The position numbers and the translations under genes were made by a program. From Aeromicrobium sp. Root236 (GTDB lineage Bacteria > Actinomycetota > Actinomycetes > Propionibacteriales > Nocardioidaceae), in assembly GCF_001428805.1 (NCBI RefSeq), contig NZ_LMIS01000001.1, forward strand, positions 3,169,075 to 3,233,074: a DNA stretch of 64,000 nt, written 5' to 3'. Below the pieces are notes generated by a model. It did not search any database, was not told the origin of the DNA, and saw only the letters and a program-made list of their open reading frames with translations. Positions within the stretch are counted from its first letter, which is position 1. Each line of letters starts with the position of its first letter. Positions 1-64,000 of the stretch are shown here, piece after piece.

Positions 1-1
1 G

Positions 2-499
2 AGCACGCCTCCCTGCCTATTGACACTGGTCGATCCTGATGTGGCCCGAATGTGCCAGAGTCTCGCACCAAATGATCTGCTCGAGACCGTCGTAGGTGCC
101 TCTCTCGAGACCCGATGGGCACGGCCCCTTTCGTTGGAGGCGGTGCTCCTGGACAGGGGTTCTGGCTCAGTGCGTCTCAACGGAGCCGTCATGGAGGGAC
201 AGGACGTCTCCGTCGGCGCCTGGGCCGTGTTGCAGTGCGGTCATCACCGAGTCCTTGTGACGGAAGAGCCGACGCCCACCTTCGATCCTGCGGGATACGA
301 GAGCTTCGGAGTGTCATTGGACGGGATTGCGGCAGTGGAAGTGCGATCCGCGAACCTTTTCCGTAGCGGATGGCACGGGAGATACGCCAACGCCATCTTC
401 CTCGATTTGCCCGGCGCCAGCACCCCGCGCCTGGAGACCCTCGAGTTTCATCGAGCGCCGGCGGTCTTTCCTCTGGTCGACGCCGTGCTTGAGGCGTAG
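2..499 (+). CDS. MlrC-like (M81) metallopeptidase family protein, C-terminal part
   Basis: The reading frame is open from the window edge, so the gene is cut at its 5' end and only about 165 C-terminal residues are visible. The text fits the C-terminal domain of the MlrC family (named for the microcystin-degrading enzyme): an opening LVDPDVA segment, a GASLETRW segment in place of the family glycine-rich motif, an EPTPTFDP segment, an AVEVRSANLFRSGWHG segment where the family carries its KS-x-HFR-like motif, and a C-terminal FPL tract. The zinc-binding N-terminal domain lies outside the window, so activity cannot be judged. MlrC-like proteins often sit beside ABC importers in catabolic clusters, as here. 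The SMP-30 gene starts 3 bp after its stop codon, so the two are probably co-transcribed. Confidence 0.7.
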   Translation, partial: STPPCLLTLVDPDVARMCQSLAPNDLLETVVGASLETRWARPLSLEAVLLDRGSGSVRLNGAVMEGQDVSVGAWAVLQCGHHRVLVTEEPTPTFDPAGYESFGVSLDGIAAVEVRSANLFRSGWHGRYANAIFLDLPGASTPRLETLEFHRAPAVFPLVDAVLEA

Positions 500-502
500 G
501 TA

Positions 503-1432
503 GTGGATCCTTCAACACTTCGGCCAATAGGTCAGATGCGCGCGTCACTTGGCGAGGGGCCCTTTTGGGACTCGTCGACAGAAAACATCCATTGGATTGA
601 CCTGGCCGAAGGCAGGATCCTGAGGACTGACCCTCTGACTGCTAAGACCAATGTGGTGTCAGTCGGCAAGCAGATCGGGGCGGTATGGCCGATGGAATCC
701 GGCGACCGAGTGGTAGCCCACGAGACCGGCATCGGGGTGCTGCACGGCGAAGGCCCAGTCGTCGACATACCTCCAGTACTCGCATCCGACGAACGCTGCA
801 ATGACGCCCGGCCAGATGCATGCGGTCGTCTGTGGTTCGGCACGACCGCCAAAGTCCCCACGCCGGGCCGCGGATGCCTCTACCGCCTGGACACCGATTG
901 GTCGCTCACGAGGGTTCTCGACGGGCTGGGGCTGCCCAATGGGCTGGGGTGGTCACCAGATGGCTATGAGTTCTACCTGGTAGACAGCCTTGACAGGACC
1001 ATTCGGGCCTACTCTTTCGACCCCGAAGGGGGAGACCTCTCCAAGTGCCGAGTACTCGTGAGGTTCTCTGAGGAAGAGGGCTTGCCCGACGGTTGCGCGG
1101 TCGACCGCGCAGGGCATCTGTGGGTCGCGATGTGGGGTGGAGGAACAATTCTCGAACTCGATGCGGACGGGAAGATAGTGCAGCGGGTCAACCTTCCAGT
1201 GATGTACCCGACGTCCTGCGCAATCGGGGGACAGGATGGCGACACGATGTACATCACCTCGGCCCAGGTAACGTCGAATCCCTCGCCGCACGATCTTGAC
1301 GGGCGGTTGCTTTCCGTCGAAATGTCTTCTCCGGCTGGGAAGATAGTGACCCCGCGCTTCGGTGGTCGGCCACGACCGGTCGGCGATGGGATCGACCGAC
1401 GGAGGCCGAAGGGTTCGGCCCCTACTCGGTGA
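503..1432 (+). CDS. SMP-30/gluconolactonase family lactonase
   Basis: The 309-residue protein opens with the family signature LGEGPFWD followed by IHWIDL, and has further beta-propeller landmarks: the RCNDARPDACGRLWFGT segment (metal-ligand Asn/Asp region), GLPNGLGWSPD and LPDGCAVD. SMP-30 proteins are six-bladed propellers that hydrolyse sugar lactones using a divalent metal held by Glu, Asn and Asp residues. The GTG start lies just after the MlrC stop. The last 25 or so residues are basic and atypical, and the gene overlaps the convergent IclR gene by 11 bp. In this cluster it probably opens the lactone made by the NAD-dependent dehydrogenase at 3080-3973. The substrate is unknown. Confidence 0.85.
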   Translation: MDPSTLRPIGQMRASLGEGPFWDSSTENIHWIDLAEGRILRTDPLTAKTNVVSVGKQIGAVWPMESGDRVVAHETGIGVLHGEGPVVDIPPVLASDERCNDARPDACGRLWFGTTAKVPTPGRGCLYRLDTDWSLTRVLDGLGLPNGLGWSPDGYEFYLVDSLDRTIRAYSFDPEGGDLSKCRVLVRFSEEEGLPDGCAVDRAGHLWVAMWGGGTILELDADGKIVQRVNLPVMYPTSCAIGGQDGDTMYITSAQVTSNPSPHDLDGRLLSVEMSSPAGKIVTPRFGGRPRPVGDGIDRRRPKGSAPTR

Positions 1433-2162
1433 TTAGTTTCGCGGTCGCCATCAGCGCTTCGGCGACCGTCGGCACTTCGTCCATGCTGAAATGCGCGGCA
1501 GGCGCACTCATGCTGATAGCGGCTCCAGAATCCCCGGGCAATGCCACAGCCACACATCGGCCGCCGACTTCGTTTTCGCAGTCATCGATTGCGTAGCCCC
1601 GTAGCCGCGATTGCTGGACGTCGCTCTTCAGCACCGAGCGCTTGGTGATTGTTCGATCCGTCCGAGCCGTAAGGTCGATGTGCGCGATCAGTTGATCGGC
1701 CTGATCTTCGGGCATGGTTGCGAGGAGCGCTTTGCCCAGCGCTGTGCAGTGCAAGGGCTCTCGATCGCCTGGCCGGCTCGCGATTCGCATCGATGCGGCG
1801 CTCTCGACAATCGCCAAGTACACGACGCTGTCATTCTCCAAGAGTCCCAGGTTGGCCGTGTATCCGTACTGATCGCGAAGCTTCTCGAGGTGGTGCACGC
1901 TCCGCTCGGTGAGACTCTCTAGGTGACTGACCTGAAGAAGTTTCAAACCCCGCCCAAGCCTGTACAGAGTGCCGTCTGGTGACCTCTCCACATACCCTCG
2001 GGCCTCGAGCGCGGTCAGATACCGATGAGTCGATCCTTTGGCGAGATGACAGCGCTTGGAGATGGCGGTGAGTGAGTCGCCACCGCGCGAGGCGGCCAGA
2101 GCCTCAAGAATGTCGCAGACACGATCGACGGATCTCAGACCGCTGTCGGACTCGTACGTCAT
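1422..2162 (-). CDS. IclR family transcriptional regulator
   Basis: This 246-residue protein has an N-terminal winged helix-turn-helix (RVCDILEALAAS, then LTAISKRCHLAKGSTHRYLTAL, about residues 15-60) and a C-terminal IclR effector domain with the typical LHCTALGKALLA and GYAIDDCENEVGGRCVAVAL segments. The family binds small catabolic intermediates through the C-terminal domain. The ATG start is preceded by AAGGGGAACA, a good ribosome binding site. It is transcribed away from the RraA/ABC operon and toward the SMP-30 gene, so it is the obvious local regulator of the sugar-catabolic cluster. A candidate operator lies in the shared upstream region. Confidence 0.92.
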   Translation of the reverse strand: MTYESDSGLRSVDRVCDILEALAASRGGDSLTAISKRCHLAKGSTHRYLTALEARGYVERSPDGTLYRLGRGLKLLQVSHLESLTERSVHHLEKLRDQYGYTANLGLLENDSVVYLAIVESAASMRIASRPGDREPLHCTALGKALLATMPEDQADQLIAHIDLTARTDRTITKRSVLKSDVQQSRLRGYAIDDCENEVGGRCVAVALPGDSGAAISMSAPAAHFSMDEVPTVAEALMATAKLITE

Positions 2163-2320
2163 TGTTCCCCTTGCTCAGCTCGATCCGTGGGTTCTCCGCC
2201 CAGACGCAGAATACGCTCTTGGTCCACTTGGCGGAACAGCGGTCGGATCCGCGCTGGCCCGATAAGCGAGCATTGCAGCAAGAAGCGGCAGAAGCGATCT
2301 GAGAAACCGTTCCAGAAACC

Positions 2321-2366
2321 TTCACGTGTTCCACTGTATGATGTTAAGATTCTATCCACTGGAACA
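2321..2366 (+). promoter_or_regulatory. Promoter and IclR operator candidate upstream of the RraA/ABC operon
   Basis: A -35-like TTCACG (2321-2326) and a -10-like TAAGAT (2345-2350) are 18 bp apart. They are embedded in an inverted repeat, TGTTCCA (2327-2333) and TGGAACA (2360-2366). The second arm lies within a small palindrome, TCCA-C-TGGA, and the first within an imperfect copy, TCCA-C-TGTA. Overlap with the promoter suggests repression by the divergent IclR protein; the assignment is inferred. Confidence 0.5.
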
Positions 2367-2379
2367 AGGGAGACTCTTA

Positions 2380-3039
2380 ATGTCGAACGGCTCGCGCGAC
2401 TACGCCGAGGTTGCCGATCATCTGCATACCGCAGTTGTCAGTGACATATTGGACCACCTCGGCTACCGCAACCAAGTGCTGAGCCCCGGCATCGGTTGCG
2501 TCGCTGGGCCGCCGAGAGTTGTGGGTAGGGCAAGGACCGCGAGAGTTCGACCGGTCGGGGAGTCGCCTGCTGAACCGTATGCCTTGTTACTCAAAGGCAT
2601 TGACAGTCTCCAGAGCGACGATGTGTTGGTGCTCGCCAGCGATGGTCGGCAGAGCAGCGGCCTGTTCGGCGGCCTGCTCGGCACCGCGGTTGTGGCAGCT
2701 GGTGCCAAGGGCGTTTTGCTCGACGGTTTGACGCGCGACCAGGCCGAACTTGAGCGACTCGGGCTTCCGACCTTCGCGGCTGGATGCTCACCGCTGGACT
2801 CCTTGGGTCGAGATGATGTCGATGCTCTTGATCTCGCCGTGTCGATGCACGGCGTCGTGATCGCAACAGGGGATCTCGTTGTCGCTGACGAAGACGGCGT
2901 CGTGATCGTGCCCGGGAATCTCGTGGAATCGGTCATTCCAGCGGCACTCGAGAAGCGCGGTCGGGAGTCGGAGATGAGAGCCGCTTTGCGTGACGGGATG
3001 TCAGCCAGCGAAGCGTTCAGAAAGTTCGGCGTGTTGTGA
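2380..3039 (+). CDS. RraA-like / HMG-CHA aldolase family protein
   Basis: The ATG at 2380 has AAGGGAGA 6 bp upstream, so this start is preferred over an in-frame ATG at 2326 that lies inside the promoter region. The 219-residue protein carries the class II pyruvate-aldolase/RraA fold signature: GLFGGLLGTAVVAAGAKG, then LDGLTRDQAEL (the family D-G-x-x-R-D metal and substrate motif) and ATGDLVVADEDGVVIVP. Family members either cleave 4-hydroxy-4-methyl-2-oxoglutarate or 4-carboxy-4-hydroxy-2-oxoadipate to pyruvate, or (RraA proper) inhibit RNase E. As first gene of a sugar-uptake operon, an aldolase releasing pyruvate from a 2-oxo-4-hydroxy acid is the likelier role. The substrate is not deducible. 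Confidence 0.85.
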   Translation: MSNGSRDYAEVADHLHTAVVSDILDHLGYRNQVLSPGIGCVAGPPRVVGRARTARVRPVGESPAEPYALLLKGIDSLQSDDVLVLASDGRQSSGLFGGLLGTAVVAAGAKGVLLDGLTRDQAELERLGLPTFAAGCSPLDSLGRDDVDALDLAVSMHGVVIATGDLVVADEDGVVIVPGNLVESVIPAALEKRGRESEMRAALRDGMSASEAFRKFGVL

Positions 3040-3079
3040 CGAGTCTCATCGCCCGCCCAACGGCAGAAGTGGGCAACTC

Positions 3080-3973
3080 ATGAGAGTCGTCGTGACAGGT
3101 GCGCTGGGGTTGGTCGGCACGGCAGTCGTGGACGAGCTCGTGCGGTGGGGCCACGATGTCCGCGGGCTCGACCGTGGTGTGGGGCCGATTGGATCTTCGC
3201 TGGTGACGTCTCGCGATCTCACATCGCGCGAAGGGCTCGAAAGCTGCTTCGCAGATTGTGACGCCCTCGTTCACCTCGCCGCGATCTCCCGTCCGTGGGA
3301 GCATCCCGACTCAGAGGTGTTCACGAACAACACGGTCACGACCTTCAATGTTCTCGATGCTGCGGCGAGCGCCGGCGTCCGCGCCGCCGTCATTGCATCG
3401 AGCATTTCGATTCTCGGACTGGTCTGGGGTCGCATCAACCAGGCGCCGCTAGAACTCCCGATTACGGAGGATTCGCCGCTCCAAATTCGCGATCCGTACG
3501 CCCTCAGCAAGCAGGTGGACGAAGCGACTGGTCGGGTCATCAGCCAGCAGCACGGAATGACGGTCCTCGCCTACCGCTTCCCGGACATGGGGGACCCGAC
3601 ATATCTCTCGGCCAGGGCGGCAGCGATCGTCGAGGATCCATCACTCGGATCGCGCGAGCTGTGGGGCTACTTGTCGCTCTCGGATGCGGCGCGCGCCGTC
3701 CGGCTCGGGCTGGAACGAGAGATTGAAGGATTTCACGTGCTGAACGTGTGTGCCGACTCGTCCCTAGGTGGGATCGACGTACAGGAGTACGTCCGGAGCA
3801 CTTATCCCGAGACTCGTTTCACACGCGAGATAGCTGCCGGGTCCTCGGCCTACGACACGTCTCGGGCGCGTCAACTCATCGCCTTCGAACCTGCCAGCTG
3901 GGACCAGCTTTTCGACACTGAATCATCCGACGACGTGCGATCTGCCAACACCGATGAAGGGAAAGTTAAATGA
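3080..3973 (+). CDS. NAD-dependent epimerase/dehydratase family (extended SDR), possible sugar dehydrogenase
   Basis: Start chosen at ATG 3080 because the Rossmann motif TGALGLVGTA begins six residues later; the frame is open upstream, but that stretch overlaps the aldolase gene and lacks family similarity. The 297-residue protein shows GxxGxxG, the LVHLAAIS segment, an IASSIS active-site serine strand and the catalytic DPYALSKQ (Y-x-x-x-K). Extended SDRs include sugar-nucleotide epimerases and uronate dehydrogenases; its placement in a lactonase/aldolase/ABC operon favours oxidation of an imported sugar or uronic acid to a lactone. It overlaps the next gene by 4 bp (ATGA), indicating translational coupling. 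Confidence 0.82.
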   Translation: MRVVVTGALGLVGTAVVDELVRWGHDVRGLDRGVGPIGSSLVTSRDLTSREGLESCFADCDALVHLAAISRPWEHPDSEVFTNNTVTTFNVLDAAASAGVRAAVIASSISILGLVWGRINQAPLELPITEDSPLQIRDPYALSKQVDEATGRVISQQHGMTVLAYRFPDMGDPTYLSARAAAIVEDPSLGSRELWGYLSLSDAARAVRLGLEREIEGFHVLNVCADSSLGGIDVQEYVRSTYPETRFTREIAAGSSAYDTSRARQLIAFEPASWDQLFDTESSDDVRSANTDEGKVK

Positions 3974-5259
3974 ACCGAGTACGCCGCAAGAGGCTTGTCC
4001 TTGGCCTCGTAATGAGTATGGGACTGGTCGGCCTCACGGCCTGTTCGGGGGGGTCAGACGACAAGGCAAGCGATGGGACGATCTTGGTGTGGACCGACGC
4101 TGAACGCCAGGTCGGGTTCAAGCAGTTCCAGAAGGAAAATCCCGACATCAAGATGAAGATCGAAACCTTCGACCCTGCATCGCTGCTGACAAAGATTCAA
4201 CTCTTCAACCGCACGAAGAAGGGCTGGCCTGACGTCATCTTCAGCCAGACCCCCTCAGACGCGGCAGCCCTCAACAGTCCCCTTTACGACTTTGCGCTCA
4301 ATCTGAAGAGCCACTTGTCGGATGACGTGGTCGCCGGCTTCAAGACGACGAACACGGATTGTCAGATCGACGGCGGGGTCTACTGCCTCAAGAACGATCT
4401 CGCGCAATCGGTCCTCTGGTATGACACAAAACTCATGGACAAGTTCGGCTACGAGGTTCCGAAAACGTGGCCCGAGTATGAGGCGTTGGGCGAGCGAGTC
4501 GCGAAGGAACATCCCGGCTACATCGTCGGGACCGCTGGATTCAAGCACGTCTACAACGACTTCCTGTGGTCGAGCGGGTGCCCGTTGCAGGAGGCTGTGG
4601 CCGCCAAGGAAGTCCGCATCGATACCGAGGCGGAGGAGTGCACGCGAGTCGCCACGATGTTGGACAACCTGATCGACGCGGGCTCGGTGTCCCGTGAGGG
4701 ACCCTTCGACCCCGGTGTCACCAAACTGGGCCAGCAGGGCAAGATCCTCATGCTCCCCAGTGCTGCATGGTACGGCGACTTTGTCTTCAAACCCGAGGGA
4801 GGATTCCACACGAAGCCCGGCAGGCTCGCTGCGGCTGCGTACCCGACCTGGCCTGGGGCCAAGGCCAACTACTCGGGAGCGAGCGGGGGCGGAGTTTACA
4901 TCGTTTCGAAGCACTCGAAGAACGTTGACGATGCCGTCAAGATCGCAACCTGGATGGCCACCGACACGACTTACCAGGCGAAGGCCGCGACCTACCCAGC
5001 ATTCGTGCCTGCCGCGGAGGCATGGGGCAAGCGGCTCGAGACGGACAAGTTCTACGCGACGAACCCGTTTGCCGTACTTCAGGCTCAGGCCAGTCTGATC
5101 AATCCGGTTGTCTCCAACACGCGGTACAGCGTCGACGACGCCGTAACTGCGACGATCGTGCAATCCGTGCGTAGCGGCGGGTCAGTCACGGACGCCCTCC
5201 CGACACTGCAGACCCAGTTGAGGAGCTTGGCTCAATCTGTTGGATACGCAGTCAAGTAG
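3970..5259 (+). CDS. ABC transporter sugar-binding lipoprotein
   Basis: A basic, hydrophobic signal peptide ends in the lipobox LTAC with the lipidated cysteine at residue 25, followed by a GS-rich linker. The mature part follows the family 1 extracellular solute-binding fold (MalE/UgpB type): an early TILVWTD strand, WPDVIFSQTP, NDLAQSVLWYDTKLMDKFGYEVPKTW in the hinge region, and late ASGGGVYIVSKHSKN. Such proteins capture mono- or oligosaccharides at the outer membrane face and hand them to the permease pair encoded downstream. The ligand cannot be read from sequence. A strong RNA hairpin follows the stop codon and may keep this gene more highly expressed than the permeases. Confidence 0.93.
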   Translation: MNRVRRKRLVLGLVMSMGLVGLTACSGGSDDKASDGTILVWTDAERQVGFKQFQKENPDIKMKIETFDPASLLTKIQLFNRTKKGWPDVIFSQTPSDAAALNSPLYDFALNLKSHLSDDVVAGFKTTNTDCQIDGGVYCLKNDLAQSVLWYDTKLMDKFGYEVPKTWPEYEALGERVAKEHPGYIVGTAGFKHVYNDFLWSSGCPLQEAVAAKEVRIDTEAEECTRVATMLDNLIDAGSVSREGPFDPGVTKLGQQGKILMLPSAAWYGDFVFKPEGGFHTKPGRLAAAAYPTWPGAKANYSGASGGGVYIVSKHSKNVDDAVKIATWMATDTTYQAKAATYPAFVPAAEAWGKRLETDKFYATNPFAVLQAQASLINPVVSNTRYSVDDAVTATIVQSVRSGGSVTDALPTLQTQLRSLAQSVGYAVK

Positions 5260-5273
5260 GACTCGCCAGGGCG

Positions 5274-5311
5274 GGGGTGTGGCTCGGTCTAGCATCACCG
5301 AGCCACACCCC
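5274..5311 (+). terminator. 15-bp perfect intercistronic hairpin (attenuator or mRNA stabiliser)
   Basis: The arm GGGGTGTGGCTCGGT (5274-5288) is exactly complementary to ACCGAGCCACACCCC (5297-5311), with an 8-nt loop. No T-run follows, so it may be a partial terminator or a 3'-end barrier to RNA decay rather than a full stop. It separates the binding-protein gene from the permease genes. Confidence 0.75.
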
Positions 5312-5346
5312 AGCCGATCACCACGGACGAAAATGAGACGAGCATC

Positions 5347-6333
5347 ATGAGTCAGCGCGTCAACATGCAAGCGGTGAGCTCGGTCCCACCAGCTCCCATT
5401 GGCCTGGGTTCCAAGGTTGACCTTCAGGGCGGTGTGACACCACCGAGACGGCGAAGGCGCGAACGTCGAGATTTGGCGTCGTCGCTGTTCGTGGTGCCGT
5501 ACGTCCTGTTGTTGCTCGCCTTCGGGATCGGGCCGACGTTCTACGCGCTCTACGAGTCCCTCGTAGATGAACGAACAGAAGGGGGTGGGCTAGGCCTTCA
5601 GAACTTCGGCCGTCTCCTGGACGATTTTCGCTTTTGGCCGTCGGTGACGCACGTGGCCATCTTCATGGGCATCTGGTTGCCAGTCATGGTGGTGGGAGTG
5701 GTCGTGCTTGCATTGCTACTGCATGAGAAGCAGAGCAGGTTCAGTGGTGCCATGCGACTGATCTTTTTTCTCCCTGCCGCAGTCACTGGGTCGGCGAGCG
5801 TGATCCTTTGGTACTTCATGCTGACGCCGGAGCTGAGTCCGTTCGGTCCAGCGCTGAGATCGATGGGATTTGAGACCGGCAGCGACGTGTTTGTCAGCGG
5901 CAATCTTCCCTGGGTCTTCGCCGTCATCGCTTTCACGACCGGGGCCGGGCAATGGATCATCATCATGTTCGGAGCGCTTCAGAACGTCCCGGACGACCTC
6001 ATGGAGTCGGCTCGACTCGACGGGTGTGGGCCGCTGAGGATCGCACTCTGGATCAAGCTGCCACTTGTCAGAAAGTACGTCTGGTACATGGTCATCATGT
6101 CGATCTCGGTTGGCCTCCAAATCTTCGTAGAGCCTCATCTGATCTATTCGGTGACGAACACGGCCGGCAGCCCATGGTGGTCGCCGAACCAGCTGTCGTA
6201 TGAGTACGCGTTCACGGATGGGGATTTCGGCGGAGCCGCCGCGATCTCTGTACTGCTCCTCTTGGTCGCGACATTGGCTGCTGTCGCGTTGATCGTCTTC
6301 ACTGATTTCTTCGAAAGCGAGGCGAAGGCATGA
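5347..6333 (+). CDS. ABC transporter permease, sugar type (MalF/UgpA-like)
   Basis: The 328-residue protein has a long, basic cytoplasmic N-terminus (about 45 residues, PPRRRRRERRD) and then about six membrane segments starting at SLFVVPYVLLLLAFGIG. The EAA loop that docks the ATPase is clear: ESARLDGCGPLRIALWIKLP at about residues 219-238. This belongs to the binding-protein-dependent carbohydrate permease family. It is the first of a pair and overlaps the second permease by 4 bp. No ATP-binding subunit is encoded nearby. Confidence 0.92.
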   Translation: MSQRVNMQAVSSVPPAPIGLGSKVDLQGGVTPPRRRRRERRDLASSLFVVPYVLLLLAFGIGPTFYALYESLVDERTEGGGLGLQNFGRLLDDFRFWPSVTHVAIFMGIWLPVMVVGVVVLALLLHEKQSRFSGAMRLIFFLPAAVTGSASVILWYFMLTPELSPFGPALRSMGFETGSDVFVSGNLPWVFAVIAFTTGAGQWIIIMFGALQNVPDDLMESARLDGCGPLRIALWIKLPLVRKYVWYMVIMSISVGLQIFVEPHLIYSVTNTAGSPWWSPNQLSYEYAFTDGDFGGAAAISVLLLLVATLAAVALIVFTDFFESEAKA

Positions 6334-7217
6334 GCCGGACCATGACCCACTCCAAGCCGTGGGGAGGTGTACTCCGCAATGTCGTGCTGCTTGGTTTTGG
6401 CCTCTATTGCGCGGTTCCCTTGCTATGGCTGCTCTTGGCGCCCACGAAATCCGACGGTGAGCTCGTGGGGGATAGCCCGCTTTCCTTCGGCCGCTTCGGT
6501 GCGATCGCTGACGCGTGGTCCAACCTCGCCGACTACAACAACGGTGTCGTCTACTCGTGGATTTGGAACACGATCATCTATACCGGGGCAGCTTTGATCC
6601 TGACGATCGTCGCTGCGATCCCGGCTGGGTACGCACTTGCGGTAAAGGACGTACCCGGACGGCGCACCTTGTTGATGGCGACATTGATCTCCATGGTCGT
6701 GCCGCCGACGGCTCTCGTGCTGCCACTCTTCTTGGAGGTCAACTTCCTCGGTCTCACGGACACGGCGTGGGCAGTTATTCTCCCGTCCGCGTTCTTCCCG
6801 TTCGGTGTCTATCTCGCATTCGTGTACTTCTCCACGAGCCTTCCGCTTGAGCTCCTGGAGGCTGCCAAGCTCGACGGCTGTTCGGAGCTTCGCGTGTTCA
6901 CCAGCGTTGCTCTGCCGCTCGCACGCCCCATAGTCGGTCTGGTGCTGTTCTTTTGTTTCGTGGCCAGTTGGAACAATTACTTCCTGCCGTACGTCATGCT
7001 CAGCAAGGAGTCTTTGTACAACCTTCCGGTGGGAATTGGATCTCTAGTCGCGAGCAGTCCCGCCTTGAACCCTTCCTTGGGTGGCGCGTCGCTGCCCATC
7101 CGCCGGCCAGAGGCAGCGCTGATCGGTGTCGTGGCGGTACTACCGATTGCCATCGCATTCATCTGGGCGCAGCGATACCTCGTACGCGGAATCTTCTCCG
7201 GTTCGCTGAAAGGCTAG
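6330..7217 (+). CDS. ABC transporter permease, sugar type (MalG/UgpE-like)
   Basis: A 295-residue partner permease with about six membrane segments, the first at VVLLGFGLYCAVPLLWLLLA. The EAA motif EAAKLDGCSELRVFTSVALP is at about residues 175-194. The start codon overlaps the previous stop (ATGA). With the preceding permease and the lipoprotein it makes an importer that lacks its own ATPase. In actinobacteria such importers typically share a single MsiK-type ATPase encoded elsewhere, which is the expected arrangement here. Confidence 0.92.
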   Translation: MSRTMTHSKPWGGVLRNVVLLGFGLYCAVPLLWLLLAPTKSDGELVGDSPLSFGRFGAIADAWSNLADYNNGVVYSWIWNTIIYTGAALILTIVAAIPAGYALAVKDVPGRRTLLMATLISMVVPPTALVLPLFLEVNFLGLTDTAWAVILPSAFFPFGVYLAFVYFSTSLPLELLEAAKLDGCSELRVFTSVALPLARPIVGLVLFFCFVASWNNYFLPYVMLSKESLYNLPVGIGSLVASSPALNPSLGGASLPIRRPEAALIGVVAVLPIAIAFIWAQRYLVRGIFSGSLKG

Positions 7218-7220
7218 GAC

Positions 7221-8663
7221 GTGGCTGGGTTGCTGGACGACCTTCGCGGCCACGCACCGCATCTGGTCATCACGGATCCGGACATCATGGCCGGATATTG
7301 CCGGGATCAGTCACGGCTAACGGAGTCCGGGTTGCCGATCGCCGTGCTCGCACCGGCGACCACAGCGGAGGTCTCCACCTGCCTGAAATGGGCGAGCAGC
7401 CACGGTGTTCCTGTCGTCCCCCGAGGGCTGGGCAGCGGACTCAGTGGGGGAGCAAACGCAGTGGCAGGTGGTGTGGTCTTGTCGTTGCATCGAATGAACC
7501 GCATCAAGGACCTCGACGCCAGGGAGCACCTCGCCGTCGTCGAGCCGGGAGTGATCACTGCCCAACTGCGTTCCGCCGTGTCGGCAGTGGGCCTCTTCTA
7601 CCCGCCGGATCCTGGGAGCGTGGAGTTTTGCTCGATCGGGGGCAACGTCGCCACGAATGCAGGAGGCATGTGTTGTGTGAAGTACGGGGTCACCGGAGAC
7701 TTCGTCGAAGCACTTGAGATCGTCCTCGCGGACGGTCAGATACTTCGCACCGGTGGTCGAACCGTCAAGGGAGTCGCAGGTCTGGACCTCACGAGCCTGT
7801 TTGTTGGATCGGAGGGGACGCTCGGCGTGGTTACCGAGGTGACTGTGCGCCTGAGGTCACAGCCGAGCGGCCCGCTCCAGACCCTCGCGGCTACGTTCGC
7901 TGATCTTGGTGCCGCAGGACGAGTAGTGACAGCCATCGTCGCCGAGGGCCTACGGCCATCCCTGTTGGAGATCCTTGATCGAACCACCATTCAGGCTGTC
8001 AATCAGCTCGTTCCCATGGGCCTTGAGGATTGTGCCGCGCTTCTCCTGGTTCAGATCGATGACGCCGACGATTCGATCCTCGCGCGGATCGAGTCGCTTT
8101 GTGCTGCTGCTGGAGCGGACGATTTGATCCGAAGTGAAAGTCCGCAGGAGGCCGACATGTTGCTCGAGGCCAGGCGTATGGCGTTGCCTGCGCTCGAGCG
8201 GTTGGGAGACTGGCTGCTGGACGACGTGTGCGTTCCGTGCCACCGGATCGCTGAGCTTCTTGAGTCGATTGAGCAGATCTCAGACGACACAGGACTCCGT
8301 ATCGGGGTGTTCGGGCATGCAGGAGACGGGAACCTGCATCCAACGATCATCTACGACGCCTCTGAGCCCGAGCAGTGCGACCTCGCTGCGGCGGCCTTCG
8401 ACCGCATCACCGCTGCGGCGCTAGGCCTTGGAGGCACCATCACCGGTGAGCACGGGGTTGGCAGGCTCAAGATGGGATGGCTGAAGCGGGAACTCGATCC
8501 CGTGGCCTTCAGCCTTCACGGTGAGATCAAGCACGCACTCGACCCAAAAGGGATCCTCAATCCTGAGTCGTCAGTTGCCAGGAGCGAATCGATCGCAGGA
8601 CACGGCCAGTTGAACAGTCCCGCGAAGGACCCTGCCCTTCTGCTTGGCGAATACAGTGCCTGA
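7221..8663 (+). CDS. FAD-linked oxidase, GlcD/D-2-hydroxyacid dehydrogenase type
   Basis: The 480-residue protein contains an FAD-binding PCMH domain with the pyrophosphate-contact region VPRGLGSGLSGGANAVAGG (about residues 72-90) and the GGNVATNAGGMCCVKYGVT segment, then the C-terminal cap with FGHAGDGNLHP and GTITGEHGVGRLKMGWL. This is the glycolate oxidase GlcD / D-lactate dehydrogenase family, which oxidises 2-hydroxyacids to 2-oxoacids. It starts (GTG) 3 bp after the permease stop and is the last gene of the operon. About 28 residues extend past the usual family end (DPKGILNP), and this extension is antisense to the opposing epimerase gene. A paralogue lies at 51034-52398. Confidence 0.9.
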   Translation: MAGLLDDLRGHAPHLVITDPDIMAGYCRDQSRLTESGLPIAVLAPATTAEVSTCLKWASSHGVPVVPRGLGSGLSGGANAVAGGVVLSLHRMNRIKDLDAREHLAVVEPGVITAQLRSAVSAVGLFYPPDPGSVEFCSIGGNVATNAGGMCCVKYGVTGDFVEALEIVLADGQILRTGGRTVKGVAGLDLTSLFVGSEGTLGVVTEVTVRLRSQPSGPLQTLAATFADLGAAGRVVTAIVAEGLRPSLLEILDRTTIQAVNQLVPMGLEDCAALLLVQIDDADDSILARIESLCAAAGADDLIRSESPQEADMLLEARRMALPALERLGDWLLDDVCVPCHRIAELLESIEQISDDTGLRIGVFGHAGDGNLHPTIIYDASEPEQCDLAAAAFDRITAAALGLGGTITGEHGVGRLKMGWLKRELDPVAFSLHGEIKHALDPKGILNPESSVARSESIAGHGQLNSPAKDPALLLGEYSA

Positions 8664-9365
8664 TTCGTCGCTCGATGCCGGCTCAACGCCGAGGTAGTAG
8701 CGGTCCTCGTCTCGACCGGCCCATATCCAGAGGAGTGGCCAGGTATGGCATGTCCACGTGAGGCGGACGGTGTACGACGTCGTGGGTCGGGAAATCGTGA
8801 CGCCCGCCTTCGGCGAAGGGACGATCCAAAGCCGGTCGTCTCCCGGTTCTGCTGTCGCCAGGAAATCATGAATCTCGCGGCCGACTTCGGCGTCACCCAG
8901 ATCAACCTGGGCTTTGGGGTGTGCTCGCAACACAATGTGCTGCAGCCAGGGCACCCTTCTGCGCGGGGAAGGTCGTGCGACAGCGGTATGCACACGCACT
9001 GTGCTGTGCTTGTGGATCACCCGTACGCTGCGTGCGCAGACCATGCCCAAGCTCGGAAACGTCGCCAGCCAAACTCTTCCAAGGGCGTGAGCCGCCCACC
9101 ACCGCCGCTCGCCAATGCCGCCATGGAAGCCGAGCCGTGCACCGTACCAAGGCCGGGCTGGACCCGGGTTTGGGAGGATCTCCTGCCATCCGCCGGAGTA
9201 GCCGGCAAGCCATCGGAGTCGGGACTCCTCGAAATCGGCTCGGGACAGTCGTTGACCGAAATCAGGGGAGCAGTAAAGGATCTCTTCACCGTCGACGAGA
9301 ACCTGAGAAATTTCCCCGCCGCGCTGCTGATTGATCTGTAGTTCGACTGCCCTATCTCGTCGCAC
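8571..9365 (-). CDS. Aldose 1-epimerase-like (DUF4432/galactose-mutarotase-like) protein
   Basis: The 264-residue reading frame has recognisable mutarotase-fold landmarks: QINQQRGGEISQVLVDGEEILY, GYSGGWQEILPNPG, GFHGGIGERRWW and a late YYLGVEPASSD segment, matching epimerase-like proteins that bind sugars in a beta-sandwich. The GTG start at 9365 is preceded by a strong GGAGGA ribosome binding site, which supports expression. Its last 31 codons overlap the 3' end of the FAD-linked oxidase on the other strand by 93 bp. Because it lies amid sugar-uptake genes, interconversion of anomers of the imported sugar is plausible. Catalytic His/Glu residues cannot be assigned with confidence, so a non-catalytic sugar-binding role remains possible. 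Confidence 0.72.
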   Translation of the reverse strand: MRRDRAVELQINQQRGGEISQVLVDGEEILYCSPDFGQRLSRADFEESRLRWLAGYSGGWQEILPNPGPARPWYGARLGFHGGIGERRWWAAHALGRVWLATFPSLGMVCARSVRVIHKHSTVRVHTAVARPSPRRRVPWLQHIVLRAHPKAQVDLGDAEVGREIHDFLATAEPGDDRLWIVPSPKAGVTISRPTTSYTVRLTWTCHTWPLLWIWAGRDEDRYYLGVEPASSDESGTVFAKQKGRVLRGTVQLAVSCDRFAPGN

Positions 9366-9381
9366 TCTTCCTCCAAATCGC

Positions 9382-9424
9382 TTGACACATCTTGACAGAG
9401 TTCCAATAGATGGTCCAGAGTTCC
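9382..9424 (+). promoter_or_regulatory. Promoter candidate with 20-bp spaced direct repeats upstream of the beta-helix gene
   Basis: TTGACA at 9382-9387 lies 17 bp before the weak -10-like AATAGA (9405-9410). A direct repeat CAGAGTTCC occurs at 9396-9404 and 9416-9424, exactly 20 bp apart (two helical turns). This suits a dimeric activator or repressor. The GTTCC core also appears in the candidate IclR operator near 2330, which may hint at common control, but the match is short. Confidence 0.4.
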
Positions 9425-9472
9425 GCTAAGTGAAACGACCTCGAGGTCGCTAATCCTGAATGGGGCGCTGTC

Positions 9473-12142
9473 ATGTATCGAAAGATCTTGCTGTCTGTTG
9501 GTCTGCTGTTTGCAGGCCTCGTAGCGATCCCGAGCGCATCGAGCGCGGCGGTGCAAGTGGTGTTGCACGTATCGCCCAGCGGTTCGGGCACCGCCTGCTC
9601 ATCCGGATCGCCGTGCTCATTGGCCGAAGCGACGGAGCAGCTCGGTGATCTGACCGCGACAATGACGGGCGACATTGTGGTCGAACTGTCTGGCGGCACA
9701 TACCAGCGGACCGGTCCTTGGGAACTGGGTCCAGAGCACGGTGGCAAGAACGGCCACGAGGTGATCATTCAAGCAAAGACTGGCGACACCCCCCGCTTGA
9801 GCGGTGGAACGTCTATCACCGGCTGGACACTCCACGACGGAGCCAAGAACATCTGGAAAGCCTCAGTTCCGACGACGCTCGACACCCGACAGCTGTACGT
9901 CGGCGGACGCCGGGCCGAGCGCGCGAGCGCTTCAGCGTCGGTTCTGAACATCTCCTCGCAGTCAGGTACTGGCTACGCGATCGGTAACCCAAACATTGCG
10001 AGCTGGGGTTCTCCCGGGGGCATCGAGTTCGTGTACGCCAACGCACCGTTCCAATGGACACACTCTCGGTGTGGAGTCGCCAGTGTCACCACGACTGCTG
10101 TCGTCATGGATCAGCCGTGCTACGACAATGCCAGGACCGGTCCGCCTGGGGTTGAGATGCCGTCGTCGATCGAAAATGCGTACGAACTTCTCGCGGAGCC
10201 GGGTCAGTGGTATCTCGACAAGGCCGGCGACAAGGTCTACTACATCCCACGTGCCGGCGAGACCATGTCATCCACCCCTGTCGTCGCTCCGGTTGCTGAG
10301 TCCCTTCTCAAGGTGGTAGGTACCGCATCGGACCCCGTTGAGAATCTGACGGTATCGGGCTTGACGTTCGAATACTCCACGTGGCTGCGGCCCAGCACGA
10401 CTGAAGGTTTTGTTGACCTGCAGGGCAACTACGTGTTCACCGGAACAGGACGCGCAAACCAGGCGCAGGCACCGGCCAGCGTCAGCTTCGACCATGCTGA
10501 AGGCATCACCTTCGCCAAGAACACGCTTCGCTACCTCGGCAGTGCGGGAGTGAGTTTTGGCGGTGGAGGTTCGAACAATGTTGTCGAGGACAACCTGATC
10601 GAAAAGATTGCCGGAAATGGGATCAATATCGGCGACGGCGCTCCGATCGCGACACCCATTGCCAACCTTGTCGTTGAGGACTCAACACGCGTTGCCAATA
10701 ACGTCGTGCGAGATGTCGCGAACGAGTTCGAAGGCGGCGTGGGAATCTTCGCTGGCTGGGTCAAGAACACGACCATTGAGCACAACGATGTCTCCAACGT
10801 CCCCTACACGGGAATCTCGCTCGGCTGGGGATGGGGTGACCCGTCGCCCATGGTGAACAACCACATCCTCAACAACCGGGTGCATAACGTCATGCAGTCG
10901 ACGGCGCGAGATGGCGGGGCCATCTACATCAATGGCGCCCATGCCTCCAGTCCCGCTTCGACGCTCGAGGGCAACTACGTTTCCGAGAACTCTCAACCGA
11001 GCTGCTCCCTGTACCTTGACAACGGCGTCAGTTATTGGACGGTCGACAGCAATGTCGTCGATAGAGCCTCGAAGTTTTGGGTTTGCATCCAGAATGAGGC
11101 AGCTCCGTTTGCGCCGAACAACACGCTGACAAACAACATCGCTGGCCCTGCCCAGGAGTACAGGACAGTCCACGGTTATCCAGCCTCGACCACTGACACC
11201 GGCAACTCGGTTGGAGTCACGACCTGGTCCGCGACCGCCAAACGGATCATCGCTCAGTCTGGGCTCGATGCCGGCCACGTCCCCGGGGCCGCCTCGCAGG
11301 TGAACCTCGTTCGCACGGCAACTGTCTCAGCGTCGAGCACCGTTTCGCCGTACACAGCCGACGCTGCGAGTGATGGCAAATCAGAAACGGGATGGTCGTC
11401 CTCGGCCACGGACACGGGCGCCTATTGGCAAGCAGACCTGGGTAGCTCCAAGTCTCTGTCGCAGATCCAGATCCTGACGCGAACAGGATATGACCACCCC
11501 ACGACGCGCGAAAACTTCAGGATCCGGGTCTCTGGCTCTGCAACCACGGGCTCTGGCGGGACCGTTGTTTGCGCGCGCGGTACGACTGAGCTCCCCTACC
11601 GCGCACGCTTCGTCTGCGACGTTCCGACGGGAACCAGCGGGCGCTATGTCACGGTGGAGAAGACCGATGGTGTGCAGTTCTTCCTTGCTGAGGTGCGAGC
11701 GTTCGGGTCAGGCACTCACCGAGTCGATAGGACGGCAACTGCCAGTGTCGTCGGCTCGAGCTCTGCGAGTGGCTATCCGGTGACCCGCGTTAAAGACGGC
11801 GATGTGTGGACGTCGTGGCGTGCCACTGGCTCGGCTGGAGCATTCGCTCAGTTCGACTTTGGCAGCGCTGTCGACCTTGCGGCGATCCAAGTCGCGCCCG
11901 CGAGGGACTTCGACGATCCGTCGAGTCGCGCAAACTTCGAGGTCCGGGTGTCGAACAACTCGAATTTCTCTTTGGGCAGCACTCTGGTCTGCTCTCAAGG
12001 TGCCACGGCGCTGGGAATCAACGACACTCGCGATTGTGCGGTTCCGGCCGGAACGTGGCGCTATATGGCGGTGACGACAAGCAACTCGTCGCCATTCTCG
12101 CTCGGTGAAGTCGCTGCGTGGTCGACGGTCGGAGCACCCTGA
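9473..12142 (+). CDS. Secreted right-handed beta-helix protein with two C-terminal discoidin-like domains
   Basis: The 889-residue protein starts with a Sec signal peptide (KILLSVGLLFAGLVAIPSASSAA, cleavage near residue 25). Residues of about 30-600 show the pattern of a right-handed parallel beta-helix: repeated short strands with asparagine ladders such as NNVVEDNLIEKIAGNGINIG and NTTIEHNDVSNVPYTGISLG. Two similar domains of about 130 residues follow (from about residues 610 and 750), each with the F5/8 type C style VSASST...DGKSETGWSS...YWQADLG pattern; these usually bind carbohydrate. The architecture suits an extracellular polysaccharide lyase or glycoside hydrolase. Catalytic residues and substrate cannot be assigned. 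It stands alone on its strand, followed by a hairpin terminator. Confidence 0.85.
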   Translation: MYRKILLSVGLLFAGLVAIPSASSAAVQVVLHVSPSGSGTACSSGSPCSLAEATEQLGDLTATMTGDIVVELSGGTYQRTGPWELGPEHGGKNGHEVIIQAKTGDTPRLSGGTSITGWTLHDGAKNIWKASVPTTLDTRQLYVGGRRAERASASASVLNISSQSGTGYAIGNPNIASWGSPGGIEFVYANAPFQWTHSRCGVASVTTTAVVMDQPCYDNARTGPPGVEMPSSIENAYELLAEPGQWYLDKAGDKVYYIPRAGETMSSTPVVAPVAESLLKVVGTASDPVENLTVSGLTFEYSTWLRPSTTEGFVDLQGNYVFTGTGRANQAQAPASVSFDHAEGITFAKNTLRYLGSAGVSFGGGGSNNVVEDNLIEKIAGNGINIGDGAPIATPIANLVVEDSTRVANNVVRDVANEFEGGVGIFAGWVKNTTIEHNDVSNVPYTGISLGWGWGDPSPMVNNHILNNRVHNVMQSTARDGGAIYINGAHASSPASTLEGNYVSENSQPSCSLYLDNGVSYWTVDSNVVDRASKFWVCIQNEAAPFAPNNTLTNNIAGPAQEYRTVHGYPASTTDTGNSVGVTTWSATAKRIIAQSGLDAGHVPGAASQVNLVRTATVSASSTVSPYTADAASDGKSETGWSSSATDTGAYWQADLGSSKSLSQIQILTRTGYDHPTTRENFRIRVSGSATTGSGGTVVCARGTTELPYRARFVCDVPTGTSGRYVTVEKTDGVQFFLAEVRAFGSGTHRVDRTATASVVGSSSASGYPVTRVKDGDVWTSWRATGSAGAFAQFDFGSAVDLAAIQVAPARDFDDPSSRANFEVRVSNNSNFSLGSTLVCSQGATALGINDTRDCAVPAGTWRYMAVTTSNSSPFSLGEVAAWSTVGAP

Positions 12143-12201
12143 GATGTTCGTGCAACTAGGTGGAGTCGGGTTGGCGACATGTCGTGTGAACCAAGCTCCA
12201 G

Positions 12202-12237
12202 CGGCTGAGGCCTCACGGTTGACCGGCCTCAGCCGCG
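12202..12237 (+). terminator. 12-bp stem hairpin after the beta-helix gene
   Basis: GCGGCTGAGGCC (12202-12213) pairs perfectly with GGCCTCAGCCGC (12226-12237) around a 12-nt loop. It lies 60 bp past the stop codon. There is no T-tract, as is common for actinobacterial terminators. It would separate the beta-helix transcript from the MarR-type gene. Confidence 0.65.
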
Positions 12238-12249
12238 GGTGGTGACACT

Positions 12250-12618
12250 GTGAGGACTGGCGGGCGAGTATCTGAGTTGGACGAGATGCTGCGACACGCT
12301 CGCGACTGCGCTCGGGCCTACCGCGCCGCTGAAACGGCCGTGAGTAAAGCGCTATCTCCGCTTGCCCTGACGACGACGCGCTGTCTCGTGCTCGAGGCGC
12401 TCGATACCGAACTGGTAACGGGTGCATCGATCGCGGACCTCGCCGCCTTCCTCGGCCTACACCGAACTTCGGCCGCTGCTGTGATTGATCACCTCGCTGG
12501 CGTCAACTGGGTGTCGAGATCTGGCGATGCCCGCGACGCACGAAAGACGACGATTCGAATAACTGGTGTTGGACGAGATCGCCTCGCTGAAGCGCGCCGC
12601 CTGCTCGGCGAGGCGTGA
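12250..12618 (+). CDS. Small MarR-like winged-helix regulator
   Basis: The 122-residue protein contains a winged-helix core with the MarR-type recognition pattern SIADLAAFLGLHRTSAAAVIDHLAGVNWVSRSGDARDARKTTIRIT, in which the SGDARDARKT wing matches the D-x-R-(D/A)-R-K wing of MarR proteins. It is slightly shorter than typical MarR proteins (about 140-160), mainly at the C-terminus. The GTG start is right behind the terminator hairpin and lacks a strong ribosome binding site. It is the last gene of the low-GC block before the tRNA scar. The target is unknown. Confidence 0.7.
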   Translation: MRTGGRVSELDEMLRHARDCARAYRAAETAVSKALSPLALTTTRCLVLEALDTELVTGASIADLAAFLGLHRTSAAAVIDHLAGVNWVSRSGDARDARKTTIRITGVGRDRLAEARRLLGEA

Positions 12619-12789
12619 GATGTGTTGATCTCGGCGCAGCAGATGTCGATCCCACACCAAACATCGACGTCAACGGTGGAGCTCGTCGCCTTCGTGGTGT
12701 GCACCCCCGGCGCACCCCCACAGTGAGATCAGCGGCTCGATGGCCACGAATGCAACTGAAATGACAGTCAAAAACTCAGTCCCAAGACA

Positions 12790-12831
12790 CTTGTAATGAG
12801 GATGTCGCGGGTTCGAATCCTGTCGGAGGCT
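12790..12831 (+). other. 3' half of tRNA-Thr(UGU): probable integration attachment scar
   Basis: The 42 bases match tRNA positions 32-73 exactly: anticodon loop CTTGTAA (anticodon TGT), 3' anticodon strand TGAGG, variable ATGTC, T-arm GCGGG-TTCGAAT-CCTGT (pairing with G-U wobble), acceptor 3' strand CGGAGGC and discriminator T. Upstream there is no D-arm and no GCCTCCG acceptor 5' strand, and the bases before the loop (AGACA) cannot pair with TGAGG. So this is not a working gene. A duplicated tRNA 3' end starting in the anticodon loop is the usual product of tyrosine-integrase insertion. It coincides with the rise in GC content. Confidence 0.72.
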
Positions 12832-12863
12832 CAGGGAAAATTCGGTGGTACTAGCGGGCCGTT

Positions 12864-12884
12864 GGCCTTCTGTTGCCGGAGGCC
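12864..12884 (-). terminator. Possible terminator hairpin downstream of the SDR gene
   Basis: GGCCTTC (12864-12870) and GGAGGCC (12878-12884) can form a 7-bp stem with one wobble around a 7-nt loop, 12 bp beyond the stop of the SDR gene on the minus strand. No T-run is present, so this is weak. Confidence 0.3.
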
Positions 12885-12895
12885 TTGTCCCACGG

Positions 12896-13612
12896 TCATA
12901 CCAGAACAGTCCCTCCGTCAACACGCAGGATGGTTCCCGTTCCGTGCTGCTGCTCCATCGCATACACGTACGCCAGTGCGACGTCCTCGACCTCCCCCAC
13001 CCGGTTGACCGGCAGGGCGTTGCTGGTGGCGTCGTAGAAGCCTTGACGAGCATCGTCATCGAGCGCCGACCACAGCGGACTACGGATCACGCCCGGCGAC
13101 ACGGCGTTCACCCGCAGAGGGGCAAGCTCAAGCGCCAGCGTCCGGGTAAGTGCATCCGTCGCGCCGCACACCGTCGCTCCAAGCAGCCAGCCAGGTCCGG
13201 GGCGGTCGCTCGCAGTGCCCGTCGTGAGAGTGATCGAGCCCCCGGCGCGCAGGACCGGCGCGACTGAACGCGTGACGTCGATCGCGCCAAGGAACCGTGT
13301 GGCGAAGAAGCCTTGGATGATCTCGCGGGAGAGATCAGCAAGGGGCACCAGGGAAAGGGGTTCTCCGGCGGTGAAGACCAGATGATCGAGTGGCCCATAG
13401 GCGTGGCTCAACGAAGCCACCTGGTCGGGGTCTTCCAGGTTGCACGTTCCGCCCTCAGCACCGGGAAGACTGGCGAGGGCTGATGCCACGCTGTGCTCCC
13501 TTCGTGACACGACGATCGGCGTGGCGCCGCGTTCGAGGACCGCGCGGGCGACGGCGAGGCCGATCCCGGACGTTCCACCGACGATGAGGACCCGAGTGCC
13601 GGCAATGTTCAT
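12896..13612 (-). CDS. Short-chain dehydrogenase/reductase family protein lacking the usual Tyr/Lys pair
   Basis: The 238-residue protein has the SDR cofactor motif GGTSGIG near its N-terminus, a NAG-equivalent VFTAGEP, a serine/threonine strand SITLTTGTAS, and the C-terminal LRVNAVSPGVIRSPLW. At the position of the catalytic Y-x-x-x-K it reads CGATDALTR, so neither catalytic residue is present where expected. Cofactor binding is likely, but classical SDR chemistry is doubtful. It is divergent from a LysR gene with 128 bp between them, the standard layout for LysR control of a neighbour. Confidence 0.82.
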   Translation of the reverse strand: MNIAGTRVLIVGGTSGIGLAVARAVLERGATPIVVSRREHSVASALASLPGAEGGTCNLEDPDQVASLSHAYGPLDHLVFTAGEPLSLVPLADLSREIIQGFFATRFLGAIDVTRSVAPVLRAGGSITLTTGTASDRPGPGWLLGATVCGATDALTRTLALELAPLRVNAVSPGVIRSPLWSALDDDARQGFYDATSNALPVNRVGEVEDVALAYVYAMEQQHGTGTILRVDGGTVLV

Positions 13613-13740
13613 CTGTTCTGTTCTCCTGTGTTCGTTTGGGACCTACCTAGCCAAGGTTGGGCCCGGCGGCCACCGCGTGTCCAAGACCTCTTTGCGCTCG
13701 ATCGATACGCTTTGGGTATCGCTTGGGAGGCTGATGCGGC

Positions 13741-14673
13741 ATGGACCTGGACTTGCGCAGACTTCGCTACTTCGTGGCGGTCGCGGAGACGTTGAGCTTT
13801 CGCCGGGCCGCCGACCAGTTGCGGATCGCCCAGCCGGTCCTCTCGAGGCAGATTCGCGTCCTCGAGCGAGAGTTGAGGGCCCAGCTCTTCGACCGCGGCC
13901 CACGCGGAACCGCGTTGACGGCGGCCGGGCAGCAGCTGCTTGCCGACGCGCCCGGCCTGCTGGCGGACTCGGATGCCGTCGCTCTTCGCGCCCGCCGGGC
14001 CGCTGAGCCGGCGCGGCGCCTCGTGCTCGGAGTGATGCCTGGTCTGGTGGCCACTGCGGCCGTCCAGGCCTTCGAACGCGATCATCCTGAGTGCGCCGTC
14101 GAGGTCTACCGGACGACGTGGCAGACGCAGGTCGCCTTGGTGCGCCAGAATCGGGTGGACGTGAGTCTTGCCCGCGAACCACTCACCGCCGACCAGCTCG
14201 TGGCAGTCCGGGTCGCCGAGGAGCCGCGTGTCGCGGTGCTACCAGGACTACCGGAGTTCGCGACGCGTGCACCGTTCGACCTCGCGCAGACCGCCGGGCT
14301 GCGCCTTCTCCAGGATCCCGACGCGGTGCCGGAGTGGAAGGCGATCGCATCGGACGCTCTCAGGGAGCGGTCGAGCCGACACACTCCCGCTTCTTCGGTC
14401 GAGGAGAAGCTGGAGCAGGTCGCATCGGGACGTGGGTTTGTCGTGCTCCCTCGGTCAACCGCAGAGTTCTACCGACATCCGAACGTCGTGATACGCGAGC
14501 TCGACAACATCGAACCGAGCGTCGTCGTCATGGTGACCCGGCCAAACGATGACCCGATGATCAAGGCGCTCACCGACTGTGTTCACGGTGCCAAGGCGCA
14601 GCTGACCGGTCCGGTTCCTCCTCGCCGGTCGGGGGCTGCGACCGCGCACCCTGCCAGGGGTCTCAACACGTGA
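13741..14673 (+). CDS. LysR family transcriptional regulator
   Basis: This 310-residue protein begins with the LysR helix-turn-helix (LRYFVAVAETLSFRRAADQLRIAQPVLSRQIRVLE, residues 6-40) and continues with a periplasmic-binding-like effector domain that starts at about residue 95 (RRLVLGVMPGLVATAAVQAF). It is divergent from the degenerate SDR gene and probably controls it. The next gene overlaps its stop by 4 bp (GTGA), so the reductase-like protein downstream may be made from the same mRNA. Confidence 0.93.
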   Translation: MDLDLRRLRYFVAVAETLSFRRAADQLRIAQPVLSRQIRVLERELRAQLFDRGPRGTALTAAGQQLLADAPGLLADSDAVALRARRAAEPARRLVLGVMPGLVATAAVQAFERDHPECAVEVYRTTWQTQVALVRQNRVDVSLAREPLTADQLVAVRVAEEPRVAVLPGLPEFATRAPFDLAQTAGLRLLQDPDAVPEWKAIASDALRERSSRHTPASSVEEKLEQVASGRGFVVLPRSTAEFYRHPNVVIRELDNIEPSVVVMVTRPNDDPMIKALTDCVHGAKAQLTGPVPPRRSGAATAHPARGLNT

Positions 14674-15494
14674 CTCCGGACGTGCTGCTCGTCGGCTGCG
14701 GCGACCTGGGGGCTGACGTGGGCGTACGCCTTGCTGCACGGGGCCACTCGGTGCTCGCGCTGCGACGCCGGGCCGAGCTGGTCCCGCCTCCGCTGCAGGG
14801 CCTGTCGGTGGACCTCACCCGCAACCAGCCTGAGCTCCCGCCGCTCGACCTGGCCTACCTCGTCGTGGCGCTGACGGCCCGGCCGCGTACGGAGGAGAGC
14901 TACCGCGCGACGTACGTCGACGGCATGGTGCGCGCACTCGACGCCCTGGCCGACGCCGGCCAGGTGGCCCGGCGTGCCGTCCTCGTGTCGTCGACGGGGG
15001 TGTTCGGTGACCTGGACCCGGGCGTGCTGGCTGACGAGTCGACCACGCCCAGCCCTGCCGATGGGCCCGCTCGGATGCTGCTTCGAGCCGAAGAGGTGTT
15101 CCGCGAGCGGGTGCCAGGCGGCACGGTGCTGCGTCTTTCAGGGCTCTACGGTCGTGGCAGCACGCGGCTCGTCGACCAGGTGCGCGCAGGTGCGGTGACC
15201 GACCCGAACAGGTGGACCAACCGCATCCACCGCGACGACGCAGCCGCGGCCGTGGTCCACCTGCTCACCAATGACGCGGCCCCGGAGGCTCTGTACGTGG
15301 GGACCGATGACGAGCCCGCGCTCCTGGGCGACGTCGCCGCTCACCTGGCCGCACAGCTGGGCGCGCCCGCCCCGCCTGCCGCCGATGCGGAGCTCGGACA
15401 CGGCAAGCGGTTCAGCAACGCGCGCCTGCGCGCCAGCGGCTGGGTGCCGGACTTTCCGACGTACCGAGAGGGATACGCCGCCCGGGCAAGGTAG
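14670..15494 (+). CDS. NAD(P)-binding atypical SDR (YeeZ-like epimerase/dehydratase family)
   Basis: The 274-residue protein opens with a Rossmann motif, LLVGCGDLGADVGVRLAARGH. It contains the VLVSSTGVFGD strand, a GGTVLRLSGLYGRG segment and the NRIHRDDAAAAVVHLL segment typical of the YeeZ/SDR_a5 group, which lacks a clear Y-x-x-x-K. The function of YeeZ-like proteins is poorly known. Its GTG start overlaps the LysR stop codon, which indicates coupled translation. It might be an FAD/NAD cofactor-repair or sugar-modifying enzyme; nothing here settles this. Confidence 0.8.
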   Translation: MTPDVLLVGCGDLGADVGVRLAARGHSVLALRRRAELVPPPLQGLSVDLTRNQPELPPLDLAYLVVALTARPRTEESYRATYVDGMVRALDALADAGQVARRAVLVSSTGVFGDLDPGVLADESTTPSPADGPARMLLRAEEVFRERVPGGTVLRLSGLYGRGSTRLVDQVRAGAVTDPNRWTNRIHRDDAAAAVVHLLTNDAAPEALYVGTDDEPALLGDVAAHLAAQLGAPAPPAADAELGHGKRFSNARLRASGWVPDFPTYREGYAARAR

Positions 15495-15600
15495 CGAGGC
15501 CGATTCACGGGACAGGAGGAAAGCCTGTCTGCTAAGTTCCCGACGAAACGGTGCGGCCCTGCGACGACCGGTGCGCACCTGGATCCGAGGGGGAACTCAC

Positions 15601-16173
15601 GTGACGTTCGACGTACTCACCACAGCACTCGATGCCCTGCGAGGTGTCGCCGACGGCGCGACCGATCGGCTCGACCAGCCGACGCCGTGCAGCGACTGGA
15701 CGGTCGGCCAGGTGCTGATGCACGCCGCTGGGGACCAGCACGCCTGGGCGGCGACGGTCGGGACCGCGAGCATGCCTACCTACAACCCGTTCGACCCGCC
15801 GCAGGACGCCGAAGGTGGCGTCGCGCAGGCCGTACGGTCAGCGGCCGACGTGGCCGCCGAGACCTGGGCTGGCGTCGATGCGGGTGCGGACGAGCTGCCC
15901 ACGCCTCTCCCACCTGTGCCGGCTCTCACGCCCGAGCTGGCGGCCGGCGCCGCGGCCCTCGACGCCGCCGTCCATGCGTGGGACGTCGCCGTTGCCACCG
16001 GACAGCCCTCACCCCTGACCAACCCGCTGGCCGCGCAGCTTCGCCCTGCTGCAGAGGCGACCGCCGATTCGTTGCGGGGATTCGCGTACGCGCCGGCGTT
16101 GCCGGAGGTTGATGGGGACGACGAGGCCGCAGCGCTGCTGCGCTACCTGGGGCGCGATCCAGCCTGGTCGTGA
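15601..16173 (+). CDS. TIGR03086-type DinB-like metal-binding protein
   Basis: The GTG start at 15601 is chosen because GAGGGGG lies 7 bp upstream and family similarity begins at once; the frame is open further upstream but there reads against the preceding gene. The 190-residue protein has the actinobacterial TIGR03086/mycothiol-maleylpyruvate isomerase N-terminal pattern: PTPCSDWTVGQVLMHAAGDQHAWA, where the His of VLMHAAGDQH contributes to the metal site of the DinB four-helix fold, and DAAVHAWDVAVATGQP later. These proteins are often mycothiol-dependent or of unknown role. Confidence 0.8.
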   Translation: MTFDVLTTALDALRGVADGATDRLDQPTPCSDWTVGQVLMHAAGDQHAWAATVGTASMPTYNPFDPPQDAEGGVAQAVRSAADVAAETWAGVDAGADELPTPLPPVPALTPELAAGAAALDAAVHAWDVAVATGQPSPLTNPLAAQLRPAAEATADSLRGFAYAPALPEVDGDDEAAALLRYLGRDPAWS

Positions 16174-16223
16174 ACCTGGCACCACCGGCACCGCCACCAG
16201 TGGGGGCCGTGTAGGACTGGACC

Positions 16224-17573
16224 ATGACGAATGAAGAGGTCGACGTCCTGGTCGTGGGCGCCGGGGCGACGGGACTGTCCGCGGCGTACGCCCTGCAGCG
16301 CGCGGGCCGGTCCGTGCTGGTGCTCGAGTCGCGCGAGCGCGTCGGTGGACGGCTGTGGACCGACGAGGTCGACGGCGTCGACCTCGAGATCGGCGGCCAG
16401 TGGGTGTCACCGGACCAGGACGCGCTGCTGGCGATGCTCGACGAGCTGGGCCTGGAGACGTTCGAGCGGCACCGTGAGGGCGAGTCGATCTACGTGGGCC
16501 TCGACGGCGAGCGGCGTACGTTCACCGGTGAGGTGCTCCCTGTCGACGGCGCCGTCGAGGCCGAGATGACCCGGCTCACCGACCTGCTCGACGAGCTGTC
16601 GGCGCAGATGGACCCGGCGCGGCCGTGGGACATGCCTGGCGCTGACGAGCTCGACCGGGTGACCCTCCTCGGCTGGCTGGAGCAGAGCTGCGCCGAGCCG
16701 GAGGCCCGCGACAACATCGCGATGTTCATCGCGCAGGCCATGCTGACCAAGCCGGCGCACACGTTCTCGGCGCTGCAGGCGGTGCACATGGCCGCGAGCG
16801 CCGGCAGCTTCAGCAACCTCGTCGACTCCGAGTTCATCCTCGACAAGCGGGTCATCGGCGGCCTGCAGCAGGTGCCGCTCCGCCTGGCCGAGCGGCTCGG
16901 CAGCGCCGTGCGCACCGGGCGAGACGTCGAGAAGGTCGTGTGGACCGACGACGGCGTCACGGTCTCGTCGGGCGACCTGACGGTCAGCGCCCGTCACCTG
17001 GTCCTCGCGATCCCGCCGACCGCCGTCACGCGCGTACGGTTCGAGCCGCCGCTCCCGTCTATCCAGCGGGAGACCCGCCAGCACCAGTCGTTCGGTCAGG
17101 TCATCAAGGTGCACGCCACGTACGAGACACCGTTCTGGCGCGACGCCGGCCTGTCGGGGACGGCGTTCAGCCCGTACGAGGTGGTGCACGAGGCGTACGA
17201 CAACACCAACCACGACGAGTCGCGGGGAACCCTCGTCGGCTTCGTCTCGGACCTGCAGGCCGATGCCGTCCTCAGGCTCTCGGCCGCAGAGCGCCGCGGC
17301 GTGATCCTGTCGTCGCTGTCGACGTACTTCGGCCCGCAGGCTGCAGCGCCGCTGACGTACTTCGAGAGCGACTGGATCTCCGAGGAGCTGGGCAGCGGGG
17401 CGTACGGCTCGAGCTTCGACATCGGCGGGCTCACCCGTTTCGGTCCGCGCCTACGGGAGCCCGTCGGCCCGATCCAGATCGGCAGCTCTGACGTCGCGGG
17501 TCTCGGGTTCCAGCACGTCGACGGCGCACTTCGTGTGGGTGCCGAGCTGGCCGCGGCGATCGTCGGGCGCTGA
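16224..17573 (+). CDS. Flavin-containing amine oxidase
   Basis: The 449-residue protein has an N-terminal dinucleotide motif VLVVGAGATGLSAAYALQRAG followed by the GG-doublet RVGGRLWT and IGGQWVSPDQ, which are hallmarks of the monoamine oxidase/polyamine oxidase family. The C-terminal FAD contact appears as GLGFQHVDGALRVGAELAAAIVG. The family oxidises primary or secondary amines to imines with release of hydrogen peroxide. Its amine substrate is unknown. It lies 50 bp after the DinB-like gene on the same strand and converges on the desaturase fusion with 8 bp between the stop codons. Confidence 0.9.
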   Translation: MTNEEVDVLVVGAGATGLSAAYALQRAGRSVLVLESRERVGGRLWTDEVDGVDLEIGGQWVSPDQDALLAMLDELGLETFERHREGESIYVGLDGERRTFTGEVLPVDGAVEAEMTRLTDLLDELSAQMDPARPWDMPGADELDRVTLLGWLEQSCAEPEARDNIAMFIAQAMLTKPAHTFSALQAVHMAASAGSFSNLVDSEFILDKRVIGGLQQVPLRLAERLGSAVRTGRDVEKVVWTDDGVTVSSGDLTVSARHLVLAIPPTAVTRVRFEPPLPSIQRETRQHQSFGQVIKVHATYETPFWRDAGLSGTAFSPYEVVHEAYDNTNHDESRGTLVGFVSDLQADAVLRLSAAERRGVILSSLSTYFGPQAAAPLTYFESDWISEELGSGAYGSSFDIGGLTRFGPRLREPVGPIQIGSSDVAGLGFQHVDGALRVGAELAAAIVGR

Positions 17574-17581
17574 GGGTCAGA

Positions 17582-19528
17582 TCAGGCGTCGTAGTCGAGT
17601 CGCAGCTCGTCGCTGACCGGATGCGCCTGGCATGTGAGGACGTACCCGGCGTCGATCTCCTCGTCGCCCAGGACGTGGTTCTGGTCCATGACAGCCCGGC
17701 CTCGCAGCACCTTGGCACGACACGTGCCACAGGCGCCGCCGGCGCAGGAGTAGGGCGGGTCGACGCCGTGCTGCATCGCTGCATCCAGGATGCTGTCGCC
17801 GGTCGAGCGCAGCGCGAACGTCGTCTCCCTCCCGTCGACGGCGACGGTCACCCGGCTCTCCACGTCCACCTCGACGGAGCTGGTCGCGGGCTCGGTGTGG
17901 AACACCTCGGTGAGGACCTGGGCTCCTCGCGGTGCCAGCGACACCGCGATGGCGTCGACGAGTTCCTGCGGCCCGCACAGGAACCAGGCGTCGACCGGAT
18001 GGGTGATCAGCTCGTCGACGAGCTCAGGGGTGACGCGGCCACGCAGCGCTGCTCCATCGTCGCGGGACAGCACGTGGTGGATGGTCAGCCGGTCGCTCAT
18101 CGCAGCGAGCTCCGGCCCGAACATGGTGGAGCCGGAGGTCTGGTTGCCGTACACGAGGGTGAAGGTGCTGTCCGGCTCGATCTCGAGCGTGGTGGCGATG
18201 ATCGACATGAGCGGTGTGATGCCGGACCCGGCGGCAACGGCTGCGTAGGAGCGGGCGACGCTCGGGTCCAGCGCGGTGTGGAACCGGCCGGTCGGGGTCA
18301 TCACGTCGAGGATGTCGCCGACCTCGAGCTGCTGGTTCACGTACGACGAGAAGGTGCCTCCGGGCACCTGCTTGACGGCGACTCGCACGGTGTCCTCCGA
18401 CACCGGCGTCACGATCGAGTAGCTCCGACGCACGTCGACGCCGCCGATCATGGCGCGCAGGGTGACGTGCTGGCCCTGGACGTAGCGGTACTCGCGGGCG
18501 AGGTCGTCCGGCACGTCGAACGTGATGGCGCAGCTGTCGGCCGTGAGCCGTTCGATCGACCGTACGCGCAGCGGGTGGAAGGCCGGTCGCTGCCCAGAGG
18601 TCTGGTCGGAGGGCCGGTCGATCTCGTCGGTGAGCCGGCGCCACGTGCGGTACTCCGCCGGCGTGAGGGACCGGCCGAAGACCGTCGAGATGGCGGCGTT
18701 GCGATCGAGGTACGCCTGCTCGTTGCGGCGCCACGCGCGGACGTACCGGTAGAACGGCACGCTCGGGTGCAGATGGTGGACCAAGTGGTAGTTCTGGTAG
18801 ACGAAGAGCGGCGTCATCCACCACTCGCCGCCCACGCGTATCCGGGTGGCGCGGTACTTGTCCTGCCGCTGCGTGAACGGCAACCCGTGGTGCGGCAGGT
18901 AGTCGAACCACCAAGCGAGCACGCCCATCCCGATGCGCTGCGGGATCAGGAACACCACCACGAGCTCGGCCCCGTACCCGGCTACGACCAGGCCGGCGAA
19001 TGCGGCGACGACGCCCACAGCGGTCGCGACCGTGCCGATGACCTCGCCGCGCGGACGTTGCGAGATGCGACGCACGTAGAACACGAAGTACCAGGCCTCG
19101 ATCGTCATCCACCGGAACGGCAGCTGCCACCAGGGGCCCTCGCTCGTCCAGGCGTCGGGGTCGACGGACTTCGCCTCGTTGGTGTTCCGGTGATGCTCGA
19201 TGTGGATGAACTTGAGCAAACGGAACGAGGCGTAGGGCGCGACGAAGGGGACCGACAGGTAGCCGAGGGCGTCGTTCAGTCGCGTGCGGGTGCTGATCGC
19301 GTGGTGCGTCGACTCGTGCAGGACGCTGAACATCAAGAACGTGACGGCGGCGCCCATCGGCACGGTGATCCATGGCGACCAGCCCGCCGACAGCGCCCCG
19401 TACATCTCCATGGCGAACAGTCCCAGTGTCGCGACGTACAGCGCGATCGTCGGCCAGGCGACGAGGGGGACGCGCTCACCCGGGTCCGGCAGCCCGAGGA
19501 CGGGGTGTTGCTGGGTCGCGGTGGTCAT
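17582..19528 (-). CDS. Fatty acid desaturase fused to ferredoxin reductase and 2Fe-2S ferredoxin
   Basis: A single 648-residue chain has three parts. Residues 1 to about 310 are a membrane di-iron desaturase/hydroxylase with histidine boxes HESTHH (about 71-76), HIEHH (about 109-113) and HLVHH (about 248-252). Residues of about 325-550 are an FNR-type FAD/NAD reductase (RRSYSI, GSGITPLMSI, LCGPQELV). The last 85 or so residues form a plant-type 2Fe-2S domain (CAGGACGTC plus a distal LTCQ cysteine). The reductase half resembles PaaE at 43678-44763. It should deliver NAD(P)H electrons to its own di-iron site. The ATG at 19528 is preferred over TTG 19531. A TetR gene lies divergently upstream. 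The acyl or other substrate is unknown. Confidence 0.93.
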   Translation of the reverse strand: MTTATQQHPVLGLPDPGERVPLVAWPTIALYVATLGLFAMEMYGALSAGWSPWITVPMGAAVTFLMFSVLHESTHHAISTRTRLNDALGYLSVPFVAPYASFRLLKFIHIEHHRNTNEAKSVDPDAWTSEGPWWQLPFRWMTIEAWYFVFYVRRISQRPRGEVIGTVATAVGVVAAFAGLVVAGYGAELVVVFLIPQRIGMGVLAWWFDYLPHHGLPFTQRQDKYRATRIRVGGEWWMTPLFVYQNYHLVHHLHPSVPFYRYVRAWRRNEQAYLDRNAAISTVFGRSLTPAEYRTWRRLTDEIDRPSDQTSGQRPAFHPLRVRSIERLTADSCAITFDVPDDLAREYRYVQGQHVTLRAMIGGVDVRRSYSIVTPVSEDTVRVAVKQVPGGTFSSYVNQQLEVGDILDVMTPTGRFHTALDPSVARSYAAVAAGSGITPLMSIIATTLEIEPDSTFTLVYGNQTSGSTMFGPELAAMSDRLTIHHVLSRDDGAALRGRVTPELVDELITHPVDAWFLCGPQELVDAIAVSLAPRGAQVLTEVFHTEPATSSVEVDVESRVTVAVDGRETTFALRSTGDSILDAAMQHGVDPPYSCAGGACGTCRAKVLRGRAVMDQNHVLGDEEIDAGYVLTCQAHPVSDELRLDYDA

Positions 19529-19553
19529 CAAGGTCTCGCTCTCGTCAGCGGCG

Positions 19554-19575
19554 TATAATCAAGTTATGCTTGACA
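19554..19575. promoter_or_regulatory. Operator candidate between the desaturase fusion and the TetR gene
   Basis: TATAAT (19554-19559) overlaps an inverted repeat TCAAG-TTATG-CTTGA (19559-19573) and a TTGACA (19570-19575), in an unusually AT-rich stretch for this genome. The perfect 5-bp arms with a 5-bp spacer suit a TetR dimer, presumably the product of the divergent gene at 19673. Confidence 0.5.
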
Positions 19576-19672
19576 TCTAGACCGTATATGTAAAGTGCGG
19601 ACCCGGCAACCCCTCCTTTCCGGCATGCGGTCTCAGCCGCGCGGGCGACGGAATGCTCGCGCCGATGGGAGC

Positions 19673-20359
19673 ATGGAAACCATGTCCGAGGAAGTGGCTC
19701 CGCGCGATCCGCGGGTCCGACTGATCGACGCCACGGTGAAGCTCCTGGCGGAGGATGGGCCGTCGGCGATCAAGGCGCGGTCCATCGCCGCGGAGGCTGG
19801 GGTGTCGACGATGGTCGTCTACCACCACTTCGGCGGTATCCCTGAGCTTGTCGGGGCGGTGATCGATCACGGATTCACCGGGCTCGAGCGTGCGTTCGCC
19901 AGCCTGCCGGCCACGGAGGATCCGGTCGCCGACCTGTTCACGATGGCATTGGCCGTCCGCGAGATCGCCCGGGCGAACCCCCACCTTTATGACCTGATGT
20001 TCGGTCTCTCGACCCGTGCGACGTACAGGCCGGCTCCGGACGAGGCCATCCGCAGGAGCGGGCACTCCGAGGCGTTCAGGGCTGCGTACGCACACCTGAC
20101 AGCCGCGTGCCAGCGGCTCGTGGACTCCGACGAGATCGGTACGTACGACGCCAGGACCGTCGCCGCAGGGCTGTGGAGCACGACGCACGGCTACATCAGC
20201 CTTGAGCTGGCCGACCACTTCCTCGAGTTCGACGATCCGGTCAGGTCGATCATGCTGCCAACCGGCGTCGTGTTCACCGTGGGCCTCGGCGGCGACCCGG
20301 GGCGTGTGCGGGCCTCCTTCGACGAGGCGATGCGCCGCCACGCGGCGTCGGTGCGGTGA
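19673..20359 (+). CDS. TetR family transcriptional regulator
   Basis: The protein of about 228 residues has a TetR helix-turn-helix: LIDATVKLLAEDGPSAIKARSIAAEAGVSTMVVYHHFGGIPELVGAVID. The C-terminal half is the WHG-type ligand domain (LWSTTHGYISLELADHF). ATG 19673 and ATG 19682 are both possible; GGGAG at 19667 fits 19682 better (10-bp spacing), while an ATG at 19625 lies too far out. It is divergent from the desaturase fusion and is its likely repressor, responding to a fatty acyl or related ligand. Confidence 0.9.
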   Translation: METMSEEVAPRDPRVRLIDATVKLLAEDGPSAIKARSIAAEAGVSTMVVYHHFGGIPELVGAVIDHGFTGLERAFASLPATEDPVADLFTMALAVREIARANPHLYDLMFGLSTRATYRPAPDEAIRRSGHSEAFRAAYAHLTAACQRLVDSDEIGTYDARTVAAGLWSTTHGYISLELADHFLEFDDPVRSIMLPTGVVFTVGLGGDPGRVRASFDEAMRRHAASVR

Positions 20360-20398
20360 ACCCCGGCGTCATCATGAGAATCGCAGACGTGCTGTGGA

Positions 20399-21037
20399 TC
20401 AGCGGCTGAGGAGCGCGTTCACCTGGTTGCGGATATCGGTCACGACTGTCTCGTCGCTGATGCTCGCGTCGGCGTGCGCAGCCATGCTGAGGAAGCTGAT
20501 CGACGACACGATGTGTGCCAGTGTCGCGGCGTCGTCGGCGAAGGACGTCTCCCGTCGCAGGACCTCAGCGAGGGCCTCCTCGGTGCGCGCGGAGATCGCC
20601 AGCGCCTCACCGTGATGGGGTTCCTCGGCATCGCCGAAGGCCATCTCGCGCAGGTACGTGCGACCGTTGGCGATCTGCGTGCGGTTGCACTCCACGATCG
20701 GCTGGACGATCGCCATCACCGCATCACGTACGTCGGCGACGTCGCCGGCCGCGGCCCGGCCTCGCTCGAGAGCCTCGGCGTAGTGCGTGTTCTGCACCAT
20801 CAGCAGGAGCTCCCCCTTGGTCTTGGCGTAGAGGAACAACGTCCCGGTGCCGATGTCCGCCTGGTCGGCGATCTGCTGGGTCGTGACGTCCTCGACGCCG
20901 TGCTCGGCGAACAGCTCGCTGGCCGCGGCGATGATGCGGTCGAGCTTCTCCTGCTTGTTGCGCTCGCGCCGACCGAGCGGCTGGGAGTCCAGGGTCACGA
21001 TGCGTCCTCCGAAGCTGGGCTCTGATGGTGCCGCCAC
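20399..21037 (-). CDS. TetR family transcriptional regulator
   Basis: The 212-residue protein has the helix-turn-helix RIIAAASELFAEHGVEDVTTQQIADQADIGTGTLFLYAKTKGELL (about residues 34-78) and a ligand domain of about 120 residues. The GTG start at 21037 is supported by GGAAGG with 4-bp spacing. It lies 24 bp downstream of the EthD-like gene on the same strand, in a line hydrolase, EthD-like, TetR. It therefore probably regulates this group and the divergent acyl-CoA ligase, perhaps through the palindromes at 22766-22806. Confidence 0.9.
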   Translation of the reverse strand: MAAPSEPSFGGRIVTLDSQPLGRRERNKQEKLDRIIAAASELFAEHGVEDVTTQQIADQADIGTGTLFLYAKTKGELLLMVQNTHYAEALERGRAAAGDVADVRDAVMAIVQPIVECNRTQIANGRTYLREMAFGDAEEPHHGEALAISARTEEALAEVLRRETSFADDAATLAHIVSSISFLSMAAHADASISDETVVTDIRNQVNALLSR

Positions 21038-21061
21038 TCATCCTTCCACGCGGCGGGCTGG

Positions 21062-21859
21062 CTACGCCTCGTAGTGCGGGAGTACACGGGCGTCCTTCAC
21101 GTAGGCGAGCGCGGCGGTGACGTCGTACGCGTGGATGGTCGCGACCAACGGCGCGAGCTGCTCGGACAGGTCGCGAACGGCGTCGCCGGCGAAGAACGCA
21201 TCGCGGGCCGCGTCGTCGGCGAACCCGACGATGACCTGCGCGTGGAAACGCTGGTCCTCGGGGTTGTCGTGAGCCACGTTCGGGGTGTTCCAGAGCTTGT
21301 GGCTCCAGGGCAGGAATGTCTGCGTGCGCAGCTCCTTGAGCACGCCGGTCCCGGCCAGTGACGACACCAGCTCGGTGTTGACGAGCTTCCGGAAGGTTCG
21401 CGCGCTCACGCGGTCGCGCCGGCGTAGGTAGATGACCGCGCGAGAGCCGACCGGGTCGCCCGGCGCCACGTCGTACCACCGCGACATGCCCGGGAGTCCC
21501 GCGTAGAGCAGGGTGCGGCGGAACACGTTGATCTCGTCCTGGTACGCCACGGCATTCTGCTTGCGTCCCCGGAGCGTCGAGAGGACCGACCGAAGGGTGA
21601 CCTCGGCGATGCCGTCGACCTTGTGGTCCAGCGGGATGCGCGTCGCGATGCCTGCGGTCGCGGGCCAGCGACCGGGATTGTCCTCGGCCATGTGGACCTG
21701 CCGGTACTCCTTGAGGCCGGGGTTCGCCGAGATGATCCCGGAGTGCGGGCCCTTCCAGTAGTCCATGCCGGTCTGGCGCGGCTGATCCGTGCGGACCCAC
21801 AGCAGGATCGAGCTGGACAGCTGCTTCCTGGCCTTCGGCGGGGTGGTGATCGTGCTCAT
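21062..21859 (-). CDS. EthD-domain-like protein of unknown function
   Basis: The 265-residue protein has two halves that read like tandem dimeric alpha/beta-barrel (EthD/ABM) units: an N-terminal LLWVRTDQPRQTGMDYWKGPHSGIISANPGLKEYRQVHM, which resembles the YW-x-x-PH-x-x-x-x-x-x-x-G-L-x-x-Y pattern of EthD proteins, and a second half ending YDVTAALAYVKD. EthD-like proteins accompany degradation enzymes but rarely have a proven reaction. Here it sits between a hydrolase gene (24 bp upstream) and a TetR gene, so a role in the same catabolic route is inferred. Confidence 0.6.
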   Translation of the reverse strand: MSTITTPPKARKQLSSSILLWVRTDQPRQTGMDYWKGPHSGIISANPGLKEYRQVHMAEDNPGRWPATAGIATRIPLDHKVDGIAEVTLRSVLSTLRGRKQNAVAYQDEINVFRRTLLYAGLPGMSRWYDVAPGDPVGSRAVIYLRRRDRVSARTFRKLVNTELVSSLAGTGVLKELRTQTFLPWSHKLWNTPNVAHDNPEDQRFHAQVIVGFADDAARDAFFAGDAVRDLSEQLAPLVATIHAYDVTAALAYVKDARVLPHYEA

Positions 21860-21883
21860 GTCGTTCCTCCGGGGTGGTGGCGG

Positions 21884-22738
21884 TCAGCGGTTGAGGAACT
21901 CGACCGCGAGGGGGGCGAACTGCTCGTGGAACTGGAAGATGCCGCCGTGCCCGGAGTCGGCGTACATGACGAGCTCGGAGCCCGCGATGCGACGGTGCAG
22001 GTCCTCGGAGAGGACAGATGGCACCATGCGGTCGTTGTCGCCGTTGGCGATGAGCGTCGGCTGCGTCACCTTGGACAGGTCGGCCGGGGTGCTGCGGCCG
22101 TACTTCTTGATGGCTTTGAGCTGGGTCTGGAACGCCCGCGTCTTGATCTTGGCATCGCGGTCCTCGGTGCGCTCCTCGAGCCGCTTGACGAACGCCTTGG
22201 CGGCGGGCTTGCCGGTGGCGTTGCGGTTGAAGAACAGGAACTCCTTGGGGTCCGACCGCGTCAGCGTCGCGCGGAGGATGTCCCAGTACGTGGTGCCGGC
22301 GACCTTGTCGATGTCCTTGCCGCCGCGCGGTCCGGTGCCGGTCAGGACGAGCCTGCGGACGAGCTCGGGGTGCTTGACGACGAGGTCCTGGGCGATCATG
22401 CCGCCGAGGGAGAACGAGAAGATGTCGACCTGGTCGAAGCCGAGTGCCTTGATGAACTCGTACGCGTCGTCGGCCATGGCCTCGACGCTGTCAGGCACCT
22501 TGCCGGACGAGCCGCCGACGCCTTTGTTGTCGAACGTGATGACGTGCCGGGTCTTGGCGATCGGGTCCACGATGCGCGGGTCCCAGTTGTCGAGGGTCGC
22601 GGCGAGGTGGACGAAGAAGATGACGGGGATGCCTTCCTTCGGGCCCAGCTCGCGGTAGGCGTACGTCGTGCCGTCGGTCGTGACCGTCTTGGCCGGTGCC
22701 TTGGCATACGTGGTGATGGTGTCGTCCGTGCTGTTCAT
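21884..22738 (-). CDS. Alpha/beta-fold hydrolase
   Basis: The 284-residue start at ATG 22738 is preferred over one 16 codons upstream because AGGAG sits 7 bp before it. The chain has the alpha/beta hydrolase fold: FFVHLAATLDNWDPRIVDPIA (oxyanion region, with HL in place of the usual HG), FDNKGVGGSSG, the nucleophile elbow FSLGGM, an acid-loop aspartate in IANGDNDRMVPS and the histidine in DSGHGGIFQ. All triad elements are therefore present. It could be an esterase, a lactonase or a C-C hydrolase. Its divergent neighbour is an acyl-CoA ligase, so the pair may activate a hydrolysis product. Confidence 0.88.
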   Translation of the reverse strand: MNSTDDTITTYAKAPAKTVTTDGTTYAYRELGPKEGIPVIFFVHLAATLDNWDPRIVDPIAKTRHVITFDNKGVGGSSGKVPDSVEAMADDAYEFIKALGFDQVDIFSFSLGGMIAQDLVVKHPELVRRLVLTGTGPRGGKDIDKVAGTTYWDILRATLTRSDPKEFLFFNRNATGKPAAKAFVKRLEERTEDRDAKIKTRAFQTQLKAIKKYGRSTPADLSKVTQPTLIANGDNDRMVPSVLSEDLHRRIAGSELVMYADSGHGGIFQFHEQFAPLAVEFLNR

Positions 22739-22765
22739 GATCGAGCTCCTGTGAGGTGATGTGTG

Positions 22766-22806
22766 CTCAGAAACGAGCATGCTCAATTATGAGTCGACTC
22801 AGAAAC
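22766..22806. promoter_or_regulatory. Palindromes between the hydrolase and acyl-CoA ligase genes
   Basis: This divergent intergenic segment holds two perfect palindromes, GAGCATGCTC (22775-22784) and TGAGTCGACTCA (22790-22801), inside a direct repeat of CTCAGAAAC (22766-22774 and 22798-22806). Such a dense set of symmetric sites suits control of both genes by one dimeric repressor. The TetR protein at 20399-21037 is the best candidate. Confidence 0.55.
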
Positions 22807-22922
22807 AATGTCAAGAGGACCGCGGGAACCGGAACGCACGGGCAGGCACGCGTGCTGCTGTGGAACTCGGGTCGCCGGTGGGGGACGATGCAGGGAGGTC
22901 ACCACGGGAGGAAACGTCAAGC

Positions 22923-24545
22923 ATGGATCTCAGCGTTGCAACGGGCACGACCGAGTCGCCGCAGCTCACCACGACGATCGGTGCCAACCTGGTCGACACC
23001 GTCGAGCAGCACGGTGGCCGCGAGGCTCTGGTCGACTGCGCCAGCGGCCGCCGCTGGACGTACGCCGAGCTGCTCGCCGAGGTCGACACCGTCGCGCTGG
23101 GGCTGCTGGCGCTCGGCGTGACGAAGGGCGACCGGGTCGGGATCTGGGCACCGAACTGCCCGGAGTGGACGTTCGTCCAGTACGCGACCGCGCGCATCGG
23201 CGCGATCCTGGTCAACGTCAACCCGGCCTATCGCAGCCACGAGCTCTCGTTCGTCGTCGGCCAGTCGGGCATGCGGACGATCGTCGCGGTGCCGGCGTTC
23301 AAGGGCTCCAGCTACGCCGACATGATCGCGGAGGCCCAGGCCGAGCACCCGTCGCTCTCCGACGTCGTGCTGATCGGCACCGACTCGTGGGACGAGCTGC
23401 GCGAGGCGGGGGCTCGCGGCGACCGCGCCCGGCTCGCCGGGATCGAGAGCGGGCTGGACGCGGCCGACCCGATCAACATCCAGTACACGTCGGGGACGAC
23501 CGGGTTCCCCAAGGGTGCGACGCTCTCGCACCGCAACATCCTCAACAACGGCTGGTTCGTCGGCGAGCTGATCGACTACACCGAGGAGGACCGGGTCTGC
23601 ATACCGGTGCCGTTCTACCACTGCTTCGGCATGGTGATGGGCAACCTCGCGTGCACGTCCCACGGTGCCGCCATGGTGATCCCCGCACCGTCGTTCGACC
23701 CGGTGGCCACCCTCGAGGCCGTCGCGGCGGAGCGGTGCACGTCGCTCTACGGCGTGCCGACGATGTTCATCGCGATGCTCGACCAGCCGATCGTCGACAC
23801 GCTCGACCTGACCTCACTGCGTACCGGCATCATGGCCGGGTCGCCGTGCCCGGTGGAGACGATGAAGCAGGTCATCGGCAGGCTCGGCATGACCGAGGTC
23901 TCGATCTGTTACGGCATGACCGAGACGTCGCCGGTCTCCACCCAGACCCGCACCGACGACTCGCTCGAGCGCCGCGTGTCGACCGTCGGCCGGGTCGGGC
24001 CGCACCTCGAGGTCAAGATCGCCGACCCGGGCACGGGGGAGGCGCTGCCGTACGGGGAGGCGGGCGAGCTCTGCACGCGTGGATACTCCGTGATGCTCGG
24101 CTACTGGGACCAGCCGGAGAAGACCGCCGAAGCGATCGACGCCGAAGGCTGGATGCGTACGGGCGACTTGGGCGTCATGGATCCCGACGGCTACGTGACG
24201 ATCACCGGCCGCATCAAGGACATGGTGATCCGCGGCGGCGAGAACATCTATCCTCGCGAGATCGAGGAGTTCCTCATGACCCACCCCGACGTGCTCGACG
24301 CCCAGGTGATCGGCGTGCCGGACGAGAAGTACGGGGAGGAGCTCATGGCCTGGCTTCGCCTGCGCGAGGGTGCCGCGCAGGTCGACGCCCCTGCCCTTCG
24401 CGAGTTCTGCAGCGGCAAGCTGGCGCACTACAAGATCCCGCGCTACGTCCACGTCGTCGACGAGTTCCCCATGACGGTCACCGGCAAGGTCCGCAAGGTC
24501 GAGATGCGCAACGCCGCCGTCGAGCTGCTCCGCGAAGGGGGCTAA
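22923..24545 (+). CDS. Fatty-acyl-CoA synthetase (AMP-binding family)
   Basis: The 540-residue protein has the adenylate-forming motifs in order: the phosphate-binding [16 protein letters not shown] (about residues 182-197), [61 protein letters not shown] and the catalytic lysine near its end in [13 protein letters not shown]. This set is typical of medium/long-chain FadD-like ligases. ATG 22923 is used because GGAGG lies upstream and the fold begins there; the open frame further upstream overlaps the regulatory palindromes. It ends overlapping the ptsH gene by 4 bp on the opposite strand. Confidence 0.93.
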
Positions 24546-24790
24546 CCGTCGAGGTTGCTCGCCACCATGTCGGCGATCGTCGCGAGCATCACCTCGTCCT
24601 CCGACTCCACGATCACCTCGTCGCCGAACTTGGCACCCAGCGTCATGATCATGAGCGCCGAGCCGGCATCCACGGCGGGCTTGCCCTCCATCGCGAGCGT
24701 GACCCCGCTAGTCGCCGCCTGGGCGATCAGGGCAGCCGGCCGGGCGTGGAGGCCCACGGTCGATCCGACGGTGACGGTCTTGGTTGCCAT
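24542..24790 (-). CDS. ptsH: PTS phosphocarrier protein HPr
   Basis: The 82-residue protein contains the phosphorylation site [14 protein letters not shown] with the active histidine at about residue 15, and a serine-region [15 protein letters not shown] at the expected place. HPr takes phosphate from enzyme I and passes it to sugar-specific EIIA domains. The ATG at 24790 is preferred over one at 24799 because GAGGA is 8 bp upstream of it. It is 37 bp downstream of the DeoR regulator on the same strand; enzyme I is divergent. No EII genes are present nearby. Confidence 0.95.
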
Positions 24791-24827
24791 GGTGCTCATC
24801 CTCTGGGTTGGTTGCGGTCGGGGTGGA

Positions 24828-25589
24828 TCATGCGAGCACGACCTCGACGTCGTGGGCGCGTAGTGCGTCGACCTCGCGCTGGTCGGCGGCCTTGTCGGTG
24901 ATCACGATGTCGAGGTCGTCGTACGACGCGAAGGCGAAGACGTGCTCGGCGGAGAACTTGGAGGCGTCGAACAGGGCCACGACCTTGCGGGCCGAGCGCA
25001 CGAACGCGCGCTTGACGGCGGCCTCCTCGCTGTCGGGCGAGCTGAGGCCGTGCTGGGGCGAGGCGGCGCTCGTCGCCAGGAAGCACACGTCGACCTGCAC
25101 CGAGGCCAGCGCGTCGACGGTGGCGTGCCCCGCGGCCGCGGAGGTGACGCCACGGACCCGACCGCCCAGCATGTGCAGCTCGACCGACGGGATCGCCATG
25201 AGCTTCGCCGCCGTCGGGATCGCGTGGGTGATGACGGTGAGCCGGCGGTCCGGCGGGATCAGGTCGACGAGGTGGCTGATGGTCGTACCGGCGTCGAGCA
25301 CCATGCTGCCTCCGGCGGCCGGCAGGTGAGCCGCTGCAGCCCGGGCGATGCGGCCCTTCTGGTCGGCGTTCGGGATCGCGAGCGTCGGGCCGGCGGCTGA
25401 GCTCCGTCCGCGTGCCGCGACGGCACCGCCGTGCACGCGTTGGGCCAGCCCGTCGCGCTCGAGCACGGCGAGGTCGCGGCGGATCGTCTCGCTGCTGACA
25501 TCCAGCTCCTCGGCGAGCTCGATCACGGCGAGCCGGCCGTCCTGCTGCAGCCGGTCGACGAGGAGCTGCTGGCGTTCGGTGGCGTACAC
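24828..25589 (-). CDS. DeoR family transcriptional regulator
   Basis: GTG 25589 (preceded by GAGGAG) is taken as the start, giving 253 residues; the open frame upstream covers the intergenic region. The N-terminal helix-turn-helix reads RQQLLVDRLQQDGRLAVIELAEELDVSSETIRRDLAVLERDGLAQRVHGG, a textbook DeoR sequence. The C-terminal DeoRC sensor domain has SMVLDAGTTISHLVDLIP, which binds phosphorylated sugars in this family. Lying between ptsH and ptsI, it is probably a sugar-phosphate-responsive regulator of the PTS genes. Confidence 0.93.
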   Translation of the reverse strand: MYATERQQLLVDRLQQDGRLAVIELAEELDVSSETIRRDLAVLERDGLAQRVHGGAVAARGRSSAAGPTLAIPNADQKGRIARAAAAHLPAAGGSMVLDAGTTISHLVDLIPPDRRLTVITHAIPTAAKLMAIPSVELHMLGGRVRGVTSAAAGHATVDALASVQVDVCFLATSAASPQHGLSSPDSEEAAVKRAFVRSARKVVALFDASKFSAEHVFAFASYDDLDIVITDKAADQREVDALRAHDVEVVLA

Positions 25590-25699
25590 GGCGCTCCTCG
25601 GACCAAAGTGGGTTTGTGTGGTTATCGCTTCGATACGTATTGTTTTACGCCCGAGTGTGTGTAAAGTCAAACATCACCATCCAGCGCTGGAGGAGCGGC

Positions 25700-27349
25700 A
25701 TGGCGTCGACGATTCTGCACGGCAACGGCGTGGTCCCGGGCATCGGCAGCGGGCCGGTCGTACGGCCCAGGCCCCGGCCCGAGGTGCCCACCGACGAGGA
25801 CAGCCTCGACCCGGAGGCTGGTGCCGCGAGGTTCAGCGAGGCGGCGAGCGCAGTCGCCGACCGGCTTGCGACGCGTGCCGAGCACGCCTCAGGAGAGGGG
25901 GCCGAGGTGCTCCACGCGACGGCGGCGCTCGCGCGTGACCGCGGCCTGGTCGCGCTGGTGCAGAAGCGGCTCGCCGAGGGCATGGGCATCTGCGCGTCGA
26001 CGGCCGGAGCGGTCGAGGAGCTGAGCACGATGTTCGCCGCCGCCGGTGGGCTGATGGCCGAACGTGTCACGGACCTCGAGGACATCCGCGATCGCGTCGT
26101 GGCCGAGCTCACGGGCCAGCCCGAGCCGGGCATTCCGACACCCGCCGTCGCGTCGGTGCTGTGCGCCGTCGACCTCGCGCCGGCCGACACGGCGACCCTC
26201 GACCCGGCGGCGATCGTGGCGATAGCGACGTCGTTGGGCGGGGCGACGAGCCACACCACGATCATCGCCCGCCAGCTCGGCATCCCGTGCGTGGTGGGCA
26301 CCGAGGGGTTGGACGACATCGCCGAGGGCACGACGGTGCTGGTCGACGGTGCCACGGGCGAGGTCGTGCTCGACCCCGATGCCGGTCTCGTGCGCGAGCG
26401 CACGGAGGCCGCCACGGCGATCGGTGCGGCGGCCGCGTCGTGGCGCAGCCCCGGCGCGACGTCTGACGGCCACGCCGTCGACATCCTCGCCAACGTCCAG
26501 GACGGTGCGGGAGCGCGCAAGGCCGCCGAGACCCAGGTGCAGGGCGTCGGGCTGTTCCGCACCGAGCTGTGCTTCCTCGACCGCGACGTGGAGCCCACCG
26601 TCGAGGAGCAGGCGGCGATCTATCGCGAGGTCTTCGAAGCGATGGGCGACCGGAAGATCGTGATCCGTACGCTCGACGCCGGGTCGGACAAGCCGCTCGG
26701 CTTCGCGACGATCAAGGACGAGCCCAACCCGGCCCTCGGCGTGCGAGGCATGCGACTCGGACTGCGCGACGAAGGCCTCATGGACCGCCAGCTCGATGCC
26801 ATCGCGCTGGCCGCCGAAGGGTCGGCCGCACCTGTCTGGGTCATGGCGCCGATGGTCGCCACCGAGGACGAGGCCGCGTGGTTCGGCGCCAAGGTGCGCG
26901 AGCGCGGCCTGGTGCCGGGCGTGATGATCGAGATCCCGAGCGCCGCGCTGCTCGCCGACCGGATCCTGCGTCACGTCGACTTCGTCTCGATCGGCACCAA
27001 CGACCTGAGCCAGTACGCGTTCGCGGCCGACCGCATGGCGCCGTCGCTCTCGGAGCTCACCGACCCCTGGCAGCCGGCGCTCCTCGCACTCATCGAGCGC
27101 GTCGCGCAGGCGGGACTCGAGGCCGGCAAGCCGGTGGGCGTATGTGGCGAGGCCGCCGCCGACCCGCAGCTCGGCTGCGTGCTGGTGGGGCTCGGGGTCA
27201 GCTCACTGTCCTCGGCAGCGTCTGCAGCGCCCCTCGTGGGCGCGACGCTGGCCGGCGTCTCGCTCGAGGCGTGCCGATCGGCAGCTCAGGCGGCGCTGGA
27301 GGCCAAGGATCCTGCGGCGGCCCGGGAAGCCGCGGCCGGGCTGCTGTGA
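25700..27349 (+). CDS. ptsI: PTS enzyme I (phosphoenolpyruvate-protein phosphotransferase)
   Basis: The 549-residue protein is full length for enzyme I. It shows the phosphohistidine region GGATSHTTIIARQLGIPCVVG (His in TSHT), the PEP-binding segments GVGLFRTELCFLDRD, RTLDAGSDKPLGF and NPALGVRGMRLGL, and the C-terminal IGTNDLSQYAFAADR and CGEAAADPQ with the proton-donor cysteine. The ATG at 25700 has GGAG 5 bp before it; the open frame extends further upstream, but the first 28 codons there do not look like enzyme I. It is divergent from the DeoR gene across an AT-rich region of about 110 bp. Confidence 0.95.
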   Translation: MASTILHGNGVVPGIGSGPVVRPRPRPEVPTDEDSLDPEAGAARFSEAASAVADRLATRAEHASGEGAEVLHATAALARDRGLVALVQKRLAEGMGICASTAGAVEELSTMFAAAGGLMAERVTDLEDIRDRVVAELTGQPEPGIPTPAVASVLCAVDLAPADTATLDPAAIVAIATSLGGATSHTTIIARQLGIPCVVGTEGLDDIAEGTTVLVDGATGEVVLDPDAGLVRERTEAATAIGAAAASWRSPGATSDGHAVDILANVQDGAGARKAAETQVQGVGLFRTELCFLDRDVEPTVEEQAAIYREVFEAMGDRKIVIRTLDAGSDKPLGFATIKDEPNPALGVRGMRLGLRDEGLMDRQLDAIALAAEGSAAPVWVMAPMVATEDEAAWFGAKVRERGLVPGVMIEIPSAALLADRILRHVDFVSIGTNDLSQYAFAADRMAPSLSELTDPWQPALLALIERVAQAGLEAGKPVGVCGEAAADPQLGCVLVGLGVSSLSSAASAAPLVGATLAGVSLEACRSAAQAALEAKDPAAAREAAAGLL

Positions 27350-27380
27350 GCTGTCCGACCCGTGCGCGAGGATCGACCTC

Positions 27381-27920
27381 ATGACGTATGTCGTGCTGTT
27401 CCGTGGCATCAACGTCGGCGGCCGCAACAAGGTCCCGATGGCGGCCCTGCGGGAACACCTGGAATCTGACTTCTCCAACGTCCGGACCTACATCCAGTCC
27501 GGCAACGTGCTGCTCGACAGCGACCTCTCGGCGCCCGAGGTCGCAGCACACATCGACGCCAACCTGCGGTCGGCGTTCACGCTCGACTCCGACCTCGTAC
27601 GCGTCCTGGTGCTGGACGCCCGCGCGTTCCGTGAGGTCATCGACGAGGCGCCAGCGGGGTTCGGCACCGAGGCCGACACCTATCGCCACGACGTGTTCTT
27701 CTACATGGGGGTCACGGCCGCCGAGGTCGAGCCCTACGTCGTCGTCAATCCCGACGTCGACGACGTCTTCGTCGGACAGCGCGCGCTCTACCACCGCCGC
27801 GTCGCGGCGCTGGCGACCCGCAGCCGGGTCAACAAGATCATCGGCTCCCCGGTCTATGCCGGCCTCACGATCCGCAACTGGAACACCACGACCAAGCTCG
27901 CGGCGCTGCTCGACGAGTGA
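27381..27920 (+). CDS. DUF1697 family protein
   Basis: The 179-residue protein starts with the conserved DUF1697 signature LFRGINVGGRNKVPMAALR, then YIQSGNVLLDS, and ends with GLTIRNWNTTTKLAALL, which is the family's closing motif (T-x-R-N-W-N-T). The family is widespread in bacteria but has no established biochemical role. It follows ptsI by 31 bp on the same strand, and convergent PPOX gene stops 3 bp away. Confidence 0.9.
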   Translation: MTYVVLFRGINVGGRNKVPMAALREHLESDFSNVRTYIQSGNVLLDSDLSAPEVAAHIDANLRSAFTLDSDLVRVLVLDARAFREVIDEAPAGFGTEADTYRHDVFFYMGVTAAEVEPYVVVNPDVDDVFVGQRALYHRRVAALATRSRVNKIIGSPVYAGLTIRNWNTTTKLAALLDE

Positions 27921-27923
27921 ACG

Positions 27924-28385
27924 TCAGGCCAGCCGCGCAGGGAAGCCGCCGGTCGCGACGGGGCCCCAGCGCGTCGGCGTGATCCGCATCAGGCACTTGC
28001 CCTGGTCGACCATGGCCTGCCGGTACTCGGCCCAGTCCGGGTGCTCGCCGGAGATGTTGCGGAAGTACTCGACGAACGCATCGAGCCCCTCCGGCACGTC
28101 CAGCACCTCGCACGTCCCGTCGACCTGCACCCACGGATCGTTGAAGTCGTCCGACAGCACGACCACGCTGACGTCCGGGCGCTTGCGGGCGTTCCTGGCC
28201 TTGGCGCGCTCGGGATAGGTGGAGATGACGATCCGGCCCGAGTCGTCGACGCCGCCCGTCACCGGCGAGGCCTGCGGTGAGCCGTCAGCGCGCTGGGTGA
28301 TGACGATCATCCGGTGGCGCGGCCGGACGAACTCGACGAGCTCGGTCTGGCTGACCTGGGTCGACGTGGCGATCTGGCGGGGCAT
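27924..28385 (-). CDS. PPOX-class F420/FMN-dependent oxidoreductase
   Basis: The 153-residue protein has the split-barrel fold of pyridoxamine-phosphate-oxidase-like proteins: RMIVITQRADGSPQASPVTG, IVISTYPERAKARNARKRPDVSVVVLSDD and the late PTRWGPVATGG. The K-x-R-N segment matches the actinobacterial F420-binding subgroup (TIGR03618-like), which reduces or stores F420-dependent substrates. It is a single gene between DUF1697 and the UbiB-like kinase. The cofactor (F420 versus FMN) cannot be proven from sequence alone. Confidence 0.88.
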   Translation of the reverse strand: MPRQIATSTQVSQTELVEFVRPRHRMIVITQRADGSPQASPVTGGVDDSGRIVISTYPERAKARNARKRPDVSVVVLSDDFNDPWVQVDGTCEVLDVPEGLDAFVEYFRNISGEHPDWAEYRQAMVDQGKCLMRITPTRWGPVATGGFPARLA

Positions 28386-28448
28386 GACGTACGTCCTTCC
28401 GGCGGCACGGGTGCGGCTCCTTCGATCGTACGGACGCCGGCGAACCGG

Positions 28449-29957
28449 TCAGGCCACCTCCACGGCGTCCGAGGGCTCGGCGAACAGGTCGAGGAGGATC
28501 TCCTGGACGACCTCGAGGACGTCGGTGTCGGGCGCGACGTTCGCGGCGAACCCGGACAGGTAGAGCAGGTTCTTGAAGAACAGCACGAGGTCCTTGGGCA
28601 TCCGGAAGCCGTTGCGGGCGAGCACCTGCAGGAGCCTGCCGAGCGTCAGCCCGAGCTGGTCGAACGTGACCTGGCCGCGGGACCGGTCCTGCAGGAGGTC
28701 GAGCTCGGCCTGCAGCTCGGCCACGACCGTCGTGGTGTCGGCATCGGCGGCGATCGCGCCGAACGACTGCATCGCCACGATCTGGCCGTCGGCGTCGTTC
28801 ATCGCCCAGGCGGCGAGGTACTCCACGAGCCCGGCACGCTGCTTGGCGCTGAGCCGCCCGGTGATGCCGAAGTCGACCAACGAGAACGTCTGGGTGGTTT
28901 CGTCGATCAGCACGTTGCCGCCGTGCAGGTCGCCGTGGAAGACACCGTGCCGCATGGTCGCCTCCAGGACACCCTTGATGCCGAGCTGCAGCAGGCGTTG
29001 TCCCTCGGTCGGGCTGAGCCGTCCCTCGAGGTGTGCGTACGAGACACCGGGCAGGTACTCCATGACCAGGAGCCGCTCGGTGACCATGCCCGGGACAGGC
29101 CGCGGTGCGTTCATGTGGTCGGCGCCGAGGGCCTCGAGGACGGCGCTGGAGTCGACGAGGTTCGCCGCCTCGAGCTGGAAGTCGAGCTCCTCGAGCGCGA
29201 GCTGCGCGAACAGCTCGACGAAGCCGCGAAGGTTCGCCGAGCGGGCGCCGGCATGCAGCTTCTCCGCGGCGGCCGCGGCAATCGCCAAGGTCTCGATGTC
29301 GGCGCGGAACCGGCGGCGCAGGCCGGGCCGGCGCACCTTGACGACGACCTCGGTGCCGTCGTCGAGGCGTCCACGGTGGACCTGGCCGATCGACCCGGCA
29401 GCGAGCGGCTCGTCGTCGAGCCAGGCCAACCGGCTGCGCTGGCTGCCGAGCTCACGGTCGATCACGGCGTGCGCGACACCGGTGTCCAGCGGGGGAGCCT
29501 CGTCGCGGCACCACGCGAACGCCTCGACCCAGTCAGCGGGGAGCAGCCCTTCGGCTGTGGCGATGAACTGGCCGAGCTTGATGTACGCAGGACCGCCGGC
29601 GCGTACGAGCCGCTGGGCCCGGTCCAGCGTGCCGGCACTCGCGTTGGGCGGCTCGACGCGGAGCCCGACGGCGCACGCGCCCGCCGCGAGCAGCTGCAGT
29701 GGCGCGTCGGGCGCAGCCGTGGCCAGCAGCCGCCAGCCCGTCGACGCGAGCGAGGCGATGGTGTCGGGCCAGAGTCGAGGTGTCGCGAGGCGTTCGGCGT
29801 CGCGGGCCAGCGTCTTGCGGCGGTTCACCGCTTCGCGGTGCCAGACGAGCGCCTGCTCGGTCAGCCCGGGAACGGCACGCAGTCGAATCGAGCGGCGGAT
29901 GAGCTCGTCGACCGCCGGCTCGGCCGAGAACGTGACATTGTCGATGGCAGATTCCAT
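28449..29957 (-). CDS. ABC1/AarF/UbiB family atypical kinase
   Basis: The 502-residue protein has UbiB/ADCK hallmarks: AYIKLGQFIATAEGLLPADW (the KxGQ motif), the alanine/glycine-rich AAGSIGQVHRGRLDDGTEVVVKVRRPG containing the ATP-anchoring lysine, the catalytic-loop HGDLHGGNVLID, and SLVDFGITGRL for the DFG position. These atypical kinases support quinone or lipid metabolism. A C-terminal segment near KDLVLFFKNLLYLSGFA is hydrophobic. Its ATG lies inside a 15-bp palindrome, and it is divergent from the nucleotide cyclase gene. Confidence 0.92.
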   Translation of the reverse strand: MESAIDNVTFSAEPAVDELIRRSIRLRAVPGLTEQALVWHREAVNRRKTLARDAERLATPRLWPDTIASLASTGWRLLATAAPDAPLQLLAAGACAVGLRVEPPNASAGTLDRAQRLVRAGGPAYIKLGQFIATAEGLLPADWVEAFAWCRDEAPPLDTGVAHAVIDRELGSQRSRLAWLDDEPLAAGSIGQVHRGRLDDGTEVVVKVRRPGLRRRFRADIETLAIAAAAAEKLHAGARSANLRGFVELFAQLALEELDFQLEAANLVDSSAVLEALGADHMNAPRPVPGMVTERLLVMEYLPGVSYAHLEGRLSPTEGQRLLQLGIKGVLEATMRHGVFHGDLHGGNVLIDETTQTFSLVDFGITGRLSAKQRAGLVEYLAAWAMNDADGQIVAMQSFGAIAADADTTTVVAELQAELDLLQDRSRGQVTFDQLGLTLGRLLQVLARNGFRMPKDLVLFFKNLLYLSGFAANVAPDTDVLEVVQEILLDLFAEPSDAVEVA

Positions 29958-29969
29958 ACTCGGAGTATG
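29955..29969. promoter_or_regulatory. 15-bp palindrome across the start codon of the UbiB-like gene
   Basis: CATACTC-G-GAGTATG is a perfect inverted repeat; its first three bases are the complement of the UbiB ATG. A bound protein, or an RNA hairpin at the start codon, could affect expression. It could also be chance symmetry. Confidence 0.35.
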
Positions 29970-30078
29970 TCCCAGGTTCCGGTCCAGCAGGAGGGCCCGT
30001 GCGGGTGAGTCCCATCACGCGTGGAGGTGCACTCGCAAAGCAGCAGGTCAGCGGCCCGGCAGCGGATAGTGTGAGCCG

Positions 30079-30879
30079 GTGACATCGCTCGAGGTGGTGC
30101 TGGCCGCGTCGACCGCACTGCTGGCGGTCGGGCTGCTGGTCACGGCGCTGAGGCTGCGTGGGGCTCGGCGGGAGATCGAGCGGTTGAGCCGGCGGACCGA
30201 CCGGAGCCGACTCGTCCCCTCACCGACCGACGCGGTGCGAACGGTTGTCGGCACCGCGATGAAGGTGCGGGACCACGGGTTCAGCGGCGCGCTGCGCAGC
30301 TCGATCGACGAGCTCGCGCTGTGGGCCGACGTCGAACGTCCCGACCTGGCCCGCCTCGCGAGCGCGGACGGCTCGGTGACGATCCTGTTCAGCGACATCG
30401 AGGGATCGACCTCGCTCAACCACCGGCTCGGCGATCGCGGCTGGGTGCAGCTGCTGGCCAAGCACGACCGGCTGCTCAAGCACGCGATCGGCGCGCATGC
30501 CGGCCACGTCATCAAGAGCCAGGGCGACGGGTTCATGGTCGCGTTCGCCGAGGCGAGCGAGGCGGTGGCGGCGGCGTCGGACATCCAGCGACGCTTCCAC
30601 AAGGTACGTCCGGGGTCGCGCCTGTCGGGAGTCAAGGTCCGGATCGGCGCGCACAAGGGCTCGGCCGTGCACCGCGACGGCGACCTGTTCGGCCGCAACG
30701 TGGCGTTCGCCGCACGGGTCGCCGCCCAGGCCGAGGGCGGCGAGATCCTCGTCAGCGAGAGCGTCGTCGACTCACTGCCCGAGGACTCGGTGACGGTGCT
30801 CGAGCCCCGAGGCGCCGAGCTCAAGGGCGTACCGGGGACGCACCAGCTCTATCCGATCGACTGGCGCGCCCGCCGCTAG
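30079..30879 (+). CDS. Membrane-anchored class III adenylate/guanylate cyclase
   Basis: The 266-residue protein has one N-terminal membrane segment (VVLAASTALLAVGLLVTALRL), a short linker, then a class III catalytic domain from about residue 98: LFSDIEGST carries the first metal aspartate, IKSQGDGFMVAF the second with a nearby lysine that recognises the base, and LFGRNVAFAARVAAQAEGGEI provides the asparagine and arginine of the transition state. All catalytic residues therefore appear present, and an active homodimer is expected. The gene converges on a cyclic-nucleotide-binding protein, overlapping its stop by 4 bp. Confidence 0.92.
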   Translation: MTSLEVVLAASTALLAVGLLVTALRLRGARREIERLSRRTDRSRLVPSPTDAVRTVVGTAMKVRDHGFSGALRSSIDELALWADVERPDLARLASADGSVTILFSDIEGSTSLNHRLGDRGWVQLLAKHDRLLKHAIGAHAGHVIKSQGDGFMVAFAEASEAVAAASDIQRRFHKVRPGSRLSGVKVRIGAHKGSAVHRDGDLFGRNVAFAARVAAQAEGGEILVSESVVDSLPEDSVTVLEPRGAELKGVPGTHQLYPIDWRARR

Positions 30880-31298
30880 GAGTCCTTGGCGTCGTTGGCC
30901 ATGCGCCTCTCGGCGGTGCTGCGCAGCGTGTCGGCGAACGTCGGGTCCTGCTCGATGAGCGACTCGAGCGCGGAAGCCTCCAGGCGCAGTGCCCGGATCG
31001 CGCTCGAGGCGACGACGGAGGCGCTGCGCAGCCGGTGGTTGACGAGGGCGATCTCGCCGAACACGTCGCCGGGGCCGAGGGTCGCGAGGACCTCGCCGGA
31101 CTTGCGGATCTCGACCTCGCCTTCGAGCACGATGTAGGCCGAGTCCGCCGGCGTGGACTGCATGATGATCGACCAGCCCTGCGGGATGGAGACCGGCGTG
31201 CCCACGGTGGCGAGCGTCTTGACCAGCTCGGCGTCGAAGTCGGTGACGCGGCTCAGGTCCTCCTGGACCTCGGGGTCGATCTTCTGCCTACGCATCAT
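30876..31298 (-). CDS. Cyclic nucleotide-binding domain protein
   Basis: ATG 31298 is used because AAGGA lies 5 bp before it; an upstream in-frame extension is low-complexity and basic. The 140-residue protein is a stand-alone cNMP-binding domain: LEGEVEIRKSGEVLATLGPGDVFGEIALVNHRLRSASVVA matches the phosphate-binding cassette, with the FGE-x-A-L motif; the usual arginine is shifted (LVNHRLRSA). No DNA-binding domain follows, so it is a sensor or adapter rather than a CRP-type regulator. It shares a CTAG stop overlap with the cyclase gene. Confidence 0.9.
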   Translation of the reverse strand: MMRRQKIDPEVQEDLSRVTDFDAELVKTLATVGTPVSIPQGWSIIMQSTPADSAYIVLEGEVEIRKSGEVLATLGPGDVFGEIALVNHRLRSASVVASSAIRALRLEASALESLIEQDPTFADTLRSTAERRMANDAKDS

Positions 31299-31357
31299 GG
31301 GAGTCCTTCGATCGGGAGTGCGGCTGCGGCATGCCTGCCGGTGCCCACGGTAGCGAC

Positions 31358-31388
31358 AAAAGCCGCCGGCCACCCGGATTGTCCCGGC
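31358..31388 (-). terminator. Possible terminator after galM
   Basis: On the minus strand GCCGG and CCGGC can pair across a 14-nt loop and are followed within a few bases by TTTT. It begins 17 bp past the galM stop. The stem is short, so the call is tentative. Confidence 0.3.
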
Positions 31389-31404
31389 AAATCCTGTGGC
31401 GCCG

Positions 31405-32421
31405 TCAGACGACGGAGAACTCGTAGCGCACGACGTTGACGTACGTCTCGCCCGGCCGCAGCACCCGCTGTGGGAAGTCCGGGTGGTTGATCGAGTCCGG
31501 GAACGTCTGCATCTCGGCAGTGACACCGGCGAACGCCTCGTAAGTCCCGAGCTCGCCCTTGGCGCTGGCCCCTTCGAGGTAGCCGCCGGCATACACCTGC
31601 GTGCCCGGCTGGTCCGTGACGAGGGTGAGCCGCCGCCCGCTCGCCGGGTCGGTCAGCGTCGCGACCTGGCGCATGCCGTCGCCGTCGAGCACCCAGTTGT
31701 GGTCGTAGCCGGCGTTGTCGACCTCGTCGATGTGCGCACCGATCGGCGTCGGCTCCCGGAAGTCGTACGGCGTCCCGGCGACGCTGAGCACCTCGCCGGT
31801 GGGCAGCAGCTCGGCGTCGACGGGGGTGTAGGCGGCGGCGTCGATCTGCAGGACCTGGTCGAGGACCGTGCCGGAGTCGTGGCCCGCGAGGTTGAAGTAG
31901 GCGTGGTTGACCAGGTTGACGAGCGTCGGGCGGTCGGTCTCGGCCTCGATGCGGATCTCCAGGGCGGAGCCGTCGAGCGTGTACGTGACGCGCGCCTCGA
32001 GCGTGCCCGGATAGCCCTCGTCGCCGTCGGGGGAGGTGTGCGAGAACGTCACGGCGTCGTGCGCGGCGTCGAGCTCGGTCGACCACACGTACGTGTCGAA
32101 GCCCCGCTTGCCGCCGTGCACGTGGTTCTCGCCCTCGTTGCGCGTGACTTCGTGCTCGGTGCCGTCGATCGCGAAGCGACCCTTGCGGATCCGGTTGGCG
32201 TAGCGGCCCGCGGTGACACCGAAGTAGTACTGGTCGCCGGGCAGCTCGTCGTACGACTTCCGGCCCAGCACGACGTCGGCGAGCACGCCGTCGCGATCCG
32301 GGGCGTGCAGCTCGAGGATGCGGGCGCCGAGGTCGGTCAGCACGACACGGCACTGCTCGTTGGAGATCGTGACGACCGTGATCTGCTGGTCGCCGGCGGT
32401 GGCCGTGAAGCTTTCGAGCAT
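31405..32421 (-). CDS. galM: Aldose 1-epimerase (galactose mutarotase)
   Basis: The 338-residue protein carries the mutarotase motifs in order: FGVTAGRYANRIRKGRF, GENHVHGGKRGFDTYVW, the catalytic histidine in NLVNHAYFNLAG, DAAAYTPVDAELLPTGE and GYDHNWVLDG; the C-terminal region includes YAGGYLEGASAKGELGTYEAFAG, in which the catalytic glutamate region lies. The enzyme interconverts alpha and beta anomers of aldohexoses in the cytoplasm. The leader upstream of the ATG contains a CCCACC/GGTGGG hairpin near 32450. It is distinct from the more divergent epimerase-like gene at 8571-9365. Confidence 0.92.
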   Translation of the reverse strand: MLESFTATAGDQQITVVTISNEQCRVVLTDLGARILELHAPDRDGVLADVVLGRKSYDELPGDQYYFGVTAGRYANRIRKGRFAIDGTEHEVTRNEGENHVHGGKRGFDTYVWSTELDAAHDAVTFSHTSPDGDEGYPGTLEARVTYTLDGSALEIRIEAETDRPTLVNLVNHAYFNLAGHDSGTVLDQVLQIDAAAYTPVDAELLPTGEVLSVAGTPYDFREPTPIGAHIDEVDNAGYDHNWVLDGDGMRQVATLTDPASGRRLTLVTDQPGTQVYAGGYLEGASAKGELGTYEAFAGVTAEMQTFPDSINHPDFPQRVLRPGETYVNVVRYEFSVV

Positions 32422-32553
32422 CGGAAGTTCCTTCTGGAAAGGGGTCGTTGCCCCACCCTCAAAGGTGGGTCACGGAGCTCCTCCTCACCGCGGCAGCACT
32501 CTATCGGGCGGCCGGGAGACCTGCGTACGAGGTCACGGGCATACGCTCCGGTG

Positions 32554-32952
32554 ATGGAAGAGCAGCTGGAGGCCGCCGTCGTGACCTACCTGTCCGCCCT
32601 GCGCGAGGCCGATGTCGGACGCGTGCTGTCGCTGTTCGCCCCGGAGGCGCTCGTGCACTCGCCGCTCTACGGAGTCATGGCTGCGGCCGACTTCTACCCG
32701 GCGCTGTTCGCGGACACCAGTGCGGCCAACCTCGAGCTGCGATCCGTGATGCACGGGCGCGACACGAGCGGCGCGCGGACGATGAGCTTCTGGTTCCACT
32801 TCGACTGGCGCCTGCCCTCGGGGGCTGCAGCGCCGTTCGACGTCATCGACGCGGTGACGCTGGACGACGACGGCCGGTTCACCTCGCTGCACATCCTGTA
32901 CGACACCGCCAACGTGCGGCCGGTCTTCGAGGCGGAGGGCGAGCGACCGTAG
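32554..32952 (+). CDS. SnoaL-like/NTF2-fold nuclear transport factor family protein
   Basis: The 132-residue protein has the NTF2-like layout: an N-terminal helix pair VVTYLSALREADVGRVLSLFAPEALVHSPLYG followed by a curved sheet ending in FTSLHILYDTANVRPVF. The family includes isomerases, polyketide cyclases and unannotated binding proteins; no catalytic dyad is obvious. The ATG at 32554 (or GTG at 32551) is chosen because the open frame upstream lies within the galM leader. It stops 1 bp before the convergent TetR gene ends. Confidence 0.8.
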   Translation: MEEQLEAAVVTYLSALREADVGRVLSLFAPEALVHSPLYGVMAAADFYPALFADTSAANLELRSVMHGRDTSGARTMSFWFHFDWRLPSGAAAPFDVIDAVTLDDDGRFTSLHILYDTANVRPVFEAEGERP

Positions 32953-32953
32953 G

Positions 32954-33520
32954 TCAGGCCAGCAGGCGGCTGCCGAGGCCGTCGAGGACGATGTCGAGGA
33001 TCCGGTCGTGCCAGTCGTGGCGCTGCGACAGGGTGCGCTCGCCGTTGGTGCGGGCCAGCGGGTAGGACCCCGTGCCCCGGACGGACGTGGTCAGCGCGAG
33101 GTTGCCGGCGATCTGGACTGCGACCGTCGCGTCCTCGATCGTGAACCCCTGGCGGTGCAGCGACGAGATGTAGGGCGTGACCTGGGCGACGATGCGCTCC
33201 GGCCACTTGGGCGGGGAGAGGGCCACGACGTCATAGCCGGGGTAGCGCTCACAGATCGTCCAGACCGAGCGGGCCACGTCGCTGAGCAGGTCGCGCCAGG
33301 GCAGATCGGCCTCGGGCCAGTCGACCGAGAGGGCGGCCTTCTCGATGGCCAGGACGAGCAGCTCGTCGCGATCCTTGACGTACCGGTAGAGACCGGAGTG
33401 GGCGACTCCGAGCCGGGCCGCGATCGACGGCATGCTGAAGGTGGCGATCCCGTCCTCGAGCACGGCGTCGACGATGAGCTCCAGGCTGAGGGAGCGTGGC
33501 CGGCCTGGTCTGCGGTCCAT
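32954..33520 (-). CDS. TetR family transcriptional regulator
   Basis: The 188-residue protein begins with the basic DRRPGRPRSLSLELIVDAVLEDGIATFSMPSIAARLGVAHSGLYRYVKDRDELL, a TetR helix-turn-helix in residues of about 10-60. The remainder is a helical ligand domain of the TetR_C_33/WHG-like type. Neighbours (NTF2-like, ribokinase) give no clear clue to the ligand. About 155 bp separate its start from the ribokinase 3' end; nothing distinct is visible there. Confidence 0.88.
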   Translation of the reverse strand: MDRRPGRPRSLSLELIVDAVLEDGIATFSMPSIAARLGVAHSGLYRYVKDRDELLVLAIEKAALSVDWPEADLPWRDLLSDVARSVWTICERYPGYDVVALSPPKWPERIVAQVTPYISSLHRQGFTIEDATVAVQIAGNLALTTSVRGTGSYPLARTNGERTLSQRHDWHDRILDIVLDGLGSRLLA

Positions 33521-33675
33521 GCGTCGATCGTACGGTCACCATCCACGGGCGTCGGGGGTGGCCGGTAGGCGGACGTCGGGCAGAGCGCCGGCGGGGGCCG
33601 TTGCCGCGAGAACCGCGACTCCGCCGGCGCCTGCCCTGCCGCGATACCCCCCGGCGCGCCGGCCAAACCGGGGGT

Positions 33676-34569
33676 CTACGCCAACAGCGCCCGGACCTCG
33701 GCCAGTGTCGGGATCGAGTCCTGCGCCCCAGGGCGCTGGACCGCGAGCGTCGCTGCCGTGCTGGCGGACGCCATGGCCCGCTCCGCCGGCTCGCCGGCAG
33801 CGAGAGCCGCGGCGAGGACGCCGCAGAACGTGTCGCCGGCCGCGGTGGTGTCGACGACGGTGACCGTGACGGCTGGTGACCGTATGACCGGGGTGTCGTG
33901 GCGATGCAGCTCGGAGCCGCCTGCGCCGAGGGTCACCAGGACCGCGGGGAAGCCGGTGGCCAGGATGCGTACGGCCTCACCGAGATCTCCGGCGCCGCTC
34001 ACCGATCGGGCCTCGTGCTCGTTGACGACCAGCAGGTCGACCTCGGAGCTCAGCTCTTCGGTGAGCGACGCGGCCGGAGCGGCGTTGAGGATGAACGGCA
34101 CGCCGGGACGCCGTGAGCGCGCGGCCTCGACCAGGAGGGGTTGCGGGGTCTCCAGCTGGGCGAGCACCACGTCGGCGGTGCGGATGGGCTCGTGAGTCGT
34201 CGGGTCGAGGACGGCGGCCGAGTTGGCGCCCGGCGCCACGACGATGGCGTTCTCGCCGGCCCGGTCGACCGTGATGAGCGCAAGTCCTGTGCGGTGCCCT
34301 GCGAGCAGTGCGACGTGTGCGGTGTCGACGCCGTCCTGCGCCAGCTGGTCGAGCAGGTAGCGGCCATCCGCGTCGTCGCCGACGGCTCCCACGATGCTCG
34401 TCGACGCGCCGCCCGCCCGGGCAGCGGCGACGGCTTGGTTGGCGCCCTTGCCGCCGGCGCTCCGACGCACGGCGGACGCGAGGACCGTCTCCCCGGGCGC
34501 CGGGATCGTGTCGCACGTCAGCGAGACGTCGACGTTGAGACTGCCGACCACGACGACCCGACCGGTCAT
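33676..34569 (-). CDS. rbsK: Ribokinase (PfkB family)
   Basis: The 297-residue protein has the two PfkB signatures: RRSAGGKGANQAVAAARAGG near residue 40 and the C-terminal VVDTTAAGDTFCGVLAAALAAG, where the aspartate of AAGD is the catalytic base. SLNVDVSLTCDTIPAPGET near the N-terminus also fits ribokinase. It phosphorylates ribose or a related pentose. The gene overlaps the Lrp regulator upstream by 4 bp (ATGA), so they form one operon. There is no ribose transporter or RbsD nearby. Confidence 0.9.
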   Translation of the reverse strand: MTGRVVVVGSLNVDVSLTCDTIPAPGETVLASAVRRSAGGKGANQAVAAARAGGASTSIVGAVGDDADGRYLLDQLAQDGVDTAHVALLAGHRTGLALITVDRAGENAIVVAPGANSAAVLDPTTHEPIRTADVVLAQLETPQPLLVEAARSRRPGVPFILNAAPAASLTEELSSEVDLLVVNEHEARSVSGAGDLGEAVRILATGFPAVLVTLGAGGSELHRHDTPVIRSPAVTVTVVDTTAAGDTFCGVLAAALAAGEPAERAMASASTAATLAVQRPGAQDSIPTLAEVRALLA

Positions 34570-35024
34570 GCCTTGTCCGACCGATCGGGTGAGGACTCCT
34601 CGAACACCAGCAGGGTACGGGTGCTGAGGATGCCCGGGATCGACTGGATCTCGTCGAGCACGAGGCGCCGCAGGTCGGCGTTGTCGCGGGCGCGCACGAG
34701 CATCACGACGTCGAACTCTCCGCCGACCAGCGCGATGTGCTCGACGCCGTCGAGGGCGCGCAGCTGGGCGTGGATGTTGCGCCAGTCGGGCTGCCGCACG
34801 TTCAGCGTCAGGTAGGCCGACGTGCCGAGCCCGCGACCGACCGGGTCGACGAGCGCTGTGTAGCCCTTGATGATGCCGGACTCCGAGAGCCGTTCGACGC
34901 GGGCGTACGCGTTGGCGCGCGAGACATGGACCTCTTCCGCGAGCTGGCGCATCGACAGCCGCCCGTCGCGCTCGAGGGCGTCGAGGATGCGGGTGTCGAT
35001 CTCGTCGATCGGCGCTCCGGCCAT
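34566..35024 (-). CDS. Lrp/AsnC family regulator, likely controlling the divergent 2-oxoacid dehydrogenase operon
   Basis: Start ATG 35024 has AGGAG 6 bp upstream, giving 152 residues. The helix-turn-helix is DEIDTRILDALERDGRLSMRQLAEEVHVSRANAYARVERL, and the RAM domain holds GGEFDVVMLVRARDNADLRRLVLDEIQ. Lrp proteins bind amino acids or keto acids and are the usual regulators (BkdR) of branched-chain 2-oxoacid dehydrogenase operons, as positioned here. A 16-bp palindrome in the divergent region is a candidate binding site. Confidence 0.92.
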   Translation of the reverse strand: MAGAPIDEIDTRILDALERDGRLSMRQLAEEVHVSRANAYARVERLSESGIIKGYTALVDPVGRGLGTSAYLTLNVRQPDWRNIHAQLRALDGVEHIALVGGEFDVVMLVRARDNADLRRLVLDEIQSIPGILSTRTLLVFEESSPDRSDKA

Positions 35025-35146
35025 CTGTCTCTCCTGACTGGTGTGACGTGGCTCATGCTGGACGTACGGCCATGTGAATGCGCCTCTGGCGAGACATCTT
35101 CTCGACAATCATGCAGCACTTGAACCCGGATGGCCATGAGGCGCAG

Positions 35147-35170
35147 TGTTCTGTGAACAGACGTCTGTTC
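35147..35170. promoter_or_regulatory. 16-bp perfect palindrome (Lrp-type operator candidate) before the E1alpha gene
   Basis: GAACAGACGTCTGTTC (35155-35170) is a perfect palindrome. It overlaps another inverted repeat, TGTTC-TGT-GAACA (35147-35159). Both lie 20-43 bp upstream of the E1alpha start and close to the divergent Lrp gene. Confidence 0.6.
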
Positions 35171-35189
35171 CCGAAAGGTGTGAGACCCG

Positions 35190-36275
35190 GTGCCGAGCCA
35201 CGAGTTCCTGCCGTCCGAGCAACCCGTCCAGCTGCTCGACCAGGACGGTCGACGGGTCGAGGACGCGGGGCGCGTGTTCCCGTCGGACGAGGCGATGCTG
35301 CGAGCGCACGAGGAGCTCGTGGTCGGCAGGCGGATCAACGAGCAGGCGTACGCGCTGGTGCGCCAAGGCCGGCTCGCGGTCTACCCGTCGTCGTACGGGC
35401 AGGAGGCGTGCGAGGTCGCGGCCGCGATGGTGCTCGGCGACCAGGACTGGCTCTTCCCGACCTACCGCGACGTGGTCTCGATCATCGGCCGAGGTGTCGA
35501 CCCGGTCGAGACCCTGACCCTGCTCAAGGGCGACTGGCACTGCGGCTACGACCCGACGGAGCACCGCGTGGCGCCCCAGACCACACCATTGGCGACCCAG
35601 CTGATCCATGCCGTCGGCGTCGCGCATGCGGCCACCCTGCGCGGCGACGACACCGTCGTGATGGCGATGTGCGGTGACGGCGCCACGAGCGAGGGTGACT
35701 TCCACGAGGCGCTCAACTTCGCGGCGGTGTTCAAGGCGCCGGTGGTGTTCTTCGTGCAGAACAACGAGTACGCGATCTCCGTGCCGTTGGCCCGCCAGAC
35801 CGTCGCACCGTCGCTGGCGCACAAGGCCGTCGGCTACGGCATGCCGGGGGAGCGGGTCGACGGCAACGACGTCGCCGCTCTGCTGTCGGTCCTGGGTGAC
35901 GCGGTCGCTGCGGCTCGGGCCGGTGGTGGGCCGTCCCTCGTCGAGGCGCACACCTATCGCATGCAGGCGCACACCAACGCCGACGACGCGACGCGATACC
36001 GCGCCGACGACGAGGTCGAGAAGTGGCAGGACCGCGATCCGCTGCTGCGCTCGGAGGCGTACCTCGCGGGTTGCGACCTGCTCACCGGCGAGCGGACCGC
36101 GGAGATCGCCGCCAGGGCGGAGTCCGTCGCCACCGCGATGCGGGACGGGCTGATGCTGGACGTCGAGCCGGATCCGGCCCACCTGTTCGACCACGTCTAT
36201 GCGACGCCGACGCCGCAGCTGGGTGAGCAGGCGGCGTTCCTCGCCGACGAGCTCTCCCGGGAAGGGGTCAGCTGA
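35190..36275 (+). CDS. 2-oxoacid dehydrogenase E1 component, alpha subunit (branched-chain or pyruvate type)
   Basis: The 361-residue protein has the thiamine-diphosphate fold of E1alpha: SYGQEACEVAAAMVLGDQDWLFPTYRD, the cofactor motif GDGATSEGDFHEALNFAAVFKAPVVFFVQNNEYAIS (GDG through NN) and EAHTYRMQAHTNADDATRY with the phosphorylation-loop-like region. It decarboxylates a 2-oxoacid in an alpha2beta2 E1. The Lrp regulator next door and the lack of aceE-type E1 suggest branched-chain 2-oxoacids, but pyruvate cannot be excluded. GTG start; the next gene overlaps by 1 bp. Confidence 0.92.
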   Translation: MPSHEFLPSEQPVQLLDQDGRRVEDAGRVFPSDEAMLRAHEELVVGRRINEQAYALVRQGRLAVYPSSYGQEACEVAAAMVLGDQDWLFPTYRDVVSIIGRGVDPVETLTLLKGDWHCGYDPTEHRVAPQTTPLATQLIHAVGVAHAATLRGDDTVVMAMCGDGATSEGDFHEALNFAAVFKAPVVFFVQNNEYAISVPLARQTVAPSLAHKAVGYGMPGERVDGNDVAALLSVLGDAVAAARAGGGPSLVEAHTYRMQAHTNADDATRYRADDEVEKWQDRDPLLRSEAYLAGCDLLTGERTAEIAARAESVATAMRDGLMLDVEPDPAHLFDHVYATPTPQLGEQAAFLADELSREGVS

Positions 36276-37264
36276 TGGCCGAGCACGAGAAGATCACGAT
36301 GGCGCAGGCGTTCAACCAGGCCCTGCGCGACGCGATGACCGCCGACGAGTCGGTGCTGATGTTCGGCGAGGACGTTGGCGCGCTCGGCGGGGTGTTCCGG
36401 GTGACCGACGGGCTCAACGCCGAGTTCGGTGACGCCCGCTGCTTCGACACTCCGCTCGCCGAGTCCGGGATCATGGGCTTCGCCGTGGGCCTGGCGATGA
36501 ACGGCATGCGACCCGTCGTCGAGATGCAGTTCGACGCGTTCGCCTATCCCGCGTTCGAGCAGATCGTCAGCCACGTCGCCAAGATGCGCAACCGTACGCG
36601 TGGCGCCCTCAGCATGCCGATCACGATCCGCGTCCCGTACGCCGGAGGCATCGGCGGCGTGGAGCACCACTGCGACTCGTCGGAGGCCTACTACGTGCAC
36701 ACGCCGGGGCTGACTGTCGTCGCGCCGGCGACGGTCGCCGACGCCTACACGCTGATGCGGGAGGCGATCGCGTCACCGGATCCTGTCGTCGTGCTGGAGC
36801 CCAAGAAGCTCTACTGGAGCAAGGACGAGGTCGACCTCGACGAGGCGCAGCCCGGCATCGGCCGCGCGGTCGTACGCCGTGAGGGCACCGATGCGACGCT
36901 CATCGCCTACGGCACGTCGGTGCCGATCGCGCTCGAGGCTGCCGATGCCGCGGCGGCCGAGGGCCGGAGCCTGCAGGTCGTCGACGTCCGCTCGCTCGTG
37001 CCGTTCGACGACGAGACCGTCTGCGCCGCCGTACGCTCGACCGGTCGCGCCGTCGTGATCGCCGAGGCGGCCGGGTTCGCCAGCGTCTCGTCGGAGATCG
37101 TCGCGCGGGTCACCGAGCGGTGCTTCCACCACCTCGCCGCGCCGGTTCGCCGGGTCACCGGTTTCGACATCCCCTACCCGCCCCCCAAGCTCGAGCACCT
37201 CCACCTGCCGAGCGTCGACCGCGTGCTCGATGCCATCGACACCCTGCAGTGGGACGACGTATGA
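36275..37264 (+). CDS. 2-oxoacid dehydrogenase E1 component, beta subunit
   Basis: The 329-residue protein matches E1beta throughout: ITMAQAFNQALRDAMTADESVLMFGEDVGALGGVFRVTDGL, the TDP-contacting glutamate in FGED, FDTPLAESGIMGFAVGLAMNGMRPVVEMQF and LEPKKLYW. The C-terminal transketolase domain has ATLIAYGTSVPIALEAA. It forms the E1 heterotetramer with the preceding gene. The start overlaps the previous stop (TGATG), and its own stop overlaps the E2 start by 4 bp. Confidence 0.94.
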   Translation: MAEHEKITMAQAFNQALRDAMTADESVLMFGEDVGALGGVFRVTDGLNAEFGDARCFDTPLAESGIMGFAVGLAMNGMRPVVEMQFDAFAYPAFEQIVSHVAKMRNRTRGALSMPITIRVPYAGGIGGVEHHCDSSEAYYVHTPGLTVVAPATVADAYTLMREAIASPDPVVVLEPKKLYWSKDEVDLDEAQPGIGRAVVRREGTDATLIAYGTSVPIALEAADAAAAEGRSLQVVDVRSLVPFDDETVCAAVRSTGRAVVIAEAAGFASVSSEIVARVTERCFHHLAAPVRRVTGFDIPYPPPKLEHLHLPSVDRVLDAIDTLQWDDV

Positions 37265-38535
37265 CCCTGCAGACGTTCACCCTGCCCGATCTCGGCGAGG
37301 GCCTCACCGAGGCCGAGGTCGTCCGCTGGCTCGTCGCGGTCGGCGACGAGGTCGTCGTCGACCAGCCGGTCGTCGAGGTCGAGACCGCCAAGTCGATCGT
37401 CGAGGTCCCGTCGCCGTACGCCGGCCGGGTCAGCGAGCTGCACGGCGAGGAGGGCGGCACGGTCGCGGTGGGCGCGCCGCTCATCTCCGTGGAGGCCGGT
37501 CTGCTGGTGGCCCCGGAGCCCGCCCAGGTCGCTGCCGAGCAGTACCGCGAGGAGGAGAAGGCCGGCTCCGGCAACGTCCTGATCGGCTACGGGACGCCCG
37601 AAGGCGCCGGCAGCGGCCGTCGGCGGCGTCCACGCTCTGCCCCCGTCGCCGCGACCCCTGTCTCGTCATCGTCCGTGCCGCGGGTGACGTCCCCGCTCGT
37701 ACGCCGACTGGCCCGCGAGGCCGGGGTGTCGATCCTCGGCATCACCGGCACCGGCGTCGACGGACTGATCACTCGCCGTGACGTGCAGTCGGCGATCGAT
37801 GCCGCTGCTCCGCGCACGGAGTCCACCGGCCGGGCCGGTCTTGAGGTCGCGCAGCGCACGCCGATGAGCGGGTTCCGCAAGGCGGTCTCCTCGGCGTTGT
37901 CACGCAGCCGCAGCGAGATCCCGGAGGCCACAGTGTGGGTCGACGTCGACTTCACCGAGCTTTTCGCGATCCGGGCGGCGGCGAAGGCCGCGAGCAAGCC
38001 GGTGCCGAGCCTGCTGGCCTACCTCGCCCGGTTCACGGTCGCTGCACTGAAGGCGCACCCCGAGCTCAACGGTGAGGTCGACACCGTCAACGACGAGCTG
38101 ATCCAGTACGCCGGCATCAACCTCGGCCTTGCCGTGCAGACGGACCGCGGGCTGCTGGCACCGGCAGTGCTCGACGCGCACCTGCTGACGACGGCGGAGC
38201 TCGACGCCGAGATCCGCCGGGTCACCGAGGCGGCGCGGGAAGGACGAGCCACCCAGGACGAGCTGACCGGTGGGACGTTCACGCTCAACAACTACGGATC
38301 GTTCAACGTCGACGGCAGCGCCGCGATCATCAACCACCCGCAGGTCGCGATCCTCGGCCTCGGCCGCGTCATCGACCGGGCGTGGGTCGTGGACGGCGAG
38401 CTGACGGTGCGCAAGATCGCGCAGATGTCGTTCGTCTTCGACCACCGGGTCTGTGACGGGGGCGCCGCGGCGTCGTTCATGCGGATCGTCGCCGACGCGA
38501 TCGAGTCGCCCGGCTCGGCGATCGCGAACCTCTGA
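37261..38535 (+). CDS. 2-oxoacid dehydrogenase E2 component (dihydrolipoyl acyltransferase)
   Basis: The 424-residue protein has one lipoyl domain (about residues 1-80, with the modified lysine in EVETAKSIVEVPSPY), a flexible Ser/Pro/Arg-rich linker, a peripheral-subunit-binding domain (TSPLVRRLAREAGVSILGITGTGVDGLITRRDV, about 140-175) and the catalytic domain ending in the active-site FDHRVCDGG (H-x-x-x-D-G). A single lipoyl domain is typical of branched-chain or actinobacterial complexes. It completes the three-gene E1alpha-E1beta-E2 operon. E3 (lipoamide dehydrogenase) is not in the window. Confidence 0.94.
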   Translation: MTLQTFTLPDLGEGLTEAEVVRWLVAVGDEVVVDQPVVEVETAKSIVEVPSPYAGRVSELHGEEGGTVAVGAPLISVEAGLLVAPEPAQVAAEQYREEEKAGSGNVLIGYGTPEGAGSGRRRRPRSAPVAATPVSSSSVPRVTSPLVRRLAREAGVSILGITGTGVDGLITRRDVQSAIDAAAPRTESTGRAGLEVAQRTPMSGFRKAVSSALSRSRSEIPEATVWVDVDFTELFAIRAAAKAASKPVPSLLAYLARFTVAALKAHPELNGEVDTVNDELIQYAGINLGLAVQTDRGLLAPAVLDAHLLTTAELDAEIRRVTEAAREGRATQDELTGGTFTLNNYGSFNVDGSAAIINHPQVAILGLGRVIDRAWVVDGELTVRKIAQMSFVFDHRVCDGGAAASFMRIVADAIESPGSAIANL

Positions 38536-38539
38536 CGTA

Positions 38540-38845
38540 TCAGAGCTCGGTCTCGGTGACCTCTCCGGTGAACGTGGTCATCGAGGCGACGTCGAACGTC
38601 TGGGCGTCGGCGGCGGTCTCGGCCATCTCCGGCGACTTCAGCGCGGCCTTGAGCGCATCGGCGTCGTCGAACCACAGCTCGGCGACGAGATAGGGCGCAT
38701 CGCCGCCCATGCCGCGCGGGTGCGAACGGACGTAGCGCCGTAGTCCCGGCAGCGTCGAGGCGAGCGGGACGTGTACCTCGGTGTAGTGCCGCTCGAACGC
38801 CTCGGGGTCGGCGGGCGCGCCGTACTGGATCGTGATGCGGTGCAT
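38540..38845 (-). CDS. EthD family protein
   Basis: The 101-residue protein is a compact dimeric alpha/beta-barrel: HRITIQYGAPADPEAFERHYTEVHVPLASTLPGLRRYVRSHP is the EthD opening motif, in which the His of EVHVPLA and the GLRRY element are conserved. The family is named for the helper of the ethyl-tert-butyl-ether monooxygenase; a catalytic role is uncertain. It follows paaZ by 18 bp on the same strand, so it may be part of the paaZ transcript. Confidence 0.88.
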   Translation of the reverse strand: MHRITIQYGAPADPEAFERHYTEVHVPLASTLPGLRRYVRSHPRGMGGDAPYLVAELWFDDADALKAALKSPEMAETAADAQTFDVASMTTFTGEVTETEL

Positions 38846-38863
38846 GAAGGTCTCCGGGTCGGG

Positions 38864-40906
38864 TCAGCTGGCCGGCGGCCAGGTCTTGGCGACGAGCGTC
38901 AGGACGTCGTACGTGGCGACGGGCTGGCCCTCGGCGTTGGCGACGACGGCGTCCCATCGCACCTCACCGTAGTCGGCGCTGTTGCGCGGCGTGATCTGCT
39001 TGACGGTCAGCGTCACGTCGATCGTGTCGTCGGCCTTGACCGGCGTCAGGAAGCGCAGGTTGTCGACACCGAAGTTGGCCAGCACCGGGCCGGGGTCGGG
39101 GTCGACGAACAGGCCGGCGGCCAGCGACACCACGAGGTAGCCATGCGCGACGATCCCACCGAACAAGGGGTTGGCGGCCGCCGCCTCGGGATCGGTGTGG
39201 GCGTAGAACGTGTCGCCGGTGAACTCCGCGAAGTGGCCGATGTCGTCGAGCGTGACGGTGCGCGACGCCGACCGGATGGTGTCGCCGATGCGCAGCTCGG
39301 CGAGGCTCTTGCGGAACGGGTGCACGTCGTCGACGAGCTGCTCGGAGCCCTTGATCCACTGACCCGTGATCGCGGTCAGCATGTCGGGGGAGGCCTGGAT
39401 CGCGGTGCGCTGCATGTGGTGCAGGACGCCGCGGATGCCGCCGAGCTCCTCGCCGCCGCCGGCGCGCCCCGGCCCGCCGTGCACCAGCATCGGCAGCGGA
39501 GAACCGTGGCCGGTCGACTCGGGGGCGTCGTCGCGGTCGAGCACGAGGATGCGGCCGTGCCACGGCGCGAGGCCGAGCGTGATCACCCGTGCGACGGCGG
39601 GGTCGTGCGTGACGAGGGAGCCCGCAAGGCTGCCCTGTCCGCGTGCGGCGAGCGCGATGGCCTCGTCGACCGAGTCGTACGTGATGACGGTGCTGACCGG
39701 GCCGAACGCCTCGACCTCGTGGGGCTCACCGGCACCGCTGGTCGCCCGCAGCAGGATCGGCGACATGAACGCGCCGGCCTCCGTGTCGCCGTCGACGACG
39801 TCCACGTGGTCCGGGTCGCCGTACACGATCTCGGCGGAGCTGCGCAGGATCTGGACAGCCTTGCGCACCTCGTCGCGCTGCGCGAGGCTCGCGAGCGCTC
39901 CCATGCGTACGTCGGGGTTGGCGGGGTTGCCGACCGTGACCTTCGCGAGCCGTGCGCTGATCGCCGCGACGACCTCGTCGGCGATCGCCGAGGGCACGAT
40001 CGTGCGCCGGATCGCCGTGCACTTCTGCCCGGCCTTGACCGTCATCTCGGCGACGACGCCCTTGACGTAGAGGTCGAACTCGGGGGCGTCGGTCGTGACG
40101 TCGGGTCCGAGGATCGAGCAGTTGAGCGAGTCGGCCTCGATGCCGAGCTGCACGCCGCCGTGCAGCACCGAGGGGTGCTGGCGCAGGGTGGCGCCGGTGC
40201 TCGCGGAGCCGGTGAACGCGACGGAGTCCTGCGCACCGAGCTGGTCGAGCAGGCCGTCGGGGCTGCCGCACAGCAGCTGCAGCGAGCCCTCCGGCATGAG
40301 TCCCGACTCGATGATGCGGCGCACGACCAGCTCGGTCAGGTAGGCCGTCTGGCTCGCCGGCTTCACGATCGTGGGCAGGCCGGCGAGGAAGGCGGGTGCG
40401 AGCTTCTCGAGCATGCCCCACACCGGGAAGTTGAACGCGTTGATCTGCACCGCGACGCCGGGACGTGAGGTCCAGAGGTGCTGGCCGAGGAACACGCCGG
40501 TCCTGCCGAGCTGCTCGGTGCCGCCGTCGAGGATCACGGTGTCGTTGGGCAGCTCGCGCGTGCCCTTGCTGGCGTAGCTGAAGACCGTGCCGATGCCGCC
40601 GTCGATGTCGACCTGCGAGTCGCGCAGGGTCGCGCCGGTACGCGCCGACAGTGCGTAGAGCGGGTCCTTGTCCTCGCCGAGGTGCTTGGCGACGGCCTTG
40701 AGGATGCCGGCACGCTGGTGGAACGTCAGGCTGCGGACGGCCGGGCCGCCGACCGTGCGGGCGTGCTCGACCATGGCCGACAGGTCCAGACCGGTTGCCG
40801 AGATCCGGGCGACCTCCTCACCGGTGGCTGCGTCGAGAAGGGGCTTGCCTTCGTCGGCGGCCTGGAACCACGAGCCTCCGGCATAGCTTTCGAGCAGTGC
40901 ACTCAC
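38864..40906 (-). CDS. paaZ: PaaZ: bifunctional oxepin-CoA hydrolase / 3-oxo-5,6-dehydrosuberyl-CoA semialdehyde dehydrogenase
   Basis: The 680-residue chain has two parts. Residues 1 to about 525 are an aldehyde dehydrogenase with the catalytic cysteine in KAGQKCTAIRRTIVP and the family LVHGGPGRAGGGEE segment. Residues of about 530-680 are a MaoC-type hydratase domain (HFAEFTGDTFYAHTD then GGIVAHGYLVVSLAAGLF). This is the PaaZ architecture; it opens the oxepin ring and oxidises the semialdehyde during aerobic phenylacetate degradation. The GTG start is divergent from paaA, with a TetR-type palindrome between them. Confidence 0.95.
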   Translation of the reverse strand: MSALLESYAGGSWFQAADEGKPLLDAATGEEVARISATGLDLSAMVEHARTVGGPAVRSLTFHQRAGILKAVAKHLGEDKDPLYALSARTGATLRDSQVDIDGGIGTVFSYASKGTRELPNDTVILDGGTEQLGRTGVFLGQHLWTSRPGVAVQINAFNFPVWGMLEKLAPAFLAGLPTIVKPASQTAYLTELVVRRIIESGLMPEGSLQLLCGSPDGLLDQLGAQDSVAFTGSASTGATLRQHPSVLHGGVQLGIEADSLNCSILGPDVTTDAPEFDLYVKGVVAEMTVKAGQKCTAIRRTIVPSAIADEVVAAISARLAKVTVGNPANPDVRMGALASLAQRDEVRKAVQILRSSAEIVYGDPDHVDVVDGDTEAGAFMSPILLRATSGAGEPHEVEAFGPVSTVITYDSVDEAIALAARGQGSLAGSLVTHDPAVARVITLGLAPWHGRILVLDRDDAPESTGHGSPLPMLVHGGPGRAGGGEELGGIRGVLHHMQRTAIQASPDMLTAITGQWIKGSEQLVDDVHPFRKSLAELRIGDTIRSASRTVTLDDIGHFAEFTGDTFYAHTDPEAAAANPLFGGIVAHGYLVVSLAAGLFVDPDPGPVLANFGVDNLRFLTPVKADDTIDVTLTVKQITPRNSADYGEVRWDAVVANAEGQPVATYDVLTLVAKTWPPAS

Positions 40907-40954
40907 GGGTCTTGGGCCTTCCGTTGCATGAACCTGATGTCGCGTGCAAGTCTA

Positions 40955-40976
40955 TTACAGACCGTTCGGTCAGTAA
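40955..40976. promoter_or_regulatory. 22-bp TetR-type operator between paaZ and paaA
   Basis: A palindrome with arms TTAC-n-GACCG and CGGTC-n-GTAA surrounds a central TT; all 18 defined arm bases match. Its core GACCG/CGGTC fits operators of TetR-family phenylacetate repressors (PaaR-like). It lies 48 bp from paaZ and 30 bp from the preferred paaA start, so one site could control both directions. The TetR gene at 45238 is the likely binder. Confidence 0.72.
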
Positions 40977-41006
40977 ATGGCTGACGCGAGATTTCTGGAG
41001 GCGTAC

Positions 41007-41951
41007 ATGACGCTGGCACCCGAGGCTGACGAGGGCGAGCTGATGGCGGTCTTCGAGTCGACGATCGCGCGGCACGACCGCATCGAGCCGCGCGACTGGA
41101 TGCCCGAGGCGTACCGCAAGACCGTCATCCGCCAGGTCGCCCAGCACGCGCACTCCGAGATCATCGGCATGCAGCCCGAGGGCAACTGGATCACCCGGGC
41201 GCCGTCGCTGCGCCGCAAGGCGATTCTGCTCGCCAAGGTGCAGGACGAGGCCGGGCACGGGCTCTACCTCTACTCCGCGTGCGAGACGCTCGGCGTCTCC
41301 CGACTGGAGCTCACCGAGATGCTGATCAACGGCAAGCAGAAGTACTCCTCGATCTTCAACTACCCGACGCTGTCGTACGCCGACGTCGGCACGATCGGCT
41401 GGCTCGTCGACGGGGCCGCGATCTGCAACCAGGTGCCGCTGTGCCGCACGTCGTACGGGCCCTACGGCCGGTCGATGATCCGCATCTGCAAGGAGGAGTC
41501 GTTCCACCAGCGCCAGGGCTACGAGCTGCTGGCGACGATGATGCGCGGCACCGACGAGCAGCGCGAGATGGTGCAGGAGTCGGTCAACCGGTTCTGGTGG
41601 CCCGCACTGATGATGTTCGGGCCGCCCGACGACGACTCGCCCAACACGGCGCAGTCGATGGCGTGGGGCATCAAGCGCAACACCAACGACGACCTGCGCC
41701 AGCGCATGGTCGACATGACCGTGCCGCAGGCCGAGGCGCTCGGCGTGACGCTGCCGGACCCCGAGCTGAAGTGGAACGAGGAGCGCCAGTCGTACGACTT
41801 CGGGTCGCCGGACTGGGACGAGTTCAAGGACGTCATCAAGGGCAACGGCCCGTGCAACCGGCAACGCATCGCGCACCGCCGTCGCGCGCACGAGGACGGC
41901 GCCTGGGTGCGCGAGGCCGCCACGGCGTTCGCCGAGAGGAGCATCGCATGA
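41007..41951 (+). CDS. paaA: 1,2-phenylacetyl-CoA epoxidase, catalytic subunit PaaA
   Basis: ATG 41007 is chosen because GGAGG lies exactly 5 bp upstream; an in-frame ATG at 40977 directly abuts the operator and lacks a ribosome binding site. The 314-residue protein shows PaaA features: a ferritin-like di-iron protein with [16 protein letters not shown] and, later, [15 protein letters not shown], which contribute the E-x-x-H ligands. It epoxidises the ring of phenylacetyl-CoA. It begins the paaABCDE operon, overlapping paaB by 4 bp. Confidence 0.95.
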
Positions 41952-42241
41952 CCGGGATCCAGGGTGACTGGCCTCTGTACGAGGTGTTCGTCCGCGGCAA
42001 GCGGGGGCTCAACCACGTGCACGTCGGCTCGCTGCATGCCGCCGATGACGAGATGGCGGTGCGCCATGCGCGCGACGTCTACACCCGCCGCAACGAGGGC
42101 GTCAGCATCTGGGTCGTCCGCTCCGACGCGATCACCGCGTCGAGCCCCGACGAGAAGGACCCGCTGTTCGCGCCGAGCGGCGACAAGGTCTATCGCCACC
42201 CGACGTTCTACGACATTCCCGACGACGTCCCACACATGTAG
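41948..42241 (+). CDS. paaB: 1,2-phenylacetyl-CoA epoxidase subunit PaaB
   Basis: The 97-residue protein has the PaaB signature [44 protein letters not shown]. PaaB bridges the PaaAC catalytic subcomplexes in the epoxidase. ATG 41948 overlaps the paaA stop, and the size matches the family (about 95 residues). It is followed after 5 bp by paaC. Confidence 0.95.
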
Positions 42242-42246
42242 GCGCC

Positions 42247-43188
42247 ATGAACCACACACCTGATCCGAGCCACCTGCCCGACCACGACTCCGTCTACGAC
42301 GGGTTGCTCGGCAGCGACGACTCCCAGTGGGCGTTCGGCACCGACTTCGAGGACCCGCTCGCCGGCGTCGACACGACGGTGCCGGACGGCGTCGACACGC
42401 ACGAGCTCGCGACGTACTGCCTGATGCTCGCCGACGACGCGCTCGTGATGTCGCACCGGTTGTCGCAGTGGTGCAGCAACGCGCCCGACCTCGAGGAGGA
42501 CATCGCCCTGGCCAACATCGCGCTGGACCTGCTGGGTCAGGCGCGACTGTTGCTGGCCCGGGCCGCCGCGGCGGATCCGTCGGTCGTGCCGGCGCTGCCC
42601 GAAAGGTCCCCGGTCCCACCCGAGGACGCGCTGGCGTTCTTCCGCGGCGATCGCGAGTTCCGCAACGTACGCCTGGTGGAGACCGACAACGGCGACTTCG
42701 CGGTGACGATCGCGCGGCTGCTGCTGTTCTCGACCTGGCGGCTCGCGCTGCTGCAACGACTCGCCGCGAGCCGGGACCGCGTGCTGTCGGCGGTCGCGGT
42801 CAAGGGGGTCAAGGAGATGACCTATCACCGCGACTACGCCGGCCGCTGGTTCCTCACGCTCGCGCGGGGCACCGAGGAGTCGCGCCGCCGGCTGCTCGCC
42901 GGCCTCGAGGCGACCTGGCCCCTGCGCGCTGAGCTCTTCACGCCCCATCCCGTCGAGCTGGCCGTCGCGGAGTCGGGCGTCGGGGTCGATCCGTCGACCG
43001 TGGCCGACGAGGTCGACGTATTGCTGGAGCAGGTGTTCTCGATGAGCGGCGTCGACCGCCCGTCGGTGGCGCCACTCGCAGGCGTACGCGGGGAGACCGG
43101 CCGCGACGGGCTGCACACCGAGGCGTTCAGCCGTCTGCTCGCTGAGATGCAGGTCGTGGCGCGGGCTCATCCGATGGGTAGCTGGTGA
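42247..43188 (+). CDS. paaC: 1,2-phenylacetyl-CoA epoxidase subunit PaaC
   Basis: The 313-residue protein is a PaaC-type structural partner of PaaA, with a ferritin-like helical core: LADDALVMSHRLSQWCSNAPDLEEDIALANIALDLLGQARLL and YHRDYAGRWFLTLARGTEESRRRL. It is about 60 residues longer than the E. coli protein, mainly at the N-terminus (residues 1-50, acidic) and in an Arg-rich region. PaaC lacks its own di-iron site and stabilises PaaA. The stop overlaps paaD. Confidence 0.94.
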   Translation: MNHTPDPSHLPDHDSVYDGLLGSDDSQWAFGTDFEDPLAGVDTTVPDGVDTHELATYCLMLADDALVMSHRLSQWCSNAPDLEEDIALANIALDLLGQARLLLARAAAADPSVVPALPERSPVPPEDALAFFRGDREFRNVRLVETDNGDFAVTIARLLLFSTWRLALLQRLAASRDRVLSAVAVKGVKEMTYHRDYAGRWFLTLARGTEESRRRLLAGLEATWPLRAELFTPHPVELAVAESGVGVDPSTVADEVDVLLEQVFSMSGVDRPSVAPLAGVRGETGRDGLHTEAFSRLLAEMQVVARAHPMGSW

Positions 43189-43676
43189 TGGTCGCCGCTC
43201 GCGAGATCGCCGCGTCCGTGACGGACCCGGAGATGCCGATGCTGACCCTCGAGGACCTGGGCGTGCTGCGCGACGTCGAGGTCGACGACGAACGCGTCGT
43301 CGTCACGATCACGCCGACCTACTCCGGGTGCCCGGCCATGGCCACGATGCGTGATGACCTGGTGCACCGCCTGCGCGACGAGGGCTTCGACGACGTCGAG
43401 GTGCGGGTCAGCCTGCACCCGGCCTGGTCCAGCGACTGGATCACGCCACGCGGGCGGGCCGCACTGACCGAGCACGGCCTCTCGGCACCCGGGCCGGCAC
43501 CGTCGCACGACGGCCAGGTCGTCCTGTCCCTGCTGCCCACCCGCCGTACGCTCGCCTGCCCGCGCTGCGGCTCGTCCGACGTCGAGCTCACGTCCGAGTT
43601 CGGGCCCACGGCGTGCAAGGCGCTCTACCGCTGCACGGCCTGCCTCGAGCCGTTCGAGCACGTCAAGGAGATCTGA
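43185..43676 (+). CDS. paaD: PaaD (MIP18/DUF59-type iron-sulfur maturation factor)
   Basis: The protein of about 163 residues has a DUF59 domain (VTDPEMPMLTLEDLGVLRDVEV, then TPTYSGCPAMATMRDDL) and a C-terminal zinc-ribbon-like CPRCGSSDVELTSEFGPTACKALYRCTAC. Both are typical of PaaD, which is needed for phenylacetate degradation, probably to mature the Fe-S cluster of PaaE. GTG 43185 and ATG 43188 are adjacent possible starts, both overlapping the paaC stop. It is followed 1 bp later by paaE. Confidence 0.94.
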   Translation: MMVAAREIAASVTDPEMPMLTLEDLGVLRDVEVDDERVVVTITPTYSGCPAMATMRDDLVHRLRDEGFDDVEVRVSLHPAWSSDWITPRGRAALTEHGLSAPGPAPSHDGQVVLSLLPTRRTLACPRCGSSDVELTSEFGPTACKALYRCTACLEPFEHVKEI

Positions 43677-43677
43677 C

Positions 43678-44763
43678 ATGACCGTCATGACCCCGCCGGT
43701 CTCGGCCGCCCGCGCCGCGTTCCACACCCTCACGGTGGCGTCGGTGGAGCGGCTGACCGAGGACTCGGCCGCGATCACGTTCGACGTGCCCGATGAGCTG
43801 CGCGAGGAGTACGCCTTCGAGGCGGGCCAGTCACTGACGATCCGCCGGATCATCGACGGACAGGACCACCGGCGTACGTACTCGATCTGCGCCGCGGTCG
43901 GCGAACGGCCGCGTGTGGGCGTGCGGGAGATCCCCGATGGCGTGTTCTCGCGCTGGCTCGTGCACGACGTGCGCCCGGGCGACCGCGTCGAGGTGCAGAC
44001 GCCGACCGGCAGCTTCCGCGCCGATCCCGAGGCCGGCGGCCGGCACCTTTGCATCGCCGCGGGCTCCGGAGTGACCCCGATGATCTCGATCGTGTCGTCC
44101 CTGTTGCGCGACTCGGACGCCCAGGTGACGATGCTCTACGGCAACCGCACGAGTCGATCGGTGATGTTCGCCGAGGAGCTCGCCGACCTCAAGAACCGCT
44201 ACGGCCCGCGCTTCGACCTCATCCACGTGCTGTCGCGTGAGCCTCGGGACGTCGAGCTGTTCTCCGGCCGGCTCGAGGCCGATCGCCTCCGCCGGTTGCT
44301 GACGGCCCTGGTGCCGGTCGGCGCCGTGGACCACGCCTGGCTGTGCGGTCCCTTCGGCCTGATCGGCGACGCCCGCGAGGTCCTCGACGAGCTCGGCGTC
44401 GAGCCGGGCAAGGTGCACTTCGAGCTGTTCTACGTCGACGAGCCGCCACCGGAGCTGCACCGCGCCGACGCGGTCGTGTCCGGCGTGACGAGCGACGTGA
44501 CGATCGTGCTGGACGGGCGTACGACCACCGCGGCGATGTCGCGGGACCAGAGCGTGCTCGACGGCGCCGCGGCGACCCGCAACGACCTGCCGTTCGCCTG
44601 CAAGGGTGGCGTGTGCGGCACGTGCCGGGCCAGGGTCGTCGACGGCGAGGTCGAGATGCGGCGCAACTATGCGCTCGAGGACACCGAGGTCGCGGCCGGG
44701 TTCGTCCTGACGTGCCAGAGCCATCCCGTCACCGAGACCGTCACGGTCGACTTCGATGCCTGA
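43678..44763 (+). CDS. paaE: 1,2-phenylacetyl-CoA epoxidase reductase PaaE
   Basis: The 361-residue protein comprises an FNR-type reductase (RRTYSICAAVGE, the GSGVTPMISIVSS nucleotide-binding motif, LCGPFGLI) and a C-terminal 2Fe-2S domain (CKGGVCGTCRARV plus LTCQSHP). It carries NADPH electrons to PaaA. Sequence and layout closely resemble the reductase half of the desaturase fusion at 17582-19528. This is the last gene of the paa operon. Confidence 0.95.
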   Translation: MTVMTPPVSAARAAFHTLTVASVERLTEDSAAITFDVPDELREEYAFEAGQSLTIRRIIDGQDHRRTYSICAAVGERPRVGVREIPDGVFSRWLVHDVRPGDRVEVQTPTGSFRADPEAGGRHLCIAAGSGVTPMISIVSSLLRDSDAQVTMLYGNRTSRSVMFAEELADLKNRYGPRFDLIHVLSREPRDVELFSGRLEADRLRRLLTALVPVGAVDHAWLCGPFGLIGDAREVLDELGVEPGKVHFELFYVDEPPPELHRADAVVSGVTSDVTIVLDGRTTTAAMSRDQSVLDGAAATRNDLPFACKGGVCGTCRARVVDGEVEMRRNYALEDTEVAAGFVLTCQSHPVTETVTVDFDA

Positions 44764-44784
44764 GGCCTCGCCCCGGCATTCGGT

Positions 44785-44815
44785 TTGACCTGGAGCGCGC
44801 TCCAGCTCCTAGGCT
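44785..44815 (+). promoter_or_regulatory. MerR-type promoter, 19-bp spacer, overlapping a 16-bp palindrome
   Basis: TTGACC (44785-44790) and TAGGCT (44810-44815) are separated by exactly 19 bp. The spacer starts with the perfect palindrome CTGGAGCGCGCTCCAG (44790-44805). This is the known geometry for MerR-family activators, which bend an over-long spacer. The downstream ATG lies 7 bp past the -10, so the mRNA would start at the ATG. Confidence 0.75.
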
Positions 44816-44822
44816 CCAGAAC

Positions 44823-45227
44823 ATGACTGAGCAGACGGAACGGCAGCAGCGGTTCGAGCAGGGCAAGGCGGTGCTGGACGCCGTCGACGGCGCGGCCGGC
44901 GCCAACGTGATCGAGTCGCTGGGGGACATCTCGCCAGAGCTGGCCCACCAGGTCGTCGCATGGGGGTTCGGCGAGATCTACGCGCGGCCCGGGCTCGAGC
45001 CGCGAGACCGGCAGCTCGTGACCCTCGGGATGCTGACCGCCCTCGGCGGTTGCGAGCCGCAGCTCGAGGTCCACGTCAACGCGGCACTCAACGTCGGGCT
45101 CACCCCGCAGCAGATCGTCGAGGCGTTCCTCCACTCAGCGGTCTACTGCGGTTTCCCGCGCGCCCTCAACGCCACGTTCACCGCGAAGAAGGTCTTCGAC
45201 GAGCGCGGGCTGCTGCCGCTCGCCTGA
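44823..45227 (+). CDS. Carboxymuconolactone decarboxylase-family protein
   Basis: The 134-residue protein shows the AhpD/CMD helical core: FGEIYARPGLEPRDRQLVTLGMLTALGGCEPQLEVHVNAALNVGLTPQQIVEAFLHSAVYCGFPRALNA. The RQLVTLG, H-V and QQIVEAF elements match the classical carboxymuconolactone decarboxylase group (PcaC-like), which lacks the CxxC of AhpD. No ring-cleavage partner genes are nearby, so the true substrate is uncertain. The ATG at 44823 has no ribosome binding site and is 7 bp from a MerR-type -10, suggesting leaderless translation. Confidence 0.9.
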   Translation: MTEQTERQQRFEQGKAVLDAVDGAAGANVIESLGDISPELAHQVVAWGFGEIYARPGLEPRDRQLVTLGMLTALGGCEPQLEVHVNAALNVGLTPQQIVEAFLHSAVYCGFPRALNATFTAKKVFDERGLLPLA

Positions 45228-45237
45228 CCGGTCCCGG

Positions 45238-45849
45238 CTAGCCCTCGTGCAGCGAGAGACCGTCGAACGCCAGCGTGGCGATCGACGCGGCGAGCACGTC
45301 GGGGTCGACCGGACCACCCGGGCGGTACCACTCGACGAGTGAGTTGACCATGCCGAACAGCAGCCGGCTGATGAGGTCGGGCGGGATGTCGGCGCGCAGG
45401 GCGCCCTCGTCGACCGCGGCCTGCACCAGCGTCGCAAGGCGCTCGTCGATGCGGCGGCGACGCTTGAGGGCGGCGAGCTCGACCTCGCTGTTGCCGTGCA
45501 CGCGCAGCAGCAGCGTCACGGCCGGCAGGTGCTCGACGAGGATCTCGACCGACTCCTGCACGACGGTGCGCAGCCGCTCGTACGCGCTGGTGCCCGGTGC
45601 CGCAGCCGCGGCGGAGTCGACAGCAGCCGACAGCCCGTTGAGGGCTTCGTCGAGGGCAGCGGCGAGGAGGTGCTCCTTGCTCGGCACGTGGTGATAGATC
45701 GCCGACTTGGTCAGCCCCAGCTCCTTGGCGAGGTCGCCCATGCTGGTGCCGTCGTAGCCCTGCCGGTTGAACAGCTCGATCGCACGACGCAGCACGGTCT
45801 GCTGGTCGTAGCCGGGCCGCCCGCGTCGGGGTGCCGCCGCCTCGGTCAT
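45238..45849 (-). CDS. TetR family regulator, likely phenylacetate repressor (PaaR-like)
   Basis: The 203-residue protein has a canonical helix-turn-helix: AIELFNRQGYDGTSMGDLAKELGLTKSAIYHHVPSKEHLLAAAL. The C-terminal domain is a TetR ligand domain of the sort that binds acyl-CoAs. It sits at the end of the paa block on the opposite strand and resembles TetR repressors found with paa genes in actinobacteria. It would bind the 22-bp palindrome at 40955-40976 and be released by phenylacetyl-CoA. No copy of that palindrome is seen before its own start. Confidence 0.88.
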   Translation of the reverse strand: MTEAAAPRRGRPGYDQQTVLRRAIELFNRQGYDGTSMGDLAKELGLTKSAIYHHVPSKEHLLAAALDEALNGLSAAVDSAAAAAPGTSAYERLRTVVQESVEILVEHLPAVTLLLRVHGNSEVELAALKRRRRIDERLATLVQAAVDEGALRADIPPDLISRLLFGMVNSLVEWYRPGGPVDPDVLAASIATLAFDGLSLHEG

Positions 45850-45879
45850 GGCTCAAGCGTCTCACGCAGACGCGGCCGC

Positions 45880-47064
45880 CTAGGCGAACGCCGACAGTCC
45901 GGTGAGCTCGCGGCCGATCGTCAGCTGGTGGATCTCGGCGGTGCCCTCGTACGTCAGCACCGACTCGAGGTTGTTGGCGTGGCGCATGACGGCGTACTCG
46001 CCCGAGATGCCGTTGGCGCCGAGGATCGTCCGCGCCGTGCGGGCGATCTCGAGGGCGACGCGGGTGTTGTTGAGCTTGCCGGCGCTGACCTGCGCGGGCT
46101 TGAGGACCCCCGCCTCCTTGAGGCGGCCGAGGTGGACGCTCAGCAGCAACGCCGTGCCGTGCGCGACGCTCATGTCGGCGAGCTTGCCCTGGGTCAGCTG
46201 GAACGCGCCGATCGGCTTGTCGAACTGCGTGCGGGTCGTGGCGTACTCGATCGCCGTCTCGAGGCACGAGCGCGCCGCGCCGGTGGTCCCGAACACGATG
46301 CCGAAGCGGGCCTCGTTGAGCGCGCCGAGCGGGCCGCGCAGGCCCTCGGCGCCAGGCAGCAGAGCCGATGCCGGCAGGCGCATGTCCTCGAACGTGAGCT
46401 CGCTGGTGACCGATGCGCGCATCGACATCTTGTGCTTGATGGCGCGGCCGGAGAAGCCAGGCGTGTCCGTCGGCACGACGAAGCCGCGGATGCCGTTGTC
46501 GGTCTGCGCCCACACGACCACGACGTCGGCGACGCTGCCGTTCGTGATCCACATCTTGGAGCCGTTGAGCACCCAATCTGCCGCTTGTCCTGAGCCTGTC
46601 GAAGGGTCGCGCTTGGCGCGGGTACGCATGCCGTTGGGGTTGGAGCCGTGGTCGGGCTCGGTCAGGCCGAACGCCCCGACGTAGTCGCCGGCGGCCATGC
46701 CGGGGAGCCACTGCTGCTTCTGCTCCTCGGAGCCGTAGGCGTGGATCGAGTACATCGCCAGCGAGCCCTGCACCGAGAACAGCGAGCGCAGGCCGCTGTC
46801 GATCGCCTCGAGCTCGATGCTCGCCAGCCCGTACGCCGTGGGGCCCACGCCCGCGCAGCCGTAGCCCTCGAGGTGCATGCCCAGCAGTCCGGCGCCGCCC
46901 ATCTGCTTGGCGATGTCGCGCGCCGGCAGCTCGCCGCTCTCGGCCCACTCGGCGACGTGCGGGGCGAGCTTGTCCTGGGCGAAGCGACGCGCGGTGTCGC
47001 GGATGGCCCGCTCCTCGTCGGTCAGCAGGTGGTCGACGTCGAGCAGGTCATGACGGGTGTCCAT
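45880..47064 (-). CDS. Acyl-CoA dehydrogenase, glutaryl-CoA-dehydrogenase-like
   Basis: The 394-residue protein follows the glutaryl-CoA dehydrogenase pattern: LRSLFSVQGSLAMYSIHAYGSEEQKQQWLPGMAAGDYVGAFGLTEPDHGSNPNGM, then KMWITNG and the catalytic glutamate in TYEGTAEIHQLTIGRELTG. An extra DPSTGSGQA follows RAKR in the middle, encoded by a REP-like repeat at 46584-46606; typical family members read RAKRDGD-WVLNG here. The reading frame is maintained. It could act on glutaryl-CoA or a dicarboxylyl-CoA from phenylacetate breakdown. Confidence 0.9.
   Translation of the reverse strand: MDTRHDLLDVDHLLTDEERAIRDTARRFAQDKLAPHVAEWAESGELPARDIAKQMGGAGLLGMHLEGYGCAGVGPTAYGLASIELEAIDSGLRSLFSVQGSLAMYSIHAYGSEEQKQQWLPGMAAGDYVGAFGLTEPDHGSNPNGMRTRAKRDPSTGSGQAADWVLNGSKMWITNGSVADVVVVWAQTDNGIRGFVVPTDTPGFSGRAIKHKMSMRASVTSELTFEDMRLPASALLPGAEGLRGPLGALNEARFGIVFGTTGAARSCLETAIEYATTRTQFDKPIGAFQLTQGKLADMSVAHGTALLLSVHLGRLKEAGVLKPAQVSAGKLNNTRVALEIARTARTILGANGISGEYAVMRHANNLESVLTYEGTAEIHQLTIGRELTGLSAFA
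46584..46606. repeat. REP-like repeat inserted in frame in the acyl-CoA dehydrogenase gene
   Basis: The core TGTCCTGAGCCTGTCGAAGG is a variant of the common actinobacterial/proteobacterial REP-like sequence. It encodes the extra DPSTGSGQA on the minus strand. The protein motif is a known signature of such in-frame insertions. A degraded copy lies in hmgA and another in an intergenic region at 60387. Confidence 0.75.
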
Positions 47065-47118
47065 GGATCCACCTTCTCAGAGCAGGGTGTCGGTCGTTCA
47101 CGGGCCACGGGCGGGTGA

Positions 47119-48336
47119 CTAGGAGTCGAGCTTGCGGCCGGCCCACGACCACGCGTAGGCGTCGTCCTCGGCAGCCAGGCCACCCTCGCCGAGCTCGAGA
47201 GGACGGAAGGTGTCGACCATGACCGCGAGCTCGTCGAACGCCTCGACGCCGAGGCTCGCCTCGATGGCACTCGGCTGCGGGCCGTGGGCGTAGCCACCGG
47301 GGTGGAGCGAGATCGAGCCCTTGTCGATGCCCGACCCCTTGCGGGCCTCGTAGTCGCCGTCGACGTAGAACATGACCTCGTCGGAGTCGACGTTGGAGTG
47401 GAAGTAGGGCACCGGGATCGCCAGCGGGTGGTAGTCGACCTTGCGCGGCACGAAGTTGCAGATCACGAAGTTCTGGCCCTCGAAGACCTGGTGCACCGGC
47501 GGCGGCTGGTGCACGCGACCGGTGATGGGCTCGTAGTCGGAGACGTTGAACGTGTAGGGGTAGAGGCAGCCGTCCCAGCCGACGACGTCGAACGGGTGGG
47601 TGTCGTACGTCATCCGGCTGCCGACGATGCCGTTGGCGCCCGAGCCGCGGTGCTTGACCAGGACCCCGACGTCAGTGCCCTCGACGAGCAGTGGCGCCTC
47701 GGGGCCGTGCAGGTCGCGCTCGCAGTAGGGCGCGTGCTCCAGCAGCTGGCCGTAGCGCGACAGGTAGCGCTTGGGCGGTGCCACGTGGCTGTTGGACTCG
47801 ATCGCGTACGCCTTCACCCCGCCCGTCGAGCCTGCCGAAGCGTCCGGGACCCAGCGGTGTGTCGTGGCGCGGGGGATGATGACGTAGTCGCCGGTGCGGA
47901 ACGTGAGCGCGCCGAAGACCGTCTCGACCGTGCCGGAGCCGGCCTCGATGAAGACGCACTCGTCGCCGATCGCGTTGCGGTAGAGCGGCGAGGGCGCGCT
48001 GCCCACGACGTACGCGATGCGGACGTCGCCGTTGCCGAGCACGAGGCGCCGGCCGGTCACCAGGTCAGTGGCCGCAGGGTCGGTGTCGGCGAACAGCGCC
48101 GGCAGCCGCAGGTGGCGGGGCTTGAGCGGGTGGTTGGCGGTCGTGGCGTGGTCAGGGAGGTCCCAGACCTCCGACGCGACGATCCCCGAGGGGACGCCGA
48201 GGTGGTAGAGCAGCGACGAGTCGCTCGAGAACCCCTCCTCGCCCATGAGCTCCTCGCGGTGGAGGGCACCCTCGGGCGTACGGAACTGCGTGTGGCGCTT
48301 GGGCGGGATCTGCCCGACGCTGCGGTAGTGGGCCAC
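47119..48336 (-). CDS. hmgA: Homogentisate 1,2-dioxygenase
   Basis: GTG 48336 has AGGAG 5 bp upstream; the open frame before it would extend into the promoter. The 405-residue protein begins YRSVGQIPPKRHTQFRTPEG and has the HGD metal/active-site elements: YFHSNVDSDEVMFYVDGDYEARKG, ISLHPGGYAHGPQP and GWDGCLYPYTFNVSDYEPITGRVHQPPPVHQVF. It opens the ring of homogentisate to maleylacetoacetate in tyrosine/phenylalanine breakdown. A short non-conserved DASAGSTGG insert in the middle is encoded by a REP-like remnant at 47823-47843. Confidence 0.95.
   Translation of the reverse strand: MAHYRSVGQIPPKRHTQFRTPEGALHREELMGEEGFSSDSSLLYHLGVPSGIVASEVWDLPDHATTANHPLKPRHLRLPALFADTDPAATDLVTGRRLVLGNGDVRIAYVVGSAPSPLYRNAIGDECVFIEAGSGTVETVFGALTFRTGDYVIIPRATTHRWVPDASAGSTGGVKAYAIESNSHVAPPKRYLSRYGQLLEHAPYCERDLHGPEAPLLVEGTDVGVLVKHRGSGANGIVGSRMTYDTHPFDVVGWDGCLYPYTFNVSDYEPITGRVHQPPPVHQVFEGQNFVICNFVPRKVDYHPLAIPVPYFHSNVDSDEVMFYVDGDYEARKGSGIDKGSISLHPGGYAHGPQPSAIEASLGVEAFDELAVMVDTFRPLELGEGGLAAEDDAYAWSWAGRKLDS
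47823..47843. repeat. Degenerate REP-like repeat inside hmgA
   Basis: The sequence CGTCGAGCCTGCCGAAGCGT is similar to the REP core (GTCCTGAGCCTGTCGAAGG) with several changes. It encodes the DASAGSTGG insert. The divergence suggests it is older than the copy at 46584. Confidence 0.5.
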
Positions 48337-48347
48337 GAAGTCTCCTG

Positions 48348-48378
48348 TGTCCGGATAACGGATGAATATGTCCGATAA
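48348..48378. promoter_or_regulatory. Direct repeats in the hmgA divergent promoter region
   Basis: TGTCCGGATAA (48348-48358) and TGTCCGATAA (48369-48378) are repeated 21 bp apart, i.e. two helical turns, in the 68 bp between hmgA and the divergent gene. They are plausible IclR-type sites for the regulator at 50364-50996. Confidence 0.45.
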
Positions 48379-48404
48379 AAACACCATGCGATACCGTGGG
48401 AAGC

Positions 48405-49220
48405 GTGTCAACCCTGCTCGATCGCCTGGTCGACGACGCCGCGATCTTCCCGCCCGGCAACGCGCCGCTCGACGTCGCCGTCCGCGAGCACGCCGGCCAT
48501 CGCTCGAGTGCGTACGCCGCGATGGTCGGGCCGTTGCTGGTGCGCGACGTGGACGTCGCGCACGTTCCGGGACTGGCCCATGAGGCGCTGGAGATCGGGG
48601 TCGTCGCGACCACGGGCCCTCGTGGGCTGGAGCAGTCGGCGGCGACGCTGCACGACTTCCCGCACGTCCACCTGGTCGCGTACGAGATCGCACTCGGCGA
48701 CCTGTCGGCACGGGACCTGGTGAGCGCCCTGCGCGGATCGAACGGTGTCACGGTGTCGGTCGAGCTGCCGCGACCGGGCGCCTATGTGTCCGACGACTGG
48801 CTCGCCGTCGCCGACGAGGTCGCCGCGGCCGGCTTCCAGGTGAAGTTCCGGACGGGTGGCGTCGAGGCGTCCGCCTACCCCGACGAGAAGGAGCTCGCGA
48901 TGGTGCTCGCTGCCCTGGTGCCGCGACGGTTCAAGCTGACCGCCGGACTGCATCGTGCCGTCCGCAACACCCAGGCCGGGACCGGCTTCGAGCAGCACGG
49001 GTTCCTCAACGTCATGGTGGCGGTGCACCGGCTGCTCGCCGGGTCGACCGCTGACGAGGCCGCTGCCGTCCTCGCAAGTCGCGATGGCGGAGTGCTCGCG
49101 GCCGAGGTGGCATCGTGGCGTGATGATGACCGGGTCGCGGTGCGGCGTACGTTCCGCGGCTTCGGTTGCTGCGGCGTGACCGAGCCGTACGAGGATCTCG
49201 TGGGACTGGGGCTGGCATGA
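48405..49220 (+). CDS. Unrecognised protein of the homogentisate cluster
   Basis: The protein of about 271 residues does not match a family I can name. It is rich in aspartate/alanine, without signal peptide or membrane segments, and has a barrel-like alternation of strands and helices: LVAYEIALGDL, VTVSVELPRPG, FQVKFRTGG, RFKLTAGLHRAV. It ends in the distinctive segment FRGFGCCGVTEPYEDLVGLG. GTG 48405 or GTG 48396 are possible starts; neither has a good ribosome binding site. It is divergent from hmgA and overlaps fahA by 4 bp, so it is in the same pathway by context, possibly the maleylacetoacetate isomerase step. No thiol-transferase or GST motif is visible. Confidence 0.7.
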   Translation: MSTLLDRLVDDAAIFPPGNAPLDVAVREHAGHRSSAYAAMVGPLLVRDVDVAHVPGLAHEALEIGVVATTGPRGLEQSAATLHDFPHVHLVAYEIALGDLSARDLVSALRGSNGVTVSVELPRPGAYVSDDWLAVADEVAAAGFQVKFRTGGVEASAYPDEKELAMVLAALVPRRFKLTAGLHRAVRNTQAGTGFEQHGFLNVMVAVHRLLAGSTADEAAAVLASRDGGVLAAEVASWRDDDRVAVRRTFRGFGCCGVTEPYEDLVGLGLA

Positions 49221-50359
49221 CGGGTTTCGGGCTGGACCATCTGCCGTACGGTGTGGCGTCCCACCAGGGTCGTGACCTCGTGGTCGTACGCCTCGGCGAC
49301 GACGTCGTCGATCTTGCTGCGCTGGCTGCCGCGTCGCCTCCGGGCTTCGACGCATCGGTCCTGGCCGGATCGTCGCTTGCTCCGCTGATGGCTGCGGGCC
49401 CTGAGGTGTGGGCGGTCGTACGTTCGTGGCTGCAGGACACCCTCCCTGACGCGCCGGCCAGCCACATTCCGTTGGCCGAGGTCGAGATGCGGATGCCGTT
49501 CGCGGTGGCGGACTACGTGGACTTCTACGCCTCGCTCAACCATGCCTCCAACGTCGGCAAGATCTTCCGCCCCGACGCCGAGCCGTTGCTGCCCAACTGG
49601 CGGCACCTGCCGGTCGGCTACCACGGTCGCGCCGGCACGGTCGTCCCGTCGGGCACCCCGATCGTCCGGCCCAGAGGTCAGCGGCGTCCCGGCCCGGACG
49701 GGCGTCCCGGGTTCGGTCCGTCGCAGGCTCTCGACATCGAGGCCGAGCTGGGCTTCGTCGTCGGCGCCCCGAGCGCGATGGGGCAGCCGGTGCCGACGGG
49801 CGCCTTCGCCGACCACGTCTTCGGTGTCACGCTGCTCAACGACTGGTCGGCCCGCGACATCCAGGCGTGGGAGTACGTCCCTTTGGGACCGTTCCTCGGC
49901 AAGTCGTTCGCCACCTCGATCTCGCCGTGGATCACGCCTCTCGCGGCGCTCGACGATGCACGGGCGCCGCTGCCCGGCCAGGATCCCGAGCCGTTGGACT
50001 ACCTCCAGGTCGCCGAGCCGGCCGGGCTGGCGATCGAACTCGAGGTCGTGGTCAACGACACCGTCGTGTCGCGGCCGCCGTACGCGTCGATGTACTGGTC
50101 GCCCGCCCAGATGCTGGCCCACATGACGGTCAACGGCGCGTCGCTGCGCACCGGCGACCTGTATGGCTCCGGCACGATCTCAGGGGTCGAGCGCGACCAG
50201 CGCGGCTCGCTGCTGGAGCTGTCGTGGGGCGGCAGCGAACCGTTCACCCTCGACGACGGCACCACGCGGACGTACCTCCTAGACGGTGACACCGTCATCC
50301 TCCGCGCCACCGCCGGCTCGATCACTCTGGGCGAGGTCGAAGGCACGATCACCGCCTGA
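49217..50359 (+). CDS. fahA: Fumarylacetoacetase
   Basis: The 380-residue protein carries the fumarylacetoacetate hydrolase domain: YASLNHASNVGKIFRPDAEPLLPNW, the oxyanion/catalytic-histidine region LPVGYHGRAGTVVPSGT, IEAELGFVVG with metal-binding acidic residues, and LLNDWSARDIQAWEYVPLGPFLGKSF. It cleaves fumarylacetoacetate to fumarate and acetoacetate, ending homogentisate breakdown. The N-terminal FAA_hydrolase_N domain is present. Its ATG overlaps the previous gene by 4 bp. Its stop lies 4 bp from the convergent IclR gene. Confidence 0.95.
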   Translation: MTGFGLDHLPYGVASHQGRDLVVVRLGDDVVDLAALAAASPPGFDASVLAGSSLAPLMAAGPEVWAVVRSWLQDTLPDAPASHIPLAEVEMRMPFAVADYVDFYASLNHASNVGKIFRPDAEPLLPNWRHLPVGYHGRAGTVVPSGTPIVRPRGQRRPGPDGRPGFGPSQALDIEAELGFVVGAPSAMGQPVPTGAFADHVFGVTLLNDWSARDIQAWEYVPLGPFLGKSFATSISPWITPLAALDDARAPLPGQDPEPLDYLQVAEPAGLAIELEVVVNDTVVSRPPYASMYWSPAQMLAHMTVNGASLRTGDLYGSGTISGVERDQRGSLLELSWGGSEPFTLDDGTTRTYLLDGDTVILRATAGSITLGEVEGTITA

Positions 50360-50363
50360 GGTC

Positions 50364-50996
50364 CTAGGCCAGTGCGTCGGCGACGGCGTGGGCCGCCGCC
50401 AGCACCAGCGGCTCGACCGTCGCGGCGTCGATGTCGTGAAGGCTGACGATGCCGACCGACGCCTCGAGCCCGGGCACGCCCCGCACCGGGGCAGCGAGGC
50501 CGGCGGCACCGGGCTGGAGCTCGCCGGACGTGCTGGCGACGCCGTCAGCGTCAGCACGGCCCAGCAGGATCGCCTTGCCCGCCGCGCCCGTGTCGAGCCG
50601 GTGACGCGCACCGACCCGATAGGCCACGTGCATGTCGCTGCGGCTCGGCTCGACGACGACGAGCGCCACCGCGTCGTCACCGTCGGCGATCGTCAGGTGC
50701 GCCGTGGCTCCGCTGGCATCGGCGAGCCGCGTCAGCGCCGGCGTCGCGCGCGACTTGAGCTCGGGCAGGTACGCGTTGCGGAACGCCATCATGCCGAACC
50801 CGGCGCCGATGCGGCCCTGGTCGTCGCGGTGCAGGAGGTCGTGCTCCTCGAGCGTCACGATGAGCCGGTACGCCACGGTGCGGCTGATGCCCAGCGACTC
50901 GGCGATCTCGTTGATCGTGAACCGCGAGTCCGACCCGGCGACGAGGGCCAGGATGCGCAGCCCACGGTCGAGCGTCTGCGCGGTCTCGGCGGCCAT
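50364..50996 (-). CDS. IclR family regulator, likely controlling homogentisate genes
   Basis: The 210-residue protein has the IclR helix-turn-helix (RGLRILALVAGSDSRFTINEIAESLGISRTVAYRLIVTLEE) and an effector domain (VGARHRLDTGAAGKAILLGR). It is shorter than typical IclR proteins (about 250), lacking part of the C-terminal domain. It lies directly after fahA on the opposite strand, and homogentisate clusters are commonly IclR-controlled, so regulation of hmgA and fahA is likely. Confidence 0.9.
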   Translation of the reverse strand: MAAETAQTLDRGLRILALVAGSDSRFTINEIAESLGISRTVAYRLIVTLEEHDLLHRDDQGRIGAGFGMMAFRNAYLPELKSRATPALTRLADASGATAHLTIADGDDAVALVVVEPSRSDMHVAYRVGARHRLDTGAAGKAILLGRADADGVASTSGELQPGAAGLAAPVRGVPGLEASVGIVSLHDIDAATVEPLVLAAAHAVADALA

Positions 50997-51033
50997 CGGT
51001 CCTCCTCGGTCGGTCGTTGAAGTCTGGCAGGCG

Positions 51034-52398
51034 TCAGAGCATGGCGCCGGGATTGAGGATGCCGGCCGGATCGAGGGCGGCCTTGACCCGGCGGTTGAGG
51101 TCCATGACCTCGGGGCCGAGGTAGGCCGGCAGCCAGCCCTTCTTGAGCCGGCCGACGCCGTGCTCGCCCGTGATCGTGCCGCCCAGGCCGATCGCGAGGT
51201 CCATGATCTGCCCGTACGCCGCCTTGGCCCGCACGGTCTCGTCAGGATCCGACGCGTCGAACACGATCAAGGGGTGCGTGTTGCCGTCGCCGGCGTGGGC
51301 GATGACCGCGACCGTGATGACGTGCTCGGCGGCGATCGCCTCGATGCCGCGGACGAGTGCACCGAGCTGCGGCACGGGCACTCCGACGTCCTCGAGCAGC
51401 AGCGAGCCCTTCTGCTCCAGCGAGGGGATGACCATGCGGCGGGCCACGACGAACGCCTCACCGGTCTCGGCGTCGTCGGTCGAGAACGCCTCGGTGCTGT
51501 GGTTGGCCTGGCAGAGGGCCGTGACCTCCGCGATCTCGGCGACACCGTGGGCCGCCGGCTCGTCCGACTGCACCACGAGCATCGCCTCGGCGCTGCGGTC
51601 GAGACCCATCTTGGTGACGTCCTCGACGGCGTTGATCGAGGTGCGATCCATGAGCTCGAGCATTGCCGGTCGCATCGTGCGGGTGATGTCGAGGACGGTC
51701 TGGGTCGCGTCGTCGAGCGAGCCGAACGTGGCGACCAGCGTGCAGGGCGGCCGCTGCGCCGGGACGAGCCGCAGCACGACCCGCGTGATGATCCCGAGCG
51801 TTCCTTCGCTGCCGACGAACAGCTTGGTCAGCGACAACCCCGCAGCGTCCTTGAGCCGCGGGCCGCCGAGCTCGACCACGGTGCCGTCGGCGAGGACCAC
51901 GGTCATGCCGAGGACGTAGTCGCTCGTCACGCCGTACTTGACGCAGCACAGCCCGCCGGCATTGGTCGCCACGTTGCCGCCGATCGAGCAGATCTCGTAC
52001 GACGAGGGGTCCGGGGGATACCAGAGACCGTGCGCGGCGGCCGCCGCCTTGACCTCGGCGTTGAGGGCGCCGGGCTCGACGACGGCGATGCGGGTCGCCG
52101 GGTCGATCTCGACGGCTCGCATCCGCTCGAGCGACACGACGAGACACCCGGCGAGCGCCGACGCGCCGCCCGACAGCCCGGTCCCGGCGCCACGGGGCAC
52201 GACGGCGAGCCGGTGCGCGGCGGCAAAGCGTACGGCCGCCTGCACGTCCGCCGTCGACGTCGCGCGTATGACTGCGAGCGGGACACCGGACCCGGGGTCG
52301 TTGGCCCGGTCCCACCGGTAGCCGGCCATCGAGTCCGGGTCGACCAGCAGCGCCCCGTCGGGCAGCCCGGCGGCGAGCTCGTCGAGGTCGGGCGTCAC
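51034..52398 (-). CDS. FAD-linked oxidase, GlcD/D-2-hydroxyacid dehydrogenase type
   Basis: The 454-residue protein has the same architecture as the gene at 7221-8663: a PCMH FAD-binding domain (VVPRGAGTGLSGGASALAGC, then ICSIGGNVATNAGGLCCVKYGVTSDYVLG) and a cap ending in AHAGDGNTHPL and GTITGEHGVGRLKKGWLP. It oxidises a 2-hydroxyacid such as D-lactate or glycolate. It is transcribed after the AI-2E gene with 7 bp between them. The close similarity to the island gene makes them likely paralogues. Confidence 0.9.
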   Translation of the reverse strand: MTPDLDELAAGLPDGALLVDPDSMAGYRWDRANDPGSGVPLAVIRATSTADVQAAVRFAAAHRLAVVPRGAGTGLSGGASALAGCLVVSLERMRAVEIDPATRIAVVEPGALNAEVKAAAAAHGLWYPPDPSSYEICSIGGNVATNAGGLCCVKYGVTSDYVLGMTVVLADGTVVELGGPRLKDAAGLSLTKLFVGSEGTLGIITRVVLRLVPAQRPPCTLVATFGSLDDATQTVLDITRTMRPAMLELMDRTSINAVEDVTKMGLDRSAEAMLVVQSDEPAAHGVAEIAEVTALCQANHSTEAFSTDDAETGEAFVVARRMVIPSLEQKGSLLLEDVGVPVPQLGALVRGIEAIAAEHVITVAVIAHAGDGNTHPLIVFDASDPDETVRAKAAYGQIMDLAIGLGGTITGEHGVGRLKKGWLPAYLGPEVMDLNRRVKAALDPAGILNPGAML

Positions 52399-52405
52399 CG
52401 GCGGG

Positions 52406-53539
52406 TCAGTCCTCGGCGAGGGTCTCGGCGGACTCGGAGTCCTCCTTGGGCGCCAGCACCGAGACCGAGTCGTCGATCCGCTCGTTGAGGTAGCGCAGCA
52501 CCTCGGCGACCGTCGCGACGACCGGCACCGCGAGGAACGCCCCGGTGATGCCGAACAGCGTGCTGCCGGCGGTCACCGAGAGCAGGACGACGGCGGGGTG
52601 GAGGTTCATGTTCTTGCCCTGCAGCCACGGCGACAGGACGTTGCCCTCGAGCTGCTGGACGAAGACCACGATGCCGAGGGCGAACAGCGCGTCGCTCGTG
52701 CCGTTGGTGACGAGCGTGACGAGCACGGCCAGCGCACCGCTGACGAAGGCACCGATGATCGGGATGTACGCACCGAAGAACGTGACGACGCCGAGGGGCA
52801 CGGCCAGCGGCGAGCCGAGGATCGCCAGACCGCCGCCGATGATGACGGCGTCGATCAGCGCGACGAGGGTCTGGGTGCGGATGAAGCCGCCGAGCGTGTT
52901 CCACGCCCGCTGCAGGACCTCGACGAGGTGCACGCCTGCACGCTGACCTCCGAGCGTCCGGACCCAGGGAAGGAACTTGTGCCCGTCCTTGACGAAGAAG
53001 AACGTCAGCATCAGGACCAGGACGAGGTTGACGATGACGGACGTCGCGGTGCCGATCGTCGAGAAGACGCCGGAGCTGATGGCGCTGGCGCTCTCGGTGA
53101 GCTTGCCTTGCACCGCCTCGATGGCGCGGGTGATCTGGCCGTCGGACAGGTTGAGCGGCTCGCCGGTGACCCAGTCGCGGACCTTCTGGAGGCCGTCGGA
53201 CGCTCCGGCGGCGACCTCGCTGGCCTGGCCGGCGACCTGCGGGGTGAGGACGGCGATCACGCCGACGACGGCGCCGATGAATCCCAGCACGATCGTGATG
53301 GCGGCGAGGGCGTCGGGCCAGCCCTTGGAGCGGAGCCACGCCGCCGGCGGGCCGAGCACCGTCGTCACGATGAGGGCGAGCGAGACGGGATAGATGACCA
53401 TCCACACGGTCCCGAGGATGTGACCCACGACCCAGGCCGCCAGGGCGATGACGATGAGCCGCAGGCCCCAGCGCTGCAGGACGTCGAGCCCCTCGTCGAT
53501 CACGACACCGCGGTCACGGATCTTCTTGTTCTTGGCCAC
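52406..53539 (-). CDS. AI-2E family transporter
   Basis: The 377-residue membrane protein has several hydrophobic segments (LIVIALAAWVVGHILGTVWMVIY, VIVNLVLVLMLTFFFVKDG and others) and the family landmarks GGFIRTQTLVALIDAVIIGGGLAILG, PLGVVTFFGAYIPIIGAFVSGALAVLV and the Q-L-E-G-N-V-L-S-P segment (FVQQLEGNVLSPWLQGKNMNLHP). The family contains TqsA, linked to AI-2 export, and sodium/proton antiporters; the substrate is not predictable. The C-terminus is acidic (EDSESAETLAED). Confidence 0.93.
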   Translation of the reverse strand: MAKNKKIRDRGVVIDEGLDVLQRWGLRLIVIALAAWVVGHILGTVWMVIYPVSLALIVTTVLGPPAAWLRSKGWPDALAAITIVLGFIGAVVGVIAVLTPQVAGQASEVAAGASDGLQKVRDWVTGEPLNLSDGQITRAIEAVQGKLTESASAISSGVFSTIGTATSVIVNLVLVLMLTFFFVKDGHKFLPWVRTLGGQRAGVHLVEVLQRAWNTLGGFIRTQTLVALIDAVIIGGGLAILGSPLAVPLGVVTFFGAYIPIIGAFVSGALAVLVTLVTNGTSDALFALGIVVFVQQLEGNVLSPWLQGKNMNLHPAVVLLSVTAGSTLFGITGAFLAVPVVATVAEVLRYLNERIDDSVSVLAPKEDSESAETLAED

Positions 53540-53576
53540 CTGCTCAGCCTAGGGCCATGCGGGTCCCGGGCACGTC

Positions 53577-54512
53577 CTAGCCGGCGCCGCCTGCGCGGAA
53601 GTCGACCCACGCGTCGTTCATGCGCTCGACCTGGCCGGGCGTGAACATGTACATGCACGAGTCCTGGCTGTAGTCCATGAAGTTGTGGATCGGGTCCTTG
53701 CCTGGCGCGGTGCAGGTGTCGGCGCCGTTGGGGCAGTCGAACTGCGGGATCGCCTCACGCGGGGTGTCCGCCACGAAGTCGCCGGAGGCCGAGCAGCCGC
53801 TCTTGAACGTGTGCTCGAGCATCAGCCAGTGGCCGACCTCGTGGGTGAGCGTGTCGCCGAGGGCGTACTTGCCGGCCGTGCCGCCCGGCATCGACTCGTC
53901 GAGCATCACGACGCCGTCGATGAAGTCCCGCCCGTTGTTGTAGCCCTTGGGGAAGTAGGCCCAGCCGAGCAGCCCGTCGCCGATGTTGGCGGTGTAGACG
54001 TTGAGGGTGGTCGAGTCGCCCTCGTACAGCGCCTTCTTCATGTCGCGCTCGTTCTTGCCGGGCACGACGGTGTACCACGCGGGGTTCGTCGTCCAGGTGA
54101 TCTTGGCGAGCGAGAAACGGAAGGGTGAGTTCGCCGCGCCGGTCCCGGTCTTGCCGGCGTACGAGTCGTTGAGGACCTTGGTCTGCGCGTTGATCATGGT
54201 CGTCCAGCGCGTCTTCTCCGGACCCGACAGCGTGTGGTCGGAGACGACGTGGAAGATCGTCGGGATGTGCACGCTGCCGTTCGGCAGGCGCGGGGCGTCC
54301 TTGATGACGCCGTACGCATTGGCCTCGTTCTTGGAGTAGAGCTCCGGCTCCTTGGCCTTGCTGCCCTTGGCCACACGTGCGGCGCTGGGTGCGCAGTCCT
54401 CGGCCCCGGGCGACGGTGCAGCGGAGACGCTCTGCGTGGCTCCGGCCGCGGTCATCATGCCACCGACCAGGACGGCCACCGGCAGCCAGCGGACCAACGA
54501 ATGACGACGCAT
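53577..54512 (-). CDS. Secreted pappalysin-like (M43) zinc metalloprotease
   Basis: The 311-residue protein starts with a signal peptide (RRHSLVRWLPVAVLVGGMMTAAGATQSVSA). The active site HEVGHWLMLEH is the extended zinc motif HExxHxxxxxH of metzincins, and a Met-turn region (MDYSQDSCMYMFTPGQ) follows about 60 residues later, both as in M43 cytophagalysins. Several cysteines (SGCSASG, QFDCPNGADTC) suggest disulfides. It probably acts outside the cell. A good ribosome binding site (AAGGGAGAA) precedes the ATG. There is no obvious partner nearby. Confidence 0.9.
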   Translation of the reverse strand: MRRHSLVRWLPVAVLVGGMMTAAGATQSVSAAPSPGAEDCAPSAARVAKGSKAKEPELYSKNEANAYGVIKDAPRLPNGSVHIPTIFHVVSDHTLSGPEKTRWTTMINAQTKVLNDSYAGKTGTGAANSPFRFSLAKITWTTNPAWYTVVPGKNERDMKKALYEGDSTTLNVYTANIGDGLLGWAYFPKGYNNGRDFIDGVVMLDESMPGGTAGKYALGDTLTHEVGHWLMLEHTFKSGCSASGDFVADTPREAIPQFDCPNGADTCTAPGKDPIHNFMDYSQDSCMYMFTPGQVERMNDAWVDFRAGGAG

Positions 54513-54584
54513 GACTTCTCCCTTGACGACGGGCAGTTTCAGTCAAGGTACGCCCTGCGGGCCCGGTCGGCGAGTGCTCGGCGC

Positions 54585-55253
54585 CTACAGGCGCCAGTCC
54601 ACCGGCTCGGCGCCTTGGGCGACGAGGAGCTCGTTGGCCCGGCTGAACGGCTTGGAGCCGAAGAACCCCCGCGACGCCGACAGCGGGCTCGGGTGCACCG
54701 ACTCGATGCGCGGCACGTCGCCCAGCATCGGCGCGAGCCCCTGCGCGTCACGACCCCAGAGGATCGCCACGAGCGGGGTGCCGCGCGCGACGAGGGCACG
54801 GATCGCCTGCTCGGTGACGGCCTCCCAGCCCTTGCCCCGGTGGCTCGCCGGTGTGCCGGGTCGCACCGTCAGCACTCGGTTGAGCAGCAGCACGCCCTGC
54901 CGGGCCCACGGTGTGAGGTCTCCCGACGCCGACCGCGGGATGCCGAGGTCGGTCTCGAGCTCGGTGAAGATGTTGACGAGGCTGCGGGGGAGCGGGCGTA
55001 CGTCGGGCGCCACCGAGAACGACAGCCCGACAGGATGGCCCGGCGTGGGATAGGGGTCCTGACCGGTGATGAGCACGCGTACGCCCGACATCGGCTCCGC
55101 GAACGCCCGCAGGATGTGGTCGCCGGCCGGGAGGTAGGGCCGCCCCGCCGCGATCTCCTCGCGGAGGAACCGGCCCATGGCATGGATCTGCTCCTCGACC
55201 GGTGCCAGGGCCTCGGCCCAGTCCGGAGCCATGATCTCGCTCAGGGGTTTCAC
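54585..55253 (-). CDS. ung: Uracil-DNA glycosylase
   Basis: GTG 55253 is chosen ([16 protein letters not shown]): it has AAGGAG 5 bp upstream and starts inside the MFS stop codon (GTGA). The 222-residue enzyme has the family-1 UDG motifs: the catalytic water-activating loop [39 protein letters not shown] and the leucine/His loop [13 protein letters not shown]. It removes uracil from DNA in base excision repair. Co-transcription with the upstream MFS gene is likely. Confidence 0.95.
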
Positions 55254-56398
55254 GACTGCTCCTTGCGCAGCGCCGACGGGGCGAGCAGGCCGGCGAGGAG
55301 GCACCCGACGATCGGCACCGCGAACGCCGTCGTCAGGGACACCCAGTTGGTGAGGATGCCGATGATCGCGGGGCCGGCGAGCAGGCCGAGGTAGCCCGTC
55401 CCGGTGACCCGGGCGAGGTAGGTGCCGGAGGCGGCCGGGTCGATGTTGCCGGCGGCACTGAAGAACTGCGGCACGCAACCGGCGAGCCCGACGCCGAAGA
55501 CCGCCCAGGCGACGATCGCGACGGCGGGGTTGGGCGCGAGCGCCGCCCCGAGCAGGCCGGCGGCACCGACGAGCGCGGCCCGTTGGACGTACGCGGCGGC
55601 GCCGATGCGCGCGACGACCCGGTCGGCCACGAGGCGCACGAGCGTCATGGTGATCGAGAACGCGCCGAACGCCCAGGCCGCGACCGTCTTGCTCGCGTCG
55701 AGGGAGTCGTGCAGGTGCACCGTGCTCCAGTCGTACGCGACGCCCTCGGAGAGCAGCAGCATGAACGCGAGCAGCGACAGCACCACGACGCGAGGCGTCC
55801 ACGGCGCGTGGGCGCGCGGGGCACCGGACTCGCGGATCGTGCCTGGCGACGGCGGCAGCAGCGAGGGCCTCACCGCGAGGGTGAGGACGAAGCCGAGCAG
55901 GCCGGCAGCCGCCAAGGTCAGCCGCACGTCGACGTCGAGGGCGATCAGCCCGCCGCCGATGATCGAGGCGAGCAACCCGCCCAGCGAGAAGAACGCGTGG
56001 AACGCGCTGATGATCGGCCGGCCGTACGCGCGCTCGACCTCGACGGCCTGGGCGTTCTGCGACACGTCGATGACGCCGTTGAAGGCGCCGAGGAGGCCGA
56101 GGGCCACCGCCAGCGCCGGCACGTTCGTCGCGAGGCCGGGCCCGACGAGGCAGACGCTCAGGGCGAGCCCGGCGATGACCACGACGACGCGGCTGCCGAA
56201 GCGGTCGATCAGCCGGCCGCCGACCTGCATGCCGAGCAGCGCGCTGCCGCCGAGGAGGAGCAGCAGGTAGCCGAGCACGACCGTGCTGGCCCCGGTGCGG
56301 TCACGGATCTCCGGGATGTTGACGACCCACATGCCGAGGAGGAACCCGTTCAACGCGAAGATCGCGAAGGTGGACCTTCGCGCGGCGGATGGCGGCAT
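55250..56398 (-). CDS. MFS transporter
   Basis: The 382-residue protein has about 12 membrane segments, starting at [26 protein letters not shown]. The inner loops include [15 protein letters not shown] (the MFS cytoplasmic motif G-x-L-x-D-R-x-G) and [12 protein letters not shown] in the second half. The [12 protein letters not shown] opening is common to sugar- or fucose-type MFS permeases of actinobacteria. The substrate is unknown. It is divergent from another MFS gene with 45 bp between the starts. Confidence 0.9.
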
Positions 56399-56443
56399 GC
56401 TCCGACCCTATCGAGGCGCCTGGTGCCCTACAGTTGTCAGGCT

Positions 56444-57658
56444 GTGTCAGCAATCGCCGCCTACCGCGCACTCCTGCGGATCGTCGGGCCCGCCTACATC
56501 CTCGTAGCCTTCCTCGGGCGGATTCCGCTTGCCATGAGCCAGCTCGGCGTGCTGGTCCTGGTCAGCTCCAAGCTCGACAGCTACGGCGCGGGCGGTGCCG
56601 CGGCGGGCATCCTCGCGGTCTCAAACGCGATCGGCTCGCCGCTCGCCGGCGCCCTCGCCGACCGCATCGGCCAGCGCCCGGTCGTGCTCGTGCAGTCGCT
56701 GGTCGGCGCCGCGGGCCTGGCGTCGGTGGTGCTCGTGACCGACCCCGACGCGTCCCGCGCACTGATCTTCGCGGTAGCGGGTATCACCGGTTTCGCGATG
56801 CCGCAGGTCGGGCCGCTCGCCCGCGTACGGTGGCGGCCCATCACGCGCGACGAGGGTGACCAGCGCCGGCTCGTGGACGCGGCGTTCTCCTACGAGGGGG
56901 CGGCCGACGAGGCGTCGTTCGTGCTCGGCCCGGCGATGATCGGCATCCTCGCGATCCTCGCTGAGCCGGCCGGCGCGCTGCTGGCTGCGGCGGCGATCCT
57001 GGCGGTCTTCGGCTCATGGTTCGCGATCCACTGGACCTCCGAGCTCGTGTCGAAGCGCTCGACGACCGGTGGCGTCGGCTCCGAACCGCTCTGGTCCGTG
57101 GCGTTCGCGGTGCTCGTGGTCGCCCAGCTGTGCATCGGCGCGATCTTCGGCAGCGTGCAGACCGGCACCGCGGTGCTGGCCCGCGCCGACGGTCACGCCG
57201 GGAGTGCCGGGCTGATCCATGCGGTGCTCGGCATCGGCAGCGTGACGGCAGGGCTGGCGATCACCGCGCTGCCTGAGCGGATCCTCTACGCCACGCGCAT
57301 GCTCGTCGCGGCGGTCGGACTGCTCCTGTTGTCGGCGCCGTTGCTGCTCGTGGACTCGATCGGCTCACTGGTCCTCGTCATCGCGCTGCTGGGCTTCGCC
57401 GTGGCGCCCTACATGATCAGCAACTTTGCCCTTGCCGGGATCCTCGTGCCCGTGCACCGGGTGGGGACCGCCATGACGCTGCTCGCCGGGGCGACCGGCA
57501 TCGGGTACGCCCTGGGCGCCTCGGTCGCCGGCCGGCTCGCGGACGAGGGCGGCCACACCCCGGCGTTCGCCGTCACGGTCGGTGCGGCCGGCGTCGCGGT
57601 GCTCCTGGCGGGCGTGGCCAACAAGGCGCTGCGCGAAGCCCGCCCGTACGTCGCCTAG
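56444..57658 (+). CDS. MFS transporter
   Basis: GTG 56444 gives 404 residues with about 12 membrane segments; family similarity begins at AYRALLRIVGPAYILVAFLGRIPLAMSQLGVLVLVSS. The MFS signature GALADRIGQRPVVLV occurs after the second segment. Its N-terminus is typical of actinobacterial drug- or metabolite-efflux MFS proteins. An open frame runs upstream through the divergent MFS gene and is not used. The ald gene converges 9 bp after its stop. Confidence 0.88.
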   Translation: MSAIAAYRALLRIVGPAYILVAFLGRIPLAMSQLGVLVLVSSKLDSYGAGGAAAGILAVSNAIGSPLAGALADRIGQRPVVLVQSLVGAAGLASVVLVTDPDASRALIFAVAGITGFAMPQVGPLARVRWRPITRDEGDQRRLVDAAFSYEGAADEASFVLGPAMIGILAILAEPAGALLAAAAILAVFGSWFAIHWTSELVSKRSTTGGVGSEPLWSVAFAVLVVAQLCIGAIFGSVQTGTAVLARADGHAGSAGLIHAVLGIGSVTAGLAITALPERILYATRMLVAAVGLLLLSAPLLLVDSIGSLVLVIALLGFAVAPYMISNFALAGILVPVHRVGTAMTLLAGATGIGYALGASVAGRLADEGGHTPAFAVTVGAAGVAVLLAGVANKALREARPYVA

Positions 57659-57667
57659 CTCGGTGGG

Positions 57668-58777
57668 TCAGAGCTGGTCGAGCGGGGTGACCTCGAGCTC
57701 GAGGGCTTCGCCGACGGCGGCGTTCACGAGGTGGCCGTCGTGCGTGCTGAGGCCGCCGGCGAGGGCGGCATCGTCGGTCACGGCCTGCTTCCAGCCCTTG
57801 TCCGCCAGCGCCACCGCGTACGGCAGCGTCACGTTGGTCAACGCGTACGTCGAGGTGTGCGGCACGGCGCCGGGCATGTTGGCGACGCAGTAGAAGATCG
57901 AGTCGTGGACCTTGAACGTCGGGTCGTCATGGGTCGTCGCGTGCGAGCTCTCGAAGCAGCCGCCCTGGTCGATCGCGATGTCGACCAGCACCGAGCCCGG
58001 ACGCATCGTTGACACGAGGTCGTCGCTGATGAGCTTGGGCGCCTTGGCGCCGGGCACCAGCACGGCACCGACGACGAGGTCGGCCTGCCTCACGGCCTTC
58101 TCGATCGCGTACGCGTTGGAGGCCACGGTCGTGATGGCGCCGCCGAACTGGGCGTCGACCTGACGTAGCCGGGCGACGTTGAGGTCGAGGATCTGGACCC
58201 GGGCGCCCATGCCATGCGCGACCTGCGCGGCGTTGACGCCGGAGACCCCGGCGCCGATCACGACGACGTCGGCGGGATGGACGCCGGGCACGCCGCCGGG
58301 CAGCACGCCACGGCCGCCGCCGCTGCGCATGAGGTGGTAGAAGCCGACCTGCGGAGCGAGCTTGCCTGCGACCTCGGACATGGGGGCCAGCAACGGCAGC
58401 GAGCGATCGGGCAGCTGCACCGTCTCGTACGCGATGGAGGTCGTGCCGGCCGAGAGCAGGGCGTCGGTGCACTCCCGGCTCGCGGCGAGGTGCAGGTAGG
58501 TGAACAGCGTCTGGCCGCGGCGCATGCGGCCGTACTCCTCGGCGATCGGCTCCTTGACCTTGAGCACCAGCTCGGCGTCGGCCCACACGTCGTCGGCGCG
58601 GTCGAGGATCTTGGCGCCCGCCGCGACGTACTCGTCGTCGGTGATCGAGGAGCCGAGACCGGCGTCGTGCTCGATGACGACGTCGTGACCGTGCCGGGTC
58701 AGCTCGTGGACGCCTGCGGGCGTGATGGCGACGCGGTACTCGTGGTTCTTGACCTCGCGGGGGACACCGACCAGCAT
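57668..58777 (-). CDS. ald: Alanine dehydrogenase
   Basis: ATG 58777 is used because AAGGAG lies 6 bp upstream; an upstream ATG at 58810 lacks one. The 369-residue protein begins MLVGVPREVKNHEYRVAITPAGV, has the substrate lysine region LVLKVKEPIAEEYGRMRRGQTLFTYLHLAA, the NAD motif VIGAGVSGVNAAQVAHGMGA, and DQGGCFESSHATTHDDPTF, all diagnostic. It converts L-alanine reversibly to pyruvate and ammonia. A divergent Lrp regulator and a 5-bp inverted repeat lie upstream, so alanine-responsive induction is likely. Confidence 0.95.
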   Translation of the reverse strand: MLVGVPREVKNHEYRVAITPAGVHELTRHGHDVVIEHDAGLGSSITDDEYVAAGAKILDRADDVWADAELVLKVKEPIAEEYGRMRRGQTLFTYLHLAASRECTDALLSAGTTSIAYETVQLPDRSLPLLAPMSEVAGKLAPQVGFYHLMRSGGGRGVLPGGVPGVHPADVVVIGAGVSGVNAAQVAHGMGARVQILDLNVARLRQVDAQFGGAITTVASNAYAIEKAVRQADLVVGAVLVPGAKAPKLISDDLVSTMRPGSVLVDIAIDQGGCFESSHATTHDDPTFKVHDSIFYCVANMPGAVPHTSTYALTNVTLPYAVALADKGWKQAVTDDAALAGGLSTHDGHLVNAAVGEALELEVTPLDQL

Positions 58778-58820
58778 GACGTGCTCCTTCAGACGGAAAG
58801 TTGCTTCCATCGTGAATCAA

Positions 58821-58838
58821 TTGCGGATCTATGCGCAA
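58821..58838. promoter_or_regulatory. Inverted repeat before ald (Lrp/AsnC operator candidate)
   Basis: TTGCG-GATCTATG-CGCAA is a perfect 5-bp inverted repeat with an 8-bp centre, in the 133-bp region between ald and the divergent Lrp gene. Its span and AT-containing centre suit an Lrp-type site. Confidence 0.5.
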
Positions 58839-58910
58839 CTGAGCGAACAACATTCTGTACGATGGGGATGTCCTGCAGATAGCACCGACTGATGGCCCTC
58901 AGGAGCACCC

Positions 58911-59378
58911 GTGCCGAATGATGTTCGTGAGCTCGACGACGTCGACCAGAGGATCGTCGCGGAGCTGCGCCGCCAGGGCCGACTGCCCAACAATGCGCTC
59001 GCCGAGAAGGTCGGCATCGCGGCCTCGACCTGCCTGACGAGGTTGCGCAGCCTGATGGACCGTGGGGTCATAGCGGGCTTCCACGCCGAGGTCGATCCGG
59101 CGTGGATCGGCCGGCCGATCCAGGCGATGATCGCGGTGCGGCTGCGGGGTGACGCGCGTGGCGCGATCAACGAGTTCTCCGACCGGCTGGCCGGCATGCC
59201 GGAGGTGCTCAACGTCTACTTCCTCGCCGGCGCCGACGACTTCCACGTCCACGTCGCGGCGCAGGATCCCGACGACCTGCGGGCGTTCGTCGTCGACCAC
59301 CTGAGCTCGGCGCCCGAGGTGGCGCTGACCGAGACCAACCTGATCTTCGAGCACAAGAGGGGCAGACTGGCGGAATGA
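58911..59378 (+). CDS. Lrp/AsnC family regulator, probable ald regulator
   Basis: The 155-residue protein has the helix-turn-helix DVDQRIVAELRRQGRLPNNALAEKVGIAASTCLTRLRSL and a RAM domain (YFLAGADDFHVHVAAQDPDDLRAFVVDHL). Lrp proteins divergent from ald are the usual alanine-responsive activators. GTG start. Its stop overlaps the OsmC gene by 4 bp. Confidence 0.92.
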   Translation: MPNDVRELDDVDQRIVAELRRQGRLPNNALAEKVGIAASTCLTRLRSLMDRGVIAGFHAEVDPAWIGRPIQAMIAVRLRGDARGAINEFSDRLAGMPEVLNVYFLAGADDFHVHVAAQDPDDLRAFVVDHLSSAPEVALTETNLIFEHKRGRLAE

Positions 59379-59767
59379 CAGCGATCGAGGCGAGCTTCCG
59401 GACCATACCGGGCACGCAGGCGGCCGAGGGACGTACGGGTGGGCATGCCGTGGTCGTCGACCGGCCGGCCGGTGTCGCGGGTGGTGCCGGAGCCGGGATG
59501 AACGGCGGGCAGCTCCTCGCGCTCGCGATCGGCGGCTGCCTCGCCAACGACGTCCGCTACGTGGCGGCGGTCCGCAACGACACGATCGACGACGTCCAGG
59601 TCGATGTCGCGCTCGAGATCGACAACGGGGTCGTGACGTCCGCCGACGTGGTGATCCGTCTGGTCGTGCCCGAGGGCGTCGACAGCAAGGCGCTGGTGGA
59701 CGAGGCGGTCGAGGCCTCGACGGTGCTGGGCGCCGTGCGCGCCGGCTTCCCGGTCACGGTGCGTTAG
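59375..59767 (+). CDS. OsmC family protein
   Basis: The 130-residue protein has OsmC features: GGQLLALAIGGCLANDVRYVAAVRNDTIDDVQVDVALEI, in which the conserved cysteine of GGCLAND is the peroxide-reactive one; the second catalytic cysteine is replaced by valine/leucine (STVLGAVRAGFPV). Ohr/OsmC proteins reduce organic peroxides with two cysteines; with one left, a thiol-peroxidase role is uncertain. The start overlaps the Lrp stop (ATGA). Confidence 0.85.
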   Translation: MTAIEASFRTIPGTQAAEGRTGGHAVVVDRPAGVAGGAGAGMNGGQLLALAIGGCLANDVRYVAAVRNDTIDDVQVDVALEIDNGVVTSADVVIRLVVPEGVDSKALVDEAVEASTVLGAVRAGFPVTVR

Positions 59768-60359
59768 CGGCCAGCCGCTCCTCGAGCTTGTCGCGGGCTG
59801 CGGGCCACTCGTCGTCGGTCATCGAGAACAGCACGGTGTCGCGCCACGACCCGTCGCGCCTGATGCGGTGCTTGCGCAGCACGCCCTCGCGGACTCCGCC
59901 GATGCGGGCGACAGCGGCCTGCGAGCGTTCGTTCTTGATGTCGACGTGCCAGACGACGCGGGCGCAGTCGAGGTCGTCGAACGCGTGGCGCAGCAGGAGG
60001 AGCTTGGCCTCGGTGTTGACACCGGTGCGCCAGAACCGCCGGCCCAGCCAGGTCGAGCCGATCGCGACGGTGCGGACTGAAGGGTCGATGTCGTAGTAGG
60101 TCGTGAGGCCGGCGACCTCGCCGGAGGCCTGGTCGACCTGGACCCACGGGACCGTTCCGGGCCTGGTCAGGTAGAGCCCGACCAACGCCTCGGCCTGCTC
60201 GATCGAGGCCGGCCGGGCGAACGACTGCCAGGTGAAGACCTCGTCGTCGTCCGACGCCCCGAGGACTCCCGCGGCATGGTGCGGCTGGAGCTGCTCGAGG
60301 CGTACGTGCTTGCCGGCCAGGGTCGGTGCCGCGTAGTAGTCATCAGGGCTCACGGTCAT
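59754..60359 (-). CDS. GNAT family N-acetyltransferase (RimJ/RimL-like)
   Basis: The 201-residue protein has the GNAT fold of the RimJ/RimL acetyltransferase_3 type: VRLEQLQPHHAAGV, IGSTWLGRRFWRTGVNTEAKLLLLRHAFDDLDCARVVWHVDIKNERSQAAVARIGGVREGVLRKHRIRRDGSWRDTVLFSM. The R-x-x-G/A acetyl-CoA loop is RFWRTG. Targets range from ribosomal proteins to small amines and cannot be specified. The 3' end overlaps the OsmC gene by 14 bp on the other strand. Confidence 0.9.
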   Translation of the reverse strand: MTVSPDDYYAAPTLAGKHVRLEQLQPHHAAGVLGASDDDEVFTWQSFARPASIEQAEALVGLYLTRPGTVPWVQVDQASGEVAGLTTYYDIDPSVRTVAIGSTWLGRRFWRTGVNTEAKLLLLRHAFDDLDCARVVWHVDIKNERSQAAVARIGGVREGVLRKHRIRRDGSWRDTVLFSMTDDEWPAARDKLEERLAANAP

Positions 60360-60386
60360 GCGGCCAACCTATCGACCGAGGCTCTC

Positions 60387-60412
60387 GTCCTTTCGACAAG
60401 CTCAAGGACCGG
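60387..60412. repeat. REP-like repeat in the intergenic region
   Basis: The sequence TCCTTTCGACAAGCTCAAGG closely resembles the common REP element (TCCTTCGACAAGCTCAGGA), and its ends GTCCTT/AAGGAC can pair. It lies in a 138-bp gap between two minus-strand genes, which also carries GGGGG-T-CCCCC (60447-60457). It belongs to the same repeat class as the copies at 46584 and 47823. Confidence 0.7.
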
Positions 60413-60497
60413 ATGCAGCTCGGCGACCACACTCTCCTTGAGCCCTGGGGGTCCCCCGAGCAACAGGGCATAGCCCCGTTGGGGGAGCGAAAGGGGA

Positions 60498-61922
60498 TCA
60501 GCGGGAGAGCCGGTCCAGGAAGGCGATGAGCAGCGCCTCTCGGAGTGCTGGCGGCGCCACGTCGAGCAGCGCGTTGACCGGGGCCATGCGATCCGGGACG
60601 GTGACCTCGCCGTCACCGGCGCCGAGGCCGGCCAAGGCCAGCAGACCGTCGAACGCCTCGTCGTCCAACGTCGCGGGGTCGATCGCCATCGCCGCGCCGC
60701 GCAGCTCGTCGTCGATCACGATCGGGCCGGCCGCCACCGCAGCCTGGACCGACTCGGCCAGCGCCGTCAGGAACTCCGGCACCGCCGGAGCCGTCGCCGC
60801 CGACACCGTGAGGTGCAGCGACGCCGGCATGTCGCCGAACGACATCTGGGGCTGCACGAACCAACCGCGGGCCAGCATCTCGTCGCTGATCGTGAACACG
60901 TCGCACGTGCCGTCCGTCTCGAGCGCCACGAGCGACGAGTCCGGCGGCACCACGAGTCGTACGTACTCCTGCGCCTCGACGCCGTCCGCGAGCGCCGCGG
61001 TCCCGTCGAGCGTCGTGCGTACGAGGTCGAGGTAGCCGTCGTCGCCGATCAGGTTGACCACGGCCCACGCCGCCGCGAGCGGTCCGCCCGACTTGGTGGA
61101 CTGCATCGTGGCGTTGAGCATCGTGTAGCCGGGCCAGTCGGCGCTGGCGAAGTACTGGGTCTTCCGCAGGTACGGCGTCGCGTGCAACAGCAACGAGACA
61201 CCCTTGGGCGTGTAGGCGTACTTGTGCAGGTCCGCCGAGATGCTCGACACCCCTGGCACCCGGAAGTCCCACGGCGGGACGTCGTGCCCGAGCCGCTCGG
61301 CCCAGGGCAGGACCCAGCCGCCGATGCACGCGTCGACGTGGAACCGCAGTCCGCGTCGCAGTGTCTCGGCGGCGATCGCCTCGATCGGGTCGATGACGCC
61401 GTGGGCGTACGAGGGCGCAGATGCGGCGACCAGCACGACGCGGTCGCCGTACGCGTCCATCGCCGCGGTCATGGCCGCCGGGTCGGCACGCTTCGTCACC
61501 GGGTCGACGTCGATGCTGACGCGTTCGACCCCGAAGTAGTGCGCGGCCTTGTGGAACGCCGCGTGGATCGTGGTCGGCACGATCATCACCGGGTCCGCCG
61601 TGCCGGGCAGCGCGTCCCGGGCGGCCTGGACCGCGAGCAGGATCGACTCGGTGCCACCCGACGTCACCGTGCCGACCGCGGACGGGCCGTGGAACAGGGT
61701 GCGGGCGAACCCGACCAGCTCGCGCTCCATCGCCAGCAGGCTGGGGAACGCCGTCGGGTCGAGGCCGTTGGTCGAGGCGTACATCGCCAGCGCCCGCTTG
61801 CCGAGCTCGTCGGCGTCGGCCAGCCCGGAGTCGTAGACGTACGCCATCGTGCGGCCGCCGTGGGTCGGCAGGTCGTGGGCGCGCAGCTCCTCGAGCCGCT
61901 GGAGCAGGTCGTCAGTGTTCAC
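60498..61922 (-). CDS. PLP-dependent aldolase/decarboxylase, sphingosine-1-phosphate-lyase-like
   Basis: The 474-residue protein has group II PLP decarboxylase features: GTVTSGGTESILLAVQAARD near residue 110, HAAFHKAAHYFGVERVSIDVD, VGASAPSYAHG-like PLP-binding (VAASAPSYAHGVIDPI), and the Schiff-base lysine in SADLHKYAYTPKGVS. The region after the lysine (TQYFASADWPGYTMLNATMQSTKSGG) matches the sphinganine-1-phosphate lyase subgroup. The substrate may be a long-chain base phosphate or another amino-alcohol phosphate. It overlaps the upstream transporter gene by 11 bp, so they share an mRNA. Confidence 0.85.
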   Translation of the reverse strand: MNTDDLLQRLEELRAHDLPTHGGRTMAYVYDSGLADADELGKRALAMYASTNGLDPTAFPSLLAMERELVGFARTLFHGPSAVGTVTSGGTESILLAVQAARDALPGTADPVMIVPTTIHAAFHKAAHYFGVERVSIDVDPVTKRADPAAMTAAMDAYGDRVVLVAASAPSYAHGVIDPIEAIAAETLRRGLRFHVDACIGGWVLPWAERLGHDVPPWDFRVPGVSSISADLHKYAYTPKGVSLLLHATPYLRKTQYFASADWPGYTMLNATMQSTKSGGPLAAAWAVVNLIGDDGYLDLVRTTLDGTAALADGVEAQEYVRLVVPPDSSLVALETDGTCDVFTISDEMLARGWFVQPQMSFGDMPASLHLTVSAATAPAVPEFLTALAESVQAAVAAGPIVIDDELRGAAMAIDPATLDDEAFDGLLALAGLGAGDGEVTVPDRMAPVNALLDVAPPALREALLIAFLDRLSR

Positions 61923-63237
61923 GTATGGCCTTCAGGTCGTCGAGCGAGTAGCGGCGGAGGAACAAGGTGCTGACCGCGATCAGGGCGGCAGGTACGAGCG
62001 AGAACCCGACGGCGATCGCGGTGCGGGCGCTGTCGGGCTGCACGGCGGTGTGGTCGGTCGACGACACGTACCCGCCGATCGCCAGCGCCAGTGCGAACAG
62101 GCCCGGACCGATCGCGAGGCCCAGCGTCTCGCCGGCGGTCCACACGCCGGTGTAGACCCCGATGCGGTTCTCGCCGGACGTCGCTGCGTCATGGGCGGCG
62201 ACGTCGGGCAGCATCGCCATCGGGAACACCTGCGCACCGGCATAGCCGACGCCGGCGATCGCGGCAGCGAGGTAGACCACGACGGCGTGGTCGGCGCGTG
62301 CGGTGAACAGGACGAGCGACCCGACGACGAGGAATCCCGAGGCGATGAGGTAGCCCGACTTCTTGCCGCGACCTTCGGCGTACCGCTCCCACAGCGGCGT
62401 CACGAGGAGCGCCGGCGCGACGAACGCCGCGAACAGGATCGTCGAGGCCGCGTCGCTGTCGAGCAGGTCGTCGGAGACGTACGCGACGCCGCCGAGCATC
62501 GCCCCGACGCCCATGGCCTGCAGCACGAACGTCACCAGCAGCACGCGGAAGTCGGGCATCGCCGAGACGAGCCGCAGCTGGTCCCGGAGCGAGCCGGCCG
62601 CGGTCTCGACCCGGTGCTCACGGGCGTCGCGGGTGCCGCGCCACGCGCCGTAGACCCCGATCGCCAGGATCACCGCGACGTACGCGCCCATGAACCGGTA
62701 GCCCTTGGCGGTCTCCTCGCCGCCGAACGCGTTGACGACCATCGGCGCGGTGGCCCCCGAGAGCAGGATCGCCAGCGCCAGCACCGCGACCCGCCACGTC
62801 ATGAGCGTGGTCCGCTCGGCGTAGTCGAGAGTCATCTCCGCCGGCATCGCGACGTACGGGACCTGGAAGAACGCGTACGCCGTGGCGCACGCGAGGAACC
62901 ACACCACGACCCAGGCGCCGGCGAGTGCCGGCGGTCCCGTGGGCCCGGCGAACAGCAGGGCGAAGCAGGCGGCCAGCGCGAGGCCACCTTTCAGCAGGAA
63001 CGGTCGGCGGCGACCAGCCGGCGACGACGAGCGGTCGCTGATCCGGCCGGCGATCGGGTTGAGCACGACGTCCCAGGCCTTGGGCACGAACACGATGAAC
63101 CCCGCGACGACCGCGGCGATGCCGAGCGAGTCGGTCAGGTAGGGCAGGAGCAGCAGTCCCGGCACGGTGCCGAACGTCCCGGTCGCGACGCTCCCCAACG
63201 CGTACCCCCGGCGCACCGAAGGAGAGAGCGGAGCCAT
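61912..63237 (-). CDS. MFS transporter, GPH (glycoside-pentoside-hexuronide:cation) type
   Basis: ATG 63237 gives 441 residues; the open frame upstream reads across the end of otsA. The chain has about 12 membrane segments and GPH landmarks: GIAAVVAGFIVFVPKAWDVVLNPIAGRISDRS (with the D-x-x-x-N-P-I-x-G-x-x-x-D motif) and YVAMPAEMTLDYAERTTLMTWR. Family members import sugars by cation symport; others carry sulfoquinovose or sterol-like compounds. It lies 8 bp after otsA and overlaps the PLP enzyme gene, an unusual operon. Confidence 0.9.
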   Translation of the reverse strand: MAPLSPSVRRGYALGSVATGTFGTVPGLLLLPYLTDSLGIAAVVAGFIVFVPKAWDVVLNPIAGRISDRSSSPAGRRRPFLLKGGLALAACFALLFAGPTGPPALAGAWVVVWFLACATAYAFFQVPYVAMPAEMTLDYAERTTLMTWRVAVLALAILLSGATAPMVVNAFGGEETAKGYRFMGAYVAVILAIGVYGAWRGTRDAREHRVETAAGSLRDQLRLVSAMPDFRVLLVTFVLQAMGVGAMLGGVAYVSDDLLDSDAASTILFAAFVAPALLVTPLWERYAEGRGKKSGYLIASGFLVVGSLVLFTARADHAVVVYLAAAIAGVGYAGAQVFPMAMLPDVAAHDAATSGENRIGVYTGVWTAGETLGLAIGPGLFALALAIGGYVSSTDHTAVQPDSARTAIAVGFSLVPAALIAVSTLFLRRYSLDDLKAIREH

Positions 63238-63245
63238 GCAGACGG

Positions 63246-64000
63246 TCAGACCGGGCGGGGGTTCTTGGCGTGCGGGTCGCGGTCCATCGTGAGCTCGCGC
63301 AGGAAGTTGGCCGCCCAGAGCTCGATGTCGTTCTCCATGACCTGCTTGCGCATCGCCTTCATGCGGCGGGCGTTCTCGCGCGGGCTGGCGTTGATCGCCG
63401 CGAGCATCATGCTCTTCATGCCGTTGATGTCGTGCGGGTTGACCTGGTAGGCCGACTTGAGCTCCGACGCGGCACCGGCGAACTCGCTCAGCACGAGCGC
63501 GCCGCGGTCGTCGTAGCGGCACGCGACGTACTCCTTGGCGACGAGGTTCATGCCGTCGCGGAGCGGCGTCACGACCATGACGTCGGCGGCCCGGTAGAGC
63601 GCGGCCATCTCGGCGCGCGGATAGGACGCGTGGAGATAGGTCACCGGCTGCTGGCCGATGCGCGCGACGTCGCCGTTGATGCGCCCGACGAGCCGGTTGA
63701 TGTCGTCGCGGAGGATCTTGTACTGGTCGACCCGCTCGCGGGACGGGGTGGCGACCTGCACGAACACCGCGTCGTCGACGTGGAGCGAACCGTCGCTGAT
63801 GAGCTCGCCGAACGCCCGGAGCCGCTGGCGCAGCCCCTTGGTGTAGTCGAGCCGGTCGATGCCCAGCAGCATCGTCTTGGGGTTGCCGAGGCTCTCGCGG
63901 ATCTCGGCGGCGCGGGCGATGACCTCGGGCGTACGGGCGAGCTCCTCGAAGCCGGCCGCGTCGATCGAGATCGGGTAGGCCTGCGCGAGGACCGTGCGCC
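63246..64000 (-). CDS. otsA: Trehalose-6-phosphate synthase, C-terminal part
   Basis: The gene runs off the window end; about 250 C-terminal residues are visible. They include the glucosyltransferase-family-20 motifs AYPISIDAAGFEELA, LGIDRLDYTKGLRQRLRAFGELI, VTPLRDGMNLVAKEYVACRYDDRGALVLSEFAGAASEL and the AYQVNPHDINGM segment, in which the R-x-D-Y-T-K-G and DGMNLV elements contact UDP-glucose. OtsA joins UDP-glucose and glucose-6-phosphate to give trehalose-6-phosphate. It is followed by the GPH transporter 8 bp later. Confidence 0.95.
   Translation of the reverse strand, partial: RTVLAQAYPISIDAAGFEELARTPEVIARAAEIRESLGNPKTMLLGIDRLDYTKGLRQRLRAFGELISDGSLHVDDAVFVQVATPSRERVDQYKILRDDINRLVGRINGDVARIGQQPVTYLHASYPRAEMAALYRAADVMVVTPLRDGMNLVAKEYVACRYDDRGALVLSEFAGAASELKSAYQVNPHDINGMKSMMLAAINASPRENARRMKAMRKQVMENDIELWAANFLRELTMDRDPHAKNPRPV

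Follow-up and report, generated by a model that had tools for sequence, protein, structure and literature searches.

The homogentisate locus

The window, i.e. the whole 64,000-nucleotide stretch of the Aeromicrobium sp. Root236 genome analysed here, carries a gene of unassigned family (hereafter the ORF) between hmgA and fahA, two genes of homogentisate degradation. The features of the locus are as follows.

47119..48336, minus strand: hmgA, homogentisate 1,2-dioxygenase gene, short divergent type (PF04209 and PF20510 above the gathering score)
48343..48379, no strand: sequence block in the hmgA-ORF gap, conserved in three related loci (aligned with L002 and L003)
48396, plus strand: alternative GTG start of the ORF, yielding 274 amino acids
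48405..49220, plus strand: the ORF, unassigned protein predicted to be a TIM barrel, candidate maleylacetoacetate isomerase (271 amino acids; no Pfam or NCBIfam match)
48843..48845, plus strand: Lys150 codon, KFRTGG motif, predicted strand 6, candidate Schiff-base lysine (translation, alignment, model)
48933..48935, plus strand: Lys180 codon, FKLTAGLH motif, predicted strand 7 (translation, alignment, model)
49170..49172, plus strand: Cys259 codon, GFGCCG segment, just past predicted strand 8 (translation, alignment, model)
49217..50359, plus strand: fahA, fumarylacetoacetase (TIGR01266 passed with 390.9 bits, cut-off 375.3)
50364..50996, minus strand: IclR-family regulator gene, convergent with fahA (Pfam, neighbour comparison)

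Two in-frame GTG codons can start the ORF, at 48396 (274 amino acids) and at 48405 (271 amino acids). The latter looks like the better start because GGGAAG lies immediately 5' of it. Residue numbers (Lys150, Cys259, etc.) refer to the 274-amino-acid form. The ORF reads away from hmgA and ends with a TGA at 49218-49220, which shares a four-nucleotide ATGA overlap with the fahA start codon at 49217. The arrangement described in an earlier note on this DNA, with the ORF lying between divergent hmgA and fahA and translationally coupled to the latter, is thus recovered from the frame 48405-49220, the minus-strand hmgA, the downstream fahA and the stop-start overlap. The ORF is genuine, its frame being conserved across the 80 best loci retained from 275 relatives.

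The hmgA product passes the Pfam models HgmA_N and HgmA_C by a small margin and scores 53 bits against TIGR01015, the NCBIfam hmgA equivalog, far below the cut-off of 511. The hmgA products encoded near the ORF in Priestia and Kovacikia are likewise about 384 amino acids long. In the nearest named loci, L002 and L003, the ORF protein is 83% and 76% identical, respectively, and HmgA 96%. The block at 48343-48379 is probably a shared operator or promoter, and the IclR gene at 50364-50996 is a candidate regulator of the homogentisate cluster.

A protein family linked to fahA

The ORF protein was described in the earlier note as belonging to no recognised family, and it indeed finds no match in Pfam, NCBIfam or the PDB sequences. 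The same search of Pfam and NCBIfam with 27 diverse relatives returns scattered chance-level matches, with at most two members hitting any one family and a best E-value of 0.029, and the family profile has no match among the PDB sequences. The ORF family is unnamed in the libraries used.

Scanning one genome for each species yields 275 relatives; the 80 best loci by similarity were kept. Within the fetched flanks of these 80, fahA is found in 78 and hmgA in 74, with at least one of both in 79; hmgA is missing from the fetched stretch in six. The sole locus with neither gene recognisable in its flank is L033 (5968-6873), and in two of the 78 (L024 and L039) fahA lies beyond hmgA. Because similarity had guided the choice of these loci, a sample of 298 Actinomycetota genomes not so chosen (requested completeness of at least 95%) was taken. 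Here, fahA was called from a long match of at least 263 bits, a threshold of our own, and is present in 50 of the 298. At least 20 genomes carry the ORF, a lower bound because no more than eight candidates per genome were scored, and all of them are among these 50. In all 20 it immediately precedes fahA in the same orientation, with 2-262 nt between the matched regions. The probability of such linkage by chance is 7e-18 if genomes are treated as independent, which they are not. Within the genus of the window, the ORF occurs in 19 of 49 genomes and adjoins fahA in 19 of 19 (coordinates read by eye); fahA is detected in 32 of the 49 at E 1e-50, and none of the 17 genomes lacking it has the ORF. 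The suggestion that the protein is locked into the operon is thus strongly supported by both samples, and conservation beside hmgA or fahA, which had been proposed as a check, is seen in 79 of the best 80 loci.

The family also occurs on plasmids, being found on 24 of 72,556 plasmid records, including six from Priestia (Bacillota) and one from the cyanobacterium Kovacikia minuta. The gene is annotated as a hypothetical protein in 22 of these and has no annotation at that spot in the other two. The order hmgA-ORF-fahA is present on plasmids of Tsukamurella, R. aetherivorans, Streptomyces NBC_01213, R. rhodochrous, Pseudonocardia and Nonomuraea, and ORF-fahA on that of Streptomyces NBC_00525, where hmgA is not in the stretch. 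The one Priestia region opened reads hppD-ORF-fahA-hisC-hmgA. In Kovacikia, fahA and the ORF overlap; hmgA and hppD lie close by, on the opposite strand. A role as 4-hydroxyphenylpyruvate tautomerase or as a helper of HppD was also considered and is discarded, because six of the nine ORF-bearing plasmid stretches compared show no hppD match and the linkage is to fahA.

Predicted fold and conserved residues

A structure model built with 61 sequences has a mean pLDDT of 96.3 and a pTM of 0.93, and its eight strands alternate with helices. The ORF protein is thus predicted to be a TIM barrel, nearest to deoxyribose-phosphate aldolase (DERA). The best Foldseek match is a DERA with an E-value of 3.2e-3 and a probability of 1.00, none reaching 1e-3 or lower. 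VIA-align superposes 187 residues on DERA with a Z of 14.8 (3.2 A, 17% identity); its rows 1-35 are all DERA, variants designed from DERA or another aldolase (Z 13.6-14.8), and homocitrate synthases follow at Z 12.7-13.6. Other barrel families are not named in the VIA-align list, and nothing follows from their absence there. Direct homology to DERA was considered and set aside: despite the good fold match, comparing 84 rows of the family with 17 of DERA type in hhalign gives a probability of 0.35% in an unrelated register, with a DERA set that is shallow (Neff 2.7) and leaves room for remote homology.

Residues invariant in the 61 rows gather at the predicted barrel mouth. These are D13 on strand 1, E97 on strand 4, E123 on strand 5, K150 and R152 on strand 6, K180 and T182 on strand 7, and C259 past strand 8, to which H186, R190, H201 and N205 are added in and after the loop following strand 7. 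K150 falls on predicted strand 6 (148-152), a placement taken from the model alone, and 82 of the 84 rows retain it; H186 and C259 are each retained equally often. All three are lost jointly in the same two homologues (L106 and L108), which suggests that they work together. The C-terminal segment, singled out in the earlier note as distinctive, holds up to the extent that C259 is invariant in the 61 aligned rows; it is absent from these two more distant ones. L106 (1486-2409) and L108 (1336-2259) lie beside fahA without Lys150, His186 and Cys259, and are perhaps inactive or altered in function.

The Schiff base of class I aldolases forms on a strand-6 lysine, and the lysines of DERA sit on strands 6 and 7. 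The ORF protein resembles DERA (PF01791) and class I aldolases in its predicted TIM-barrel fold, for which they are the best solved matches, and in having lysines predicted on both of these strands. It differs in that it has no Pfam DeoC match and profile comparison lends no support; the FGASS of DERA would correspond to the FGxC of the ORF family, in an alignment made by eye only.

Search for known isomerase families

The classical maleylacetoacetate isomerase, MaiA, belongs to the GST zeta type (TIGR01262). On plasmids, fahA is found in 119 records, and nine proteobacterial ones among the matches listed were opened. maiA lies within the stretch in five of the nine and not in the other four. 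The model for the GST-type enzyme scores over its cut-off in five of the nine records, which serve as a positive control. A Pontibrevibacter plasmid has the order hmgA-maiA-fahA, so that maiA fills exactly the slot held by the ORF in Rhodococcus. None of the nine proteobacterial records is among the ORF matches.

No gene of the window genome matches the GST-type maiA model, which extends to the whole genome the remark in the earlier note that no GST-type isomerase is seen. Over the cut-off, the model finds nothing in the 298 phylum genomes (50 have weaker GST matches), in 32 ORF-bearing genomes from the set of 80 (weak matches in the one behind L012) or in eight ORF plasmid records (weak matches in Kovacikia, the best at 87 bits). 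MaiA and the ORF protein share the operon slot beside fahA and, presumably, the reaction. They differ in family, as neither the ORF protein nor its 27 relatives match TIGR01262, and in fold, the ORF protein being predicted to form a barrel rather than the thioredoxin-like plus helical architecture of GSTs. The model, which provides the structure prediction that had been proposed as a check, supports a fold different from that of GST.

Another known solution comes from the gentisate pathway, where a mycothiol-dependent isomerase gene is reported beside the dioxygenase and hydrolase genes of Rhodococcus (PMC3937715, PMC6498646). In keeping with the role proposed for the ORF protein, this family (MDMPI; PF11716/TIGR03083) offers Actinomycetota a glutathione-free solution of an analogous step (PMC3937715, PMC6498646). 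It differs from the ORF protein in sequence, none of the ORF protein and its 27 relatives matching the MDMPI_N or TIGR03083 family. The window genome has 12 MDMPI_N paralogues, and seven of the eight scanned pass the TIGR03083 cut-off. Six of the 12 were compared with solved structures (phmmer, E 0.01) and match none, a weak result since the library may lack the Corynebacterium enzyme. One MDMPI_N-family protein (L087) is encoded in the window itself, at about 15625-15990 on the plus strand, far from the homogentisate genes.

Genomes with fahA and no ORF

The ORF is not found in 30 of the 50 fahA-bearing phylum genomes nor in 13 of the 32 fahA-bearing genomes of the window genus. In all 12 of these 13 that were inspected, hppD, hmgA and fahA follow one another, the ORF does not lie between them and no isomerase is recognised. 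The surroundings of fahA were read in 20 of the 30 genomes of the phylum, and hmgA is nearby in nine. A diverged copy of the ORF hidden near fahA was looked for in the same 20 phylum and 12 genus genomes and is rejected, as hmmsearch gives none even at E 10. The genus thus shows two types of fahA operon, one with hmgA divergent from ORF-fahA and one with hppD-hmgA-fahA and no ORF (L214-L224, L170).

No replacement isomerase could be seen beside fahA either: 15 neighbours, a minority of all and delimited with our own gene-boundary heuristic, include neither a GST nor an MDMPI according to Pfam. They comprise an hppD-type protein, a biopterin-dependent hydroxylase, an acetyltransferase, an alpha/beta hydrolase, an acyl-CoA dehydrogenase fragment, SpoIIE, a transposase, a metallo-beta-lactamase fold, TetR and a methyltransferase-type domain, and two have no match. 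This tally leaves out the hppD-type protein and AsnC-type regulator of L214, both confirmed by Pfam, the hppD of L223 and two Kovacikia proteins.

On a tree built from 126 FahA rows, the presence of the ORF changes six times, against 34 in shuffled labels, and therefore follows FahA lineages. ORF-bearing and ORF-less members of the window genus fall in different clades, and the FahA of Priestia and Kovacikia group with proteobacterial FahA. It is a quick tree with long branches, so its details are unsure. As the 12 ORF-less genus genomes all keep hppD-hmgA-fahA, the homogentisate pathway seems able to run without the ORF. Taken with the ORF-less fahA genomes, the two operon types and the FahA clades, more than one route through the isomerase step therefore exists in the phylum. 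Candidates for routes without the ORF are MDMPI paralogues, direct action of FahA and free thiols.

Proposed role and alternatives

The best reading of this context is that the ORF protein is probably a maleylacetoacetate isomerase, whatever its chemistry. The more specific statement, that it works in the homogentisate branch as an enzyme, most likely as this isomerase, and comes from an undescribed class I aldolase-like TIM-barrel family, appears about evenly balanced. The earlier note had proposed that the protein could supply the isomerase step by a different fold or act as an accessory. The non-GST fold is supported by the model, while the isomerase role is still argued from context, given the many fahA-bearing relatives without the ORF and the 12 MDMPI paralogues.

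A mechanism in which the enzyme uses its own lysine and cysteine instead of glutathione is offered tentatively. The conserved Arg and His at the barrel mouth would hold the substrate dianion, and the C4 ketone would be converted to an iminium by Lys150 on strand 6. Cys259, past strand 8, would add reversibly to the double bond so activated, which could then rotate from cis to trans before the thiol departs. The product, fumarylacetoacetate, would feed FahA. Cys259 would thus stand in for glutathione, and therefore no low-molecular-weight thiol would be needed. The two homologues that sit beside fahA without the proposed catalytic residues count against this picture, as does the profile comparison with DERA. 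Actinomycetota use mycothiol, Priestia bacillithiol and the cyanobacterium glutathione, and the occurrence of the family in users of all three therefore favours independence from a particular thiol. That the family is old, spans at least three phyla and carries out thiol-cofactor-free cis-trans isomerisation of maleylacetoacetate with an iminium lysine and a built-in cysteine in a class I aldolase-like barrel is a slightly more doubtful proposal. To our knowledge, no natural isomerase is known to use this chemistry.

The same isomerase role could be filled by other chemistry, with mycothiol, bacillithiol, another small thiol or a bound metal as the working group and Lys150, Lys180 and Cys259 binding substrate or cofactor. 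Homocitrate synthases are metal-dependent. They also match the fold (Z 12.7-13.6), and the conserved D13, E97, E123, H186 and H201 could hold a metal. The known actinobacterial maleylpyruvate isomerase is reported to use mycothiol (PMC3937715). Yet a single cofactor for the whole family is improbable, because Actinomycetota, Priestia and the cyanobacterium use different thiols, and all but two of the 84 rows conserve C259; such other chemistry appears improbable. Somewhat less unlikely is an enzyme of the same branch other than the isomerase, e.g. a keto-enol tautomerase, or an aldolase or hydratase clearing a dead-end product of maleyl- or fumarylacetoacetate. It would accord with the aldolase fold, with the many fahA-bearing relatives that do without the ORF (including all 12 hppD-hmgA-fahA operons examined in the genus) and with a linkage that is strict to fahA, hmgA being missing from the stretch in six of 80 loci. 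However, maiA occupies the slot of the ORF in the Pontibrevibacter plasmid. Proteobacteria, too, often have no maiA in the stretch around fahA (four of nine), so that missing linkage in ORF-less genomes says little.

The isomerase could finally be an MDMPI paralogue encoded elsewhere in the genome, using mycothiol, with the ORF protein as a non-catalytic accessory of FahA. The 12 MDMPI_N matches, seven of eight scanned being over the TIGR03083 cut-off, are in line with this, as are the two homologues that lack the conserved residues and still lie beside fahA. On the other hand, 82 of 84 homologues keep barrel-mouth residues that a scaffold would not need, and none of the six paralogues compared matches a solved structure, which counts weakly; this explanation is judged very improbable. 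The preferred reading is still a maleylacetoacetate isomerase encoded by the ORF.

Significance for homogentisate degradation

Published Rhodococcus work touches the same gene cluster. Rhodococcus ruber Chol-4 is reported to grow on homogentisate and not on L-tyrosine (PMC6498646). Its cluster is called hmgABC in the text, and the figure legend names hmgR, hmgA and hmgB, and no isomerase (PMC6498646). Another R. ruber strain carries hmgA-ORF-fahA (L031). In R. globerulus, HmgA and HmgB are reported to be produced on phenylalanine and on 2-hydroxyphenylacetate (PMC11889516), and strain NBRC 14531 of this species also has hmgA-ORF-fahA (L060). In the portions of the open-licence literature that the analysis covered, neither a glutathione-independent maleylacetoacetate isomerase nor the ORF family is described.

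No GST-type isomerase passes the cut-off in the 298 phylum genomes, yet R. ruber is reported to grow on homogentisate (PMC6498646). The ORF family is a candidate to fill this isomerase gap in part of the phylum genomes. It provides a testable claim on how glutathione-free bacteria perform the isomerase step and, if the lysine-cysteine mechanism is true, it would represent natural iminium catalysis of double-bond isomerisation.
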